Source: Tribonema minus
Taxonomy: Eukaryota; Sar; Xanthophyceae; Tribonematales; Tribonemataceae
NCBI GenBank assembly: GCA_017506865.1
Contig: JAFCMP010000423.1
Location: 857,125-921,124 of the forward strand
DNA length: 64,000 bases
Reading direction: 5' to 3'
Every line of letters begins with the position of its first letter. Position 1 is the first letter of the stretch. The translations under genes were made by a program, and so were the position numbers. This document shows positions 1 to 64,000 of the stretch, piece after piece. Below the pieces are notes generated by a model. It made no database searches. It was given only the letters and a program-made list of their open reading frames with translations, and had not been told where the DNA came from.

Positions 1-352
1 CACGCGCTACCTGCGCGTTCGATGAGGTCCAGGAGCGCGGCTGCATCATAGCCTTGCAGCTGACAATAAGCAGTGCTTCGCATGCGGTGCCTTTGCAAAG
101 TGGGCACTTCAAATCTATGCGAAGCATACTTAAACTAAGTAGCACAACAACAAGGCCTTACGCAAGCTACCTGTGCGTTCAACAAGGCCCAAGAGTGCAG
201 CGGCAGTTGACACGCTGCTACAATGTCACTCCTGACGCAGGCGCCCTGTGAGCACTGCTCCGCATGCAGTGCCTCAGCACCGTGTGCTCTGTAAACTCAA
301 AGTCACTCACGCAATGCATACTTGAAGTGAAACTTTGCGTTATGCAAGCTAC
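1..352 (-). repeat. Tandem copies of an LRR exon 3' edge and its donor site
   Basis: The exon-donor junction at 353 (CGCGCAG then GTAGC on the minus strand) is repeated, with decay, at about 171 and 11, a spacing of 160-182 bp. Each copy includes some 40 bases of exon edge. They lie on the intron side of the real donor, so they are intronic if the model is right. Confidence 0.6.
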
Positions 353-3318
353 CTGCGCGCTTGATGAGGCTCATGAGTGCAGCGCCAGACACAGCTGCGC
401 AGCCGCCCAGCAACACCTGGCGCAGGCGCCCGCGGAGCGCTGCTTCACATGTAGCCAAGGATGCCAGGGACGCCGCCGACACCAGCGGACAGCCAATTAT
501 GTTGATGATGCTCAGGTGGGGGGAGCCCCCTGCCACCCACGCTGCGGTCTCGGGGCGCAGGCTCGGGCACCTGCTCCTTAAGCAAGGGAAAATAAGCCCT
601 TTGTGTGCATGTTCAAAAATGTGTGTGAGCACGAGAATCAGGGTTGGTCAAATATGGTATCTGGCGCATTACCAACCTATGAGCATTAAACTTTCGATAT
701 TATAATGTTCGATGTTATACACCCTAGGGTTAGGAGACATCAACTGGGATTTAGGCGCACCGTGTGCTTTTTGTTTGTGACATTACACACATGCCGGCCA
801 TGCGCCGTACGGCCGAGTGCGACGCGTTGCAGGCTCTCACAAAACACGTACCGTAACGTGCATGTGGCATGCGATGACGCTTTCGGGCAGCACTTGAAGT
901 CGGTATTGTCCGTACGATTCAGTGTGCATGATACATATGGCTATACGGTATTTACGGTGTCTGAAGTGCGCACTGTACCGCCCGACCATTTGCCAACTAC
1001 CAAAGCTGAAGTTGAAGCTCAACCACACATGCTACACACAGACCAGCGGCCGGAAATAAGCGCGGTGTGCTCGCAGCTTGCGAGTGCACGTGTGCGGGAA
1101 TGCGTATCCCGCATTCCTCCAGTTGAGAGTGAGTCGTGCCTCAAAATTCAAGGCTATGTGTCTGAATACCTCAAGTCTCCAGCAAGCACCTCCGGGTGAA
1201 ACCTCCGTGGGTGCGTCGAACTTCAAGGTTATGTCTGCATACCTCAAGTCAGCCAAGTACAAGTACCTACCTGGTCAGGTCCACTGACTGCAGCCGCAGC
1301 GCCAGCACGGTGTGCACCGCTCCGTGGTCGCCGCACAGGAAGGCCTTGCCAGTAAACCCCTGCAGATAGGGTTGGACGTAGGGTTACGGGTAAAGTCGCG
1401 GTTGACTAGGATCCTTGCCGGCGAACCTGTACAAATCGGTGGGATTAGGGCTGGGCCAAGGCTTGAGATATCCATCGGAGCTTGGTTCAGTATTGGGTCA
1501 GACTGAGGTTGACATTAAGAGTAGGGTTAGGGACAGGTGTTTGCACAGCGTGCAGGCACACTGCGATGTCAGATGCGCTGTAGGCAGATCAGAGGCTACT
1601 GGTTCGCTAGCAGCTAGTTGTGTTAGGGTTTGGATAGGGTGAGGAGACAGGTTAGGCTTAGGGTTGGCTGATGCAATGCGCAGGACGTGCTCTTCCAACG
1701 CCGCATTGGGTAGAAATAGCGTCAGGGGTCAGGTCAAGACCTGGCACCCGCCTTGCCGTAGATCTGCTGCGTCGATCACCACCTATGGTACCTGCGCGAG
1801 CAAGTGTGAAGACTGTGAGCTTTGAATTATATAGGTTCAAGATTGAAATCAGGGTTAGTTGAATGTAAATTCAATGTATAGGGCCGAGCGTTGCTGATTG
1901 ACGCAGCCACCGCACATTCTCAGTAGCCTTAAGCAAGACACATGAGTGTCCCGCAGTGCGTGCTAACCCAAAGTACTTTGAAGTACTTCTATACGCTAAG
2001 ATTACACTGAAGTATACAACAAGAGAAAAGTAGTACCGTCATGATGGCGAATGTATATATGCAGTGGAGCGGAATTTGTCCTCTCCATGTATGCATGATG
2101 TGGCAGCAGCATCATGGCTCAGAAAAGGCGGCTGCACTGTTAGACCTATTCAGCCATGTACAATGTGTCTATGACGGTTTAGAATGCACATACGCAAGGG
2201 CAGCTGCACTGGTAGAGCTTTTTCCAGTCGTGTGCGATAATGTGTTCACGGCGATCCAAGATGCTGAGCGCGCACGAAGCTGATGGCAGCAGAATCAGTG
2301 CGCATCCGCAGTACAACCAATGTGCAACTAGCTTCCTCCACAGTCATACCTACATCAACTTCTTGAAGTACCCTCGTGTGCGTCCACAGTACTGCTGCCG
2401 CAAACACTTTGCAAGTAGTATCCTCTACACTCAGTAGTTGTTGCAACGTAGAGAGCTGTTGCTCACTACCCTGTTGCGCCACACCCGAGCTAGACATCAA
2501 GGGGACAAATGCAACAGAAGACCGACGCCAGTCGTGTGCTGCTAGAAGTGAATGTATTGTAGTCTGTCCACCGGTAAGTGTAACTGCCGTGACCGTCAAG
2601 CGTGCAAAGGTCAATGAGCATGTAACTGCCATATGCTCCAACAGTAGTATCTACATCAAATTTTTGAAGTATTGTTGTGTGCACTACACTAAAATGGAAA
2701 CAGCGGTGAAGCTCACCTGACATTCTGGCAGTGTCAGGCGCTTGAGCTGCGTACACCCCTGCAGCAGCTGCCTGACGCCTGCATCTGTAATACCCTGCAT
2801 ACCCCTGCATGAAGCGTTTGCAGCGCAGCGAGCAAGTCGCATCAGTTCCGGTCACATTCAGTTCAGATCCATTGTACCACTTAGTAGAAGCTTGTCAGGC
2901 CATCACAGAGCCAGGCGGCGCTGACTTCAGCCATGGTGACAGCACGTCCGTTGACAGAAATAGCGTGGCCACAGACTTTAAGTCATGTTGTGGCAGTGCA
3001 CCGCAAGAAGCCACGAGTGCAGCAGGTCACCGTGAAGATGACATAAGTTACGTGTGCGGGATTGACGGCACACATTGCTCAAGCCATTTGCGCGGCAAGC
3101 TGCGGTCAGCCATCTCCACACAGTAAGCCTAAAAAAGACTGGCGTGCCTCGTTGCTTATTAGCAACTTCAGAAGCACAGTTATCCTGGACTTATCCCGTA
3201 CACATACCTGCAAGAAAAGGATTGCAGCCCCTTGCACCCAGCAGCCAAGGCTATAAGCCCACCATCGCTGATGCCGCTGCTGCTGCCGCCGCCACCGACG
3301 CCGCTGCCGTCGCCGCCT

Positions 3319-3349
<31 letters not shown>

Positions 3350-6300
3350 TGCAGTCTTCTTCGCTGCCGCTGCCGCTGCAGTGGCCGCTGCTGTTACTGT
3401 TGGTCGCAGACGTGCTTGTGCCATCAATGCTCAGGTGCACCAGGCCCGCGCACTCGCGCGCAATCACACGGCAGTGCTCGTCGCCGACCTGCAAGTAGGG
3501 TTTGGTTAGGGTCAGGGTTAGGGTCAGGTGAATCACAAGGCAGTGCTCGTCGCCGACCTGCAATTAGGGTTTGGTTGGGGCTAAGGTTGGGTTTAGAGTT
3601 AAGTGAATCACACGGCGGTGCTTGTCGCCAACCTGCAAGTAGGGTTTGGTTAGGGTAGGGCTAGAATTAGTGTGAGGTGAATCAGGATGCAGTGCTCATT
3701 TCTGATTGGCAGCTGGGCTGCATCGCATGGTGATAGAGAGCAGTGTCACGGGCAACCGAAACCTAGCCCTAACCCTAGCCCTAACCCTAGCTCTGTCTCT
3801 GAGCTAGCGCGCTACGGACTAGGCATGATGACCGAGTAGCGGGACCAGCATCGATGGCCAACAGCAGAGCTAACCCTAACACAACTCTAGCCTAAAGGAT
3901 TAAAGTGGCGCTAGTCAGCCACCGCAGAGTCGGTTGGGGTTAGGTGTAGAGTGAGTTTGAGTCTGCACACAGGGTTAGGGTTAGAGTTAGGTTAGGTTGT
4001 GCCCCCCCTGACGAAACTAAACGCCGTGGCAGAGTAGGACACCCAAGGTGGACCCAATGCAAAGTGCAGAACAGCACTAGACCAGGGCAGGCTAATATTG
4101 CAAAGAAGTGAATTATTGTGCAGGTGCTTGTGCAAGCGGAGAAATAGCCCTGAGTCAGGGGCGGAACAGTACCGGACTGGTGCTGGAACATGCAGTGGTG
4201 GACTAACAGGAGAAACTCCCAGAATGGAGAAACCTGTGTAGGTATGCATGCACATGCAAGTAGGGTATGTAGGTATCATACTCCGTCACCCCCCACCATG
4301 TTCGCCTACTTACAGGTATGCTCAGTGCACGTCAGCTGCAGCAGCTGGGGCCTAGCCCTAACCCTAACCCTAACCCTGGAGCTGACCTTGGCACCACCCT
4401 AGCCCTAAACCTAACCCTTACCCTAACTCTACTCCTCACCGTCACCCTCAACCTAACCCTCAATTTGACCCACCTTGACCTTCACCCTGTCTAACCCTAA
4501 CCCTAATTCTAACCCTGACAATGGCTCTGACCCTAACCATTACCCTAAGCTGAGGACACCCCGGACCTCAACTCGCCCTCAATGTCACCCTCACCCTAAT
4601 ACAAGGTCAAGTGGATTCCTAACCATAACCCTGGCCCTTGCGCCAATCTTTACTCCGTCCCAACCCTAAACCTGACCCTAACCTTAAATTCTAACCGTAT
4701 GAGCTCACCTCGGGGCAGCGATCCAGGCACAAGGAGTGCAGCAGCACCCAGCCGGACAGCACCGCGTGCAGGCGCGACTCAGTTATGCCCTGTTGAAGTA
4801 GTGGGAGGCATGCAGCAGTGCTCAGCGCAGGAATGAACACCACTGACAAACACACATGTAAGCCAGCGCTGGGTCATCAATCAAGGTCCTGATGAGCTTG
4901 GGTTAGGGTTAAGCGATTGACGCGCCTCGTGCAAGATAACTGCTGTGATGGCACGTTGAAGTTGGAAGCATGCAGCAGTGCTCAGTACAGGAATCAAACC
5001 ACTGACTAACAGCAGGTGAGCCAGCCCTGGGTCATCAACAGAGGTCTTGATGGTAGGGTTTGGGTTAGGGTTAGGCGATTGACTCGTCTTGTGCAGAAAT
5101 ATTGCTGTGATGCCCTGTTGAAGTAGTGGGAAGCATGCAGCAGTGATCAGTGCAGGAATGAAACCACTCACAAACAGCAGGCGACCCAGCCTTGAATCGT
5201 CAACGGAGACAGTGATGGTAGCGCGATTGACGCGCCTCGCGCAAGATTGCTGTGATGCATTGGTGAAGTACAGTAGTGGAAAAATGCAGCAGTGCTCAGT
5301 GCAGTGATGAAAACCACTGTTGAACAGCCGGCTGGCCGATGGTACTGGTGTGCATAGAGTTAAAGTAGTGGAGGAATGCGGCAGCGGGCAGCACAGTGAT
5401 GAAGTCCCAGATTAGCAGAGGGGGGGATTAGCAGAGGGCGAGCCCATGGAGCCACCACAAGAACCATACGTAAGCTGTCACCAGATGACGAGTTATACTT
5501 GGGCTTGACATGAAGCCCCGACATGCTTGCGCTGATGCCGAACACGTCAACGATCCAGTTCAGCATCAGTATACCACACGGCAGTGTGCACCGGCTTGAA
5601 ACGTCATCCTGACCCATGGCCAGAACCACGACCTACTATAATTATTGGTGGAAGGCACTGGCCGTTAACCACACCTTGCCACCTAGAGCTCTCCGATCTT
5701 TTGAATCGTTTCCCCAATAAATTCATGATTTACAAACTGCATTTAGTGCAGCTCACCGTGCAGCCAGAAAGGTTGAGCGCTGCTGCGTGCTCGCCAAAAG
5801 TGTCCACAATCCAGGGCAGCGCCGACGGCGCGTCCGCCCGGCTCGTGAGCTGCACTTCAAGTGCAACTTCAAGTGAATCGGCTCTCGGCTCAGCTTTCAA
5901 TGCTAGGAGAAGTTGCGTTACCACGGCGGCATCGCGCGGCAGCCGCCACGGACTGACGTCGAGCGCTGTTGCCGACTGTGGAGGCACATAAGGGGTGGGG
6001 AGGGGTTGAGGATAAGGGCCGGGGGGGGGGGGGGGGGAGGGTCAGATGCCAAGGGGAATGAACGCACAGGCAGCATGAACCATACCCCTGACTCATTTGA
6101 GTCGTCATTCTTCAAGCAGAAATCATCACTGAAGGAAAAATGGGGCGTGTTCGCTGAAACCTATCCTAGCCTTCATGTCGCCCCTGCACTGCAACATGTG
6201 ACCAGCACCAAACAGCTGCGTGCATGCATTGCATACATACATACCGACCCAAACAGTGCTCAACAGCAGTGCTCAACGTATTCACTACGTACATACAGAC

Positions 6301-6742
6301 CTGACCATGCAGCAGTGCTCAACGCATTCACGCCATACATATGTACATACCTGGCCAAAAGGGACAGTAGGGTCAAGAACCAGCCAGGCCACTGCAGCAT
6401 CCCGCCCTGTACTGCCGCCGCCGCAGTGCTCACCGCATCAACAACATACAAACATACACATACCTGGCCGAAGGGGACAGCAGCGTCAAGCCCCAGGCCC
6501 CCGCGACATCCCGCCCGGTACTGCCGTCGCAGCAGTGCTCAACGTATTACCGCATACATACCTGGCCGAAGGGGACAGCAGGGTCAAGAACCAGGCCGCC
6601 ACCACATCCCGCCCGGTACTGCCTCCGCAGCAGGATCGGCGGCAGGTCATCTCTGCCCTCTCCCAGCAGCGTTTTGCCATCGAATGACTCAGGCGGCGGC
6701 GGCAGCGGAGGCGGTGCGGCAAGCGGCGGCGCGCGCGCGCCG
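353..6742 (-). CDS. Cysteine-type leucine-rich-repeat protein (AMN1/F-box-LRR-like), partial, 8 exons
   Basis: I read exons, 5' to 3' on the minus strand, at 6742-6562, 5975-5922, 5849-5757, 4789-4709, 3488-3208, 2804-2717, 1359-1271 and 570-353. All phases agree (181, 54, 93, 81, 281, 88, 89, 218 bp) and every junction has AG/GT. The product is a chain of ~25-27-residue repeats ending in patterns such as LNLSGC, LCLDRCPE, GITDAG and LTLPEC, typical of the cysteine-containing LRR subtype of AMN1 and F-box/LRR proteins, which usually act as substrate-binding solenoids. Exon 3488-3208 has a low-complexity Ser/Gly insertion from a GCC microsatellite. The 5849-5922 intron is only 72 bp and open, so it may be retained. 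Upstream exons (phase 2 expected) and everything beyond 353 are missing. No F-box was recognised, so a ubiquitin-ligase role is only inferred. Confidence 0.72.
575..1262 (-). other. LRR intron, no coding signal
   Basis: This is the intron between exons 1359-1271 and 570-353. It contains several copies of the TTGAAGTT-type motif (for example near 1010 and 1225) and no convincing exon. The short ORFs here match no family. Confidence 0.4.
1360..2716 (-). other. LRR intron with TTAGGG-like motifs and low-complexity ORFs
   Basis: This is the intron between exons 2804-2717 and 1359-1271, which join in phase. Degenerate TTAGGG/CCCTAA motifs lie at about 1370-1660. A 131-codon minus ORF at 2246-2641 has no recognisable domain, and the flanking LRR repeats already join without it. 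Confidence 0.4.
3285..3360. repeat. GCC/GGC trinucleotide tract inside an LRR exon
   Basis: A near-pure run of CCG/CCGCCT triplets encodes polyglycine in the minus-strand LRR exon 3488-3208. Length polymorphism would change a disordered insert between two LRRs. Confidence 0.7.
3489..3700 (-). repeat. Tandem duplicated acceptor with CCCTAA-rich polypyrimidine tracts
   Basis: Read on the minus strand, the junction TTGCAG then GTCGGCGACGAGCACTGCC occurs at 3488, 3557 and 3632 (spacing 69 and 75 bp), with a decayed fourth copy near 3700. Each copy is preceded by CCCTAACCAAACCCTA-like sequence that serves as polypyrimidine tract. Only the innermost copy continues into the long open exon. Confidence 0.75.
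3760..4690. repeat. Interspersed degenerate telomere-type (CCCTAA/TTAGGG) motifs
   Basis: Many short runs of CCCTAA occur, for example at 3766-3790, 3970-3990 (as TTAGGG), 4351-4378, 4398-4470 and 4490-4690. They are mixed with variants and unique sequence. They sit in an intron of the minus-strand LRR gene and are not a pure array, so this is not a chromosome end. Confidence 0.7.
4790..5400 (-). repeat. Tandem array of acceptor-bearing units before the GITESRLHAV exon
   Basis: On the minus strand the unit TTCATTCCTGC...ACTACTTCAACAG followed by GGCAT repeats with junctions near 4789 (the used one), 4953, 5114 and 5258, plus a partial unit near 5360. The period is about 145-164 bp. Each copy carries the branch/polypyrimidine region, the AG and a little exon start (GIT...). 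Two copies also include TTAGGG runs. Confidence 0.75.
5510..5565 (-). repeat. Decayed copy of the exon 5849-5757 end
   Basis: The minus-strand translation WIVDVFG here echoes WIVDTFG at the end of exon 5849-5757. This again places a partial copy of an exon edge in the intron downstream of that exon. Confidence 0.45.
6285..6561 (-). repeat. Tandem copies of an LRR-gene donor site
   Basis: CCCTTCGGCCAG then GTATGT (minus strand) is the donor of exon 6742-6562. Near-identical copies lie at about 6474 and 6351, with a weaker one near 6290. Each has 50-60 bases of upstream exon edge (GTACCGGGCGGGATG...). Confidence 0.65.
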
Positions 6743-6875
6743 CTGCGAAGACAATAGCAGGCGGTCAGCGCAATGTCAGCTGCGTTATGGAGCATGCGCG
6801 GCAGCGGTGGCGGCGACAACGGTAGCAGCGGCAGCAGCGTGGGGAGGCAGCAGCGGCGGCGGCAGCAGTGGCAGC

Positions 6876-6906
<31 letters not shown>

Positions 6907-7065
6907 GCAGCGGCGGCGGCAGCCGCGGTGGCGGCGACAGCAGTGGCGGCGGCAGCGGTGGCGGCGGCAGCGGTGGCGGCGACAGCAGTGGCGGCGGCAG
7001 CGGCGGCGGCCGCGCAGCGGCGGCGGCAGCGGCGGCGGCAGCAGCGGTGGCGGCGGCAGCAGTGA
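6690..7065. repeat. GGC/CAG-type trinucleotide repeat region
   Basis: About 370 bases of interrupted GGC, GGT, AGC and GCA triplets. They open long Gly, Ala, Arg or Pro ORFs in every frame. Those ORFs are composition artefacts. The left end touches the first LRR exon found (6742). Confidence 0.8.
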
Positions 7066-7069
7066 CCCT

Positions 7070-10000
7070 AACCCAAAGAGACAACCCGCCTCTCATGGTT
7101 GGGCCCTCAAACATGTACCTGTGACTGTTATAGACTACAGTAACCGTTTTATGGAAACATAAGCATCACACCGATGGACACAAATGCTGCATCGAGCAAT
7201 AGTCCTGGCATGCAACCGCGCTGGTGAAGGAGAGGCACGCATTTGTCTCCATCGCTGGCTGTTTTAACAAGTGCAAGTTCACGACTCCACCAAGGGTCAC
7301 AGAGCATACGATGAGAAGAAGCCAGGATTGGGGCTGGCAATACGTAGATGGTTCAGGTACTTCAAGTGCAAGCTCAAGAGAGTCCACCGACCTGCCGTTG
7401 CTGCACGCCTTGCCGCCTTGCGGCCTCGCAGGCGAAGTAGAGCGCGACCTCCGCGCTTTTGCCGCCTGCCCACAGAAGAGAGTCGTGCAGACGGCATTGC
7501 AGATGGGCCTGACATTGTGACAATATTTTCGGACTTCAACCCTCACCCTGGCCCTAGCCCTGATCACGATGCACCCTCTACTGCGCTCGTTCAACTGTCG
7601 TTCGGTTCGTTGGCGATGCGGCTGTTTGCTCGCGAAGTAGAGCGCGACCTCCGGGCCTTGGCCGCCAGCCCACAGAAGACGCGCATGAAAAAAGAAGTTG
7701 GGCCTGGTGTGTTGAGCAACGCCCCCAGCTCTAACCCTAAGCGTGTCACTGCCCTAGTTTTGTGCCTACCTCTAACGCCAGCCTCAATATTGCTAGATTC
7801 ATGAGCGATGCGGCCGCCTGCCCGCGAGTGGCTAGATGTGCTGGTTTTGACGAGCGTTGCTGCTAACACTGATCTCGCCTGAATCCCCAACGGAACCGCT
7901 AGCTCTAAAATATTCCTGGACTCATGAGCGGTGTCTTGACGGCAAGTGGATACCGAGAAAACGCAGCACTTCTACTGGCGATCCCAGCGCACCTGAGGCG
8001 CTCTGCCGAGGTGCGCTGACGTTGAAGTTGTGCTGAAGTTAAAGTTGAGCTGCAGTTGGCTGCGAGACTGCAGCCGGGCATTAATTCTCGCTACAGCTCT
8101 CGGTGCTGAAATTGAAGTTTTACTGCAGGTGAAGTTGTGCTGTGGTTGCAGCAAAGGTAGCAGCTAGGCACTGCACGGGTGCAGGCTAAGTCTCTTCAGG
8201 CCAGGTACTGACATAGCTTACACCAAGACACTGCTCTCCATGAAGCATCATATCATGTAAAAACACAAAGGACATGGTTTATGCTTGCCAGTCAAACAGT
8301 TGGAAGGGTATGTCCTACTCCATCAATCAGCAATCACCACAGCACACGCAAAACGCAAACTGACTGTGGCGATGGGTGCCCAGGGTGACATTGGCAGCCA
8401 TGCCAGCAGGCTGAAGGCTCTGCAGCTCAGCAAGCGTGCCTAGAAGCCCACTCATGGCGAACGCTCACAAGCAGCCACAGTCCAGCAGCTACGTTTGCAC
8501 ACTGAGAAAATGCCATGTGTGCATGTGTGCGTGTCAAATGTTTGTACATGCATCGGTGTGAAGGCCATGTGTGTCTGTGTACTTGTGCGCATACATAGCG
8601 GCACATTGGCCAGCCAGTTGTCTTTGTTCATTCACATCGGTATGCGCTGTACATCATCGGCGAGGTGTGCGCCAACAGGCTACCAAGTTGCAAAACTCAT
8701 ATCGGGACCTGTTGGTCGCAGGTTGGCCAGTGAAGTGAAGACGGCAAACGCTCTGCACATGATCGCTCGAAGAACCAGAAGCAATACGCACACTATGGGA
8801 TGCATCGATATTTATGACACGTCACCTGTTTGCTGCGTGTCGGCGTCATGCAGCCCTGCCCTGCCTCATTGCGGCATTGGCCTCCAGCTCATAGTGGTCA
8901 ACGCCCTAAGGTAGCAAACGTTGTTTGTTTGCCGTCTTTGGCCGCCCCACCACTCCAATCCCAAGCACCCCCCCAGAGTCGGCAAGTGCTTTCCTCGGCA
9001 CCTGCCTCTGCTGCCTCGCACACTACGGTTGTTGCTGCAACTGCTGCTGCTGCTGCGAATGAAGCGGTGGCTGTACCTTTGGAATGCTCAAGGCTGCAGC
9101 TGCTTCTGCGGCAGCTGCTGTTTGAGTGCTCCTCCTGCTCCACACAAGACACTCACTCGAGCTCTTGTTTTTCTTCTGTTTTCTCAACCGTTAACTGCAA
9201 CTTTGGGAAGTTCAACTTCAATTTTGTTGATCTGTTCAATAACTTGCTAAATGTAAATCTTCTAGTGCAGTTCAGGACTTCATATTCAATCTCAGGCCGC
9301 ATATTGAATGCACATGGGACATCCCAGTCCAACTATGTACAGATCTTTTGCGCGTTCTAGCGCTCTGCTCGCAAATTGAATACAAAACAATGCGATGGCA
9401 GACCAGTGCTTCGCCTGAGCCATTCGATATGTAGGGTCAACATGCTTAAGTGCAATATCGAAGCCTGCAGCAGGTGTGTGCCTTCTAGATGTGCATCCGC
9501 ATGGGAAGTGTACGCCCCCGTCAAGGCCAGGGGGGCATCACCAAGTGGTCCACCAGGAGGTACACGAAGAATCAGCAGAGACGCTGCTTTTGCGAGTACA
9601 CTTGAGCTGGTACGCGTAGTGACTCTCTCACACGCGCCTGTAACAGTGTTCTTTTGCAAGCTTTGACACAAGTTTTTTTGGGTGACCCCTACCGGGACCT
9701 AGTCCTTAACCTAGCCCTAGCTGTGCACGGTATGTAAGGCGTTTCTAGGGTAAGGGTTTTTTTTTTCATGACCCTCTTACCTTGCTACTCCCCACACGCC
9801 ACACAGGTCTGCCATCCTTTCCAGGTGAGAGCCACAGTGCTTCGCCGGTGCCGGATCTCTTGCGGCACCTGCAGCGCCTCCGCTGCAGTGCGTGTTGCTT
9901 GCCACAGGGTGTGTGCGGCTCTGATTTGATTTTCGGGACAGGGCATCTGCTCAACTTTCGGATTGCGGCTGCAGCAGGAGAGGTGGCGCCGCAATGGCCT

Positions 10001-10287
10001 TGCATAATGGTTTTGGAGATGGCATCGTCGTGGCCGCCGCTGCCTGCATGCTCAGCAATTGCCCGAGACCCTCAGAACTGGTACCACGCTCATCACTGCC
10101 TCCGATGTCACCTTGGTCGCATAGGCTGTGATCCACAGCAACAAGCGATGGTACCGTACCGCGCTTGATAGCATGCCGCCAGCAACTTGAGCTGGTGTCT
10201 CTCATGGGCTGGATCTCGACTGATTAAAAAAGCCGATTTGCTTTTTGATGTGCTGCTTCATTTTGATGTTGCCACAGGCAGTGAGAC
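7070..10287. other. Region between the LRR and G3BP-like genes
   Basis: No gene is supported here. It should hold the missing 5' end of the LRR gene and the promoter or 5' UTR of the G3BP-like gene. TTGAAGTT-type motifs cluster at 8020-8150. A minus-strand segment near 9775-9880 ends in a good donor (AGCAAG then GTAAGAG), and a plus-strand CACACAG/GTCTGCC...CCAG/GTGAG mini-exon reading exists at about 9806-9825. Neither is convincing. A copy of the ATGGCATCGTC start context lies near 10017. Confidence 0.4.
7395..7700 (-). repeat. Two diverged copies of a ~70-bp unit
   Basis: GCGGCAAAAGCGCGGAGGTC (minus strand, about 7435-7475) recurs as GCGGCCAAGGCCCGGAGGTC at about 7630-7670, each preceded by CTTCTGTGGGC. 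The unit could be an LRR-gene exon edge duplicated as elsewhere, but I could not place it in a phase-consistent model. Confidence 0.45.
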
Positions 10288-13200
10288 ATGGCATCGTCCT
10301 CCAAGGTCTCTGCAACAGTAGTCGGTCACCACTTTATAAAGTCTTTTTACGGAGAGGTCCTGCCGCGCAAGCCTCTCGAGCTCCACCGCTTCTACTCTGA
10401 GCAGGTGAGTGCGGGAGTGGGCACCCGGACTGCGTTCGCCAACGTTTAGGCATACGTGCAGCAGGCATTGGCTATTGCGTTCAGTCATGTGCGCCACCTC
10501 CTTGGAGTACACTGAAAACAGCCTTCCTGCTAATTCTGCGGCAAAAGCCACCGTGATGTCACCGCCAACTACAGACATCCGCAGCTTCAGAGGCGATCGC
10601 TGCCCCACGATTATAGACATGAAAGCGCAGCTCTGCTCTGCAGGATATGGCGTCTAGTTGCTGCACCACTAGCGCCGTACACTTGCACTGCAGGGCGCTG
10701 CTATCCATTCTTCATGTTTGTCTCTGCCGTGAAGCGCATTTGCCTGCTGTGGTTCAGGGGGATGAACCCTTGTTGAAGTGATGGAGCGGCAGTTACGAAA
10801 ACTGCGCTCACAGAGCTGGTGCCGCTGCAGGAGGTGCAGGTCATACAGTGGTGGCTCACTGCGGCTCATCGTGGACTGGTGCAGACTTCGTGTTCAATAA
10901 AGGGTGCAGGTTAGGGTTAGGGTTAGGTGTTGGCCACGATGCTGTGTGCATGCTCATCGTGAGCTCATCTTCACCAAACAACATTCCTCACACACACATA
11001 TGTCCGCGTTCCCCACCGCTGGTGCTGCTGCCGCCGATACTGCAGAGTACCTTTTGCCATGCGGAGGGGAACAAGCAGGAGCAGCCTGTGATGGGGTTGG
11101 AGAACATCAAGGAGAAGATCAGGGGGCTGGGGCTTGCGGATGCCACCGTGGATCTGGACTGCGGATCTGTGGACATACAGGCGTCACAGAACGGTGAGCG
11201 TCGTGTGCAAACTTCAACTTCAGTGCTTCCTTGTCTACGTCCATTACCAGTTGCAGTTGCAATCAGCATGGAATGATCTGAGAATGTTGGACATACAAGC
11301 GTCACAGAACGGTAAGCAGCGTGCAAAAATCAACTTCAGTGGGTGCTTCCTGATGTCCATTACAAGTTGCAGTTGCACGGTGAGCGTTGGGCATATAGGC
11401 GTCGCAGAACGACGAGCGTGCAAACTTCAACTTTCAGGTGTCCTCGTTCATCTCCATTGTGAGTTGCAGCTGCGAATACCAATGTGAGACTTGGACATAC
11501 AGGCGTCACAGAATGGCAAGCGCACATACAATCTTCCACTTCAGTGCGTCCTCGTCTTACGTCCAGTACGAGTTGCAGCTGTAAATGCCACCGTGAGTCT
11601 TGGACACAGGCGTCCCAGACCGTAGACGGTGCAAACTTCAACTTCAGTGGTTCTTATATTTCCACGACAAGTTGCAGTTGCGAATGCCGCCGTGGATCTG
11701 GACCGCGGATCTGCGGGCATGCAGGTGTCGCCCAACGGCACGCATGGCAGAACCTCAGCTGCAAAGTTGTTGGTGACGCGCTACAGCAGGCTTCCATATT
11801 ACAAATCTGTTTTCTTTCGCGATGACCTGGAGGCGCATACGCTACAGTGGATGAACACGGACTGTGAATCATATATATATATATAGAACCTCAGCTGCAA
11901 AGTTGTTGGTGATCTACATATATGAAGAACCTCAGTTGCAAAGTTGTTGGTGACGCGCCACAGCAGGCTTCACGACAACGAGTCCATTTTCTTCCATGAT
12001 GACCTGGAGGTGCAGACGCTAACAGTGGCTGGTGATTGTGGAGCTGTTGACACACAGGTCTTGCAGAAGTGATGCACGCGACAGTGCCTTGCTGTTGAGG
12101 TGGTGGGAAGGTGGCCGGTGACGTGCCGCAACAGACTTGAAGTTCAACCTTCTGTGTCGAATTCCACCATAAAGCGTCACGCACATTTTTTGGCAGCTGT
12201 TGAGTTGCCTGGAGGACCTGTATATGGCTCGCCGCTTAGGGCTAGGGTTTGGAGCTTTAGGGTTTGGAGCTTAGGGCTAGGGTTTGAAGCTCTGTGAGCA
12301 AACTGCAGCTTGCAGACTCTGCATACCTACCAGGTGTGGACTGCGGACGCCTCAACATGTTCATAGTGACGTCCCACAGCGGCCTTGACACTTCCAATCG
12401 CTTTGCCGTGGCGAGCTGCGCTTTGCAGGCGCTGTATTGTATATCCACTAGATCTGGACTGCGGATGAGTCGACTTGCAGGCCTTGCATAATGGTTTGGT
12501 AACTCTCAGCAGCTGTTGAGGTAGCAGCAGAATTGTTGGTGTCTGGCGGCAGCAGCAGTGTTTGCAAGCTCCCGCATGTTTTCCTTTCTGTCTGTGGTGA
12601 GCAGCCTGCAACCAGACATTGCGGATTTATTCGGCAGACCGAGTCGTGAATCGATTTTTGACCGAGTTCTACTCGCAACTCGGGGTCCCGGACACACCGA
12701 TTAAAATCGGTGATAAATCACTCGGTCTGCTAGAGATGCTACAAAAAATTACTCGGTGTGGTGTCCCACACCGATTCTTCGAAGCTGCACATGTGGTGTG
12801 TGGTGTGGTGGGGCCTTTCTGAAACGACGGAAGTCCCGAAAGGTCGAATCAAATCTTTTTATTCCGAAGTCGGGCCGACTTCGGGGTTACCGGGTTGGTG
12901 TGCCAAAAATACGCTGTGCAGCAGAAAAAGCTGCAGTAGCAGATGCACTACAAAGCTGGAAGTCCCACCCCACTGCCTGCAGCCACATGCTCTAAGCGCC
13001 TTCATGAAAAATGGCACGTGTGTGGAGTTTAGTATACTCAGTCATCGAACGCAACAATGCTTCGGAGGTCGAGGACGCGCATCTCATGGAAGAGCAGAAG
13101 CCTTTGGGAGGCTTCTGTAAGCTGCTGCAGCATAAAAGCTTGGCAAGAAACGCGACGTAACTCGTCACATCAAGTTCGACAAAACCAGCAACAGCCTGTT

Positions 13201-16200
13201 CCTCAGAAACTAGACTAATGCAACTTTCCTGTTTGAGGCGTGATCGAATCAAGAAGGACTCCGAGACGACGATGGACATTGCAATGCAATTGTAAAAATC
13301 GAATCATGTTGCCGCATTACTCGCCATTACTCGCCTAGCGAGGTGCTGGTCATTTACTCGGGGGTCGAGTACAAATCGACTCGCTCTTTGGCTGACCACA
13401 TTAATCATGACTCGGGCTGTTTGGCAGAGGGAGTTTACTCGGTGGCAAATCGACTCGGATTTCACAAGTCACCCCAGCAACTCTACTCGGGGGTCAAACC
13501 TCATAAATCAGCAATGTCTGCCTGCAACAGCTTTTACGATTGCACGCGGAATGTCATCTTGAAGATACATATCCGCGTTGGCAGCGTTCGTCACTTGCGC
13601 CTCTTCGTTGCCAACGCTGCTCATCAGTATCTCAAGGGGGGTGACGTCAGTGTTGAATCCAATCTCGGACTGCAGCTGAAATTCAAACCGCGGGTTGAAG
13701 TTAGGGTTGAATCCGATCTCATACAGCTGATATCCAAACCGACAGCACCTCTGATGGTGATTATTGAGCAGGCAAAAAACCTCCAACTTTAACTCATTTG
13801 GCATGACATGTCAAACGCGCCCGTCTGACGGTGGCGGCACAGATATAGTTTACGTGCGAGTGCAGGCACAGCGCCAGAAGAGCGCTGTCGTGCGACACAT
13901 TGCGCTTCAACTCTAATGTGCTATGTTTGCACACCAGTTGTCACGATGAGTTCTTCACTTGACTGTGCAGGACTCCAAGTCTCAGTCATGTCATTTCCTC
14001 GCTCTACCGACAGCAGCAGGTTTTTGTCAAGCATGCATGAGGTTGATCAGTAGGAGCAGCAGATGTCCAGATTGTGACGCTGCAGTTGAAGTTGCAGTTG
14101 CAGTTGTGGTGCGACTGCAAGTGCGCATGTGCCGCTGCTGCAGACCCATCTCTGCCGAACAACTCTGAACCCTCCAACTCCAACCTCAAAGCTCGTACCA
14201 TTCAACGGTTTGGAACCTCGAGCACACCGCCTGGTGGTGATGGCAGCCGCCACAACTGCCTTGCCAGTTTTATCAAATTCAGCTCTGTCATAGTGGGTCG
14301 GAGGATATGGTGTCCTTGTGATGGTGATGGGCATAAACCCACTGCGCCAAGGCGCGATCCGCCTCAACCTTGCTAACTTCAAAATATTCACCATCGCGCT
14401 GCCATACATTCAAGCACGCCGCCTGATGGTAATCGTCACGACTGGTTTGTGAGCTTCAACTTCAGTCATCTAGCACCTCCATCTCAGGCAGCACCTGGCG
14501 ATGGTAGCGGGCACGCAATTGCACTGCGCCGTCAGGAAAGTGCACACCTCAAACTTTGCTAACTTCATCTTCAACTGTAATTCACGAAAACCACAGACAG
14601 CATCGTGCTTGATGGTGGCGGACGCGATCACGCTGCTGCAGTCGGAAGTCAGTTTCAGCTATGCCAACTTCAACTTCAACTGCTGCCGTCATGACCCACC
14701 ACAGGCAGTCCTCCTGCTGATGGTGACGGGCACGATCACGCCAGGCCAGATGGCGAATGTCGGTTCGCTTCTTTACTTCAACTTTGATTGCCGTCACTTC
14801 AAGATAAACCACAGCATCTGCTTAACAACAACTTCAATTTGTGACACATCACAGGCAGCAAGCTTCCTCCTGATGGTGATGGGCGCGTTATGCTTCAGTC
14901 AAGCCAACCTCACTAATGCCAACTTCAACTTCAATTGTTGTCTGACATACTACAGGCAGCATCCTCCTGATGGTGACGGGCGCAATCACGCTGCGCGGGC
15001 AGGCGCCGCGCCAGTTTGCGCAGACGTTCCTGCTGGCGACGCACCGCCAGATGGACGGCCGCCACAACTTCTTTGTCCTCAACGACGTCTTCCGCCTCCT
15101 GGACACCATCCCGGAGGTGCTCGAGGTGAGATTTACCGCCTGCGCCGCTGACTTGCGTGTATACGCTGTTGCCGCCATGACGTCTGTTGCTTCCTGGAGA
15201 TGAGAGCGGCCGCCTGCGCCGCTGACTACGTGTCCCGATCTCACCAAGCGGGCTGGCATGTACTTTTTATTAATTCTCGCTCAGGGCGCGAAAAAGCCCA
15301 GATGAATGGCATCTAACTTGAAGCTTGCTGTACGGCATCTACATGTCGTATGACAGTCTGAAAGTGTCTCAACTGTCCGTGTGACAACCTCTCAAACGCC
15401 GCCGCCGCCAAAACTGGCATGTACTCCTGGTGTACTCCTGGTGCACTCACAAGCCCGTGCCCTGACTCGCCTGCTCTCTCATCACTCCTGTGTACCTTTA
15501 ACTTCAATTTGAAGTTCACCTCTTGCAGTGCTGACAACGCCCCTGTCACCCCCCTGGCGCTGCCCACCTCTCCTGCTTGCGAATGCGTGAACTGCTGCCG
15601 CGTTTCTCACACACTCCCATGCTGCGCCCCCCTCGCAGGCGGCGTTGGCGAAGGCCCGTCCTGCGCCGGCAGTTGCGTCGCCTGCAGCCGCGGCGCGCCC
15701 AACGCCCCCCCCCTCCCCCCCTCGTGAGGCGCCCCGCGGCGCCGCGACCCCCCCTGCTGCAGGTGAGCCTGGTAGGAACCAAGTAAGGTAGGGGGAATGG
15801 AGTTTGAGCTAGGGGGAATGGGGTTTGGGTTTGGGTAAATATTGAAGTATTTGCACACTCCCCAGCGGCCAGCAGCATGCATCATGCCCCCCCTCTCTCC
15901 CCCGCGCGAGGCGCCCTGTGGCGCCGCCACCCCCCCTGCTGCAGGTGAGCGTGGTGGGAGTTAGGTTTTATGTAGGGGGTGACGAAATCAGGGTGACGTT
16001 TGTGACCAGCCACCCGCCAGCGGTGCAGCTATATATGTCTGTTCACCTGTTGTAACGACTTTACTCCAGCTCCATTTTTCAACTGCACGTGAGCCACGAG
16101 GCTAGTTGCCCCCCTTACCTCGGCCTTGCAGCCATCATCGCAGGCCTTTAACTTGTACCTCAAGTAGAAGTTGTATAGCAAGTAGAAGCAATAGCGCTGT

Positions 16201-19200
16201 TTCTTCGATAAGAGCCGTGCTTGCACCAGTACGTTCGCCCGCTACTGCAGGCAGATGCAGGTGCAAAGCCACCTGACACTAACTTTCACTTACCCCGAGC
16301 ACTGCACCGGCCCGGAATCGTGCGACCAGAAGCAGGCGCCTGTCCGCCACCGAAGAGCACACCTTGTCATGCCACCTTACAAGACGCTGAAGCTACATTG
16401 AGTTCAAATTTGAGGTAACAGTTGCGGTGCGTCAACCATGCTCATGTATGCACCCCCCACCCCCCGCCGCACGCAGGCGCCTCCCCGCCACACAATGTCA
16501 TGCCAACTTCAAAGGCACAAAAGCTGCAACTCATACTTTGAGTTCAAATCAGAAGTTACACTTTCTGGTGCGTCACCACACTCACGTATGCACCCCCCAC
16601 CCCCCACCACACGCAGGCGCCTCCCCGCCACCCCCCGCCCCCCCCGCGCGCGCCCGCTCCCCCTCCCCCGCACGCCCCAAAACCCCCCCTCCGCAGCCCA
16701 AGGCCCCCCCAGCCCCCGCGCCAGTCCCCCAACCGTCGTCCCCCACGCCAAACCCTAGCACCAGGGCTTGGGACGGGGCCGCAGCCAGCGGCGGCTGGGA
16801 ATCAGGGGGGGCGTCGGGCGGGTGGGATTCGGGGGACGGCGGTTGGGGGCAGGGTGCTGCTGCGGCTGCTCCCGCGGCTGCGCCGGCGCCGGCAGCGCCT
16901 GCGGCAGCAGCGTCGCCGCCGCCGCCGGCAGCAGCGCCTGCGCCGGCGGCAGCAGTGGCGGCAGCACCGGCGAAGCAGGCGTCGCGGCGCGCGCGTTCCC
17001 CTTCCTCTGCGGTGAGTTCTTGAAGGGCGCAGTGCGGATTACATGTTGAAGTTTCCAATTTGAAGTTTGTAGTTGAGTGACCTACCGATGTGCAGGCGGA
17101 GTGAGTTCAGGGTTGCGTCTGGTGTCGGCGCAGCGCTGTTAAGCGTGCAATGTGAGGGGCCGTCTACGCGCGATCGGCCGCTCGCTGAGCACTGACACTC
17201 ATGTGCCAGTGACTCTCCTTCATAAAACGAGGTGAACCAGCCGCACCCTCTCACGTGAACCCCCATGTTGCAAGCCTTGGCATGCTCCCCAAGTGCCTGT
17301 ATCGAATGTGTCTCCTCGCTGCACGAGCTCCGCAATCCCACCTGCAGGTAACAACTTCAATTATCAGTTCAACTGCTTGAAGTACGCCCTGTCAGGGTAT
17401 GGCTGCCTAATGCGGATGGCATTACATATGGGCTTCCTTGCTTTTTCACAAGTTAGCTTTAGCTTTAGCTTTATGGTATCGGACAGGAACTGCAACAAGC
17501 AATGATTCCACATGCGTGAATTGATGTTCTGAAGTACCGCGCATAAAAACTCAAGACCATCTGCTTCTGCAGAAAAAAAACATGATTGCTTGCGTTTCTC
17601 CGCTTCTGTGCAGCCTGTGGACGAAACCCCCCAGGCCAAGTCCTGGGCGGCGATTGTCACAAAGGGCGCTGGTGACTCTCCCGCATCCCCCGCCCCCGCG
17701 GCCACCGCCCCCCCCGCCGCCGCCACCCCCACCGTCGCAAAGCCAAAGCACAGCCCGGTGCTCGTGCCTGCAGAGGCGCCTGCTGCTGCGCCGGCTCCTG
17801 CTGCGGAAGCTCCGCCGCTGGCGGCAGCGGCTGCGCAGCAACCCGCAGCGCCTGCCGCCGCCGCCGCTGCTGCTGCCATGCAGCAGCCTATCCGACAGGT
17901 GAGGGCCGCGCGCACTGGTTAGTGTTGCTCGCTTGCTTGGCGGTCGGTGCTGCAGCGTGCCGCCAGCTGAGCTGTTGTGATTGATGCTGTGCATTGATAT
18001 CCACAGTGTTCAGTGGCTCGGACTTATGTGTTGCATTTGTTGGTGCATGCGCAAAGCGTCCAGTACTTTACGCTGCCCTTGTTTGCTCAGTGAACTTGCG
18101 CTTGCGCGCACGCCGCGTGCTGCATGCTGATCGCTGCAGCTCCTGTGCCAACGACAGGCTCAGATCAGTGAGATTTCAATGCTTAGCAAACCCACAATGC
18201 ACCTTACTCAGCCACGGCAGCAATTGTACTCGCACAAAACATGCGACGCTCTGGCTTGCACATAATTTTGTGTCATGGACCTTGCCTACCTAGTGTAGTC
18301 TAGTCTAGGCTGCATGTCGCCTCGTGCTGTGCAATGCCCCCCCTCCCCCCGCCCCCCGTCCCCTGCAAGTTTACAAGTGTACTCACTCTGGACTGGACTG
18401 TGCTGTACTGTGCTGCGCCGTGCTGCAGACTGCGGGCAGCCCAAGAGCCGCCGCGATCGCGACCAACAGCCTCTTTGTCAAGAACATCGACCCCTCTACG
18501 CAGAGCTCTGAAGTCGCGACGGCGTTTGAGAGGTTCGGCACCGTCACACAGGTGAGCGCTTCTGCAGCTGATTGAGCAATGCTGCTCTGCGTTGACAAAC
18601 GTGACTGATCAGTGCAGTGTTAGCGTTATTATCAGGGTGACAACGCCGTTCTTGAGAGATCTGGCACGTTCACACAGGCAAGCGCTGCTGCTTTGCACCG
18701 ACAAACATGGCTCGGTCAGCGCAGCGTTCGCGATTTGTTAGGGTGGCAATGGGATTTGCCAGGTTTGGCGCAGTCACACACGTGCATGCGTGCTGCTGCA
18801 GCTTGTTGAGCAATGCGGGTTGTTGCCGAGATATACGGGCTCGATCATTTTGCAGCATATGCTTTTAGGCAGGGTCGCGACGGCGTTTTAGGAGGTTCGG
18901 CACTGTCACACAGGTGAGCACTGCTGCAGCTTGTTGAGCTATGCTGGTTGTTGCCGAGAATACACGAGGCACGGTCATCTGCAGCACGTGCTTCGTAGGC
19001 AGGGTGGCGACGGCATTTAGTGAGGTTTGGCATACGTCTGCTTGTTGAGTACCACTGCTTTGCGCAGACAAAGGCACCTACGGTATTTCAAGTGTCGCCA
19101 TGCTCTGCGACATGCATCTTCAACTGCAATCTTCAACTCCCCACGTGTAGGCGCCTTGCGGCTCTTCGCCTGGCGATCTGGTTTGCGTTGTACTACACCG

Positions 19201-22200
19201 ACTGAGCTTAACTTTCCAACAACATACATGCTGTGGCAGGTGGACTTGAAACCTCGCCCGGAGCGCTGTTTCGCGTTTGTGGCCTTCTCATCTCCGGACG
19301 CTGTTGCCGAGGCCATCAGGGTCCGCGACGCCGGCGAGGTAAACTTCAATTACTTGAAGTTCAATGCAGGACTTGAAGAAGTTTGATGCCATGCGCGCAC
19401 TGAGGCTGGTTTTGTGGGAAGCAGACAGAGGAACTGACGGCTTGAGCGTGTGATACGTACGTGCATACTGCAGTCCAAGTGGTGATTTTGCTGCGATGGT
19501 TTCAGAACTTCAATTGCGAAGTCGAATCAGCGTCAAGCATAGTCTGTTGCCATTGCCGAGCTGGGAATGCTAGCACAAGTGCCAGAGCAGCGTCTGATCA
19601 CGTTGTCACTCTACCCGTGCAATCGGCGGTGAGAGGAGGTCAGTGTATAGACTTGCGGTGCACAGCAACCTGATTGATGTGATTAGTAATAGCTTAGGTG
19701 CGTGATGATTCACGAGTACCTTTTATGTACGTGCACCTCAAATTCGCTCATGGGGCACAGCACCCCCTCCTGTCCTGATCCTGCAGACAGGTGGTTTGGA
19801 CTTGTAGTCTTGCTAGGGGTGTGCACCTCATGCCAATGTCACCCGATCCTTGAGCGGCCCTGCAGCAACAATGCTAACCTCAATTTCAACTTCAACTTGC
19901 TGGCCGCCGTCTCTGCCGCAGCAGGAGATCACATTGACTGAGCGAACGCTGCACTACGAGCTGCGGGTCGACCAGCCTGCGAGGAGCGCGCGGGGGGGGC
20001 ACCGTGGCGACAGGTAGGTTGAAGTTGAAGTTGAACTTTGTCTCACTTGAACTTGAAGTTGTTGGCTTCATATGAGCTGCGGGTAGACCAGCCTGCGAGC
20101 AGTGCGCGGGGGAGACACCGCGGTGACAGGTAGGTTGAAGTTGAACTTTAGCATGAGTTGAAGGGGCAGCACTTGAACTTTAAGATGCGGAGTTTGACAA
20201 CATCACGATCAGGCTGCTGCGCTTCGATAATGCAGTATGTGTGTAACTGTGATGTTGAAGTAAAGCGTGAGCTTGCGGCTGTGGTGACAGGTCGGCAGGT
20301 GACCTATACTTTGGCATGACTTCTGCGCAGAGTAGCCGACACGCCAAGCTGACGTGATGATTCTGCCTCAGCATCTGACGCTCAGACTCTATTACGCATG
20401 TGCACCAGACAGCTGACCTCGTTCGCATCGTATTCAACGCAAGCCTGCAAGTGCCAGATGAACTGTAATGAAATCCCAGAGACACTCGCCAGATGCCATA
20501 CATGTACTGACCCCAATCCGATCTCCAGCCCTAAATTGTGGCTTACTGACCCCAAATCTATCAGGGGTTGTCACGACTCCTCAAAACCTGGACAACTCCG
20601 ACTCCGCTCCGGGGAGCAGTGACTCGCGGGCCTACGACTCCGACTCCGCTCCGAGGAGGTGGCACCAATCGTTGGACGACTCCGACTCCAACTCCGGGAA
20701 GCAATGAGCCGGCCCAAACGACTCCACTCCGCTCCGGCCGGAGTGGAGTGGAGTCGGAGCGGAGTCACCGACGACTCCGGTCCGACTCCGCTCCTGCCTA
20801 TTAGTAGCCAATACCACCTTACACAACGTCTGTCGCTCAGCCCAGCTACTTGCAGCCACAGTCCGGCACCGCATTGCACCGTTGCACCGAATATATGCGT
20901 GTTTGCGCACGTGCATGCGTGCTCCAGGAGTCGGGGCCATATGCTCCGGAGCAACTGTTTGACTCCGCTCCGACTTCGGCCGGAGCAACTTGCTCGGCAA
21001 ACGACTCCAACTCCGCGGAGCAATGAGATATGCCGAGCGACTCCGACTCCGCTCCGTTCGGAGCAGAGTCGGAGCGGAATCAGAGACGACTCCGAGCGGG
21101 GAGTCGTGACAACCCCTGAAATCTATCCCTAGCCTTAGATTAAACCTCATTGCATCGCACTGCCCAGAGGCACCCGCCATGTGCCATAAATTGACCCCAA
21201 TCCCATCCCCAACGCTCACCCTAAGGTATCGCATCTAACCCTAAGTTCATCGCATCTGGTCACGGTGCTGCAGGCGGTATGGACGCGGTTTCGGCCGTGG
21301 CCGCGGCCGCGACCGGCCAGCCGGCGACAGGCCAGCAGCGCTCGACAAACCTGCGGCGGCTTTCAGCGATAAGCCCGCAGCAGCGGATGGTGGCTCCTCT
21401 GAGGCCAAGCCAAATGGCGATGGAGGGGAGGCTTCGCGGGGAGAGGGGAGGGGGGGGCGCGGACGCGGCAGGGGCCCCAGAGGTATGTAGGGTATGGTGC
21501 GCCTATGCAGGGTACGGAGCGCCCAATGTCTGCAGCATCAGTCGTTTTGGTGGCATCGAATTTAGGCGGTGGTATGCAAGGGGGAGGGGGGGGGGGGGGG
21601 GGGGCGCTCACGCGGCAGGGGCCCCAGAGGTATGTAGGGTATGGTGCGTCTGTTGTCTGAGTGTTGTTGTTGCGGTTTGCATCGTTTTGTGGTGAGGGTG
21701 TGCAAGGGGGACGAGAGGGAAGCGGCAGATGCTCAGAGGCCCTAGGCGTGCGGCGTGCATCATATCTTGGTGGTAATAGGCAAGGGGGAGAGGGGGGGGG
21801 GCGCGGATGCGGCAGGGGCCCCAGAGGTATGTAGGGTATGGCGCGCATAATGTCTGCGCGTTGGTGTTGCAGTTTGCATCGAATTTTGGTGTTGGGTTGC
21901 AAGTGTTGTTGCGGCTTGCATTGTACCGTGGTGGCAGTAGTATGCAAGGGGGAGGGGAGGGGGGGGGGCGGCAGACGCGGCAGGGGGCCCAGAGGTATGT
22001 AGGGTACGGCGTGCCTGGTGTCTGAGCACTGTTGTTGCGGTTGGCATCGTATTGTGGTGGTGGTGTGCAAGAGGGATGAGAGGGGAGGGGCAGATGCTCA
22101 GGAGCCCCAGAAGATATGGAGTCCACAATCGACTCCTCCCTGCTGCCTGCCTAATGTCTGCAGCATTGTCTCTTGCGGCTTGCTTCGGATTGTGGTGGTG

Positions 22201-22988
22201 GTGTGCGAGGGGGATCGGTGATCTTTGCGGTTCGCATTGAATTGTGGTGGCGGTTTGCAAGTGTTCTTGCGACTTGCATTTACGGTGGTGATGACACTAT
22301 GCAAGGGGGAGGGGCCAAGGGCTCCAGAGGTATGTAGGGTATGCTGGCTTATATCTGCGCGTTGGTCATAACAGCTAGGATCGTGTTGTAATGGTATGCA
22401 AGTTGGGGGGCGGGGGGGTGGGGGGGGGGGCGCGGGATATACCGGGTCCCCAGAGCTATGTAAGTAAGGTTTGCCAAGTTTGGCGGTGAGTTATAGCTTG
22501 TATCGCAGTGGTAGTGGTACACAAGTGGAGAACCGCGGACGTGACAGGGCCCCAGAGCTATGAAGGGCCTGATGGAGGGACAGTTACATGGTGGTTTCGC
22601 GGGATTGGCGTCGTCTAGTTGGTGACGCTCAGAGTATGCATGATATATGTGTAGGTATACATGTATGGCCTGCATCCCATGCACGCGGATGACAGAGGCA
22701 GTGCTGAGCACAGCTCTGGTGATACAGAGAAGGCCATATTGGCTCAACTATACATGGAGCGATACATCGCCTAGCGCACCAATGACTGCACTGCTCCGGT
22801 GTGGTGCCTAATCAACACCTTTATCAGCACCAAAGTGCATAATGAGATGCTCATACCCCCCCCCCCCCGCCCCGCCCCCCCCGTTTCTCCTCATCGCAGA
22901 TTACAGGGGCGGCCGCGGCGCCTCCCGACAGAGCCCACCGCACGCGCAGCCGCAGCAGCAGCAGGCAAAGCCGACGTCATCCGCTTAG
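10288..22988 (+). CDS. G3BP-like RNA-binding protein (NTF2 + RRM + RGG), 11 exons
   Basis: Exons: 10288-10404, 11046-11193, 14956-15125, 15639-15762, 16617-17011, 17614-17898, 18429-18551, 19240-19338, 19925-20013, 21274-21482 and 22900-22988. They sum to 1848 bp, giving 615 codons plus TAG, and all phases close. Residues ~9-143 form an NTF2 domain (VGHHFIKSFYGEVL, then ILLMVTG, FAQTFLLA, FFVLNDVFRLLD). Residues 146-415 are Pro/Ala/Gly-rich, with KSWAAIV at ~327. An RRM follows with RNP2 LFVKNI (428-433) and RNP1 RCFAFVAF (463-470). The C-terminus is an RGG/RG box (RYGRGFGRGRGRDR...). This is the architecture of animal G3BP and plant NTF2-RRM proteins, cytosolic mRNA binders that nucleate stress granules. 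That role is inferred from family. The start ATG follows an AG (GCCACAG), so a 5' UTR intron is possible. Introns occupy ~85% of the locus. Confidence 0.9.
11194..11745 (+). repeat. Donor-side tandem array after G3BP exon 2
   Basis: The exon 2 end plus donor (GGACATACAGGCGTCACAG then AACG/GTGAGC) ends at 11193. It is repeated with decay at about 11289, 11388, 11492, 11598 and 11713, a period of 99-119 bp. Copies are separated by AACTTCAACTTCAGTG-type spacer. Some copies keep a usable donor (11289, GGTAAGC). Confidence 0.8.
11746..11990 (+). repeat. Threefold repeat AGAACCTCAGCTGCAAAGTT
   Basis: Three copies start near 11750, 11886 and 11928. A short (AT)n tract lies at 11868-11885. All are inside G3BP intron 2, with no link to an exon edge. 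Confidence 0.6.
12613..13520. mobile_element. hAT-type non-autonomous DNA transposon, 908 bp, with 8-bp TSD
   Basis: The left end CAGACATTGCGGATTTAT (12613-12630) matches the inverted right end (13503-13520) at 17 of 18 bases. The flanks carry an exact 8-bp direct repeat, CCTGCAAC, at 12605-12612 and 13521-13528. Eight-base duplication and a CA..TG terminus fit the hAT superfamily. The interior has no transposase ORF but is rich in ACTCGG/CCGAGT subterminal motifs, the usual form of hAT transposase binding sites, and in local palindromes (e.g. near 12880). It lies in intron 2 of the G3BP-like gene. Confidence 0.85.
14210..14955 (+). repeat. Acceptor-side tandem array before G3BP exon 3
   Basis: The acceptor ACAG then GCAGCATCCTCCTGATGGTG is used at 14956. 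Decayed copies with the same ACAG/GCAG...TGATGGTGACGGGC core occur at about 14851, 14701, 14593, 14485 and 14411, with fainter ones near 14310 and 14220. Spacers are AACTTCAACTTCAACT-like. The exon 3 copy is the only one continuing as NTF2 coding sequence. Confidence 0.8.
15253..15425 (-). mobile_element. 5'-truncated 3' tail of the non-LTR element at 46.5-52 kb
   Basis: 15257-15410 matches 46537-46683, the 3' UTR and last codons of the 1784-aa element, including the shared end TTTTTATTAATTCTCGC. An exact 12-bp repeat, CTGGCATGTACT, flanks it at 15253-15264 and 15414-15425, consistent with target-primed insertion. It sits in intron 3 of the G3BP-like gene. Confidence 0.75.
15880..15945 (+). 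repeat. Single copy of G3BP exon 4 end and donor
   Basis: CGAGGCGCCCTGTGGCGCC...CCTGCTGCAG/GTGAGC copies the 3' end of exon 4 (15720-15762) about 180 bp downstream, with an intact donor. Confidence 0.7.
16330..16616 (+). repeat. Acceptor-side copies before G3BP exon 5
   Basis: GCAG/GCGCCTCCCCGCC, used at 16617, has upstream copies near 16486 and 16336 with the same flank (TGTCATGCCA..., TGAGTTCAAAT...). The period is about 130-150 bp. Confidence 0.7.
18640..19045 (+). repeat. Donor-side tandem array after G3BP exon 7 (RRM)
   Basis: The exon end GGCACCGTCACACAG/GTGAGC (18551/18552) is echoed near 18663, 18768, 18897 and 19025. The copy at 18897 keeps an apparently perfect CACACAG/GTGAGC donor. 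Confidence 0.75.
20068..20135 (+). repeat. Copy of G3BP exon 9 end and donor
   Basis: GAGCTGCGGGTAGACCAGCC...GACAG/GTAGGTTGAAGTTG repeats the end of exon 9 (19960-20013), including the donor and the TTGAAGTT motif just after it. Confidence 0.75.
20562..21118. mobile_element. hAT-type non-autonomous transposon, 557 bp, with 8-bp TSD
   Basis: It begins CAGGGGTTGTCACGACTCC (20562-20580) and ends with the exact inverted copy (21100-21118). It is flanked by direct repeats AAATCTAT at 20554-20561 and 21119-21126. The CAGGGG terminus and 8-bp duplication are hAT hallmarks. The interior is dominated by GACTCC/GGAGTC and CTCCGCTCCG subterminal repeats in both orientations, with no transposase. It lies in intron 9 of the G3BP-like gene. 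Confidence 0.9.
21483..22580 (+). repeat. Donor-side tandem array after the G3BP RGG exon, about nine units
   Basis: The end of exon 10 (GGGGCCCCAGAG/GTATGTAGGG) recurs near 21620, 21820, 21987 and 22325 with intact donors, and in weaker form near 21740, 22100, 22450 and 22550. Units also repeat the preceding G-rich RGRGRG-coding stretch and a GTTGTTGCGGTTTGCATCG spacer. The period is 110-190 bp, and poly-G runs of up to 20 occur (21584-21604). Confidence 0.8.
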
Positions 22989-24725
22989 CGGCGTGTGTGC
23001 GTGGGTGGAGGCGAGCGCCGCCACACAAACTTCAACTTGAGGTTGACGCGGCGCGCGGCTGCCGCGCACGGAAACCTGGGTTTGCGCGTGCGCGCCGCGC
23101 ACTTTGCAGAAAAGAAACAAGAAACGTCCTTAAAAAACAACAATCACACAGAAATTGGCAGCTGCTGCGGGTGGGAAGGCACGGGCAGCTGCCCCCTGCA
23201 TCAAGTCCGGGGCTCTCTTGAGAGCACTGGCAAGAGGGGGGGAAGGGGGGGGGGGGGGGAGGGCGCGGGCGGGGCGACCGAAATGGTGGGGGGGTGGGGA
23301 GGATTGCAGGTGGCTCGGGGACTGGGGCAAGGGGGATTTTTGGGGGGCGTACCGCTGTGGTAGATGGTTTTGTATCTAGTGTGGGTTCGGGCACACGCCT
23401 ACAGTAGAGGTGCCTGGGCACTGGTACACTCTCTGCTGCCGCCGCGTGTGCGCGCGCGCGCAAAAAACACACACTCACATTCGCTGCTCGCCATACCCCG
23501 GCCGGTGGGGAAGAAAAAGAAACACACACCGGCCCGGCAGCAGCAGCAGTAGCGTGCGCGGTTCCTCTCGTTGCAGCATTGCTCATCACATTTCGACCGC
23601 CAGTTGCGGGCAACTGCCTTCCCCGGCCGTGAATGTGGAATGACCAACCCTTGGGGGTACCTTCCCCTTTTTCCCTTTTACCCCCTTTTCCCCTTTTCAT
23701 TGTCGCTCTTGCGTCGTATTCTGCTGCCCCCCCTGCTGTTGCCTTGCGCAAACTCAGGATTCTGTGTGCGTGTGGTTGCTGCTACGAAAAATTGCTTGCA
23801 CGAAGGCAGGCAGGCAGCCGCGTTGTAGATGTTCACACCAGAAACACTGGGGTCCATGCATGTCGTGAAGTGCTTCCATGCATTGGCAGGCCCTAATGAT
23901 GCTTCTGGTGCCTTGCTTGCAGAACTGCAGTTCTGCATATACTTGAGCATGACTGGCTGCCAGTCACGATATACTGCATCTGACACATGTATCGGGGGCT
24001 TACCACAAACATTGCTGCAGAAAAATTGACCTTGCGGCACGCACTTGAGGGGTGTTGAGCAGTTTGACGTGTTGACAGTGAGTACGGTACTTCAACTACA
24101 TGAGACTGGACCACAAAAGGTCACGTCACAGGTGAGCAAAACAATGTACGACATGTCACACAGAGAGACTCAGCTGAAACAGTACTGCAGCTACCTGGAA
24201 CTCAAAGCATATGACATGCCATAAAGAAACACACAGCTGAAGGCCTGAAACGGCACTGCAACTACTCGAAACTGGGCCACAAAGGGCCACAATCGCAAAC
24301 GGGTAAAACACGCAACATGAAAAACGACAGTGCTGAAACGGCCACAAGGCAACCCAACCCCCACATCGCACGTAGACATTATACTTCAGTGCGGTAAGGC
24401 CAATCGTCAGCAAATGACTCAACAGGCAGACAGTTTGCCAATGACATCATGCCTACCCTCAGATCACCCTGCAACATGTGATGCCCTGATCTGCGGCCCG
24501 GGTATTGCGTGAAGGTCCACAAGCAAAAACGCACTGTGACCATGACATGATGACTGCTCACCTTTGGATCGCGCGCCAATGCAGTGGCTGCGCTAGCGTG
24601 CATGCTACTTCCAGATACAACACAGCAGGCGCAGTTGACCTCAGCTGTGCAGTGTTCTACAGCTTGACAACATGCACCAGGCGAACGACGGTGCTGTGAA
24701 AGGTCTGAAAGTGGTCACCAACAGC
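22989..24725. other. Downstream of the G3BP-like gene, no gene recognised
   Basis: This presumably starts with the G3BP 3' UTR. It contains G-rich runs at 23230-23260 and C/T-rich stretches near 23660-23700. The ORFs are short and composition-driven. No polyadenylation signal could be assigned with confidence. Confidence 0.4.
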
Positions 24726-24868
24726 TGTACGTATGGACTTGTATTTATAAAGGCCCAAGGGAGGCCGGGTTGCCTATGCAATCGAAAAGCTTGCGTCAAC
24801 GCAGCAGCCTAGTCTGCGCTGTACATCAAGCAATATTTATTCATACAAGTCCATAAGTACACCAAGTT
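24726..24868 (-). mobile_element. 3' tail copy of non-LTR element B with inverted ends
   Basis: 24726-24822 is the reverse complement of 34077-34173, the 3' end of the element at 32.1-34.2 kb, with only a few mismatches. Just beyond, 24846-24868 carries the same terminal motif in the other orientation (ATACAAGTCCATAAGTACA), so the segment is bounded by inverted ends TGTACGTATGGACTTGTAT. It is followed by TTAATAAAAAGTACA, which resembles the 3' end of the other non-LTR family. Confidence 0.65.
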
Positions 24869-26288
24869 AATAAAAAGTACACCAAGCAACAGCATAGATC
24901 ACAGCTGCGGGCATGCACGGTGCAATGATTCGCGGCAAAGCGAACAGATACGGAGCAAAGGCATAGGAGACATCACCTTGCGTGGACGACTAGTAACATA
25001 GTTGTATTTTCAGGATCCGTAGAAGCTCCTTGCTTCGGAGAGACCCTATGGTGATCGACAAAAAACAAATCTGCGTCGGTATGGCTGCAGCGGCCCCCCA
25101 CCAGTGGCAATGTCATGGAGCACAAAAAGCTGAATTGGATGCCGCCCACCGATGGCGACGTGTGAGCTTTTGTACGACTACAGAAGTTGGATACTGCAAA
25201 GTTCGAAGCAGACGAGACCGGCAACTTGCGAGGGAGTGAGAGGGTACGCGGCCAGTATACAACTACAAGACGACTGAACTGCTGGCATGAAGTGCTGAGC
25301 GACAGTGTAATGACTAAGACCGCTACCTGTGGTATGTGGGTGACCGATCAAGTGACAAAAAGAGACGCTGGCGCCGGGGTGGCAAAAAAACTCAGAGATC
25401 GCACGCCACTGTGCGGCTCTCCAAACCAAAATCGAGCAGGAGTGCTGCTGCGGCAGCGACAGCCGTGCTGTCACCGTCTACCGCACAAAATCTAGGGAAG
25501 ATCTTCTGCAAACACTTCATCCTGCCGCCGCATGGCAAGGCCAGGCGGCAATAGCGGGGCCCATGACTTCGTCCTCGAACCTGACTTTCTTGCGCCTTGT
25601 GGTGTCGCCAATGCTGCTGGTTGCCGCTGGCGGTGCTGCCACTGGTGTTGTTGCAGACTTTGTTCGCGGTGGCACTCGCAGAGGCTGCTGCACGGGACAC
25701 GCCCGCTTGCGCTCTAGCTCGACCTCCACGAGCCTGGCCAAGTTGACAGACGCCATTGCCACAGCTACGCCCAGCGCAACAAGCCCCTCGACCACGAGCA
25801 CCATGGTCCAAGTTCTGCTGCTATGGATTTGCTGCGTGAACTCAGTCATGTCTTAGATTGTAGGTGCTTGCGGACCACCGGCCTGTCCTCTCGAAGCATC
25901 TCTTGCTGCCCATCACACGAAGGTCGACCGTTGAAGTTGCCGTTGAAGAGACGAAAATGGGAGAGAAACGACAATGTAAGACACGCTCAGTGGGTCTGGT
26001 ACGCTTCGTATGCCTTGTGTCGGGGAGGTGCACATGAGCACCAGGCGGCTGGCCACCGCCTACCCGTTGAAATCAAATCGTGTCGTGTGATCGTGTGATG
26101 GCTTTGACCAACTCTTTCCTCGCTGTGTGACCCATGTTCGCCGCATGCCGCTTCGTTCGTGTGTTTGGATTCAAAATCTTGTCTCCCATCAGGGTGGTTG
26201 ACCAGGTTTCGTTGCTTGGCGCACTGAACCTGCCTGCTCAAAAATTGAACTGCGTGTGCAACGCACTAACAGCCCAACCCACTCGCAG
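24869..26288. other. Unassigned region
   Basis: A minus-strand ORF at 25517-25849 encodes a hydrophobic segment (MVLVVEGLVALGVAVAMASV) followed by a basic, Pro/Ala-rich tail. It could be a small membrane protein exon but shows no clear splice signals. Nothing else is recognisable. Confidence 0.3.
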
Positions 26289-26636
26289 GCCTTCGCCCAG
26301 CTTCTCGCGCAGCAGCACCGCGCATGGATGCAACGACGTAGCCACCTCTGAAGCCAGCAGTACACTCGCAGCCATAATGTGTACGGTTTAGTTGCCTCAC
26401 AACAGGGAACTACTGTGCAAGATGACGTCAATGTTTGCAGTCAGAACTTGGGTCGCCTCGCTTGGCTTTCACGATGCCCGTCAGGTGTGTGCCTGTGTAG
26501 CTCTTTCAAGGCTAGCGATGCCTTCTGTCGTGCATCTACTGAGCAGCTTCCACCCAAGCGCCCTCAACTCTCACAGATCTCAAGCGGAGCGCTGCTGACG
26601 GAGCTGAGCACAAGCGCGGCACTGCTCATGTACTAA
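26289..26636 (+). CDS. 3' end of an unidentified gene, three short exons
   Basis: Exons 26289-26337, 26441-26484 and 26577-26636 (TAA) chain in phase (49, 44 and 60 bp) with CAG acceptors and GT donors. They encode about 50 residues beginning AFAQLLAQQHRAWMQ and ending ALLTELSTSAALLMY. The peptide is helical and Leu/Ala-rich and resembles nothing I can name. Upstream exons were not located. The short lengths make this a moderate call. Confidence 0.45.
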
Positions 26637-26820
26637 TCATTCAGGCCTCGAGGGAGGACCGGGCGTCCAGTGTGTTGCTAGGGCTCACATCTTGCACTGC
26701 ACCCTAAGAGCTTGGATACCAGTGCTGCAACACAGCACACCACGCGTTCCGTGTCTGTATGCAGTGATGCCCTCCGCCAGCTCCTGGTGATTCGACTGCG
26801 TGAAACTGCCATCTATGTAT

Positions 26821-26947
26821 TGTGCGCCCAGGTGTTGACAATACAACGCATCTCGATACCTGTGCTTTTATGTACTTTTCGTTTCAGGGGCGGATATCTG
26901 TATAAAGCTTGTTCAGATGTGTTGCACCAACAATACCTGGGCGCACA
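26821..26947. mobile_element. Short inverted-repeat element, TGTGCGCCCAGG family, copy 1
   Basis: It begins TGTGCGCCCAGGTGTTG and ends CAATACCTGGGCGCACA, with imperfect pairing extending to ~30 bases. The same termini bound 44099-44211. No clear target duplication is visible, so it may be a MITE or a hairpin-forming repeat. Confidence 0.6.
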
Positions 26948-27394
26948 GTACTGCCTCATCCGCCTGCCCCCCCCGCCATGCCTCAGCTGATCAAAAGACC
27001 TTCTGTGTGCACTGAGCAATTTCCAAGCGTTTGCCCAAACACGGTGCCGTTGTCTTGCTTCGTGTCGCCCATACAGTTTGACTGCTTACATACCATATTT
27101 GGCCATCAAATAATGCTCTAATAAGTAATTAAAGCCTGGACACTCGCCCCCCCCCCCCCCGGGCTCAGGATACACCACACGCCTGCCAAGCACATGCCGC
27201 ATGGAGTTAAACCCTGTGACACTAAGCCCAAGTGTATTTGCGTATATGCTGAGTGATCAGGCACCGGGTCATTGAACTTTCAGTACAAAAAAACGCTATA
27301 AATTCATGAGGAGCACAGCCTGAGGCAATGCTCACAAATACCATGACCAATAGCATGCGAAGCTAGCGTGCCATTGCATACTATGTGCTACTAG
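26948..27394. other. Spacer with a C-rich run
   Basis: Contains a poly-C tract near 27146-27160 and AT-rich sequence. No gene is seen. Confidence 0.4.
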
Positions 27395-28612
27395 TACAAC
27401 TGTATCAGTGGCAGGCCGCACTGCCGCCCCTGGCGGCGGCAGTATTACAGGACTAGCAGCAGTGGCTGCAGGCGGCACCGCCACTTCAGTACCGGCCGTT
27501 ATGGTGCAGCCAATCAATCGAAGTTCTGGCGGCACACGGTGCAGCTGCCGCTGGACGGAGGCCGCAGCAGCAGCACAGGCGGCAGGAGAAGCAGCAGTGG
27601 CAGCGCACAGCACAACTATTTCGGCGGCAGCAGCAGCTGCTCCAGCAGCAGCAGCGGCAGCACATGTTGCACCTCAGACTGCCTCGGCGGCATCGATAGT
27701 TGCAGCATCAACAGCAGCTGCTGAGGGCATAGGCAACGCAGCTGCTAGGTTTGAATTGCAGAAAACATGGGACCTGAATCCAAATGACACAGGGGTGAAC
27801 TAGAACTCTGCAGATGGATTCTCCCAATTGTGGTGATGAAGTAAAAAATACATAATCAGCAAAAAGAATCATGCTCAGGAATATGAGATATCAAACAGAC
27901 TTGAAGCTCCAGGCCGGCCCTAGGGCTGCTGCAGCACCTGCAAGAGGAGCAGCGGCAGGCGGCGCCACGCTTGCCGGCGGCGACAGCGGCAGCAGCAACA
28001 CCAGCAGCAGCAACGGCAGGCGGCGCAATTGCTCCAGCACGCAGCAGCAGCAGCCGTCAATGCAGGCGCTGCGCGTTTCACACCAGCAATGCTACAAGGC
28101 GCAGCAGCAGCAGAGGTGGCGCGCCTGCCCCTCATGCAAACGATCGTCACAGCTGCCGCATCCCTAAGTGCAGCAACAGGTGACAAACTAGAACTTTTAC
28201 TGCCACCAGCGCTAAAAACACTGCAGCAACAGCCTCCTATGCAGCAGCCGCCGCCGCCAGCAGGTGGTGGCACAGATGCTGCTCTGCATTGCAGTGGAGT
28301 TTGAAGCCCTCAATTGGAGTGCGCTTGCAGATGCCGTCGCTACCGAGCTTGCAGATAAAGTGGAGGCCGTCCTGCAACATTTGCCGCAGGGCACGCAGCG
28401 CACGCAAGCACTTGCTCGATTCTCGTCGCACTTCCACATGCACTCGATCGGCGTTTCACCGAGCCGATGTACCCAAACCAAGCTTCTAATCGACAATGCG
28501 CATTGAGACACTTCCAAGGTTTTCACAAAGACACATATAAATTCTTGCTGCAAGCCATGGATATCCACCATCTAGGCTTCAAGTTCTTCGCGCGCTGAGC
28601 GAGAGTTAATGA
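27395..28612 (+). mobile_element. 5'-truncated, internally deleted copy of non-LTR element A
   Basis: Translated segments match the Ala-rich middle of the 1784-aa protein (HVAPQTASAAS, STAAAEGIGN) and then the ELADKVEA...LPQGTQRTQALARF stretch. A ~150-bp insertion interrupts it at about 27750-27905. After 28470 most of the C-terminal part is missing, but the 3' UTR end (GAGCGAGAGTTAATGAAAAGTACA) is present at 28590-28613. Confidence 0.8.
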
Positions 28613-28911
28613 AAAGTACAAGTGAAGTTTTGTTACACATTGCATATATCTGCATTTGTAGTTGGCTGGTCAGACAAGGGCCCCGGGTTGTGGACCTACA
28701 CACATTGCAATAAAAAGTACAGTTTGTGAACAACGGCGGCAATCATGCTCAGCACTCATGTCGCAGAAGCCAGTGCTACACGATACTAGTACTTGTACCA
28801 ATACACGCTTAGAAACAGTAAGGGGGTTCTGAGCTCGGGCACCACATGTGTACATCAAGCGAAGAATGAGACACAAACATCAGTAACACGGCTCAATACC
28901 TTAGCCAGCTA
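28613..28911. other. Spacer
   Basis: No gene is seen. It contains GCAATAAAAAGTACAG near 28706, another match to the element A 3' end motif. Confidence 0.35.
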
Positions 28912-29459
28912 GACATGTGAAGTGTTCGTATGTTTAAGGCGCCTCTTCCACCATGTGCCTGAGTTTTTGCAGCGACTGGTGCGCGTGCAGTTGATTTGTG
29001 CATGATGTATACAGTCCTCCCCCCCCCCCCCCAGCCCCCTGCCCCCCCCAAAGCCCCCATCAGCACCCGAGCTGATCTGTTTCCCAGCAGCAGTCTGCTC
29101 CCTCTCCTGCATTTCCCGGTTGATGCTGCTCACCGTAAAGACTAGCAGCCCTGCGTTGAGCGCCTTCTCCTATTCCTTCTTGGGAAACCTCTTGCATCCC
29201 AAACCGTTTTGATGGGGAGGGCAGGCGCACTTCTTGACCACCTAGAAATGTGAAGTGTTCGTATGTATATAAGGCCCTCCTCCACCATGTGCCTGATTTT
29301 TTTGCAGCGTGCAAATTGATTTGTGCATGATGTATACATGCTCCCCCCCCCCCCCCCCGGGGCCCCCTGCCCCTCCATGCTCCCATCAGCACCCAAGCTG
29401 ATCTATTTCCCAGCAGCAGTCTGTTCCCTCTCCTGCATTTCCCAGTTGATGCCGCTCAC
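28912..29459 (-). repeat. ~330-bp tandem duplication including an exon end and donor
   Basis: 28912-29230 and 29245-29580 are homologous. Both contain the CATCAGCACC...GATCTGTTTCCCAGCAGCAG block, a long poly-C run and the coding end of exon 29627-29460. The left copy has the better donor (TTTACG/GTGAGC) but a 1-bp frameshift in its coding part. Confidence 0.75.
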
Positions 29460-29627
29460 AGTAAAGACTAGCAGCCCTGCGTTAAGCGCCTTCTCCAATT
29501 CCTTCTGGGGAAACCGCTTGCCTCCCAAGACCGTTTTGATGGGAAAGGCAGGCGCTTCTTTGCCTTGCAGGTCCATGAAGAGGTGGAAGAGATCTTTCTT
29601 CCTGAGTGCGGCATCGACGTCCTGGTC
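29460..29627 (-). CDS. Single exon of an unidentified gene
   Basis: This is a 168-bp phase-0 exon from CCCACGCAG/GAC to TTTACT/GTGAGC on the minus strand, encoding 56 residues. It includes ALRKKDLFHLFMDLQGKE and KRFPQKELEKALNAGLLVF. Codon quality, splice signals and exact phase support a real exon, but I do not recognise the family. Neighbouring exons may include 31305-31123, also minus and phase 0. The duplicated copy to the left is broken. Confidence 0.55.
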
Positions 29628-29892
29628 CTGCGTGGGCACAGTACAAAAGACCGGCCGGGCATCTAGTCAATACTATAGGAACTTCACATGTCTCAACAGT
29701 GTTGAGGCACGGCCTGTACACTTTTTTCTGCCATGGACGCCTAGCCGTACCCACGCTCTGATGCTGTTAACTTTGACTGAGCGCATCTGTCTGTTGCAGC
29801 TGCTGCATTCAATCGAAGTTCAATCACAGTTGCAAGTGTAAGCATAGCAAGAAATCAATGAGGGCGCAGCACCACGTATGTTGGCTGTATAT

Positions 29893-30063
29893 ATGTTGTG
29901 AACCCGCCCCTCAAGCGGAAGTATACTGAAGTACACTACGCACGAGCCTTTGAAATGAAGACGACGCTGCAGATTGCATGTTGCGACCCCGCCCCTCAAG
30001 CGGCAGTATGCTGAAGTACACTACGCATAAGCGTTTGAAATGAAGACAACGCTGCAGATTGCA
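29893..30063. repeat. 85-bp direct repeat, two copies
   Basis: ATGTTG(T/C)GA(A/C)CCCGCCCCTC...GCAGATTGCAT occurs at 29893-29977 and again at 29978-30063, with about ten differences. A purine-rich A8/G-rich tract follows to 30112. Confidence 0.8.
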
Positions 30064-30112
30064 TTGAAAAAAAAACGGGGGGAGGGGGGGGAGGATGGGG
30101 GGGGGGAGGCTG

Positions 30113-31122
30113 AGCATCAGCAATGAGGCATCAGCAAGACATCCACTGAGGGGTTGGCTGGGGGGCGACTGGGGTTTTGCGGCATCATGCACATACTTAT
30201 GCTCAGGACGGTCGTCGATGTGATTACACCAGATGATGTAAGCCAGTAAGCAAGTCACTTAAAATGGAGAATAGCGGCCAAATTGAATGACGGCGAATGT
30301 CATGGTCGTGTTTAAACAGCCTCTATTGTCAAGTCTTGTAAACAGAGTTGATACTGCTGCTGGTGGTGTCTGTTGAAACTCAACCATGCACCTTTGGATG
30401 ACCTGCTCTACGCACACACGTGCCCGCCAAATAGTGTCCAAAAAAACGTGAGGACACACTTTTCAATGTTGAAGTTCAAACCTGCCTGCAAGGCTGAAGT
30501 TTACTCATATGTTGTTCAACATATTTGGTTGCTTGAAGCCAGCCATAATGTGTATGACAACGGTATGCGAATGTTGCAACAGTCTCGCATAATGATGAAT
30601 TATCAATGAGTAAGCACAAGCCACTACCAATGTGCTGTAATCAGCCACACTGCTTCTCCTGGTGCTGCAGCAGGGTGGTTGCGTCGTACCCAAGTGATTG
30701 CGTACACCACGCATTGACTCGCAAAATTAAGCAGTCTTCTTGACTGTGTAATCTCAAACAACAATCCTAAATAACAGTGCACACTGCACACTTTGTACAC
30801 TTAGTCTGGCATTCTGTGTGACATAGAAGCACCTGGGGGGTGCTATATGTGCTGGGCCAAGCATCCATGCTGAGAGAACTGTGTTGAACATATGAGGAGC
30901 CAGGCACAATAACCATTCACTTGCGTCAGTACTGGTCACCTCTCCACCTAAGTTCGTCACCTCCTCACTTGCAGTACTACTCATGTTGCCATTATATAGT
31001 GCCATACAGCTGCTAGCTCTGGTGTCTCAGGGCCCCACAAGTGTCACATGAGCAACAAAGGCTGCACGCACTAGGCCAACACGGATGCTGCAGTGAGAGT
31101 GATGCACGTCAGCACAACTTAC
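30113..31122. other. Unassigned region
   Basis: Short ORFs only, and no family match. Confidence 0.35.
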
Positions 31123-31305
31123 CGTAACGTTCGACTTGGCTTCCACAAGGATTGTGACAGTTGTGGCATATATGACGCCATCAAATCCCCCTGCTATAAA
31201 AATCCGCTGCTGCTCACGATCGCCAGCATGCCACTTGTCGTAAGCAGCTCGCAGCTTCGGGAAAGCACCTTCGTGCTTCTTGATGAACTCTGGTGTGGCC
31301 TCACT
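31123..31305 (-). CDS. Single exon of an unidentified gene
   Basis: This is a 183-bp phase-0 exon with acceptor TTTGTGCAG/AGTGAGG and donor AACGTTACG/GTAAGTT on the minus strand. It encodes 61 residues starting SEATPEFIKKHEGAFPKL and ending VEAKSNVT. The splice sites are strong. I cannot assign a function. Confidence 0.5.
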
Positions 31306-32099
31306 CTGCACAAAGCATGAAATCAACAGCAGTTTAGTTCTGCGTGTAGGTTTTGAGACAGCGATTCCGCCACTTTGACCAAAAAGTCGCACAGAAATAT
31401 TAGCATCAGATGCTGAATTGTGTGCATATACAATAGTGCACCATATCCTAAGTTCACTGTCATGGTGGCAGTTGACATCAACTGAGCGAAAACACAGAAT
31501 GTGCTTTACGTCAAGCGGAAAGTCACGGATCAACAAAAGCATATGCAATGGCTGCCAAGCACGTGATTTTAACAGTTGTGACGCATGTCAGCACAAGGGG
31601 TCTAAGCCGTGGGTCAAGCAATATTCAGGCTGAGAAGCACCAATAATCTCAACACAAATGCAATGCAAGGTCATGCACAGCCAGTAAGCTCACATCACAG
31701 GGCACCAGGCTGCAAACTATAGCAGGTGCTTAAGCACATACAATGGCGATAAGTGATGTGGTCTACTGTCTCGATCGTACTGGTCGCCTGCCTCCCCTCA
31801 CCCATAGATGTGGCATGAGCAGCTGCTGCGCGGCTGCACTCAAAGGGTCTGAAAAAATGGAAGAAGGGGAATGCATGTGCAAGTGCATTCTTCACACTGA
31901 ACAACCTCTAGCTGATAGTAGTACAAGTCCAGACTGTATCACCCATTGTGACCCAATCAACATTCCGATACGAGTGTCCAGGGAGTAGAACACAATGACG
32001 CTGTAAGCGTAGTGAATGCACCATAAGAGAGCACCTAAAGGAGCAAGTACCATTCATACATTTTCGTAAATCACTCATACACAGGGTTCCTGCTCCTGA
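31306..32099. other. Unassigned region
   Basis: No supported gene. It may include decayed 5' sequence of the adjoining element B. Confidence 0.3.
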
Positions 32100-32103
32100 T
32101 GAT

Positions 32104-32574
32104 ATGACCGCCATTGTTTTCGCATGCACAATGCACACACTACACAAGTACAGCTTGTCACTGACGAAGCGCATGGGCTTCTTAGCTCGGGTCGTTGACA
32201 CGGCTTTGAGTGAGACATGGCTGCACGCATTTGACGGGTTCTGTGCATGGACACTTGAACGCATGCTGCACCTGCACGGCTGCGCTACCGCGGCAGTCAT
32301 GAAGTCACACCTGCTGGCCGCCTGCACTGCTGGTGACAATGAGGAAGCCAGCAGTGGCAGCGTGCTGGTATTGCCGCGCTTGGGCCCGCCAGAACTCACG
32401 GACATCGCAGTGCCACTGCGGACGTCACGGTTGCCGGAGCGACGAGGCGGTCTGGGCATGCCGCTTTTGGGGCTACTGGCACCAGCCGCATACACGGCCC
32501 AGGCATGCACAACACTGCGGCCTGCAATAATTCATGCCACTGTGGCAGCAGGGGCCTCTGAGGCTCGGCACTGA
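32104..32574 (+). pseudogene. RT C-terminal fragment of element B
   Basis: A 156-codon ORF whose end, RTSRLPERRGGLGMPLLGLLAPAAY, matches the thumb-distal segment of R2/NeSL-type reverse transcriptases; element A has PTRHGGLGI at the equivalent point. The frame is lost near 32555, where the reading continues in the next ORF. This is a remnant, without YxDD. Confidence 0.65.
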
Positions 32575-34090
32575 CGAGCACGGCGCAGTCACCTGGTTCG
32601 CGCAGCACTCATGCGCAATACGCGAGGACCAGGGCCTGCCACCAATCATCGAGGCCGTGCGACGCTCTACGCGAGCGCTGACAGCTGATGGCGGCGAAAA
32701 ATCACGCACAGCTGTGGCCGAGCAGCTCCCAGCATCGTTGCTACGGTGGGCAGCAGATACGACGGCCGCAGCGTCGACGCTCCCCACTGCGGTGCAAGCG
32801 ATCTACGCCGCAACTGCCGTCACGGAGACGGGGACCACTGAGCCAGCCCCACACACCCACGGCATTGTGCCTGGCGCCGAGGCGGCCGCTGCGGCGGCGA
32901 CCGTACCTGGCCCTCAAGCCGCTGCCGCGGCTGCCTCTTCCACGCCCGCTAAAACACAAACTAGCGCGGAAGAAAGCAGCTGCAGCGGCGGGCAGGAGGA
33001 CGACGACGACGACTGGGAGGCCTATGCTGACGAGATCTGCAGGAAGGTAGTGCCCCGCCGCCGGCGCGGTCACTTCACGCACGGACTACAAGCCGGCCTT
33101 TCAAATGTTCTTCGACGTCAATACGAGGACTGCCTGGTGGAGGACCTAGAGGCTGCCTCGGCTGGTGCCGTGGGCAAGCCGACGCAGGCTACACTTATTG
33201 GTGACTCGCGTGACACCAGCCGCCGCCGCCAACAGGCTAGCGCGCGGGTCCTGGCGCAGCTGCGCAGCCAGCGTGCGTCCGGGGCAATGGCGTGGATGAG
33301 CGTGCCACCCGCTGCCAATGACCGCCCGGGTGCGGCGCCCATGTCCAGTATGGCAGCAGCCACGATGATTTTGGTTGCGATCTTTATAGACGGGTGGGGC
33401 ATACAGGGCGAGGTGTGCCCATGGCGGTGCAGTGACGTGAGCCCCACCTCCACGCATGCGATCAGCTGCCCCAGCCAGCACATACGGGGGCACAACGCGA
33501 CACACACTGCCCAAAAGCGGTGCCTACAGCGCATCTTGAGACAGCACCATGTCTCTATTGTCCGCAATGAGGACGCTAGCGTCTTCAAGGTACCGGGGTA
33601 TCGGGCGGACACAGTCATTGACCCAGGGTGTCTGCACTTTAGCAGTGCATACCGTAACAAGGGAATAGTGCTAGACAAAAGTGTGCGCGCGCCCACAGCG
33701 AGCTCGTACCTGACAGGCAAAACAAATGCCTCGAACACGGACGGCTATGCTGCTGGGGTGGGGGAGGACGCGAAGGTCAAGCACCACACCGGCACCTTGA
33801 CGTCATCTTGGGCTTTTGTGCCATTCGTGCAGGAGTCGTACGGACGGCTGGGCAAGCAGACAAGCCTTTTTGTTAAGGAGTTGGCAATGCACTCAGCACT
33901 GTGCTCAGGGGGGGGGAAGGCAGATGTGTTACGCAAGGCCGGGTTAGCTAAGCGTCAGATCCACATTGAGCTGAGCATATTGCTGGCGCGGGAGTTGGCG
34001 GAGCGCGTCATGGCATACACACGTGGAGCGCGAATGCTGGGCTGTGTTGCGGCGCCGGTATCCAAACTCCTAGGGCACAGCGCAGCCTAG
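32534..34090 (+). pseudogene. CCHC + restriction-like endonuclease region of element B
   Basis: A 518-codon ORF. The first ~190 residues are Ala/Pro/acidic linker. Around residues 298-316 lies C-x3-C-x8-H-x3-C (CPWRC...H...C), then the endonuclease-like pattern R-x-D-T-V-I-D followed ~25 residues later by VLDKSV, and an FVPFVQESYGRLGKQ block. These parallel the same features in element A (CKLC...C, RRMD, LMVDVT, LAIGSFGSIGEQ). The endonuclease would nick the target for primed reverse transcription. The copy lacks RT, so it cannot move alone. It ends at TAG 34088-34090. Confidence 0.7.
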
Positions 34091-34173
34091 GCTGCTGCGT
34101 TGACGCAAGCTTTTCGATTGCATAGGCAACCCGGTCTCCCTTGGGTCTTTCTAAATACAAGTCCATACGTACA

Positions 34174-35364
34174 CCGGCACCGAGGTGAGCCAAGTCGTTC
34201 AACAAGTTGGTCGTGGTGATGTACTACAGATTGGATCTCACAGGGGCCAGCACAGGCATCAACGATGTCACGACTCACAAGAAGGAGCACAGGAGTCTGC
34301 GCAGCTCGCTATATCACAAGAAGTATTTGCTAGCGCAGGCACCAATCTTTGGTGTCTTAGCCCGGGCATGTATTACATGCCGTTTACTCTACGCTGATAC
34401 CTCAGTAGTTAAGCTGATCAAAAACTAGGGCGCTCATGTAGGGATGGGGTTATCCTGTGCGCTGAAAGCAGCACCGAGGTGCTGCTGAGCAGACAAACAA
34501 TTGCATCGTATTGTAAGTGGGAGTCCTTACGGCACTTAGTTGTAGACCTAAGGTTGTCACTTTCATACAGCTCAGCATCAGTACATGGCCTGACAACACG
34601 TGGTTGACGAGTGGAATCAGGTGAGGAGTCGTGTGCTTCGTAGACATCCTGCCCGCATCACACATTAGTCGTGTGCTTCGTAGACATCCTGCCCGCATCA
34701 CACATTAATGTATGATGTGTGCATTGCGGGCTGTTCGCTGTGGACCCTAGGCAGCAGCAGCGCCTTTGCTGTCCATGTCATCGTTCCGGAGGTCACTGTT
34801 CCATAACCTCCACCTCAGAGGGTTTTCAGCGGGGTTTGAAGCAATCGCTTGTGACAGATCTGACACTGGCCTCAACTTGAATTGATGATGTCTGGGGTAA
34901 ACATCAAAGTCACTGGTGCACATGCGTCAGGCATGGCCAGCCTTATTATGTCCTGCACCTCAATGTTTAATGTGGCGGGCACCTTCATCTGCCTGCTGCT
35001 GCCAAGGCGGAGGCGAATAGTATTACCTGGCCCTTCGCTGACAATTTCTGACTGCATTGCAGCTCCAGATCTACCTAAACTCAATGCGAACCCCCTTTTC
35101 AACCAACGCAAAACACATACTGTACCCCTATTTGCAGTATCAACATGAACGCACCGCTTATGTCTCTTGACAAGCATTCAAAGCCGGTGCACGCAGTGTG
35201 TGCATGTGGGCATTGAACTGTTCGTAACCCGTTTCAGTCTAGAGTGTACATGCAATCACCTCTGCACGCGCATGCTTGTTTAATGAATGCGTACGTCACC
35301 TCCATCATTTACTTAGAGAAGTATGCCATATGTAGCAGCATCAATCTTTCTAGGCACTTCATAC
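34174..35364. other. Unassigned region
   Basis: Apart from the 40-bp duplication I see nothing supported. A plus ORF at 34882-35148 has no recognisable domain. Confidence 0.3.
34628..34707. repeat. Perfect 40-bp tandem duplication
   Basis: 34628-34667 is repeated exactly at 34668-34707 (GTCGTGTGCTTCGTAGACAT...). Perfect identity suggests a recent event. Confidence 0.9.
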
Positions 35365-35470
35365 CCGTTTTGGATGTGGTATCTGCCTTGATTTTTTGAA
35401 GCTCTGGGTTTGCAAACTCTGAAGTCAGGGTTTGCACAGTCGAGGCAGCTGCTTCAACTGTCAAACGTGG
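35365..35470 (-). CDS. Candidate exon, unidentified
   Basis: The acceptor CCTTCACAG/CCACG and donor AAAACGG/GTATGA bound 106 bp on the minus strand. It encodes 35 residues including TVEAAASTVQTLTSEF and LQKIKADTTSKT. The composition is protein-like but no family is recognised. Confidence 0.4.
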
Positions 35471-35682
35471 CTGTGAAGGCAGGGCATGCGATGGTATGCA
35501 GTCAGAACATTCCGCATGTGCTGCACTACACAATAGAATGGCAGGCTGCCCCTTCCCTGACCTTTTTAATGCATCAGTTGCACGCTGCATTGTGATGAGT
35601 TAGTCAGCACCTGAGCATCGGGCGTCATCGTTGACAGGGCTACCATGCCTGCAGTGTGTAACTGCAAAACAATAGCAGTTGT

Positions 35683-35807
35683 CTACCATTCCTGGGCGCT
35701 CTTCAATGTCACATCTGCCTTCAGGAAGTTTGCAGGAGCTTTGTCTTGATTGGCCAGAAGCATTTTCACGCAGACGTCAGCTGCTATTGTGGCGTTGTCC
35801 TCTTCAA
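35683..35807 (-). CDS. Candidate terminal exon, unidentified
   Basis: The acceptor TTTGGCAG/TT opens a 125-bp frame ending in TAG. It encodes EEDNATIAADVCVKMLL...DVTLKSAQEW. It does not join in phase to exon 35470-35365, so the two may belong to different transcripts, or one may be false. Confidence 0.35.
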
Positions 35808-36165
35808 CTGCCAAATGTCTTATCATTTAGATGACCTGCTGTTAACAGCGAAAGGCAGCAGCTGCAGTGCGTGCAATAGCTGAACTTGCTGCGCGCAACC
35901 AGAGCTTAACAATTTATGTTCTCATCATCTCTGTGAGAGCATGTCACAGGGTGTGCTGTGTCGTATGGCTGCGACCACCTACTCCATCCGCTATGGCGCT
36001 TCCGTTTTTTTTGCTGCAGCTGCAGCTGTAGTGACCGCAGCCTAATCTGAATAGCAGCTCACAGCAGCTGCATGAGTCGCTAAAGTCGCGAGTTGCATGC
36101 TTCAGCGTTGTGATCATGCCATGGAGCTCACACACCCGTCTGCTGCCTTTATGTTACTGTAACAG

Positions 36166-36389
36166 CTTCGAGGCCTCCCCAAAAACTGTTCACCATCTTC
36201 TGGGACCGCCCAGATCGGAGTCCAATCACGTATGAAGCGTCATCGGAGGCTGAACTCCTATTTGTCCTGTCGCAAGGAGACATTGGTGCGCTGCAACGCC
36301 TTGACATAGACGACATGCCCTCGGGACCAGTTTTCGTCAGCTGGAGCCGCATTGTTCACAACGGAAGATACAAGGCAATCACCCGCTGA
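36166..36389 (+). CDS. Candidate terminal exon of an unidentified plus-strand gene
   Basis: The acceptor CTGTAACAG opens a 224-bp frame (phase 1 entry) to TGA at 36387. It encodes about 74 residues with KLFTIFWDRPDRSPITYEA, ELLFVLSQGDIGAL and FVSWSRIVHNGRYKAITR. It has no internal Met start, so ORF finders miss it. The sequence reads like a compact globular C-terminus. I cannot name the family, and no upstream exon was found. Confidence 0.5.
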
Positions 36390-38029
36390 AGCAGAGTAGG
36401 ACTAATCACTGCAATTTGGAGGATCACCTGCAAGAAAGTGAGCACTTCGCAGCTGGGAATGCGATACACTGGGCACTGGTGGGAGCGCGTTTGTTGCGGA
36501 GGGGGGGGGTAGGGGGGTAGGACTGTATACATCATGCACAGATTGTGCGAAGGGGCAGCCGCTGGCAATACTGCAGGCACATGAAGGAGGCGGCCATCAT
36601 ATACATATGTACATTCCACATGTCTGAGTGATTCTGGTACTGATGCATTCAAATTTGATTGGTGTTTGCCCTTGGAGCTTCACTTGGTATGCCTGCTACA
36701 GGTGGTGTTGAAGCTCAGAAACTGTCCACGCTGTTCTGAGCGCATGTGAGCCTCGACTGAGCTTACCATGCATGTGACCGTGATGTCCACGACATGCTTG
36801 GCATTGATATCGAGTATCTGCACCGCTGTTCTGCAACTTGCACTGGCTGGTATTTTCAACTTAAAGTTGGCCATGAACACCACGACATCAGTGACAATAC
36901 ACATGAGGCATGTTCATGTATACCCTTTGCCTGCCGAAGAGGTTGCAGCCAGTACATACCGCTAGTTTTTCATTGAAAAAACACGAGGATATAGCCATTG
37001 ACAAGGACGCCGACATCGCGAGCACACGAGGCAACTGTTGCAGCAACATGTACCGCAGCGACCACGACGTCAGCGTGACAGCTGAAAGAACACCATCATG
37101 ATCATCATGATCATGAACAAAACATTACGCGTGCGCACAGAGTCCAAGCTGCAAAAATTTGTGCCGCTGAGACACCACCTCATCATGGGGGCCAGAAGCT
37201 AGTCACGCGCACAACAGGGCGGGAGCACGCGATGCAGGCACACGGCGCGAGCACATGTGAGCCAGTAACACAGGGTTAGGGTTGGGGTTAGGATTAGGTT
37301 AGGATTAGGGTGAGGATCAGGGTGGGGGTTAGATCTGGGCGAAGATTGTTCAGGGCTGGCTGGCCTCTGTACATGCAGCGTCCACAAGTGTATATGTTCA
37401 ATCACACTGTGGCTACAGTTGTAAGTTGCTGCTGTTCATGCACTCAAAACAACCCGTAGCGGGGGCTGACCTGAGAGCTGCTGGTGCATGGCAAACCAAA
37501 CGCATAATGTGCACATATGCCTGCAACGAGTCAATACGGTGTCAGGCGGTACTGTAGCCCTACCCTTACCTATCCCTAACCCGAACACTCAGCCCATGAA
37601 TTCTTGTGCTGATGCAGTATGCTGCGCACGCAAAACAATTGCACACAATTGCATGCACCCTCTGTCACATCCTTGCTAGGTGCACATATTTGCTCAAGCC
37701 TCACACAACGCAACCGACGGAGCCATTCAAGACGATCGCTTCGAAGCAAGGTTGGTGAGGCCGCTCAAGACGCAAGCACTGGCAGGATCGTTATGCGTAC
37801 AGCAGTGTTGTGGAGCACAAGGCGATAAACTCAATATTATCGTATTTGGAATGTGGATCATGACATTTACAGTCTTCATCTGACTAAAACTCGGGCATTC
37901 GTCTGTAGCATCACTTGCTACTGCAATTTTCCATGGCCTGCTGCCCCTCGCTCCCTGTGCCAGTGGCGCTTGCCCAAGTCTCCGTCCTCTGCTTGAGACG
38001 CTCTGCCTGGATAGCTTGATTGATGCGAT
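36390..38029. other. Unassigned region with a TTAGGG-like patch
   Basis: Degenerate TTAGGG repeats lie at 37273-37331 and CCCTAA-like ones at 37560-37590. An ATCATGATC palindromic run is at 37093-37115. No gene is supported. Confidence 0.4.
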
Positions 38030-38915
38030 CCATGTCCTTTTACTTCAACTCCTGCTCAGCATACAGTTCCTGCTCTCTCACACTTCTCACAGACAGCTCG
38101 CGTGCCCTTGCTTTTCTGTCAGCTTGTACCTCCTGCTGCAGTTTTGCTACATCACTCTTCAAGTGCATGAGCGTCAAGTTTATACCATTTTCCATCTGCA
38201 AAACAGCAACGCCAATGTAAAAACCTGCAGCTCCAGCGCAGCACAAAAATACGTTGCGTGGCGTCAGTGTAGACTTAGCCCACTCCAGCAAGGTTGGTCT
38301 CCCCGAGGTCCTTGCCGAGCTGACGAGCCTGCGTGACGACATGCCAGGCAAAAAAGGCGTAGCAGAAGATGGTTGGCATCGAAGTGTCAAGCCAGCAAAC
38401 CGTTTGCCATGCGCCGCACAGGGAACTCGGTAACTGTGAGGCCAAGTGCCGGGGGTGCGGACTGTTGCCGAGACGCACAGAGTCATCGCAGCGACCTTGT
38501 GCAGAGTCATCAGGGCGACCAACAGACCCGACAAATTTAATTTGGTGACGCGGTGACGCTTTGTCGAGTCGCAGTCGCGCTTCGAAGGTCTTGTAGCTTC
38601 GAAGGTCTGTAGCGGCCGCAACTCACCCACGACGGCAGCAGCTGTGACCCAGCCTCAACAGGCGAGCGTGCGACCTCAACATTTCGCGATCCACTCTGTC
38701 AGCCAGGGTTCTCAGCGCCTGACCCCGCCCGCGGGCGTCGGTGCCGGATCGTTCTGTCAAAGCCCATCATTGATATCATCACGTCAAGCGAACTTCACCT
38801 TCAACCCCCAAAAACCTGGCACGTGTGACGACGACCTCAGTCAAGTTGAGGCAGAAACTATTGGCGTGAACATCATCTTCAAGTATAGTGCGTGAAGTCT
38901 CGGCTGCTGATTTGC
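38030..38915. repeat. Segmental duplication, copy 1
   Basis: It is homologous to 42010-42790 in the same orientation. Shared parts are the membrane/coiled-coil C-terminus, the block ACGACGGCAGCAGCTGT (38629 and 42419) with CCCAGCCTCAACAGGCG, TCACCTTCAACCCCC, and GCCTCGGCTGCTGA/GTCTCGGCTGCTGA at the far end. Divergence is substantial. Confidence 0.65.
38038..38330 (-). CDS. Small membrane + coiled-coil protein, C-terminal part (paralogue 1)
   Basis: On the minus strand, a hydrophobic segment NVFLCCAGAAGFYIGVAVLQM is followed by a heptad-like charged stretch (LKSDVAKLQQEVQADRKARAREL) and a stop after EQELK. The open frame reaches 38630, but the N-terminal part is poorly conserved and may be intronic. 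The same order (membrane segment, DVAxLxxEVQxDRK, REL) occurs at 42018-42386, so selection probably maintained it after duplication. Function is unknown; one membrane pass with a cytosolic coiled coil is inferred. Confidence 0.5.
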
Positions 38916-39529
38916 GTGCATAGACACTGGCGCTCACCGTGAAGAACGCAAAGAGTCATGGCAGGCCACAGTCACTGTGCCACTGAGTGCACGCTGAGCA
39001 CAGGGCAGTTTCTGGAGGCTACATATCATGGCCAAGATGTACATTCGCCAACTGCTTTCCACCTGATGTGGCCAGCGAAGGTTTTTATCCCGACGAACGA
39101 AGACATACTGCTCCGAAGTTTGCTCAATCAGGTTAGAGCGGGCAACTTGAACGTGAGCTTAGCGTGGTTGCGACAACAACATCACGACCACTTGTACGAT
39201 GCAGCGGGGAAAAGACCGACCTTAAACTGCTGCCATGACGGTGCATTTTTCCAGCCCTCTGCGGTTGGCATCCTTCACTACCAGAGCAACCATCATTCAA
39301 GTTCACAAGTCCGACTTGAAGTCGTCACGGTACGTACTACCACCAAAGCATTGATGAACGGTGCTGGTGCAGGATATTGCGCTGAAATTTGCGTTTCATT
39401 GGCAAAATCAGTATTTGAGGACAAGTCCAATTCTCGTAAGACTTGTGTGCAACGGTCAAGTTGCTTGTGGGCCACTGCGACATCAGCTTCAAGTTTCAAA
39501 CATGTGGATCCACGAGGCTTTCTGCGCAG

Positions 39530-40565
39530 GGAACTTGAAGCGGCGGGTGCAGGGTGCCATGGCAGTGGGCAGGGGCTCGATTCGATTTGCGGAGCAATTT
39601 TTGCGTCTTATGTCACCAAGGGCTGTATTCAGGTTGTTGTGTTACTGCACCGTGACATTCATGACGCACAGGGGCCAGTTCCTGCGCACCATTCCAACTA
39701 CACAAACCAGCGCCAGCCGCCAAGGAGTGCCCGTGGGATCAGGCACCATGACTATCTGCCAGTGGGTGGGCGCCGGGCGGGGGTGCTGAAGCAGGCGACC
39801 TTTCAAGCCATTGACAGTGACGCTGAGGCTGCAGCCGCTGCACAGGTGGAGCCGGCTGCACTGCAGCGGCAACCGCAGTAGCAGCCGCTGCTGCAACAGT
39901 GGCAGTAGCGGTCGGACGCTCAGCCGCTTTCAAATTGGCAGCGGCAGCTGACTAGAGTCGCTGGCAGCTGCAACAGCGACAGCAGTGACAGGCCGCACTG
40001 CCACCTTGACAGCGACGAGTGTTGCAGGACTGGCGGCAGCAGCTGCAGGTGGCGCAGCCGCTCCAACGCCGATCCAGCCGTTCTGGCGGCACCCGGTGCA
40101 CTGGCAGCTGCTGTACTGGCAGCTGCTGCCAGTGCACCTGGACCAGCGGCTGTGGCAGCAGTGGTATCAGCGGCAGAGGCAGCAGACACACACTTACTCA
40201 ACTGGCTGCGCTAGCAGCTGCTTTCGCTGTGGTGGCAGCAGCAGCGGCGGCATGTGGGCCAGGCGTGCCAGCAGCACTATAGTACACTTCTGTTGCGGGT
40301 GCAGGCAACACATCTGGCCGCGTTTGATGAAATGCCTTAGTACTTTGAAGTAGCTGGCCTGGCCTGTAATGCTCCATCAGAGTGGAGCAGCAGACAGCAC
40401 GCTGCAGCTTGTGCAGAAAACTGCCAGGCGGCAGTTTCAGTAGTCTGGTCCGACAGTACACTATGGTCACGATAGCTACTAAATTGCCACTGTGGCAATT
40501 GGATCATTTCAAGTCGGCAAGTGTCAGAGCGCAGGAGCGGAAGCTGCCGGAGGCGCTATGACGCT
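39530..40565 (+). mobile_element. Decayed copy of non-LTR element A
   Basis: The segment RFAEQFLRLMSPRAVFRLLCYC...LRTIPTTQT matches the RT-distal part of the 1784-aa protein. The following Ala/Cys-rich sequence matches its low-complexity middle. 40384-40440 matches its EEQTAGCKLCGKSPGG codons, and 40463-40560 matches the CYKLATLAIGS...RKLLEA region at DNA level. Frameshifts and deletions throughout make it non-functional. Confidence 0.75.
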
Positions 40566-42009
40566 GTGTACATGTGCACAAGCAGGATGTCGGTGCCCGG
40601 AGCCACCACTGGCAGCCCCGGGCCTACTCGGAGTACTCCAGCCTTAGCATAGCACTGGCGTGCGCACGCGACGCCTGGCACTCTCGCTTCACCAAAACCT
40701 AACATCACATAACAACTTGAAAGTGTAACAAGTTTAGGGGGCTTGGTGCTACCTGTGCAACAAGGTTGCACAAGGTGCACAGGACGTTGCAATTGCTTTA
40801 AAGGTAAGAAAAGCGCCTTGCATTTAATTCAGAGAGTTGCCAGTGGCCACGACCTTCTTGAACGCACCGTTTTGCCCGTGGGCTGGAGGGACGGGGAATA
40901 TTTAAGCGGCCACTCCAGTGCTTGCTGATCAGAGTTCAACACGCCTGCAACATGACGCACACACCATGCTGCAGCCTGAGGAACTCGCTCCATTGCGGGG
41001 GTTTTATAGTACCTGCTGCTGTCAGTGAGCGGGCTAGCTGGTGCCAGCGGCATCATGCACACATATCATCTAGCAGAACAGCACAGCAACCGGTGTGGCA
41101 CACCTGTTCATGGCTGGAGTTGCCTGATCGCGACTTTTCACAAACGTCAGATCAGGGACAGCCCAGTTTGATGTACCGTAGCACATGCATGCTCACGTGC
41201 TCACGTACCACAGCACTGCATGGCATGCTCATGCCACAGTGTGCTCTGATGCATGTCAGGCCCACAAGCACTAGGCCTCAATGAGGCATACGGTAGCGTC
41301 TGCTACTGATGCCCATGCTTGCAAACGCTGCAAGTCCCCATGCTTGCCCATGAATCCCCAGGTAGTACTCTGTTAACAGCTGCTGCAATTAATAAGCGGT
41401 CTTCCACGCTACTGGAAACGGGCACACATACTGTGTAGTATACTGACGTCAAGCCTTAGGGAGCAGCAACGCAAAGCAACCTGCATTGTCAGTGCATTCA
41501 GAAGGGTGGTTGCATATGAGGAAGATGCACAAAATGGTTGCACATGGTTGTGTGTAATTTAAATCTGCAGCCATCTCCGCCCTGACCAGCTCTGCTGAAC
41601 ACAAAACCCCCCCAAGCTCCTACTACCGTTACTGTAACTGTAACAGAACAAGGGGAGAAACTTCGTGTGTGTAATGAGGCTCCACAACCCCCCTGCAGGC
41701 TCAGCATATGCAAAGTGCGTTGAAATGATATTTCTTAGGTACATTGCATGCGCTTGACACCTTTGGTTGCGACTGGCAAAGGGCGATGTCAACAAATCCA
41801 AACTGCATCCAAGTTCGAAAATTGCCGCTGCGGTTCGCCTGCTGTCGCATTATCGTCTGTGCGCCTCAAGTCTCCCTGCTTGAGCACACTTTCTTGCCTT
41901 GATGCTTGCTGCATGTAATGTGATGCCCTCTCTTCAGCACTCGTTTGGCTCGGAGCTCCTTCTCTCATAGTCGCCTCGAATTTCAGCTCGCGCTCCCGCT
42001 TTCTCATAG
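40566..42009. other. Unassigned region
   Basis: Only short unrelated ORFs. No repeats or genes are recognised. Confidence 0.35.
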
Positions 42010-42790
42010 TCGCCTCATTTCAGCTCACGCTCCCGCTTTTTCCTGTCGTCCTGGACTTCTTTCAGCAGCTGTGCTACATCGCCCCTCAGGCCTGAGACCG
42101 ATGTGCTGGAGGAAACCATGCGGCACCACCACTTGTAGCCAACGCATGACCACACCACGACCCCGAGCAGTGGCGCAACAGCCTTGGCCCGTTGCAGCAG
42201 CGGTCCGGACCCCGCTGCTGAGCTGGCGACCCTGTGCAAGCATGTGCGAGCGCAAGCGTCAAAGCTTGATGTCTTTGCCAAGCACGTGCGCCGCAAGCGA
42301 AAGAAAATGCGGTAGAACTTGCGAATGAGTGCGTTGCGAAGACTCACGGTGTCGCCGACGATTATCGCGCGGAGTGATAGATTCAAGTTGGTCGCATTTC
42401 ACGCCACCGAGCTCACCTACGACGGCAGCAGCTGTTGCCCAGCCTCAACAGGCGTGCATGCGGCCTGAACATATTTAGAATACGAGTCTTCTTCGTTGCC
42501 AACTGGTGTTTACGAGCGCCTGCCGCAATCGCGTTCTCCCTCTTGATTGCGCTGTCACGCCACCTCCTGGTGCGTCGTGGTGCCGGACCGTTCGGCAATG
42601 CCGCCACATCAATAAGTCATCACGTCATGTCAAAAGAATCAACGTCACCTTCAACCCCCCGCGCTCAATTGACGGCAGCAGTTCCAAGGCACGCTGCATG
42701 TGATTGCCGTCAGGCAGGTTGAGGCAGGATCCGTGATAGTTCAACGTGAGGTTCACCTTCAAATAGTCTGCCTAAAGCCTCGGCTGCTGA
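42010..42790. repeat. Segmental duplication, copy 2
   Basis: This is the partner of 38030-38915. It contains paralogue 2 of the small membrane gene and the conserved upstream block at 42412-42454. Confidence 0.65.
42018..42386 (-). CDS. Small membrane + coiled-coil protein (paralogue 2)
   Basis: A 123-codon minus ORF with hydrophobic VAPLLGVVVWSCVGYKWWC, then GDVAQLLKEVQDDRKKRERELK and stop. Its basic N-terminus (RKFYRIFFRLRRTC) is not shared with paralogue 1. Just past the stop, the minus strand repeats the RERELK-coding sequence (GAGCGYGAGCTGAAAT, near 41982 and 42020), a small local duplication over the stop. No family is recognised. Confidence 0.5.
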
Positions 42791-43139
42791 GATGGCTCTG
42801 CTGAGATGGCTTCACTGGAGCACAAGACCGCAACAACCCCAGGCAGGATCCATAGCATGCCATCACGATATGCTCAGGCTGAGCACAGGGCATTTCCTGA
42901 GGGCATTGTCAGAAATGGCCGTGTGAGTACATGCGCTCATCCCCTTAGCTGACATGGGTAATGACGCTTGTTAGCCCACACACTGTTTAAGGTTTGCCCC
43001 CGGGCTTAAGGTTCGTTAACGTACGTCAATTTTGAGGTGATAATTGGACGATGGCTTGCACAATGCAGTCAAAGGGCCATTAATCCTCCTTCAGGACACA
43101 TAAACTTTGATTGAATACCGTCCAGCTGACACCTAATGG

Positions 43140-43480
43140 CATCTCCCTCCCCACTTCATGTTCGTCCACCTCACTACCCCCTTTGGACTCCGCTACAGAT
43201 ACTTGCGTGTCATCACCTGCAATTGCTTCTGCAGAGTGCGCCATGGGAAACGCTGCCGACAGAGCATAGTGTGTATGCGCGCATTGTGGCCAGTGCTTTG
43301 GTGGTGCTTCTGGAGCCAAGAGCTCTGCTTCAGAACAGTGTGGATGGCGTACTCATAATTGCAACCAAAATTGTACATCATGATGTTGCAACGGCACGCA
43401 GCGCGTCCGGCATATTTGCAGCAATTCTGATCACACTAGCCAGGACTGAGGTCTGTTTTGGCCCCATGATGTGACTTCTT
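43140..43480 (-). mobile_element. Fragment of the element A C-terminus
   Basis: DNA similarity to 46690-46985: CAGAGTGCGCCATGGGAAACGC versus CAGAGTACGCCATGTGGAGCGC, and GCAGCAATTCTGATCACACTAGCCAGGA versus TAGCAATTCTGATCATAATGACCAGAA. It is heavily decayed. Confidence 0.6.
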
Positions 43481-44098
43481 GGCAGCATTGAAGTTTGAAG
43501 TAGTAAATTCTGGCATGTCCTGGAGGGCAGAAACCTCACTCAGGCGTAAGAAAAGTCCAGATCAGCCGCTTGACGCTACATGTACGCTGGAGAGATTGCT
43601 GTAGGTTGCATGCACCTGTTGCACCTCAGCTGCACCATGGTGACACTCTCTACGTGAGCAATTCAAAGCGCGTAGCCTATGCACTTTGCCACTGAACGTC
43701 CATGTTACAGAGCGCGTCATTGGCTAGAAGCTTTCTTGGCACCTGCTTTTGTGTCGTGTCACCCCAGCAGTGCCTGTTAACGCCACCTTTGGTTATCAAG
43801 TACTAAGCAGTTGGGGATCCCACTCGGAGTTGTTGGAGCCGGTTTTAAACGCCAACATTGCATGTAGGGGGGCTGTCACCCGAAAGCTCCTGCGCAGAAC
43901 AACAGACATGTTACTCATGGCCTTAACACTTAGAAAGGCGCTGTCTTACAACATGGGGGCTGTGGTGCAGCTTATGTACAGCAAGAGATGCGACAATCAG
44001 TCTGAGAGCAGCCGAGGTAAGCTCACCTTGGTGACTCTGCGCAATATAGCTGCGATCTCACGCCAACCAGCCTTTCTTTTCAAGGACCTAGCTCTAAG
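43481..44098. other. Unassigned region
   Basis: A plus ORF (43749-44267) runs through the hairpin element and has no recognisable domain. No gene is supported. Confidence 0.3.
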
Positions 44099-44211
44099 TG
44101 TGCGCCCAGGTGGTCAATGCAACGCATTTCGACCTAACTTAAAGGTCAGTGCAGCGCATTTCGACCTGTACGACAGGTCCAAATGCGTTGCATTGACCAC
44201 CTGGGCGCACA
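44099..44211. mobile_element. Long hairpin / inverted-repeat element, TGTGCGCCCAGG family, copy 2
   Basis: Arms 44100-44135 and 44175-44210 pair at 35 of 36 positions, with a 39-nt loop that contains a further copy of the arm end (GCGCATTTCGACCT). The termini TGTGCGCCCAGG...CCTGGGCGCACA are identical to those at 26821-26947. Transcribed, it would form a strong stem. Confidence 0.75.
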
Positions 44212-44862
44212 AAAGGAAGGGGGACACTAACTTGCTGGTGCATCATATGATAAACTACCATTGGTAAAGCCGCTGTTGTCGTCGCTCACTCTGCTGCCAC
44301 AATTCCTTCAGAAGGTGCTTCATTGAACATAAAGTCGTCATGCAAGTCATGGAGCAGTGATCCACCGTGAATGATAGGCAATATAGACAAAGAATGTAGC
44401 AGAGCACGGACAACATGCAATGGACAGTGCATGCATACTTTCACCAGCATGTGCACCCAAGGGCTCAGGCAGGGCAGCACAACACAAGCATCACAAGCAA
44501 CATATGCTTGAGCAACATGCTGACATGTCCAGTATATGAAGGCTGCGCATTCCACACAGAGCACGACGCAAGACTGGCTACTGCATGCTAAGCACCATGA
44601 ATCCTGCGTGTTGTGTGCGCGGGCACTCAGGCATCTGTCAACTCCTCTCAGCGCTGTTCGCTGCAATTTCTTCTGCCTGCCTTGCGAGTCTGCATAATCG
44701 ACAGGGTGCGTAGGCGCAGAGCGCTCAACCTGCGCGACAAAAAGCTAATCTGGCATTTTGCCCAGCTCCAAAGGTGGGCACCCGACGTTACTTGAGTCAA
44801 TCACCGAGTGCTGACCGCAACTGCCAAAAGCGTGCAGCTTTGAGCTTTCGCTGCCTGCCGTG
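44212..44862. other. Unassigned region
   Basis: No supported gene. It may be the 3' flank of the LRR gene to the right. Confidence 0.3.
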
Positions 44863-45699
44863 TCACAAATTATCGTACTCAATTTCGACTCGCGGCCTCA
44901 CCCTGCATAGCGAGTCCAATGCTCCATAGAGCAGCTCATTGCAAGCTGTGACATCCAGCTTGCGGAGCGCCGCGAGCTCGCCAATCCGATCCGGCAGCCT
45001 TGTTAGCTGGGGGCAGGTGTTGATGTCGAGCAAACTGAGCGATGGCAGGTCGCAGATGCTGTCCGGCAGAGCGGTCAGCCCCATGCAGTAGCACAGATTG
45101 AGCTGCGTCAGCGCGCGCATGTCGCCCAGGCGCTCTGGCAGCGCTACCAGCTCTTCGCAGCTCGTGAGACTAAGCTTTGTGACAGCTGAGAGGCGGCAAA
45201 TCGAGTCGGGCAGGGCGACCAAGCCACACTCATTGAGTGACAGCTGCGTCAACGCCCGCAGGTCGCCTATGGTGTCAGGCAGGAAGCGTAAGGCATCAGT
45301 GTATGTCACCTGAAGGCACGTTAGAGCTGCCAGGCTGCCAATGCCCCTAGGCAGAGACTCGATGGGTAGGCCCCCGAGGCTGAGTGACTGCAGATGCCCC
45401 AGATTGCCGATGGAGTCAGGCAAGGTTGCCAGGACATCGCAATTATAGATTGACAGCTCTTTCAGTGCTGCCAGATCACCGAGACGGTCCGGCAGACTGG
45501 TCAGCGCCACCCACGCCAGTCGAAGGTGAGCCAGCGACGTCAGATTACTGGTAGTCTGTGGCAGAGCTGTCAGCTGGCGACATCTGTGCAGGCGAAGGTC
45601 CGTCAACGCGCTGAGGTCGCCGATGCGATCCGGTAAAGCTGTCAGGCCATCGCAGTTGCGCAACCGGAGTGTCGTCAATAACTCATGTTGAAGTACCAA
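44863..45699 (-). CDS. Leucine-rich-repeat protein (plant R-protein/Ras-group type), lacks ATG
   Basis: About 11 consecutive LRRs of 23-24 residues with consensus LxxLxLxxCxxLxALPDxIGDLxxL (TALPDRIGDLSALTDLRL, VALPERLGDMRALTQLNL and so on), ending EIEYDNL-stop. Short LPDxIGxLxxL repeats are typical of plant/algal intracellular LRR proteins that act as protein-binding scaffolds. The frame has no ATG. It is closed upstream by TGA just before the TTG at 45699, and the first possible acceptor is ...CAACATGAG/TTATTG. So either an upstream exon exists or this is a 5'-truncated gene. No kinase, NB-ARC or signal sequence is visible. Confidence 0.65.
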   Translation of the reverse strand: MVLQHELLTTLRLRNCDGLTALPDRIGDLSALTDLRLHRCRQLTALPQTTSNLTSLAHLRLAWVALTSLPDRLGDLAALKELSIYNCDVLATLPDSIGNLGHLQSLSLGGLPIESLPRGIGSLAALTCLQVTYTDALRFLPDTIGDLRALTQLSLNECGLVALPDSICRLSAVTKLSLTSCEELVALPERLGDMRALTQLNLCYCMGLTALPDSICDLPSLSLLDINTCPQLTRLPDRIGELAALRKLDVTACNELLYGALDSLCRVRPRVEIEYDNL

Positions 45700-46534
45700 T
45701 CAGACGCGCAGTGCAGTTCCTAATGGAGGGGTGCCCAGCACCGTCTGTCGTGTCGGTTTTGCTGCTTCTGTCTGTGTATGGTCATGAAGGTACTCTCCAC
45801 GATGATGATTGCTACAATACAAACCAAAGGCGAGTGACAGTTCACAGCAGCCTTGTGTCGACAAACAACAGCTTTGGTGGATGTTTTCAGCTGCGTTTGA
45901 ACAGCAGACAGCACACTCTGCCTTTGACTTGCCAGCCTCGTCCTGTGGGACTCACAGCATCATCGGATTTGCACCTGCTGCCGTGTGTGCTCATACCCTC
46001 CATGGTGCTGGCAGTCTCAGCTACTGCTGCTTGAGGCTGCCAGCAGTTTTCTGCAGCAGTGCGAGGCACAAGTGACCATCTTTATGCACAACAGTCACCT
46101 AATATCTCTGCCAGTAGACACGAGGAAGGCTGTGACGTAGAGTACACGTGTCACATATGGTAATTGGACAGGGGGGGGTTGGCTGTGGCGTACTCAATTT
46201 GGCAAAGCAGTCCACGAAACAGAGCCAATGCTCCAAAGGCAAAAGCGCGTATATCTTTTCTGGGGCCACGATCCCGCAACTGTGTCATGACGCTTTAATG
46301 CCGGAGCGATGACAATGAGGTGTGTGTGTCACCAGGTGGTGATGTCAACAAGTTTGCAGAAAGTCCGATCCTAAAGATCAGAACAGCAGGTCTGGGTCTT
46401 GTTTGTGTCGAGAAGTGTTAGTGCACTGCAATGGCATGCATGACAGAACAGTACAGCTTGCAGTGCTGCGCCATGCGCGCATGTGTCCTGTTGAGTACTG
46501 TCATGTACTGGCATGTGCTGTCATGCACCTCCAG
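45700..46534. other. Unassigned region
   Basis: No upstream exon for the LRR ORF could be recognised on the minus strand. Short ORFs only. Confidence 0.3.
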
Positions 46535-49500
46535 CATGTACTTTTTATTAATTCTCGCTCAGGGCGCGAAAAAGCCCAGATGATTGGCATCTAGCTGTAA
46601 GGAATCTACATATCGTATGACAGTCTGAAAGTGTCGCAACGACAACCACTCAAACGCCGCCGCCGCCAAATGGCATCTCGGGGTCCTCCCCTACGTCCTC
46701 CTCCATGTGCCCCCCCCCCCTGGATTCTGCCATGTGTGTCATGACACGGCCAGAGTACGCCATGTGGAGCGCTGCCGACAGTGCCGAGCGTAAGCGCGCC
46801 AGGGCGATGCCCTTGAGAGCTTTAGGGCGCGCTCCTCCGGGCACTGACATCCTGCTGGCATACTCCGTCGCCACAGCCTCCAGCAGCTTCCGCCCCTGCT
46901 CCCCGATGCTGCCAAATGACCCTATTGCCAATGTGGCAAGTTTGTAGCAATTCTGATCATAATGACCAGAATAGTGGGTAGTCTTGGCGGCCTCTTGGTC
47001 GCGGCAGCATCGCTCGGGGTCTGCTGCAGTCTTCGCCGCCCGCGACGCCACCTGTGCCTCGAAGCAGGTAACGTCCACCATGAGCGGTAGGTGGCGTGTC
47101 GGGTCGTCGTAGCCGGTCACCGGGAAGGCGTCGGCAGGCAGCACGATGTCCATCCTGCGACTCCCCGGCGGCCCGGCGGACCCCAGAAACGGCGTGTAGT
47201 CCTCGTCCACCAGTCCCGTTTTGAGGTATTGCCGCAGGAGGCGCTGCGTGGCCCTCTTGACGCTATTGTGGACAATGGTGTCGTGCGCCTTGACGCGTGG
47301 CGCTTGACACAGCCGTGCATGCAGGGTGCCGCCCGGCGACTTCCCGCACAGCTTGCAGCCTGCCGTCTGCTCCTCTACTCCGATGGCGCGTTTGACGGCC
47401 AGCTGCCAGGATAGGCCATCGAACGAAGCCGTTGTGGAGTACATGGGCTCGTTGAGGAATGCCATGCCGATCGAGTGCATGTGGCGCTGCGACCGGAATC
47501 GAGCAAGTGCTTGCGTGCGTTGCGTGCCCTGCGGCAGCTGTTGCAGGTCTGCCTCCACCTTATCTGCAAGCTCGGTAGCGACGGCATCTGCAAGCGCACT
47601 CTGATTGGGGCGCTTCAGGCTACACTGCAACTGCAGAGCACTGGCGTCAAGTACGCAAGCAGCATCCGCACCAGTGCCACCACCTGCTGTCGGCCGCAGC
47701 GGCGGCTGCTGCGTAGGTGGTTGCTGCTGCAGTGGCGTTAGCGCTGGTGGCAGTATATGTTCCAGCTTGTCACCTGTTGCTGCACGTAGAGATGTGGCAG
47801 CTGTGGCGATCGTCCGCATGAGGGGCAGGCGCGCCACCTCTGCCGCTGCTGCGCCTTGTAGCATTGCTGGTGTGGAACGCGCAGCGCCTGCATTGACGGC
47901 TGCCGCTGCTGCGTGCGCTGGTGCTGCAGCTGTGCCGCCTGCCGTTGCTGCTGCTGCCAGTGGTGTTGCTGCTGCCGCAGGTGTTGGTGCAGCACCTGCC
48001 GCATTGGCCGCTGCCACCGCCATTGCCGCTGTCGCAGCCGGCACGGTTGCGGCGCCGCCTGCCGACGCTGCTCCTGTTGCAGGTGCTGCAGCAGCCCTTA
48101 GGCTAGTAGGGCCTGTAGCAGCTGTATTGCCTATGCCCGCAGCCGCTGCTGTTGATGCTGCAGTTAGTGATGCCGCCGAGGCCACTTGAGGTGCAACATG
48201 TGCTGCCGCTGCTGCAGCAGCCTCTGATGCTGGAGCAGCTGCTGCTGCCGCCGCTGCTGCTGCCGCCGCTGCTGCTGCCGCCGGAGTAGTTGCGCCGTGC
48301 GCCGCCGCTGCTGCTGCTGCCGCTGGTGCCGCCTGTGCTGCCGCCGCGGCCCCTGATCCAGCGGCAGCTGCGTCGTATGTTGCCGGAATGGCTGCGCCAT
48401 AAGCGCGGCCAGCCGCTGATGCAGTTGCCGCTGCCGGAGCGGTCGCGCCTCCACTGGCAACCGCCGCTGCCGCTGTAACAGTTGCCGCTGCTGATGCTGC
48501 TGGTGCTGGTGCTGCTGCCGCTGCTGCCGGTGCCGCTTGTGTTGCCGCATCCTCAGCAGCGTTGTCTGCAGCCGCTTGAGGAGCCGCCTGCTGCAGCACC
48601 CCCGCCCATCCAGAGAGTGCTGGTTGCAGCGCTTGCAACGTGCCCGCCACATACGCAGCATCAGCGATGTCGCAGGCGCTGGTAATGCCAAGGCCGCCAT
48701 GCCGTGTTGGGAGTCGCGCTTGCTGTAAGGCTGGGCCGTGCGCTGCCAGATGGAAGTGGGCCCCACTTTGCTCAAACTGGCGCCAGGTCTGGCCTGGTGG
48801 CTGCAGGCCCATTGAGTGCTCGAGCACCCACTGCGTGACCCGATCCCACTCCTTGGCGGCTGGCGCTGTCTGCGTAGTGGGAATGGTGCGCAGGCAGTAC
48901 GTCATGCGAGGCACCACGCAGTAGCGCAGTAACCTGAACATAGCCCTCGGAGATGTCAGGCGCGCGCATCGCTCTGCAAATCGAGCCCCTGCCCCGCCTG
49001 CACCCGCTTCCCTGCGCAGCCATGCGTCCACAAAGCTGCTGTGGCCCACCGGCACCCCCAGCAGCACAGCTCCACGGTTCTGATTTTCATCCGTATCCCC
49101 CACTAGCTGAACGCCCAGCTGCTGCAGCAGTTGCCGCTCGTGGTCTGTCACCACATGCCCCCTGCCAGGCAGCGCGCGTGACTTGGTGAGGTTTAGCTCC
49201 AGCCCCACCTCCGCAAAGTGTTGTTTGAGCTGCGCCACCGCCTGTATGTCATCCTGAGTCAGCGTGCAAGCGCCTGTTCGGACGTTGGCATCGTCCATGT
49301 AGGCGCCCATCCGCCTCCGCGCGCGCTGCGCAGCCGCCGCCTCATTGAACCGTTTCAAGCACTGAGCAATGGCGCCGCAGAAGAGCATCGGTGCCGCGGG
49401 GTCCCCCTGCTTAAACCCGCGCTGAGACATGATGATGCGCGTGGAGCCGTCAACGTGCTGGAACAGCAGGCGTGGCCGAGTGCGAACGTATGTGCCGATG

Positions 49501-52004
49501 AAGTAGTCGAGGAAGTCCGGCAGCTGTGCTGCTACCCATTCCGCTGCCGCCAGGACGAACACCATGTTGAAGGCATTCTTGAGGTCCAGCATGAACTGCC
49601 AGTGACCGAGCTCATACGCGAGTTTGCCGGCCATGGCCGCTTTCTCCGCTCCTGCTGAGACGGCTACCCCATACTGCCCGTCTGGCTCAAGGAGCTCCGC
49701 CAGGAAGTCTTTGCGGTCTGCCACGTACACCGAAGTGCATAGTCGCTGCAGCACCTCGCCGCAAACGATGGGCCGCTGCTTAGCTGTACCATCTTCCTGT
49801 TGTTCTGCAAGTGGCGTCAGGCGCCCCGCGCCATGCAACTGCCAGAAGGCATCCGGCAGCCGCGCAGCCTCCCGCATAACGGTCTGAAGCCACCGTGTGA
49901 GGACAGCAGCAAACTCATGCCGTCCCCAGCTTGTGCGTAGCGCATCCTGCAGGTGGCTGTAGCGCAGCCCCGATGGGCCTGCTCCACTGTAAGGGCTTGC
50001 TCGCTGGATGAGCTTGGCAACCGTCTCTGGCTCAATTCCCTCCCCCTGTAACAGGCTGAGTTCTGCTGGCATGTCGGCTGCTTTCGCCACAAGCTGATCA
50101 ACCATGCCGGATAGCTCATGGAGTTGTTCCCCTGGCGCAGCGGAGGGGTGTTTGGACTGCATGGCGGCAAAGCAGTCATCATCAGGTATCGCCACCGTTT
50201 TGGGCTGAAGGAAACGCGCTGCCTGCTGTAGCCCCCCCCGTGTGCCCATGCACTGTAGGACGTAGGCGTTGATCGCTGCCTCCGTTTGCTGGCGCGCGCG
50301 CCAGCGCCGGTGCGCACGCGCGTGTGCGAGGAGCGCTGGCACCAACCGGTCAAGCTCACCGCGTGCCAACATTCTGATTCTGTCGGAGCGAGTGATGCCA
50401 GGTGCGCCATCGGTGGAGGTGATGAGTGATGGCATGAGGTGGTGTAGAATCGTGGATCTTTGCAGTCGCTGCACCCGCCCTGCAGAATCTGGCTCCCGCG
50501 CCGCATTGACGAACATCGTCATTGTGTGTGCCAACAGATGTGTTGCTGCGTTCTCCAGTGCAGCTCCCACATAGCGACGATTGCGTGGTCTAGCAAGGCT
50601 TCTAGTTGTCGCGAACTGCAGCTTGCACAGCTCATCGAGGCTGATGCTGTCAAGCACTGCTGCGACTGCGGGGGTTGAGATGGTCCACGTGAAAAGCCCA
50701 CCTGCCCCACCTGCTGCGCCTGCAGGGCCTGGCGCTGCCGCTGCTGTCGCCGCACCTGCCGCTCTGGGACCCCCTCCGCCGCCGCCGCGGCCGCCACGAC
50801 CACAGCCTCGTCCGCCGCTGTCGCTGCTGCGACCGCTGCCACGACCACCGCGGCCGTTTTGAGTTCGCGCGCCACTGCCGCTGTTGCTAGCACCGCCGCT
50901 GCGGCTGCTGGCATCACTGCTGCGGCCGTTGCCAGCGCCGCTGTCCTTAGTACCGGCTGCACTGCCGCCGCCGGCACCGCTGCTGCTGCCGCCTCCGGTT
51001 CTGCTGCCGCTAGTCGCTCTGCTACTGCTGATGTCTGCATCATTGCTGCCGCTGCGAACGCGTCCTCCATTGCCACGTCCGCGCCCTCCACTGCGACCCC
51101 GACCCCCTCGTGTAGCACTGCTGCCCCCGCGTTCCGGCCTCTTTGAGCTGCCGGAGGAGCTGCTGCCACCAGCCTGAGCAGCAGGTGCCTGCTGCGCGTG
51201 CGCTGGTCCCTTTGCGTAGGGGTTGCCGATGGGTGTGCACGCCGGTTGCTGCTGTGGCAGCGACGTGGTAGCTGTTGCCGTCGATGCATCAGGTGCTAGC
51301 GGTGCTGCTGATGCTGTTGTTGACAATGTTGCCGCCACTGCAGCGGGTGAAGTGATAGGCCTGCATTTGCGGCAGTGCTTGCCCGCGCTGGCATCGCTGC
51401 TGTCCACTCTGAATGTCTTGTTGGCATGAAACAGGTTTTTGCACAAGGCACACTCGGTGTAGATGGTTTGCAAGTGCGACGTGCTGAGGTCGGAGCGCTC
51501 CAGGAACGTTGTTGCTGTCCCACTGTGGTGTTTGCGCTGGTGCTTCGCCGCGATGTGGGCGTTTAACCTCTGCTGTAACGAGAGCAGCGACATGCCCTTC
51601 TTCACCACGAGGTCGCATAAGTTGCACTTGTACTCCGGGTCCGCACTGCCTCCACCTCCAGCTTCGTCGTCTAGCATCAGACGTTGCTGTTCCAGACTGT
51701 TATGACCTGTTCTAGAGCGCTTGACTGCACTTTGCCCGCCCGTGTGCTCCCCTTCGCCTGTTTGATCGGAAATTGACCAACCGTCATTCTGTACCCTCTT
51801 GCGTTTGTGCGCTGCGCGTCCGTCTCCAGTTGCTCTGCTGCTGCCACTCGTGCCATCGTCCTGTTGACAAGCGCCATTGCCATCTGCAGCACTGGTGCTA
51901 ATATCCTGCGCTTGTGCGCACGCTAGATCGGATTCCTTGCATTTCTGCGCTGATTCAGAGTTGGCAATACGGGCCTCCCGCCGCCGCCATGATATTCTTT
52001 TCAT
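46535..52004 (-). mobile_element. RLE-type non-LTR retrotransposon (element A)
   Basis: One long ORF plus a ~112-bp 3' UTR that ends GAGCGAGAATTAATAAAAAGTACATG on the minus strand (46537 side). The same 3' end bounds fragments at 15257 and 28612. No LTRs or TIRs. The start of the element upstream of 52004 could not be fixed. A full ORF, with degraded relatives elsewhere in the window, suggests a young copy. Confidence 0.85.
46650..52004 (-). CDS. Non-LTR retrotransposon polyprotein: zinc fingers, RT, endonuclease
   Basis: 1784 aa, starting at ATG 52004. Residues 127-155 form a C2H2 finger (C127-x2-C130-x19-H150-x4-H155). C185/C188 and C211/C214 may form a second site. Residues ~220-460 are Gly/Ser/Arg-rich. 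Reverse transcriptase follows with LDLKNAFN (motif A), GFKQGDPAAPMLF (motif B) and YMDD at 902-905 (motif C). After the RT comes an unusual ~300-residue Ala-rich stretch. The C-terminus has a CCHC-type finger (CKLCGKSPGGTLHARLC) and an endonuclease-like R-R-M-D1619...LMVD1644 pair. N-terminal C2H2 plus C-terminal restriction-like endonuclease is the layout of R2/NeSL-group elements, which nick the target and prime cDNA synthesis there. The ORF is uninterrupted, so it may be active. Confidence 0.88.
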   Translation of the reverse strand: MKRISWRRREARIANSESAQKCKESDLACAQAQDISTSAADGNGACQQDDGTSGSSRATGDGRAAHKRKRVQNDGWSISDQTGEGEHTGGQSAVKRSRTGHNSLEQQRLMLDDEAGGGGSADPEYKCNLCDLVVKKGMSLLSLQQRLNAHIAAKHQRKHHSGTATTFLERSDLSTSHLQTIYTECALCKNLFHANKTFRVDSSDASAGKHCRKCRPITSPAAVAATLSTTASAAPLAPDASTATATTSLPQQQPACTPIGNPYAKGPAHAQQAPAAQAGGSSSSGSSKRPERGGSSATRGGRGRSGGRGRGNGGRVRSGSNDADISSSRATSGSRTGGGSSSGAGGGSAAGTKDSGAGNGRSSDASSRSGGASNSGSGARTQNGRGGRGSGRSSDSGGRGCGRGGRGGGGGGPRAAGAATAAAAPGPAGAAGGAGGLFTWTISTPAVAAVLDSISLDELCKLQFATTRSLARPRNRRYVGAALENAATHLLAHTMTMFVNAAREPDSAGRVQRLQRSTILHHLMPSLITSTDGAPGITRSDRIRMLARGELDRLVPALLAHARAHRRWRARQQTEAAINAYVLQCMGTRGGLQQAARFLQPKTVAIPDDDCFAAMQSKHPSAAPGEQLHELSGMVDQLVAKAADMPAELSLLQGEGIEPETVAKLIQRASPYSGAGPSGLRYSHLQDALRTSWGRHEFAAVLTRWLQTVMREAARLPDAFWQLHGAGRLTPLAEQQEDGTAKQRPIVCGEVLQRLCTSVYVADRKDFLAELLEPDGQYGVAVSAGAEKAAMAGKLAYELGHWQFMLDLKNAFNMVFVLAAAEWVAAQLPDFLDYFIGTYVRTRPRLLFQHVDGSTRIIMSQRGFKQGDPAAPMLFCGAIAQCLKRFNEAAAAQRARRRMGAYMDDANVRTGACTLTQDDIQAVAQLKQHFAEVGLELNLTKSRALPGRGHVVTDHERQLLQQLGVQLVGDTDENQNRGAVLLGVPVGHSSFVDAWLRREAGAGGAGARFAERCARLTSPRAMFRLLRYCVVPRMTYCLRTIPTTQTAPAAKEWDRVTQWVLEHSMGLQPPGQTWRQFEQSGAHFHLAAHGPALQQARLPTRHGGLGITSACDIADAAYVAGTLQALQPALSGWAGVLQQAAPQAAADNAAEDAATQAAPAAAAAAPAPAASAAATVTAAAAVASGGATAPAAATASAAGRAYGAAIPATYDAAAAGSGAAAAAQAAPAAAAAAAAHGATTPAAAAAAAAAAAAAAAAPASEAAAAAAAHVAPQVASAASLTAASTAAAAGIGNTAATGPTSLRAAAAPATGAASAGGAATVPAATAAMAVAAANAAGAAPTPAAAATPLAAAATAGGTAAAPAHAAAAAVNAGAARSTPAMLQGAAAAEVARLPLMRTIATAATSLRAATGDKLEHILPPALTPLQQQPPTQQPPLRPTAGGGTGADAACVLDASALQLQCSLKRPNQSALADAVATELADKVEADLQQLPQGTQRTQALARFRSQRHMHSIGMAFLNEPMYSTTASFDGLSWQLAVKRAIGVEEQTAGCKLCGKSPGGTLHARLCQAPRVKAHDTIVHNSVKRATQRLLRQYLKTGLVDEDYTPFLGSAGPPGSRRMDIVLPADAFPVTGYDDPTRHLPLMVDVTCFEAQVASRAAKTAADPERCCRDQEAAKTTHYSGHYDQNCYKLATLAIGSFGSIGEQGRKLLEAVATEYASRMSVPGGARPKALKGIALARLRSALSAALHMAYSGRVMTHMAESRGGGHMEEDVGEDPEMPFGGGGV

Positions 52005-54196
52005 GAACTCTGCTACGCCATGGTGCTACATGCTACAGCTACATACCTATCCGCATCTCGTGGAGGCCTACTACGGTACTTTTATGGGGAGGTACGGTAC
52101 TATGTACTACAGTATGTACACAAACGCCAATGCCAACAGCAGACAGACACCGGAAGTCATGATGCATCAGTGCACAAAGGTCATCTGCTGAGTCCATGTG
52201 CATTCAACTTTGTTAACTCAGCGTGAACGCAGCTGTGAAGCTTGCGAAGGCGGGGCGTCAGTGTGCGACAGTTATCAAGCTGCATTGGCGGCCCAAAGGC
52301 CTTGTACCGGTCTCTCCTACTGTGGTGACTGGGTGGTGTCCCAGCTCACAGTGTTGACTCTTCAGGAGTGAGGAACTGCTCCATTGCTCCAGTTACAGCC
52401 TAAAGCCTGCGAATGTTGCCTTGAGAAAGCAGCGGCGCTTGCAACTACTCTCTCCAGATACCAAGTGCCATGGCGCCGGTAAACGTGGCGGTGCAAAAGC
52501 AGACAAAAGCCTTCCTTAAAGCATGTAGATCGGTTTCTGATCATTAGGCGCACACAAGCACAAATGCAGCTGAGCGCTGCTGCCATTCAACTTGAGGTGA
52601 CTGTTGACAAATACGGGCACAACTCTCCAATTCAGCCCTGGCCACCTCAAGGCGTGCTACGTGCTGCCACCACACATCTATCATCCTAATGCACGCTAAT
52701 GGCGGCCGCTTCACGACATACGCCCCCATCCATGACGTCATCGACCGTCTGGATCAAATAACAGTGAAGCGTGCAAGGAGCTACTGCAAGCCCGGCCTAC
52801 CGCAAATAAGCAATGCAAATCCTCAGCAGATACAGCACGCCTGGCACCACTTTACTGCGCGCCAAGTGTTGTCGATGCGATTGCAACACCTGATTGCGCA
52901 TCACAAGCAGATACTACCCCTCTAGGCGGCGGCTGCGGCTACACGGTGGCGGCGACACCGGCAGCGGCAGAGCAGCACCATATGTTGACGTCATGGTACT
53001 GAAATAACAGAGGGGAGTACTGCCAGTGTGTGGCTATATGCCTCTAATGCTGCACCCGTCAAAGAGGCTGCACCACTTACATACGCCCCGGTAATTGCCT
53101 ACACTAGCAAACAAACGCACAACTTGCGATGCAAACCAGCACTCCACACTACTGCGCCCCCGCTTGAGGCACTCACGCAACCCCCACACTACTGTGCTCC
53201 CGCTTGAGGCACTCGCGCAACCCCCCACTACACCCCGTGTCATGCACGCCCTGTTATAGGGATATAACCCCTCCCCAACCCCTAAAAAGTCACCATAACG
53301 TAGGCGGTGCCTTAAGGTGCGCGCTGGTAGACGCGACTATGCACCTGCTGGAGAAAACGATACACCTGGCGCCTACTCTCCCCGCGTTTCCTTGAACGTT
53401 ACAGGAAAGAGGCTGGAAGTTCGGCTGCGGTCAGTCTCATGGCATACGGCCCGAGTTCCCGCGCGCTACCAACCAGGCTGACGACCCATCCCCCCATGAC
53501 GCCCCCCCCCCCAGTCGGCGGCTACGATGGCCACGTCCCCTGTTCCAAGCCGTAGCAGTGCTCAGCAACGTGAGGAGCACCGCACACTCCGCGCGGCGCA
53601 GCAGCTCGCATGCGCGCCCGTCCTGACTCCCGCAGTACGCCCCCAAGCGCTTGGCACTGCTCAGCAACTTGCTTTGCACGACGTAGCTAGGCCATACTAT
53701 GCAACGCTAGTCCGCCCAGGCCCGTTAAGTTGACAGCGCTCAGCAGCTCGCATGAGTGCGTCCCAAATAGCTTAATCCCCAATCCGCCTCCGGGCCTGGG
53801 GCAGCGCTCAGCGACTGATTGAGGCTGCCCTTGCCTTGGCAGTGCTCAGCAACTCGCTGGAGCACGCACTGCGCCGTGTGGTAACTCACTCACACTTGCG
53901 CTAGGCCAATAGCTGAAGTTGAAGCGCCCTTGCTGAAGTTGAGCTGGTGGTTGAAGTTGAAAGGTGCTTCGGCAGCAGCGCTTGAAAATCTCGTCACCGG
54001 TAGATGCGCATGTAGAACGCCCGCCGCTGCGCGCCAAGACGGAGTTGAATATCTCGTCACCGGTAGATGCGCATGTAGAACGCCCGCCGCTGCGCGCCAA
54101 GACTCCGTCTTCACCTCATATGACACTCCTCCTGAAACATGCGGCACGCAAGGCGCGGGGTAGGGAACGCTGCCAAACAACAAGACTTGGATATTT
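52005..54196. other. Region between the two large retroelements
   Basis: It holds a 40-bp tandem repeat (CTACTG(C/T)GC(C/T)CCCGCTTGAGG, 53148-53228) and a looser repeat of (A/G)(C/G)TGCTCAGCAACT at about 53556, 53658, 53735, 53800 and 53842. TTGAAGTTGAA motifs lie at 53913-53962. The right end should include the 3' UTR/LTR of the gypsy-type element, but its second LTR lies outside the window, so I cannot delimit it. Confidence 0.4.
53988..54103. repeat. 53-bp direct repeat, two copies 63 bp apart
   Basis: ATCTCGTCACCGGTAGATGC... to ...GCGCGCCAAGAC occurs at 53988-54040 and 54051-54103, apparently identical. It lies just past the end of the gypsy-type coding region and may be within its LTR. 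Confidence 0.85.
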
Positions 54197-55108
54197 CTAA
54201 TTGACATATACTATGGTATTGCAGAACCGAACCGCTGGTGCTGTTGCAAGGGGCTGCCAGAAACTGCCAGTGCGCTCGCCAAGGAACGGTGACGAATGAT
54301 GCAGTGTATAGATGAGACGTGCCAGATGCTTGTCGCCTTTAGTCGCATGACCTTTATAGCGGTTTGCAAATGAGGGCAGCTGAGCCGTCAACTCATCCGG
54401 CTCTGCTGCATCAATCGGGCATATGAATTCCACCGTGCCATTGGAAGCAATGTGTACCACATAGCCATCACAACTATCATCAGAGCCATCTACCCATGCA
54501 GCCAATGAAACTCTTATGATGTCACCTTTAGCATATGGGCATTTTTCACGTGGTGCTGGTGCTGCAGCCGCTGATGGCCTGTCAGCCGGGTCACGGGGCA
54601 CATGCTGTTGATCACGCGTAGGCAAGTGTACATCTGGTGGAGGCGGCACCGCTACTTCAAGTTGTCGCTCAGTAGCCAGCTTCAGCCTACTACAGTGGAT
54701 GTACTTCAACATGACTTGCCCTGCATGCGTCGCCCGCAAAACATATGTGTCTAGCCCAGGTATTCGCCTTTCTACTACAAATGGACCCAACCAGCGTTCT
54801 GCTTTCAATTTCTTACTCAGCCCCTTACGAACGGGCGGATAGTGTACAAGAACATGATCTCCAGGTTCAAAGCGACGAGCAAACCCTTTCTCCTGCGCTG
54901 CCGCCGCCCGTAGCCTCTCCTCCTGCTCTTGTAGTGACACCTGTACCAGCCTGTGTCCTTCCTTGATGAGCTCATGAATTACGTGCAGGTGCTCAGCTGC
55001 TGACTTCCACCTGCGCGACAGCTCAGGTGCACGAAGATCTCCCAACATTGCCTCGAACGGCAGCAGGGGCTCACGCCCATATAACATTGCGAAACGGTGA
55101 CATGCCAT
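54197..55108 (-). CDS. Integrase C-terminus (GPY/F) plus unknown C-terminal domain
   Basis: A 303-codon frame continuing the integrase: LYGREPLLPFEAML is the usual tail of the catalytic core. A helical segment (residues ~45-75) follows, then a basic SH3-like GPY/F module (GDHVLVHYPPVRKG..., RWLGPFVVERRIPG...YVLR). The last ~110 residues (GDIIRVSLAAWVDGSDDSCDGYVVHI...) form a small domain I do not recognise. It is not a standard chromodomain. The apparent ATG (55108) overlaps the previous frame; the true joint is near 55093 by a single-base shift, so this is not an independent gene. Confidence 0.75.
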   Translation of the reverse strand: MACHRFAMLYGREPLLPFEAMLGDLRAPELSRRWKSAAEHLHVIHELIKEGHRLVQVSLQEQEERLRAAAAQEKGFARRFEPGDHVLVHYPPVRKGLSKKLKAERWLGPFVVERRIPGLDTYVLRATHAGQVMLKYIHCSRLKLATERQLEVAVPPPPDVHLPTRDQQHVPRDPADRPSAAAAPAPREKCPYAKGDIIRVSLAAWVDGSDDSCDGYVVHIASNGTVEFICPIDAAEPDELTAQLPSFANRYKGHATKGDKHLARLIYTLHHSSPFLGERTGSFWQPLATAPAVRFCNTIVYVN

Positions 55109-58100
55109 ACGTCGTGTTTGTGCAAGCTCTGTGGTTGAAAAGAGCCATGGGTAAGACTGAGTCCCAATTCTTCTGATTGTCTTCTACCATCATTGCCAGA
55201 AGGTTGACAAGCGTGCCGTTGGTGCGCTCAGTGAGACCATTGCATGCAGGGTGGTAAGGGGATGTGAAGCGCTGCTCAATGCCCACTAACCTAGTTAGCT
55301 CTTTCATCAGCAACCCCCTGAACTCCTTAGCATTGTCACAGAGGAACATTTGAGGGCACCCGTGCCTTGGTATGATCTCACTGACTATGACACGCGCAAC
55401 AGTGACTGCTGATTTGTCAGGTATCGCAAAGGCCTCCGGCCACCTAGTCAGGTAATCCGTGAAGACCAAAATGAAAGTGTTGCCCCTGGCAGTCTTGGGC
55501 AGCGGTCCCACAATATCGAAGCCTACCAATTGAAACGCATGCTGTAGATCTACATCTCCAAATCCATGCACACGCACACGCATATCGCGCTTGGACTTGC
55601 GCTTTTGGCATGCCAGGCAAGTCAGCACCCACTTGAAAACATCAGAATACATGCCAGGCCAGAAGTACCTGCGCCTCACTTTGTCATATGTGCGAGCAAA
55701 GCCACTGTGACCTCCACCAATCGCACCATCATGACATTCCTCAAACACGCGCTCTCTTAGTGACTTCGGTACCACTAGCAAGTCTGTGCCTGTCTTGTGG
55801 GACCTGCCACCAGCAGCAAAATGCATTCTCCCATTGCGCATGTAGTAGCCAGCGCGCTCAAATGCGCGAGCATCCTCAACTTCTCTAGGTGAGAGGCCAT
55901 GTGGGGGACCACCTGCTCTTAGACTAGTAGTCAAGTACTTCGCTACTTTCCCCAATACCGCATCCTTGCTCAGCGAAGATACCAAGTCGCCCGCTTCAAA
56001 CACGGCGCGATGTCGTTGCCTATTACCATCTACTTTGCCACCTGTATCCTTGTTGTTGATGTCTTCATGGCCATCCTCCAATTCAGCCTCAAGGTCCATG
56101 TTCTCGTCGCCATCTTCTGGGAACAGCTGAGCCACCCTGCTTGCTGTGATGTTGATTGACACTATCTTCACTCCAGCTGCATCGTCACATTCACAAGCGG
56201 CAGGCAAAACAACAGACGAAAAATTTCCCGGAACAGGTGCTGGCCGCTGTATCCCCCCATGCTGCGAGGTCGTCGCTGCATCATTAGAAAAGGCCACACC
56301 TGCAGACACTGTGACGAAAGTGCCATCCCTGATACGCGAGAGGGCGTCAGCATTACCATTCTCTCTACCAGGCCTGTGCACAATGTCCATGTTGTATTCT
56401 TGCAGTTCTGATATGTAACGTTCCTGCCGCTTGGTGCGCGGTTCTGAGCCACCCATCAAGTGCGCTAATGCAGAGTGGTCAGTTTGTAGGATGAACGTGT
56501 TACCATTGTGCAAAAACTGTCTGAAGTAGTGAACGCCTTCCATTGCTGCTAGCGCTTCCCTATCATAAGTACCATAATTGCGTTCAGCACTTTTCAAAGT
56601 ACGACTATAGTATCCTATCGGGTGCTCTCCGTTGGTGGGGCATATCTGCGTTAACACCGCTCCCAGTCCATAGTCAGAAGCATCAGTCTGCAAAACCAAC
56701 TTGACTGAGCCATTGAGGATGCCTTTCAAATCGGGATGTGCTAAAACAGGGGATGTCTTCAAGGCCTCCTTGAGCACCTGCCACGCAGCAATGCAATCAT
56801 CCGAGAGCTCAAACGGTACACCTTTGCGAGTAAGGTTGACCAGGGGCTCCGTGATTGTTGAAAAATGGGAGATATACTGCCTGTAGTACGCTGCCATACA
56901 CAAAAAGGAACGCACATCATGAAGGTCAGAGGGCAAAGGTATCTTCTCAATTGCCTCTACTTTTGATGGATCAACGCGCTTGCCCTGGGCATCTACGACA
57001 TGACCCAGAAATTTGACCTCCCGCATGGCGAAGTGACACTTGGACGGCTTCAGCTTTATGCCTACTGAGAGCAGTCGGCTCAACACTATCTCCAAGTGCT
57101 TCATGTGCTCTTTGAAGGTTTTGCTAAAAACCAGAATATCGTCAATGTACACCAGGGCGTACACCCACAGCGCATCATGCCCCATAGCAAGCTGCATTAG
57201 ACGCTGAAAAGTAGATGGCATGTTCATAAGCCCCATAGGTCCCACCTTCCATTGATAGCACCCCCATTTGGTTTGAAAAGCCGTTATTGGTCTGGATTCT
57301 CTGTCCAATTCAACATGCCAAAATCCAGCAACCGCGTCCATAGAGCTAAACCACTCAGAGCCATTCAACACTGAGTGCACCTCATCTATGCGCGGCAGCG
57401 GAAACCCATCCTGACCGCCACCACGCTCTTTCACTGCTTGATTAACCGCCCTCAAATCCTGCACAACTCTCATACCACCGTCTGGCTTTGGTATTATCAT
57501 GAGAGGAGAGTTCCAGGGTGAATTTGACGGCTCAATCACGCCCTTCTTCAACAAGAAGTCAATTTCCTTCCATAAAACTTCAAGTTCTTTCAGACTATAC
57601 TTTCGCAATCTGGAACGCACAGGCCTAGCATCTCCAACATCAATATGGTGGCGGACCAACGACACTTTTCCTGGCCTACCATCATGTGAGAAGATCCCCT
57701 TACGTGCCATTTTGCGAAGCAAATCTGTCAACTGCATTCGTTGAACTTCCGTCAAGTGTTCCAATTCCCCAACACGGAACGCGGCAAGCCATTCCAGCTC
57801 CCGTGCCCGTTGCACTGCTTCATCGTCCGTACACTCTTGAGCTGCAGATGAGTCAGCACCAACACCAGGTTGCGATTCTACATCAACCTTCGCTTCCTTT
57901 TTTGGTTTATTGTGAGTTTCAGGGACGGCAGTGCAAGGAGCATTTGGCGGCGGCGGTTCTGCGGGGGGCCGCGCCTTGTGCACTATCTTGTCTGCGTGGG
58001 GCTCCTCTACACTCAATGTTTGCACTCGTGAATCAGAGACTGGGTTTAACTTAGCCGAATTGACTTTGTCTGCCATGCTGCTAGTTGAAGTAGTTGACGT

Positions 58101-60074
58101 TGAAGAAGGGTTCACCTGTGCTCCACACCCCCAACCTACGTCGCAGCTCTCAGCAAACAGAGCCTCCGCTGCCGTTCCCGAAATGACATTTGGCGCCTCC
58201 GCTTGCGCCTCAGCTGGTGTCACATAACCAGCAGCAACCATGAAGCAAACCGTGGCTAGACGATCATTGCGCTCTATCTGTGCTATCCTCGCTTTGATCG
58301 CCGTCAAGCGCTTTTCTAGCAACTGCTGTTTCTCGTCTTTCTCCTGTACTGAAGTCAGTGCTATTGAGCTCCGTGTGGTTTCCACTTCACATCTGTGTGA
58401 TTGTCGCTTCCACAAATCCTCATCTAGCAAGTGCAAGTGCCCAAGCTTGACGCCCGGTTTCAGCTTACCAGTACGCTTGACAATAGTGAGATTTATAGTG
58501 CTGGTGTGCATACCCTCCTCTACCAACACTCGCTGCCGCCGCACAGCCCAATGCCCCCGTGGGTCAATTGCCCCTTCGAGCACATAGTTCCCCGGTGGTG
58601 CGTCACCGGTCCAAGTCACCACAACTGCAATTCCATCCGCTGTAGCTTCTGTGACGGGGTACTTCTTGGCTATATAGACAGTAGCTTGTTTTTGCAAAGC
58701 AGCCCCTTGCTCTGCAACCAACACAATGTTGTCCCATCCTGGTAGTTCTGTTTCGGCGGCAGCGGCCAACTCAGGGTTGTCTGACACTTGATTCTTGCCA
58801 AAGCGCTCATCTGCATGGTCCATCGCTATGGTGTATGCTTCCATCATTGTCAGCTTACCTGGCGTGCGCGCCCCGCCGCTACGATGGCCATCCTCGTCAT
58901 CACCTCCGGCTTCGCCGCTGTCGGTGCTTGTCTCGTCACCTTCGCTCGTGGAGTTGCTGGCTGATGCTTGCGCGCTGGTCTCGCAGGCGGTCTTCTTGGC
59001 GTGGTCTGCTGTGGAGGGCTGCGGCCCTGGCTCCCGGTTGTGGTTCGCCGCCCCCATCGCGAAGCCCTGCTTGTACTTCAACTTGCGCAGGAAAGGCATG
59101 CCTTGCAGGTGTTGTGATACGAGGACAGGCCCCACCGAGGTGCCTCCCTGTGGGTGGTCGTCAGGGAGGTCATAGGGACCCAAGGTCTGCACAAACAAAC
59201 CATCCTCGATCATGCGAGGCGGTATGGGTGCCTGCTGGCGCTGCAAGTCGAACAGCACCGGCTCTGTACGCAGAGTGCGAATGATGAATGACATCACTGG
59301 GGCAAGCAGTATCTGACCACTGCCCTTCGCCAGTGTTGACTGTGTGATGCCTGGTGGCACCTTGAGCCACCACAGACCATTGGCCCGCAGTAAGTCTGCC
59401 TGCGATGGAGCATAGCGTTGAGTGGCATTGTACTGCGTGTCCCCCTTTCGCATGTCACTGTCTGATGGTTCACGGAATGCATGAAAGTGACGCGCAACAA
59501 GGGTTGGTACACTGCGCGTCATCTCATGCGTCCAGCGCGCTGTGGCATTGCGAGGTGGCAGCACAAACACTGGGTTAGTGACACCCCACATCTCCATGGG
59601 GGTGATCTGCAGTTCGTGCTTGTCCTTATGCTTTGCGCGCTCCACCTTGTGAGCCACGCGCTGGAGCGCGTCCACCACACTCTGATCACCCTTCATCATG
59701 AGGAGGAACACTCGGTTGCGCAGGTTAGGGAACCCCAGGTTTTCACCCGAGAGCTCAAATGACAATATGTGATAACCTGCGTTGAGCGCTGCCTCCAACG
59801 CGAGAACTCCACTGACAGTCAGCCCCAGCTCTGGCGCATTTTCAATTAAGAGTCGCTTCACTCCCTTCTGTACAGCCTTGTGCACCAGCTGTGGTGTGGT
59901 GCTTGCGGTCACCAGATCTGGGTCCAGCTCGACTATCTTGTCCCACACTTCATCAGAGGTGTAGTCCCCTATAAGCGTAGGAACCGTGGGGTGAGATGCA
60001 CGAAAAACTTTGGCGAAGTCTTCACTGGTCTCTACTGCCATTGCCACTTGTGCTCCCCCCATTATTGCACCCAT
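55071..60074 (-). CDS. Pol: MTase-like domain, RT, RNase H, integrase core
   Basis: 1667 codons. Residues 1-265 are the C5-MTase-like domain (separate entry). 266-450 are an acidic/Ser-rich linker. 460-555 form a beta-rich module ending in the STINLTIVKR...LKPGVKLGHL pattern commonly found before gypsy RTs. Residues ~760-1010 are the RT (WNSPLMIIPKPDGGMRVVQDLR, FQRLM, YIDD at 977-980). RNase H has D1130, E1173, D1199 and D1243 (NADALSR). The integrase zinc site is H1448-x7-H1456...C1486-x2-C1489, and the catalytic triad D1520, D1580, E1616 has the canonical 35-residue D-E gap. All catalytic residues of RT, RNase H and integrase are present. The ORF starts at an ATG overlapping the previous stop (TAATG on the minus strand), so reinitiation is possible, but domain continuity favours one polyprotein. 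Confidence 0.88.
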   Translation of the reverse strand: MGAIMGGAQVAMAVETSEDFAKVFRASHPTVPTLIGDYTSDEVWDKIVELDPDLVTASTTPQLVHKAVQKGVKRLLIENAPELGLTVSGVLALEAALNAGYHILSFELSGENLGFPNLRNRVFLLMMKGDQSVVDALQRVAHKVERAKHKDKHELQITPMEMWGVTNPVFVLPPRNATARWTHEMTRSVPTLVARHFHAFREPSDSDMRKGDTQYNATQRYAPSQADLLRANGLWWLKVPPGITQSTLAKGSGQILLAPVMSFIIRTLRTEPVLFDLQRQQAPIPPRMIEDGLFVQTLGPYDLPDDHPQGGTSVGPVLVSQHLQGMPFLRKLKYKQGFAMGAANHNREPGPQPSTADHAKKTACETSAQASASNSTSEGDETSTDSGEAGGDDEDGHRSGGARTPGKLTMMEAYTIAMDHADERFGKNQVSDNPELAAAAETELPGWDNIVLVAEQGAALQKQATVYIAKKYPVTEATADGIAVVVTWTGDAPPGNYVLEGAIDPRGHWAVRRQRVLVEEGMHTSTINLTIVKRTGKLKPGVKLGHLHLLDEDLWKRQSHRCEVETTRSSIALTSVQEKDEKQQLLEKRLTAIKARIAQIERNDRLATVCFMVAAGYVTPAEAQAEAPNVISGTAAEALFAESCDVGWGCGAQVNPSSTSTTSTSSMADKVNSAKLNPVSDSRVQTLSVEEPHADKIVHKARPPAEPPPPNAPCTAVPETHNKPKKEAKVDVESQPGVGADSSAAQECTDDEAVQRARELEWLAAFRVGELEHLTEVQRMQLTDLLRKMARKGIFSHDGRPGKVSLVRHHIDVGDARPVRSRLRKYSLKELEVLWKEIDFLLKKGVIEPSNSPWNSPLMIIPKPDGGMRVVQDLRAVNQAVKERGGGQDGFPLPRIDEVHSVLNGSEWFSSMDAVAGFWHVELDRESRPITAFQTKWGCYQWKVGPMGLMNMPSTFQRLMQLAMGHDALWVYALVYIDDILVFSKTFKEHMKHLEIVLSRLLSVGIKLKPSKCHFAMREVKFLGHVVDAQGKRVDPSKVEAIEKIPLPSDLHDVRSFLCMAAYYRQYISHFSTITEPLVNLTRKGVPFELSDDCIAAWQVLKEALKTSPVLAHPDLKGILNGSVKLVLQTDASDYGLGAVLTQICPTNGEHPIGYYSRTLKSAERNYGTYDREALAAMEGVHYFRQFLHNGNTFILQTDHSALAHLMGGSEPRTKRQERYISELQEYNMDIVHRPGRENGNADALSRIRDGTFVTVSAGVAFSNDAATTSQHGGIQRPAPVPGNFSSVVLPAACECDDAAGVKIVSINITASRVAQLFPEDGDENMDLEAELEDGHEDINNKDTGGKVDGNRQRHRAVFEAGDLVSSLSKDAVLGKVAKYLTTSLRAGGPPHGLSPREVEDARAFERAGYYMRNGRMHFAAGGRSHKTGTDLLVVPKSLRERVFEECHDGAIGGGHSGFARTYDKVRRRYFWPGMYSDVFKWVLTCLACQKRKSKRDMRVRVHGFGDVDLQHAFQLVGFDIVGPLPKTARGNTFILVFTDYLTRWPEAFAIPDKSAVTVARVIVSEIIPRHGCPQMFLCDNAKEFRGLLMKELTRLVGIEQRFTSPYHPACNGLTERTNGTLVNLLAMMVEDNQKNWDSVLPMALFNHRACTNTTYGMSPFRNVIWA

Positions 60075-60121
60075 TACGGAGCTGCCAATCCCCCCCCCAG
60101 GTCTACCACCTTTAGGTTAGG
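59280..60121 (-). other. C5-cytosine-methyltransferase-like domain, catalytic motif lost
   Basis: Reading across the G-run gives motif I (VVDLGGGIGSS...), the SAM-binding loop, then an acidic residue in AMAVET (motif II). Numbered from 60074: motif IV is DPDLVTASTTPQLV (51-64), where the family has PCQ. Motif VI is IENAPEL (77-83), motif VIII GYHILSFELS...FPNLRNRVFLL (100-125), motif IX-like RYAPSQADLLRANG (220-233), and motif X-like KGSGQILLAPVMSFI (250-264). The nucleophilic Cys is replaced, and the ~25 residues normally between motifs IV and VI are reduced to about 10. SAM binding may persist; methyl transfer should not. The domain call rests on motif order and spacing read by eye. Confidence 0.78.
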
Positions 60122-63100
60122 TACCAGCATTTGCTCTACGTTTGGGTACTCACCATGTTCAACTGCCGAGATCTGAGACCAGCGATCGACATGGCAATTC
60201 TCCAGCACCCAGTCTGACCCCCCCTTTTTGTTGTAGCAGCCCAAGCGCCTGTTCTCAGTGAGCTCTGAGGCAGCTACACAAATCTCTGTCTCACTGTCTG
60301 AGGGGTAGTCTGCTTCTGAATCAGAAGTCAAGTCTGTGTCATCATCATCACTTTCCGACCAGTCAGTTGCTTGCACATAGTCATCCACCAACTCTGCGCT
60401 GCTTGCATCGGAATCAGAGTACACTGACTCTACTTCAACAGTCTTGTCAGTGCGCCAACACGGACATGACACGTCAGTCTCCCAGCCTGTTTTCGGCAGT
60501 GCTTCCACGCTCACAACACGCTCATCCTGCTCATTGTCAAGGTCAATGGGTGGTTGTACTTGTACTTTCTCCGCACCTACTCCTGTTCCAAGCACAAACT
60601 TTGGCCCCGGCTCTCCATCCTGTGTGAGTGGCGCGTCGAGCAAATCTGCAGGCAGTGCTCCAAACTCAAACTTCAACGTGTCAGGCGCCGACGCTGACCC
60701 GTCAGACCCCCATTGCAAAGCAGTGTGCAGTGCTGTCTGAGGGCCACTACCACCTCCTTTGATGCCCCCAGCGCCTTGGCGCCACGAATCACGCATCGTA
60801 GCTACTTCATCCGGGCTTAGGGACTTGACCCCCTTTGTAGGCATGTCGGGGTGCTGCACTATGGCAGGAGTGCGGCTAGTGAGGATGTCCAAGCGCATCT
60901 TGCTGATTGTAGTGAAGCTGATTAGGAATTGGGGGTCAATTTGGTTGCTGACGTGAAAATCAACTTGTTCCGTGACCCCTGCAACTTCAACTTCAACCGT
61001 GACCATGAACATCACTGCGACCAAGTGCCTGCCCACGCCGCGTATTGCCTTGAAGATTGGTGGTCGCTGCGATTGCTCAAGACGTAGTGCCTGCTGAGCA
61101 GTGTCCGCATTGTCGCGCAGCTTACGCAACAGCAGACAGTATGCGCGGAACTGCATCACGTTGCACCCAGCACATGAGTCCAGGTACACGATGGCGGGCA
61201 TGATTCTGTGGACCGTTGCCTGCACCATGAGCACTGTTGAGCGTGGCCTAGGGCCGTTCACATCGCCAGCACCTGTAATGCAGATCATGCAGCTTACTTC
61301 GGCAATGTCATCACCTGGGCCTAGGCAACAGCACTGAGAGAATTGCTGAGGGTCGCACGTCAGACACACACCTCCAATGGACGGGTCCTGCGCGAAGAAT
61401 GCTCCCGCTGAGAAGGGGTAACAGGCGTCGTCATCGTTGCTAGTGTAGTGCACTGTTGGTGGCAAGGCGGAAGCACCGTACATCATGGCTAGCGCGGCCT
61501 GCATCATCGCGGGAGACACAGAAGCGGGGTCAAACGCAAAGTTGTTTGCAATACGTCCACCGCTGCCGCCATTGCCCATGTAACCGCCACTTGGCCTCTG
61601 CCCCTGGCCACTACCGCTGTTGTTGCCACCAAAGCCTCCGCGACCGTACCCCCCCCCAAAGCCTGACCTGTTGGACTGCGCTTGCCCGTATGGCCCGTAA
61701 AATGGCCGATTGGGCGCCAGAGCAGGTTGTGAGGTGCGTTCATATAGGCGCACCAGTGTATCCAAACGTTGATTGATGTCACTGGCCTGCTGCTGTTGGT
61801 GCATTTCAAGGCGCTGCAAGGCACTTTCCAACGATATACCTGAGCTGTTCGATGGCGTAGGAGTTGTCAACGTGGCGCCGCTGCTGCCCTGAATGGCCAG
61901 AGCATCAGCCCCCATGGCGCCGTCACTACCGTTTCCCGCCTCCGACTCTGATCCTTCCTCAAGCGCAAAAGCGAGAGAGCTCTTCTTGTCTGACTTCTTA
62001 CCTGCCTCATTCGCCAGATATGCTCTCACTGACATGCCCTTGCTTGCTGCCATTACACTCTCTACCGTGTGTAACCGTCTTTTGATAGCCTCTGTTGACA
62101 CCTCACAGGCCTCACCTGCCTCAAGTGTCACACGGAATGCCACCAACTTTTCCATGAACTTCTCTGCTCTGGGTCTGGCCTCACGAGATCTGCCTATGAC
62201 TTCAATGAGCTTGCGCACATATTTGTCCTTGAGAAGCGCTCCGCCGCGTTCCTGCGGATGCAATGTGTACTCCAGGACCTTCTCAAAGTCCAACAGAAAC
62301 ACTTTGACACCTACCCCTGCCTCCAGGCGCAGCTGCTCCAGCCTGCTTGCGGCCCTACTTCTCTGCATAGAGTCACTGTACAGGTCTGTCAATCGTGTAT
62401 GCAGGGCCTTGACCTGCTGTCCAGACAGATTGCTGTTGGCCTGCTTCTCACTGATCCATTTCGTGATTTCCCTTCGCAGCTCAGCAGAGAGGCAATATTG
62501 CAGCATTAGTGGCACGTATGAGGGGCAAGTGCGGTTACTAGAGTTGCCGTCGGGTATTCGTTGGACCCCTTCGAATGACACACGTGCCGCCAGCGAGTTG
62601 AGCCATTCGCTCATCATGCATGTAATCAGCTCATGGTTGACTGCCTTGTTCTCCGCATTCTTGTACTCCAAACCAGTCTCTGGGGGGTCATCCAAGAAGT
62701 ATAGCGTTGCATGTGACACGCCTTTGAGAGCCCGCGGTGCCATCAGGCGAGGAATCACTGCAGATGACTCATCTTCCTCGTCTACACTGCGCACAACTGC
62801 CCTGCTAGAGTGAGACCCAACTTCAACTCTTGTTTCTTGCGCTGACTGTTCCATTGGGACTGCCAGCTGCGACTGCTGCGGCACCTCGGATGGGCGCTGC
62901 TGGTGCCCCTGCTCAACCTGATGCTGTAGCTGCTGTTGCTGCAACATCACCTGCTGTTCAAGACGGTGCAACTGCTGCTGCTGCAACTGCAACTGCTGCT
63001 GCAACTGCAACTCCTGCTGTTGCTCAACTTGACGTTGCTGCAACTGCAGCCGCTGCTGTTCTTCCTCTTCTCGTTGTGACAGCTGCTGCTGCTGCTGCAA

Positions 63101-63180
63101 CAACTGCTGCTGCTGCTGTTCCTCCTGCTGCTGCTGCTGCAACAACTGCTGCTGCTGCTGCAACTGCTGCTGCAACAGCA

Positions 63181-63212
<32 letters not shown>

Positions 63213-63655
63213 AGCAACTGCTGTGCCTCTTCTTGCTGCTGCTGTAACTGGGCCAGATCCGCCCCCCGCGGATTGCCCTCCACGTAGCGAGGCACTGCGG
63301 CACGACCTAACGCATTCTCATGCAAAGTGTGCGGCACAAACCTCCCGGTCACAACATCCACCGGGACCTGAAAGTCCAGAGGTGGTGGAGGAGCATCGAG
63401 CCCCACCATCTGCCCTTTGCTGAGCGGCAGATAGTCAGAGAGCAGTGGGCCTGCATCCTTGCCCCAAATGAGAGGGTTGACTGGTGGGTGCGAAGGCGTC
63501 ACGGGCATAATCCAGTAAGGTGTCGTGCAGTTTGCGACGCGCGAGGCAGGCACATCATACACTACATCCCCAGCCTCCGTCCTGACGCGAAAGAGCGGGT
63601 CGAACACATTGGCCTCATCTACCTCTGTGTTAGTGCTCAAGAAGTCTTGTGCCAT
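60074..63655 (-). CDS. Gag-protease polyprotein with polyglutamine region
   Basis: The open frame reaches 63907, but MAQDFLSTNTEVDEANVFDP at 63655 is the likelier start, because the 84 codons before it are Cys/Arg-rich and unstructured. Numbered from 63907, residues 219-345 are a Gln/Leu-rich run encoded by CAG/CTG repeats. About 440-720 is a helical gag-like domain (ELRREITKWISEKQAN, VFLLDFEKVLEYTL, KFMEKLVAFRVTLE). A Gly/Arg-rich stretch (GGGYGRGGFGGNNSG) could bind RNA. There is no CCHC knuckle, only a Cys cluster (CLTC...CCC...CMIC). The protease-like motif is IVYLDSCAGCNVM, with D910-S-C where DSG/DTG is usual. The frame ends one codon past the MTase motif I start (VVDLGGG) owing to the G-run. 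Confidence 0.8.
62870..63240. repeat. CTG/CAG trinucleotide-rich tract
   Basis: Interrupted CTG/CAA triplets encode the gag polyglutamine region on the minus strand. The pure run CTG-CTG... spans about 63182-63213. Antisense ORFs here are shadows. Confidence 0.85.
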
Positions 63656-64000
63656 CCTACAATCCTCCCACTGAGTGGTGATCTTGCAGCGTACCGGGCG
63701 TTGACAGGCATGATGCAAGGGGTTAGTCGATGAGCCGCCACTTGACAGACCTCTGCACTCACAACTTTCCTGACCACAACATAATCCATCAGCGCGTGAG
63801 CCCTGCTGAAGCGGCCATCGGCTGGCACCAGGCTGGCGCCACCTGCACCAGATGCACCTTATCCAACTTGCCTGCCTTGCCTTTAACAGTTGGTGCATGC
63901 ATGTCATGCCATAATGCCAATTCGTAACCCGAGGGTCGCCAAACTGAGTAGTTCTTCTCCGCTCCCTCCAGCAGCTTTACTTCCCACTCCTCACCCAGCG
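63656..64000 (-). other. Leader region of the gypsy-type element
   Basis: Upstream of gag. TGGTGCAGGTGGCGCC and TGGTGCCAGCC occur on the minus strand near 63822-63850 and begin with TGG, as primer-binding sites do. Without an LTR boundary or a matching tRNA I cannot call one. The 5' LTR is expected beyond 64000. Confidence 0.35.

Follow-up and report, generated by a model that had tools for sequence, protein, structure and literature searches.

A C5-methyltransferase-derived domain without its catalytic loop in a recently amplified Ty3/gypsy retrotransposon family of Tribonema minus

What is a segment resembling a C5-cytosine DNA methyltransferase (MTase) doing inside the polyprotein of a Ty3/gypsy retrotransposon, and is it still equipped to transfer methyl groups? 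The question is raised by a stretch of 64,000 nucleotides (the window), whose minus strand encodes such a polyprotein in two frames, ORF A (63976-60077) and ORF B (60116-55074), in the order protease-like region, MTase-like domain, reverse transcriptase (RT), RNase H, and integrase. In ORF B, Pfam places RT and RNase H (56304..57725, minus strand; RVT_1, 1e-33; RT_RNaseH, 1.5e-29) ahead of the integrase (55074..56303, minus strand; H2C2 zinc finger, Integrase_H2C2, 1.5e-23; core, rve, 8.9e-11), which is the order found in Ty3/gypsy long terminal repeat (LTR) retrotransposons. The part of the MTase-like domain that lies in the ORF B frame occupies 59259..60098 (minus strand), and the spacer between the domain and RT (57726..59042, minus strand) is conserved in sister elements and has no Pfam match. 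ORF A, open from stop to stop (60077..63976, minus strand), contributes gag-like and protease-like regions and the first half of MTase motif I. Neither the gag-like nor the protease-like region has any Pfam match, and both were assigned from their position and from conservation in sister elements. The protease-like region is a possible assignment with two bases, its position and the sequence DSCAG (61166..61180, minus strand), a possible active site picked out by eye and conserved in an uninterrupted copy of the window family (L009) and in two sister elements (L010 and L012).

Downstream of the polyprotein lies a probable 3′ LTR of 1,547 bases (52321..53867, minus strand), the 5′ LTR being outside the window. 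Of 49 genome matches to this segment, 27 have 52321 as their exact starting point and another 13 start no more than 10 bases from it, and because 5 of the 49 (97% identity) are stand-alone units sharing exactly both ends, 52321-53867 is probably an LTR. LTR-like copies also occur elsewhere in the same genome as pairs in opposite orientation, their 3′ ends tail to tail with 1 to 40 bases between them (C513:222086-224814, C374:1-2426, C415:12026-15068, and C76:29641-32627); a tendency toward palindromic insertion or an effect of assembly may account for them. ORF B is 1,681 amino acids long in the window copy and 1,972 in other copies with the same frame at the G-run inside motif I, which indicates a further break in the window copy after the integrase, near 55071 (minus strand). 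Within ORF A and upstream of the gag-like region, a CAG-rich repeat (62864-63250) codes for a long stretch rich in glutamine. A second retroelement (46650-52025, minus strand), non-LTR by its look and with a 1,791-amino-acid open frame (RVT_1, 2.1e-10), lies about 300 bases past the point at which the probable LTR of the gypsy element ends, and the plus strand carries a 519-amino-acid open frame (32531-34090) with no Pfam match.

A sequence-only reading of the window had proposed that a C5-MTase-like domain sits between protease and RT, citing motif I (DLGGGIGSS), the motif II acid, motif VI (IEN), motif VIII, and IX/X-like ends. Profile homology and the Pfam order bear out the domain and its position, and its strand, its place, and the first four motifs are as that reading described them; the IX/X-like ends are weak, and motif IV, which was not on its list, is absent (59897/59898). 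Motif I, like the others a minus-strand feature, is split in the window over a run of G residues: VVDLGG (60092..60109), its first half, is in the ORF A frame and GIGSS, its second, in the ORF B frame. In L009, DLGGGIGSS is unbroken, and the SAM motif I and the motif II acid are both present. The motif II acid (AVE) is at 60030..60038, motif VI (IEN) at 59838..59846, and motif VIII (NLRNRVF, containing RxR) at 59706..59726. The Glu and Asn of motif VI and both Arg residues of motif VIII are invariant across 13 aligned domains.

Searched against the C5-methylase profile PF00145, as the earlier reading had proposed, the ORF B piece of the window alone scored 15.6 bits (E = 0.011), below the curated cut-off of 22, and phmmer matched it to DNMT2 in the Protein Data Bank (PDB) at E = 0.06. 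L009 reached 21.4 bits (1.9e-4), just below the cut-off, and the sisters L010 (36.3 bits, 5.5e-9) and L012 (49.4 bits, 5.8e-13) were above it. A six-row profile of the window, L009, and four sisters matched DNMT2 structures at 2.4e-5 and 3.6e-5, and hhalign of the window and its sisters against nine C5-MTases of the same genome gave a probability of 99.4 and an E value of 3.8e-21 over 227 columns. More distant elements (L014-L017) match the L009 domain at 22-25% identity (best E, 2.9e-19); all four carry the C5-MTase signature GPPCT, ENV, and RRRLF, L014 and L017 also have ADLCAGIGG, and the elements themselves are interrupted by stops. The window piece is thus weak on its own, and it is the relatives in the genome that make homology firm; judged from these comparisons, the domain is almost certainly homologous to C5-cytosine DNA methyltransferases. 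A LysM-like match late in the domain (4uz2, E = 0.021) was set aside as chance, its E value being 0.24 and 0.084 when profiles were used.

The sister elements have a 25-residue catalytic loop, motif IV, and at the corresponding junction in the window (59897..59898, minus strand) it is absent, DPDLVTAST running straight into TPQLVHKAV. The sisters have DPDLVTASTRCE or DPDMVLVSTRCE ahead of the next helix and then continue into the loop, and relative to L010 the 25 residues are missing in frame. We take this site to be the one at which C5-MTases carry their Pro-Cys nucleophile. The loop is missing from L001-L009 (L005 being the window itself), and all 27 full-length copies at 98% identity or more among the matches listed align without a gap across the site, so that the window family has no motif IV Pro-Cys nucleophile such as marks an active C5-MTase. 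The sisters keep the Cys and have Arg in place of the Pro at all six loci that show the stretch (L010-L013, L022, and L024), and other relatives in the same genome, with the domain in the same place ahead of RT, have a whole motif IV (GGPPCT, SPPCT, or GPPCT). The tree unites the window family with its sisters at firm support (100/100), and this clade joins the L014/L017 type (83/88; 98/93 in a second tree). We would read the states as running from catalytic-looking through STRC to loop loss, a polarity that we infer. The idea that the element carries a working MTase module is thus not supported for the window family, from which the catalytic loop is missing, and by this reading of motif IV methyl transfer has very probably been lost.

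The frame break itself, at a G-run inside motif I (60090..60098, minus strand), is real in the window copy, as had been noted, and is shared by other copies: 16 of the 27 full-length copies match the window frame on both sides of the G-run, and 11 match it only after the run, 4 of these in open frames of 3,452-3,455 amino acids. At the G-run, seven other copies of the first type (L001-L004 and L006-L008) have the sequence of the window and L009 does not; L009 and the open frames show that uninterrupted copies exist. The difference among copies may be real variation or homopolymer misreading.

The search for sister copies that the earlier reading had called for covered the source genome of the window (158 Mb, 554 contigs) and listed 131 matches. 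Twenty-seven were full-length copies at 98-100%, and 29 longer matches at 62-68% were treated as sister families, with partial, split, and distant rows left out of the count. Light-harvesting complex (LHC) fragments of this genome matched chains of red-lineage type best, and its PsbO had 8iwh, a diatom chain, as top match (5.3e-108); after these comparisons a green-alga host was rejected in favor of a photosynthetic eukaryote that probably has a red-lineage plastid. Copies of the window family are ~99.5-99.9% alike in DNA, which indicates that the loop-less copies were amplified recently. In an older copy, C544, the domain contains one stop and is 98% identical at the protein level, and the probable LTR of that copy is at 95-96%.

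How the domain has evolved was compared among L009, L010, and L012. Over 314 aligned columns of the MTase domain, these have 20, 40, and 44 changes of their own, respectively, and pairwise dN/dS is 0.15-0.21, with dS saturated at 1.4-1.7. Own changes in the same order number 18, 24, and 62 in gag, 11, 15, and 36 in the protease-like region, 28, 36, and 73 in the spacer, and 15, 16, and 24 in RT-RNase H. L009 has the fewest in each domain measured, and its MTase domain appears slow partly because L009 is a short branch overall. Divergence of the MTase domain between families (31-39%) is far above that of RT-RNase H (7-9%) and close to that of the protease-like region (29-42%); the spacer differs by 38-50% and gag by 39-58%. 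Relative to its sisters, the loop-less lineage has undergone no burst or acceleration of change, but the loss itself cannot be dated on the branch. We consider the evidence that a function of the domain has been kept, as read from these substitution patterns, to be moderate.

The window family is one part of a wider set. Of 378 candidates in the genome, at least 123 scored as PF00145 matches, all over the cut-off; neither the window family nor either of its two near sisters is readily recognized among them. Eighty-eight of the 123 lie in open frames of at least 1,000 amino acids and 48 in frames of at least 2,000. RT follows within 4.5 kb on the same strand in at least 38 of the 123, 24 of these having the RT in a frame of the same length, and among the RT places listed none was upstream on the same strand or on the other strand of any of the 123; the places compared were the best-scored 150 of 1,416 RT candidates plus 88 from another listing, which makes the count a lower bound. 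RT lies downstream in 26 of 27 window-family copies and 25 of 29 sisters. The domain occupies two places in these polyproteins. In the window family and its sisters it comes after the protease-like region, as it does, judged by eye, in L034 and L042, neither of which has a Pfam protease match; in L043 and L053, from families with a whole motif IV, it precedes the protease, the retroviral-type aspartyl protease after it matching Pfam at 1.3e-5 and 0.0045, both below curated cut-offs. Not all 123 are in elements, since L028, which is a DNMT2-like gene, is among them, as are the three short genes L025-L027. The latter, open frames of 367-390 amino acids, are strong bacterial-type C5-MTase matches (best PF00145 E value, 1.7e-35; TIGR00675, 3.3e-31 for L025 and 9.6e-24 for L026) with no RT nearby among the RT places listed, and could be either host genes or part of another mobile element.

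What kind of MTase was taken up? A profile of 13 element domains matched DNMT2 best in the PDB (9hgm, 1.5e-25), followed by M.HhaI (2.2e-21) and DNMT1 (6e-18), and none of the 55 PDB matches at E ≤ 1e-3 was a chain named DNMT3; on these profile matches, the element domains are not Dnmt3-like. The best match, DNMT2, is a tRNA C38 methyltransferase, a likeness that does not identify it as the source. The proposed tree combined 11 element domains with 16 MTases of prokaryotes and phages, selected among 147 loci. It grouped the 11 together at 85/86, below firm support and adjoining seven prokaryotic or phage MTases; they were nearer to prokaryotic and phage MTases than to the DNMT2-like L028 of the same genome, which is a long branch of unsure placement. 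Two queries found no close viral relatives, and the canonical element MTases matched only distant prokaryote and phage MTases at 19-36% identity (67 loci in one search and the best 80 of 133 in another), so that these comparisons revealed no recent donor. A single, old uptake of an MTase not of DNMT3 type would be the simplest reading of the trees and profiles, not a firmly supported one, and the two positions in the polyprotein would also allow for several uptakes.

Retrotransposon-borne DNMTs have been described before, and the 2018 work of de Mendoza named in the sequence-only reading is indeed prior art for the general phenomenon (PMC5890265). According to the available text of that paper, DNMTs occur in LINE and DIRS elements of Symbiodinium and DNMT3 in the Pol of Klebsormidium Gypsy elements, their key residues being conserved; in yeast, SymbioDIRS-Dnmt3 methylated CG, whereas the results for SymbioLINE-Dnmt and KnitGypsy-Dnmt3 were inconclusive, and such enzymes are discussed as self-methylation tools (PMC5890265). 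The nearest parallel, KnitGypsy-Dnmt3 of Klebsormidium nitens, known to us from its description there, is likewise a C5-MTase in the Pol polyprotein of an algal LTR Gypsy element with several copies, but it is of DNMT3 type with conserved key residues, whereas the domain of the window family is not DNMT3-like and lacks the loop (PMC5890265). The suggestion of an independent capture therefore stands in part: separateness from the Klebsormidium event is likely, given a non-DNMT3 domain here and a DNMT3-type one there (PMC5890265). SymbioDIRS-Dnmt3 and SymbioLINE-Dnmt also are high-copy retrotransposon-borne C5-MTases of one algal genome but differ in element class (DIRS and LINE), in their conserved key residues, and, for the DIRS ones, in methylating CG (PMC5890265). 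Retrotransposons with adenine or cytosine methylases are also reported, in the accessible text of PMC6338049, from stramenopiles and green algae, which makes a new host group alone a weak claim. The available parts of PMC12344493, PMC9998398, PMC12477816, and PMC3145265 describe no inactive or loop-less DNMT in a retrotransposon, and none was found in the openly accessible literature searched. A retrotransposon-borne C5-MTase is thus prior art, of which the loop-less, recently amplified family would, from its sequence, be a variant.

We lean toward the view that the window domain is a C5-MTase taken up long ago by a Ty3/gypsy lineage and is now a transposon-borne pseudo-methyltransferase. The window family would have lost the catalytic loop with its nucleophilic cysteine, leaving a domain predicted still to fold and to bind SAM, and probably DNA, without being able to form a bond to cytosine. 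What we count in favor is a loop-less family that has kept the SAM motif, the motif VI Glu, and the motif VIII RxR, shows no speed-up, and has recent copies, and also the higher protein identity of the C544 domain (98%) compared with the probable LTR (95-96%). Against it we count the stop in the C544 domain, the greater divergence of the MTase domain (31-39%) compared with RT/RNase H (7-9%), and the small number of lineages. That the domain belongs to another Rossmann-fold family has almost nothing to recommend it. L012 has weak side matches to FtsJ (8.2e-4), Methyltransf_25 (0.002), and TrkA_N (0.016), but PF00145 ranks first for it (5.8e-13) and for all 10 proteins scanned, the alignment spans motifs VI and VIII, and intermediates with a whole motif IV exist; a better match to such a family, which the earlier reading had named as grounds for giving up its proposal, was looked for and not found, and we rejected it. 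Nor is the domain at all likely to be a working methyltransferase with which the element modifies host DNA or its own cDNA. A whole motif IV (GGPPCT, SPPCT, or GPPCT) does occur in relatives from this genome, and DIRS-type retrotransposon DNMTs methylate CG in yeast, as described in the available text of PMC5890265, but the motif IV Cys is missing from the window family.

The main and close rival, nearly as likely as a pseudo-methyltransferase, is that the domain is a passenger in decay, having lost its loop and with it any present function, and persists in frame within a polyprotein that needs to stay open. We give this reading somewhat less than an even chance. The path from sisters without the motif IV Pro to a family without the loop has the look of stepwise decay, and the frame break at the G-run occurs in 16 of 27 copies, which have nonetheless reached high copy number, although homopolymer misreading may contribute. 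On the other hand, there is no speed-up after the loss and dN/dS is low, motifs I, VI, and VIII are kept, and 11 of 27 copies are without the frame break, 4 of them in the open frames of 3,452-3,455 amino acids. On the sequence evidence, a kept, non-catalytic role of the window domain thus seems to us slightly the better prospect.

If the pseudo-methyltransferase reading is right, the domain may act without catalysis, for example by holding the cDNA of the element or its target DNA. Alternatively, it might partner or compete with catalytic MTases encoded by the host or by related elements. Mammals offer a precedent in DNMT3L, a host gene product of DNMT3 type that is related to C5-MTases, lacks catalysis, and works through partners; its likeness to the window domain is one of logic alone. 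By this analogy, a SAM- and DNA-binding module evolved in a retrotransposon could steer or block methylation by the catalytic MTases of the host or of rival elements, thereby shielding new copies, a scenario that we regard as rather unlikely. With a loop-less family beside relatives that have a whole motif IV, this one genome would provide a natural contrast in which any role of the domain other than methyl transfer could be studied, and since the domain occurs in two places in the polyprotein and in many copies, its uptake, shuffling, and loss may be traceable within a single species.
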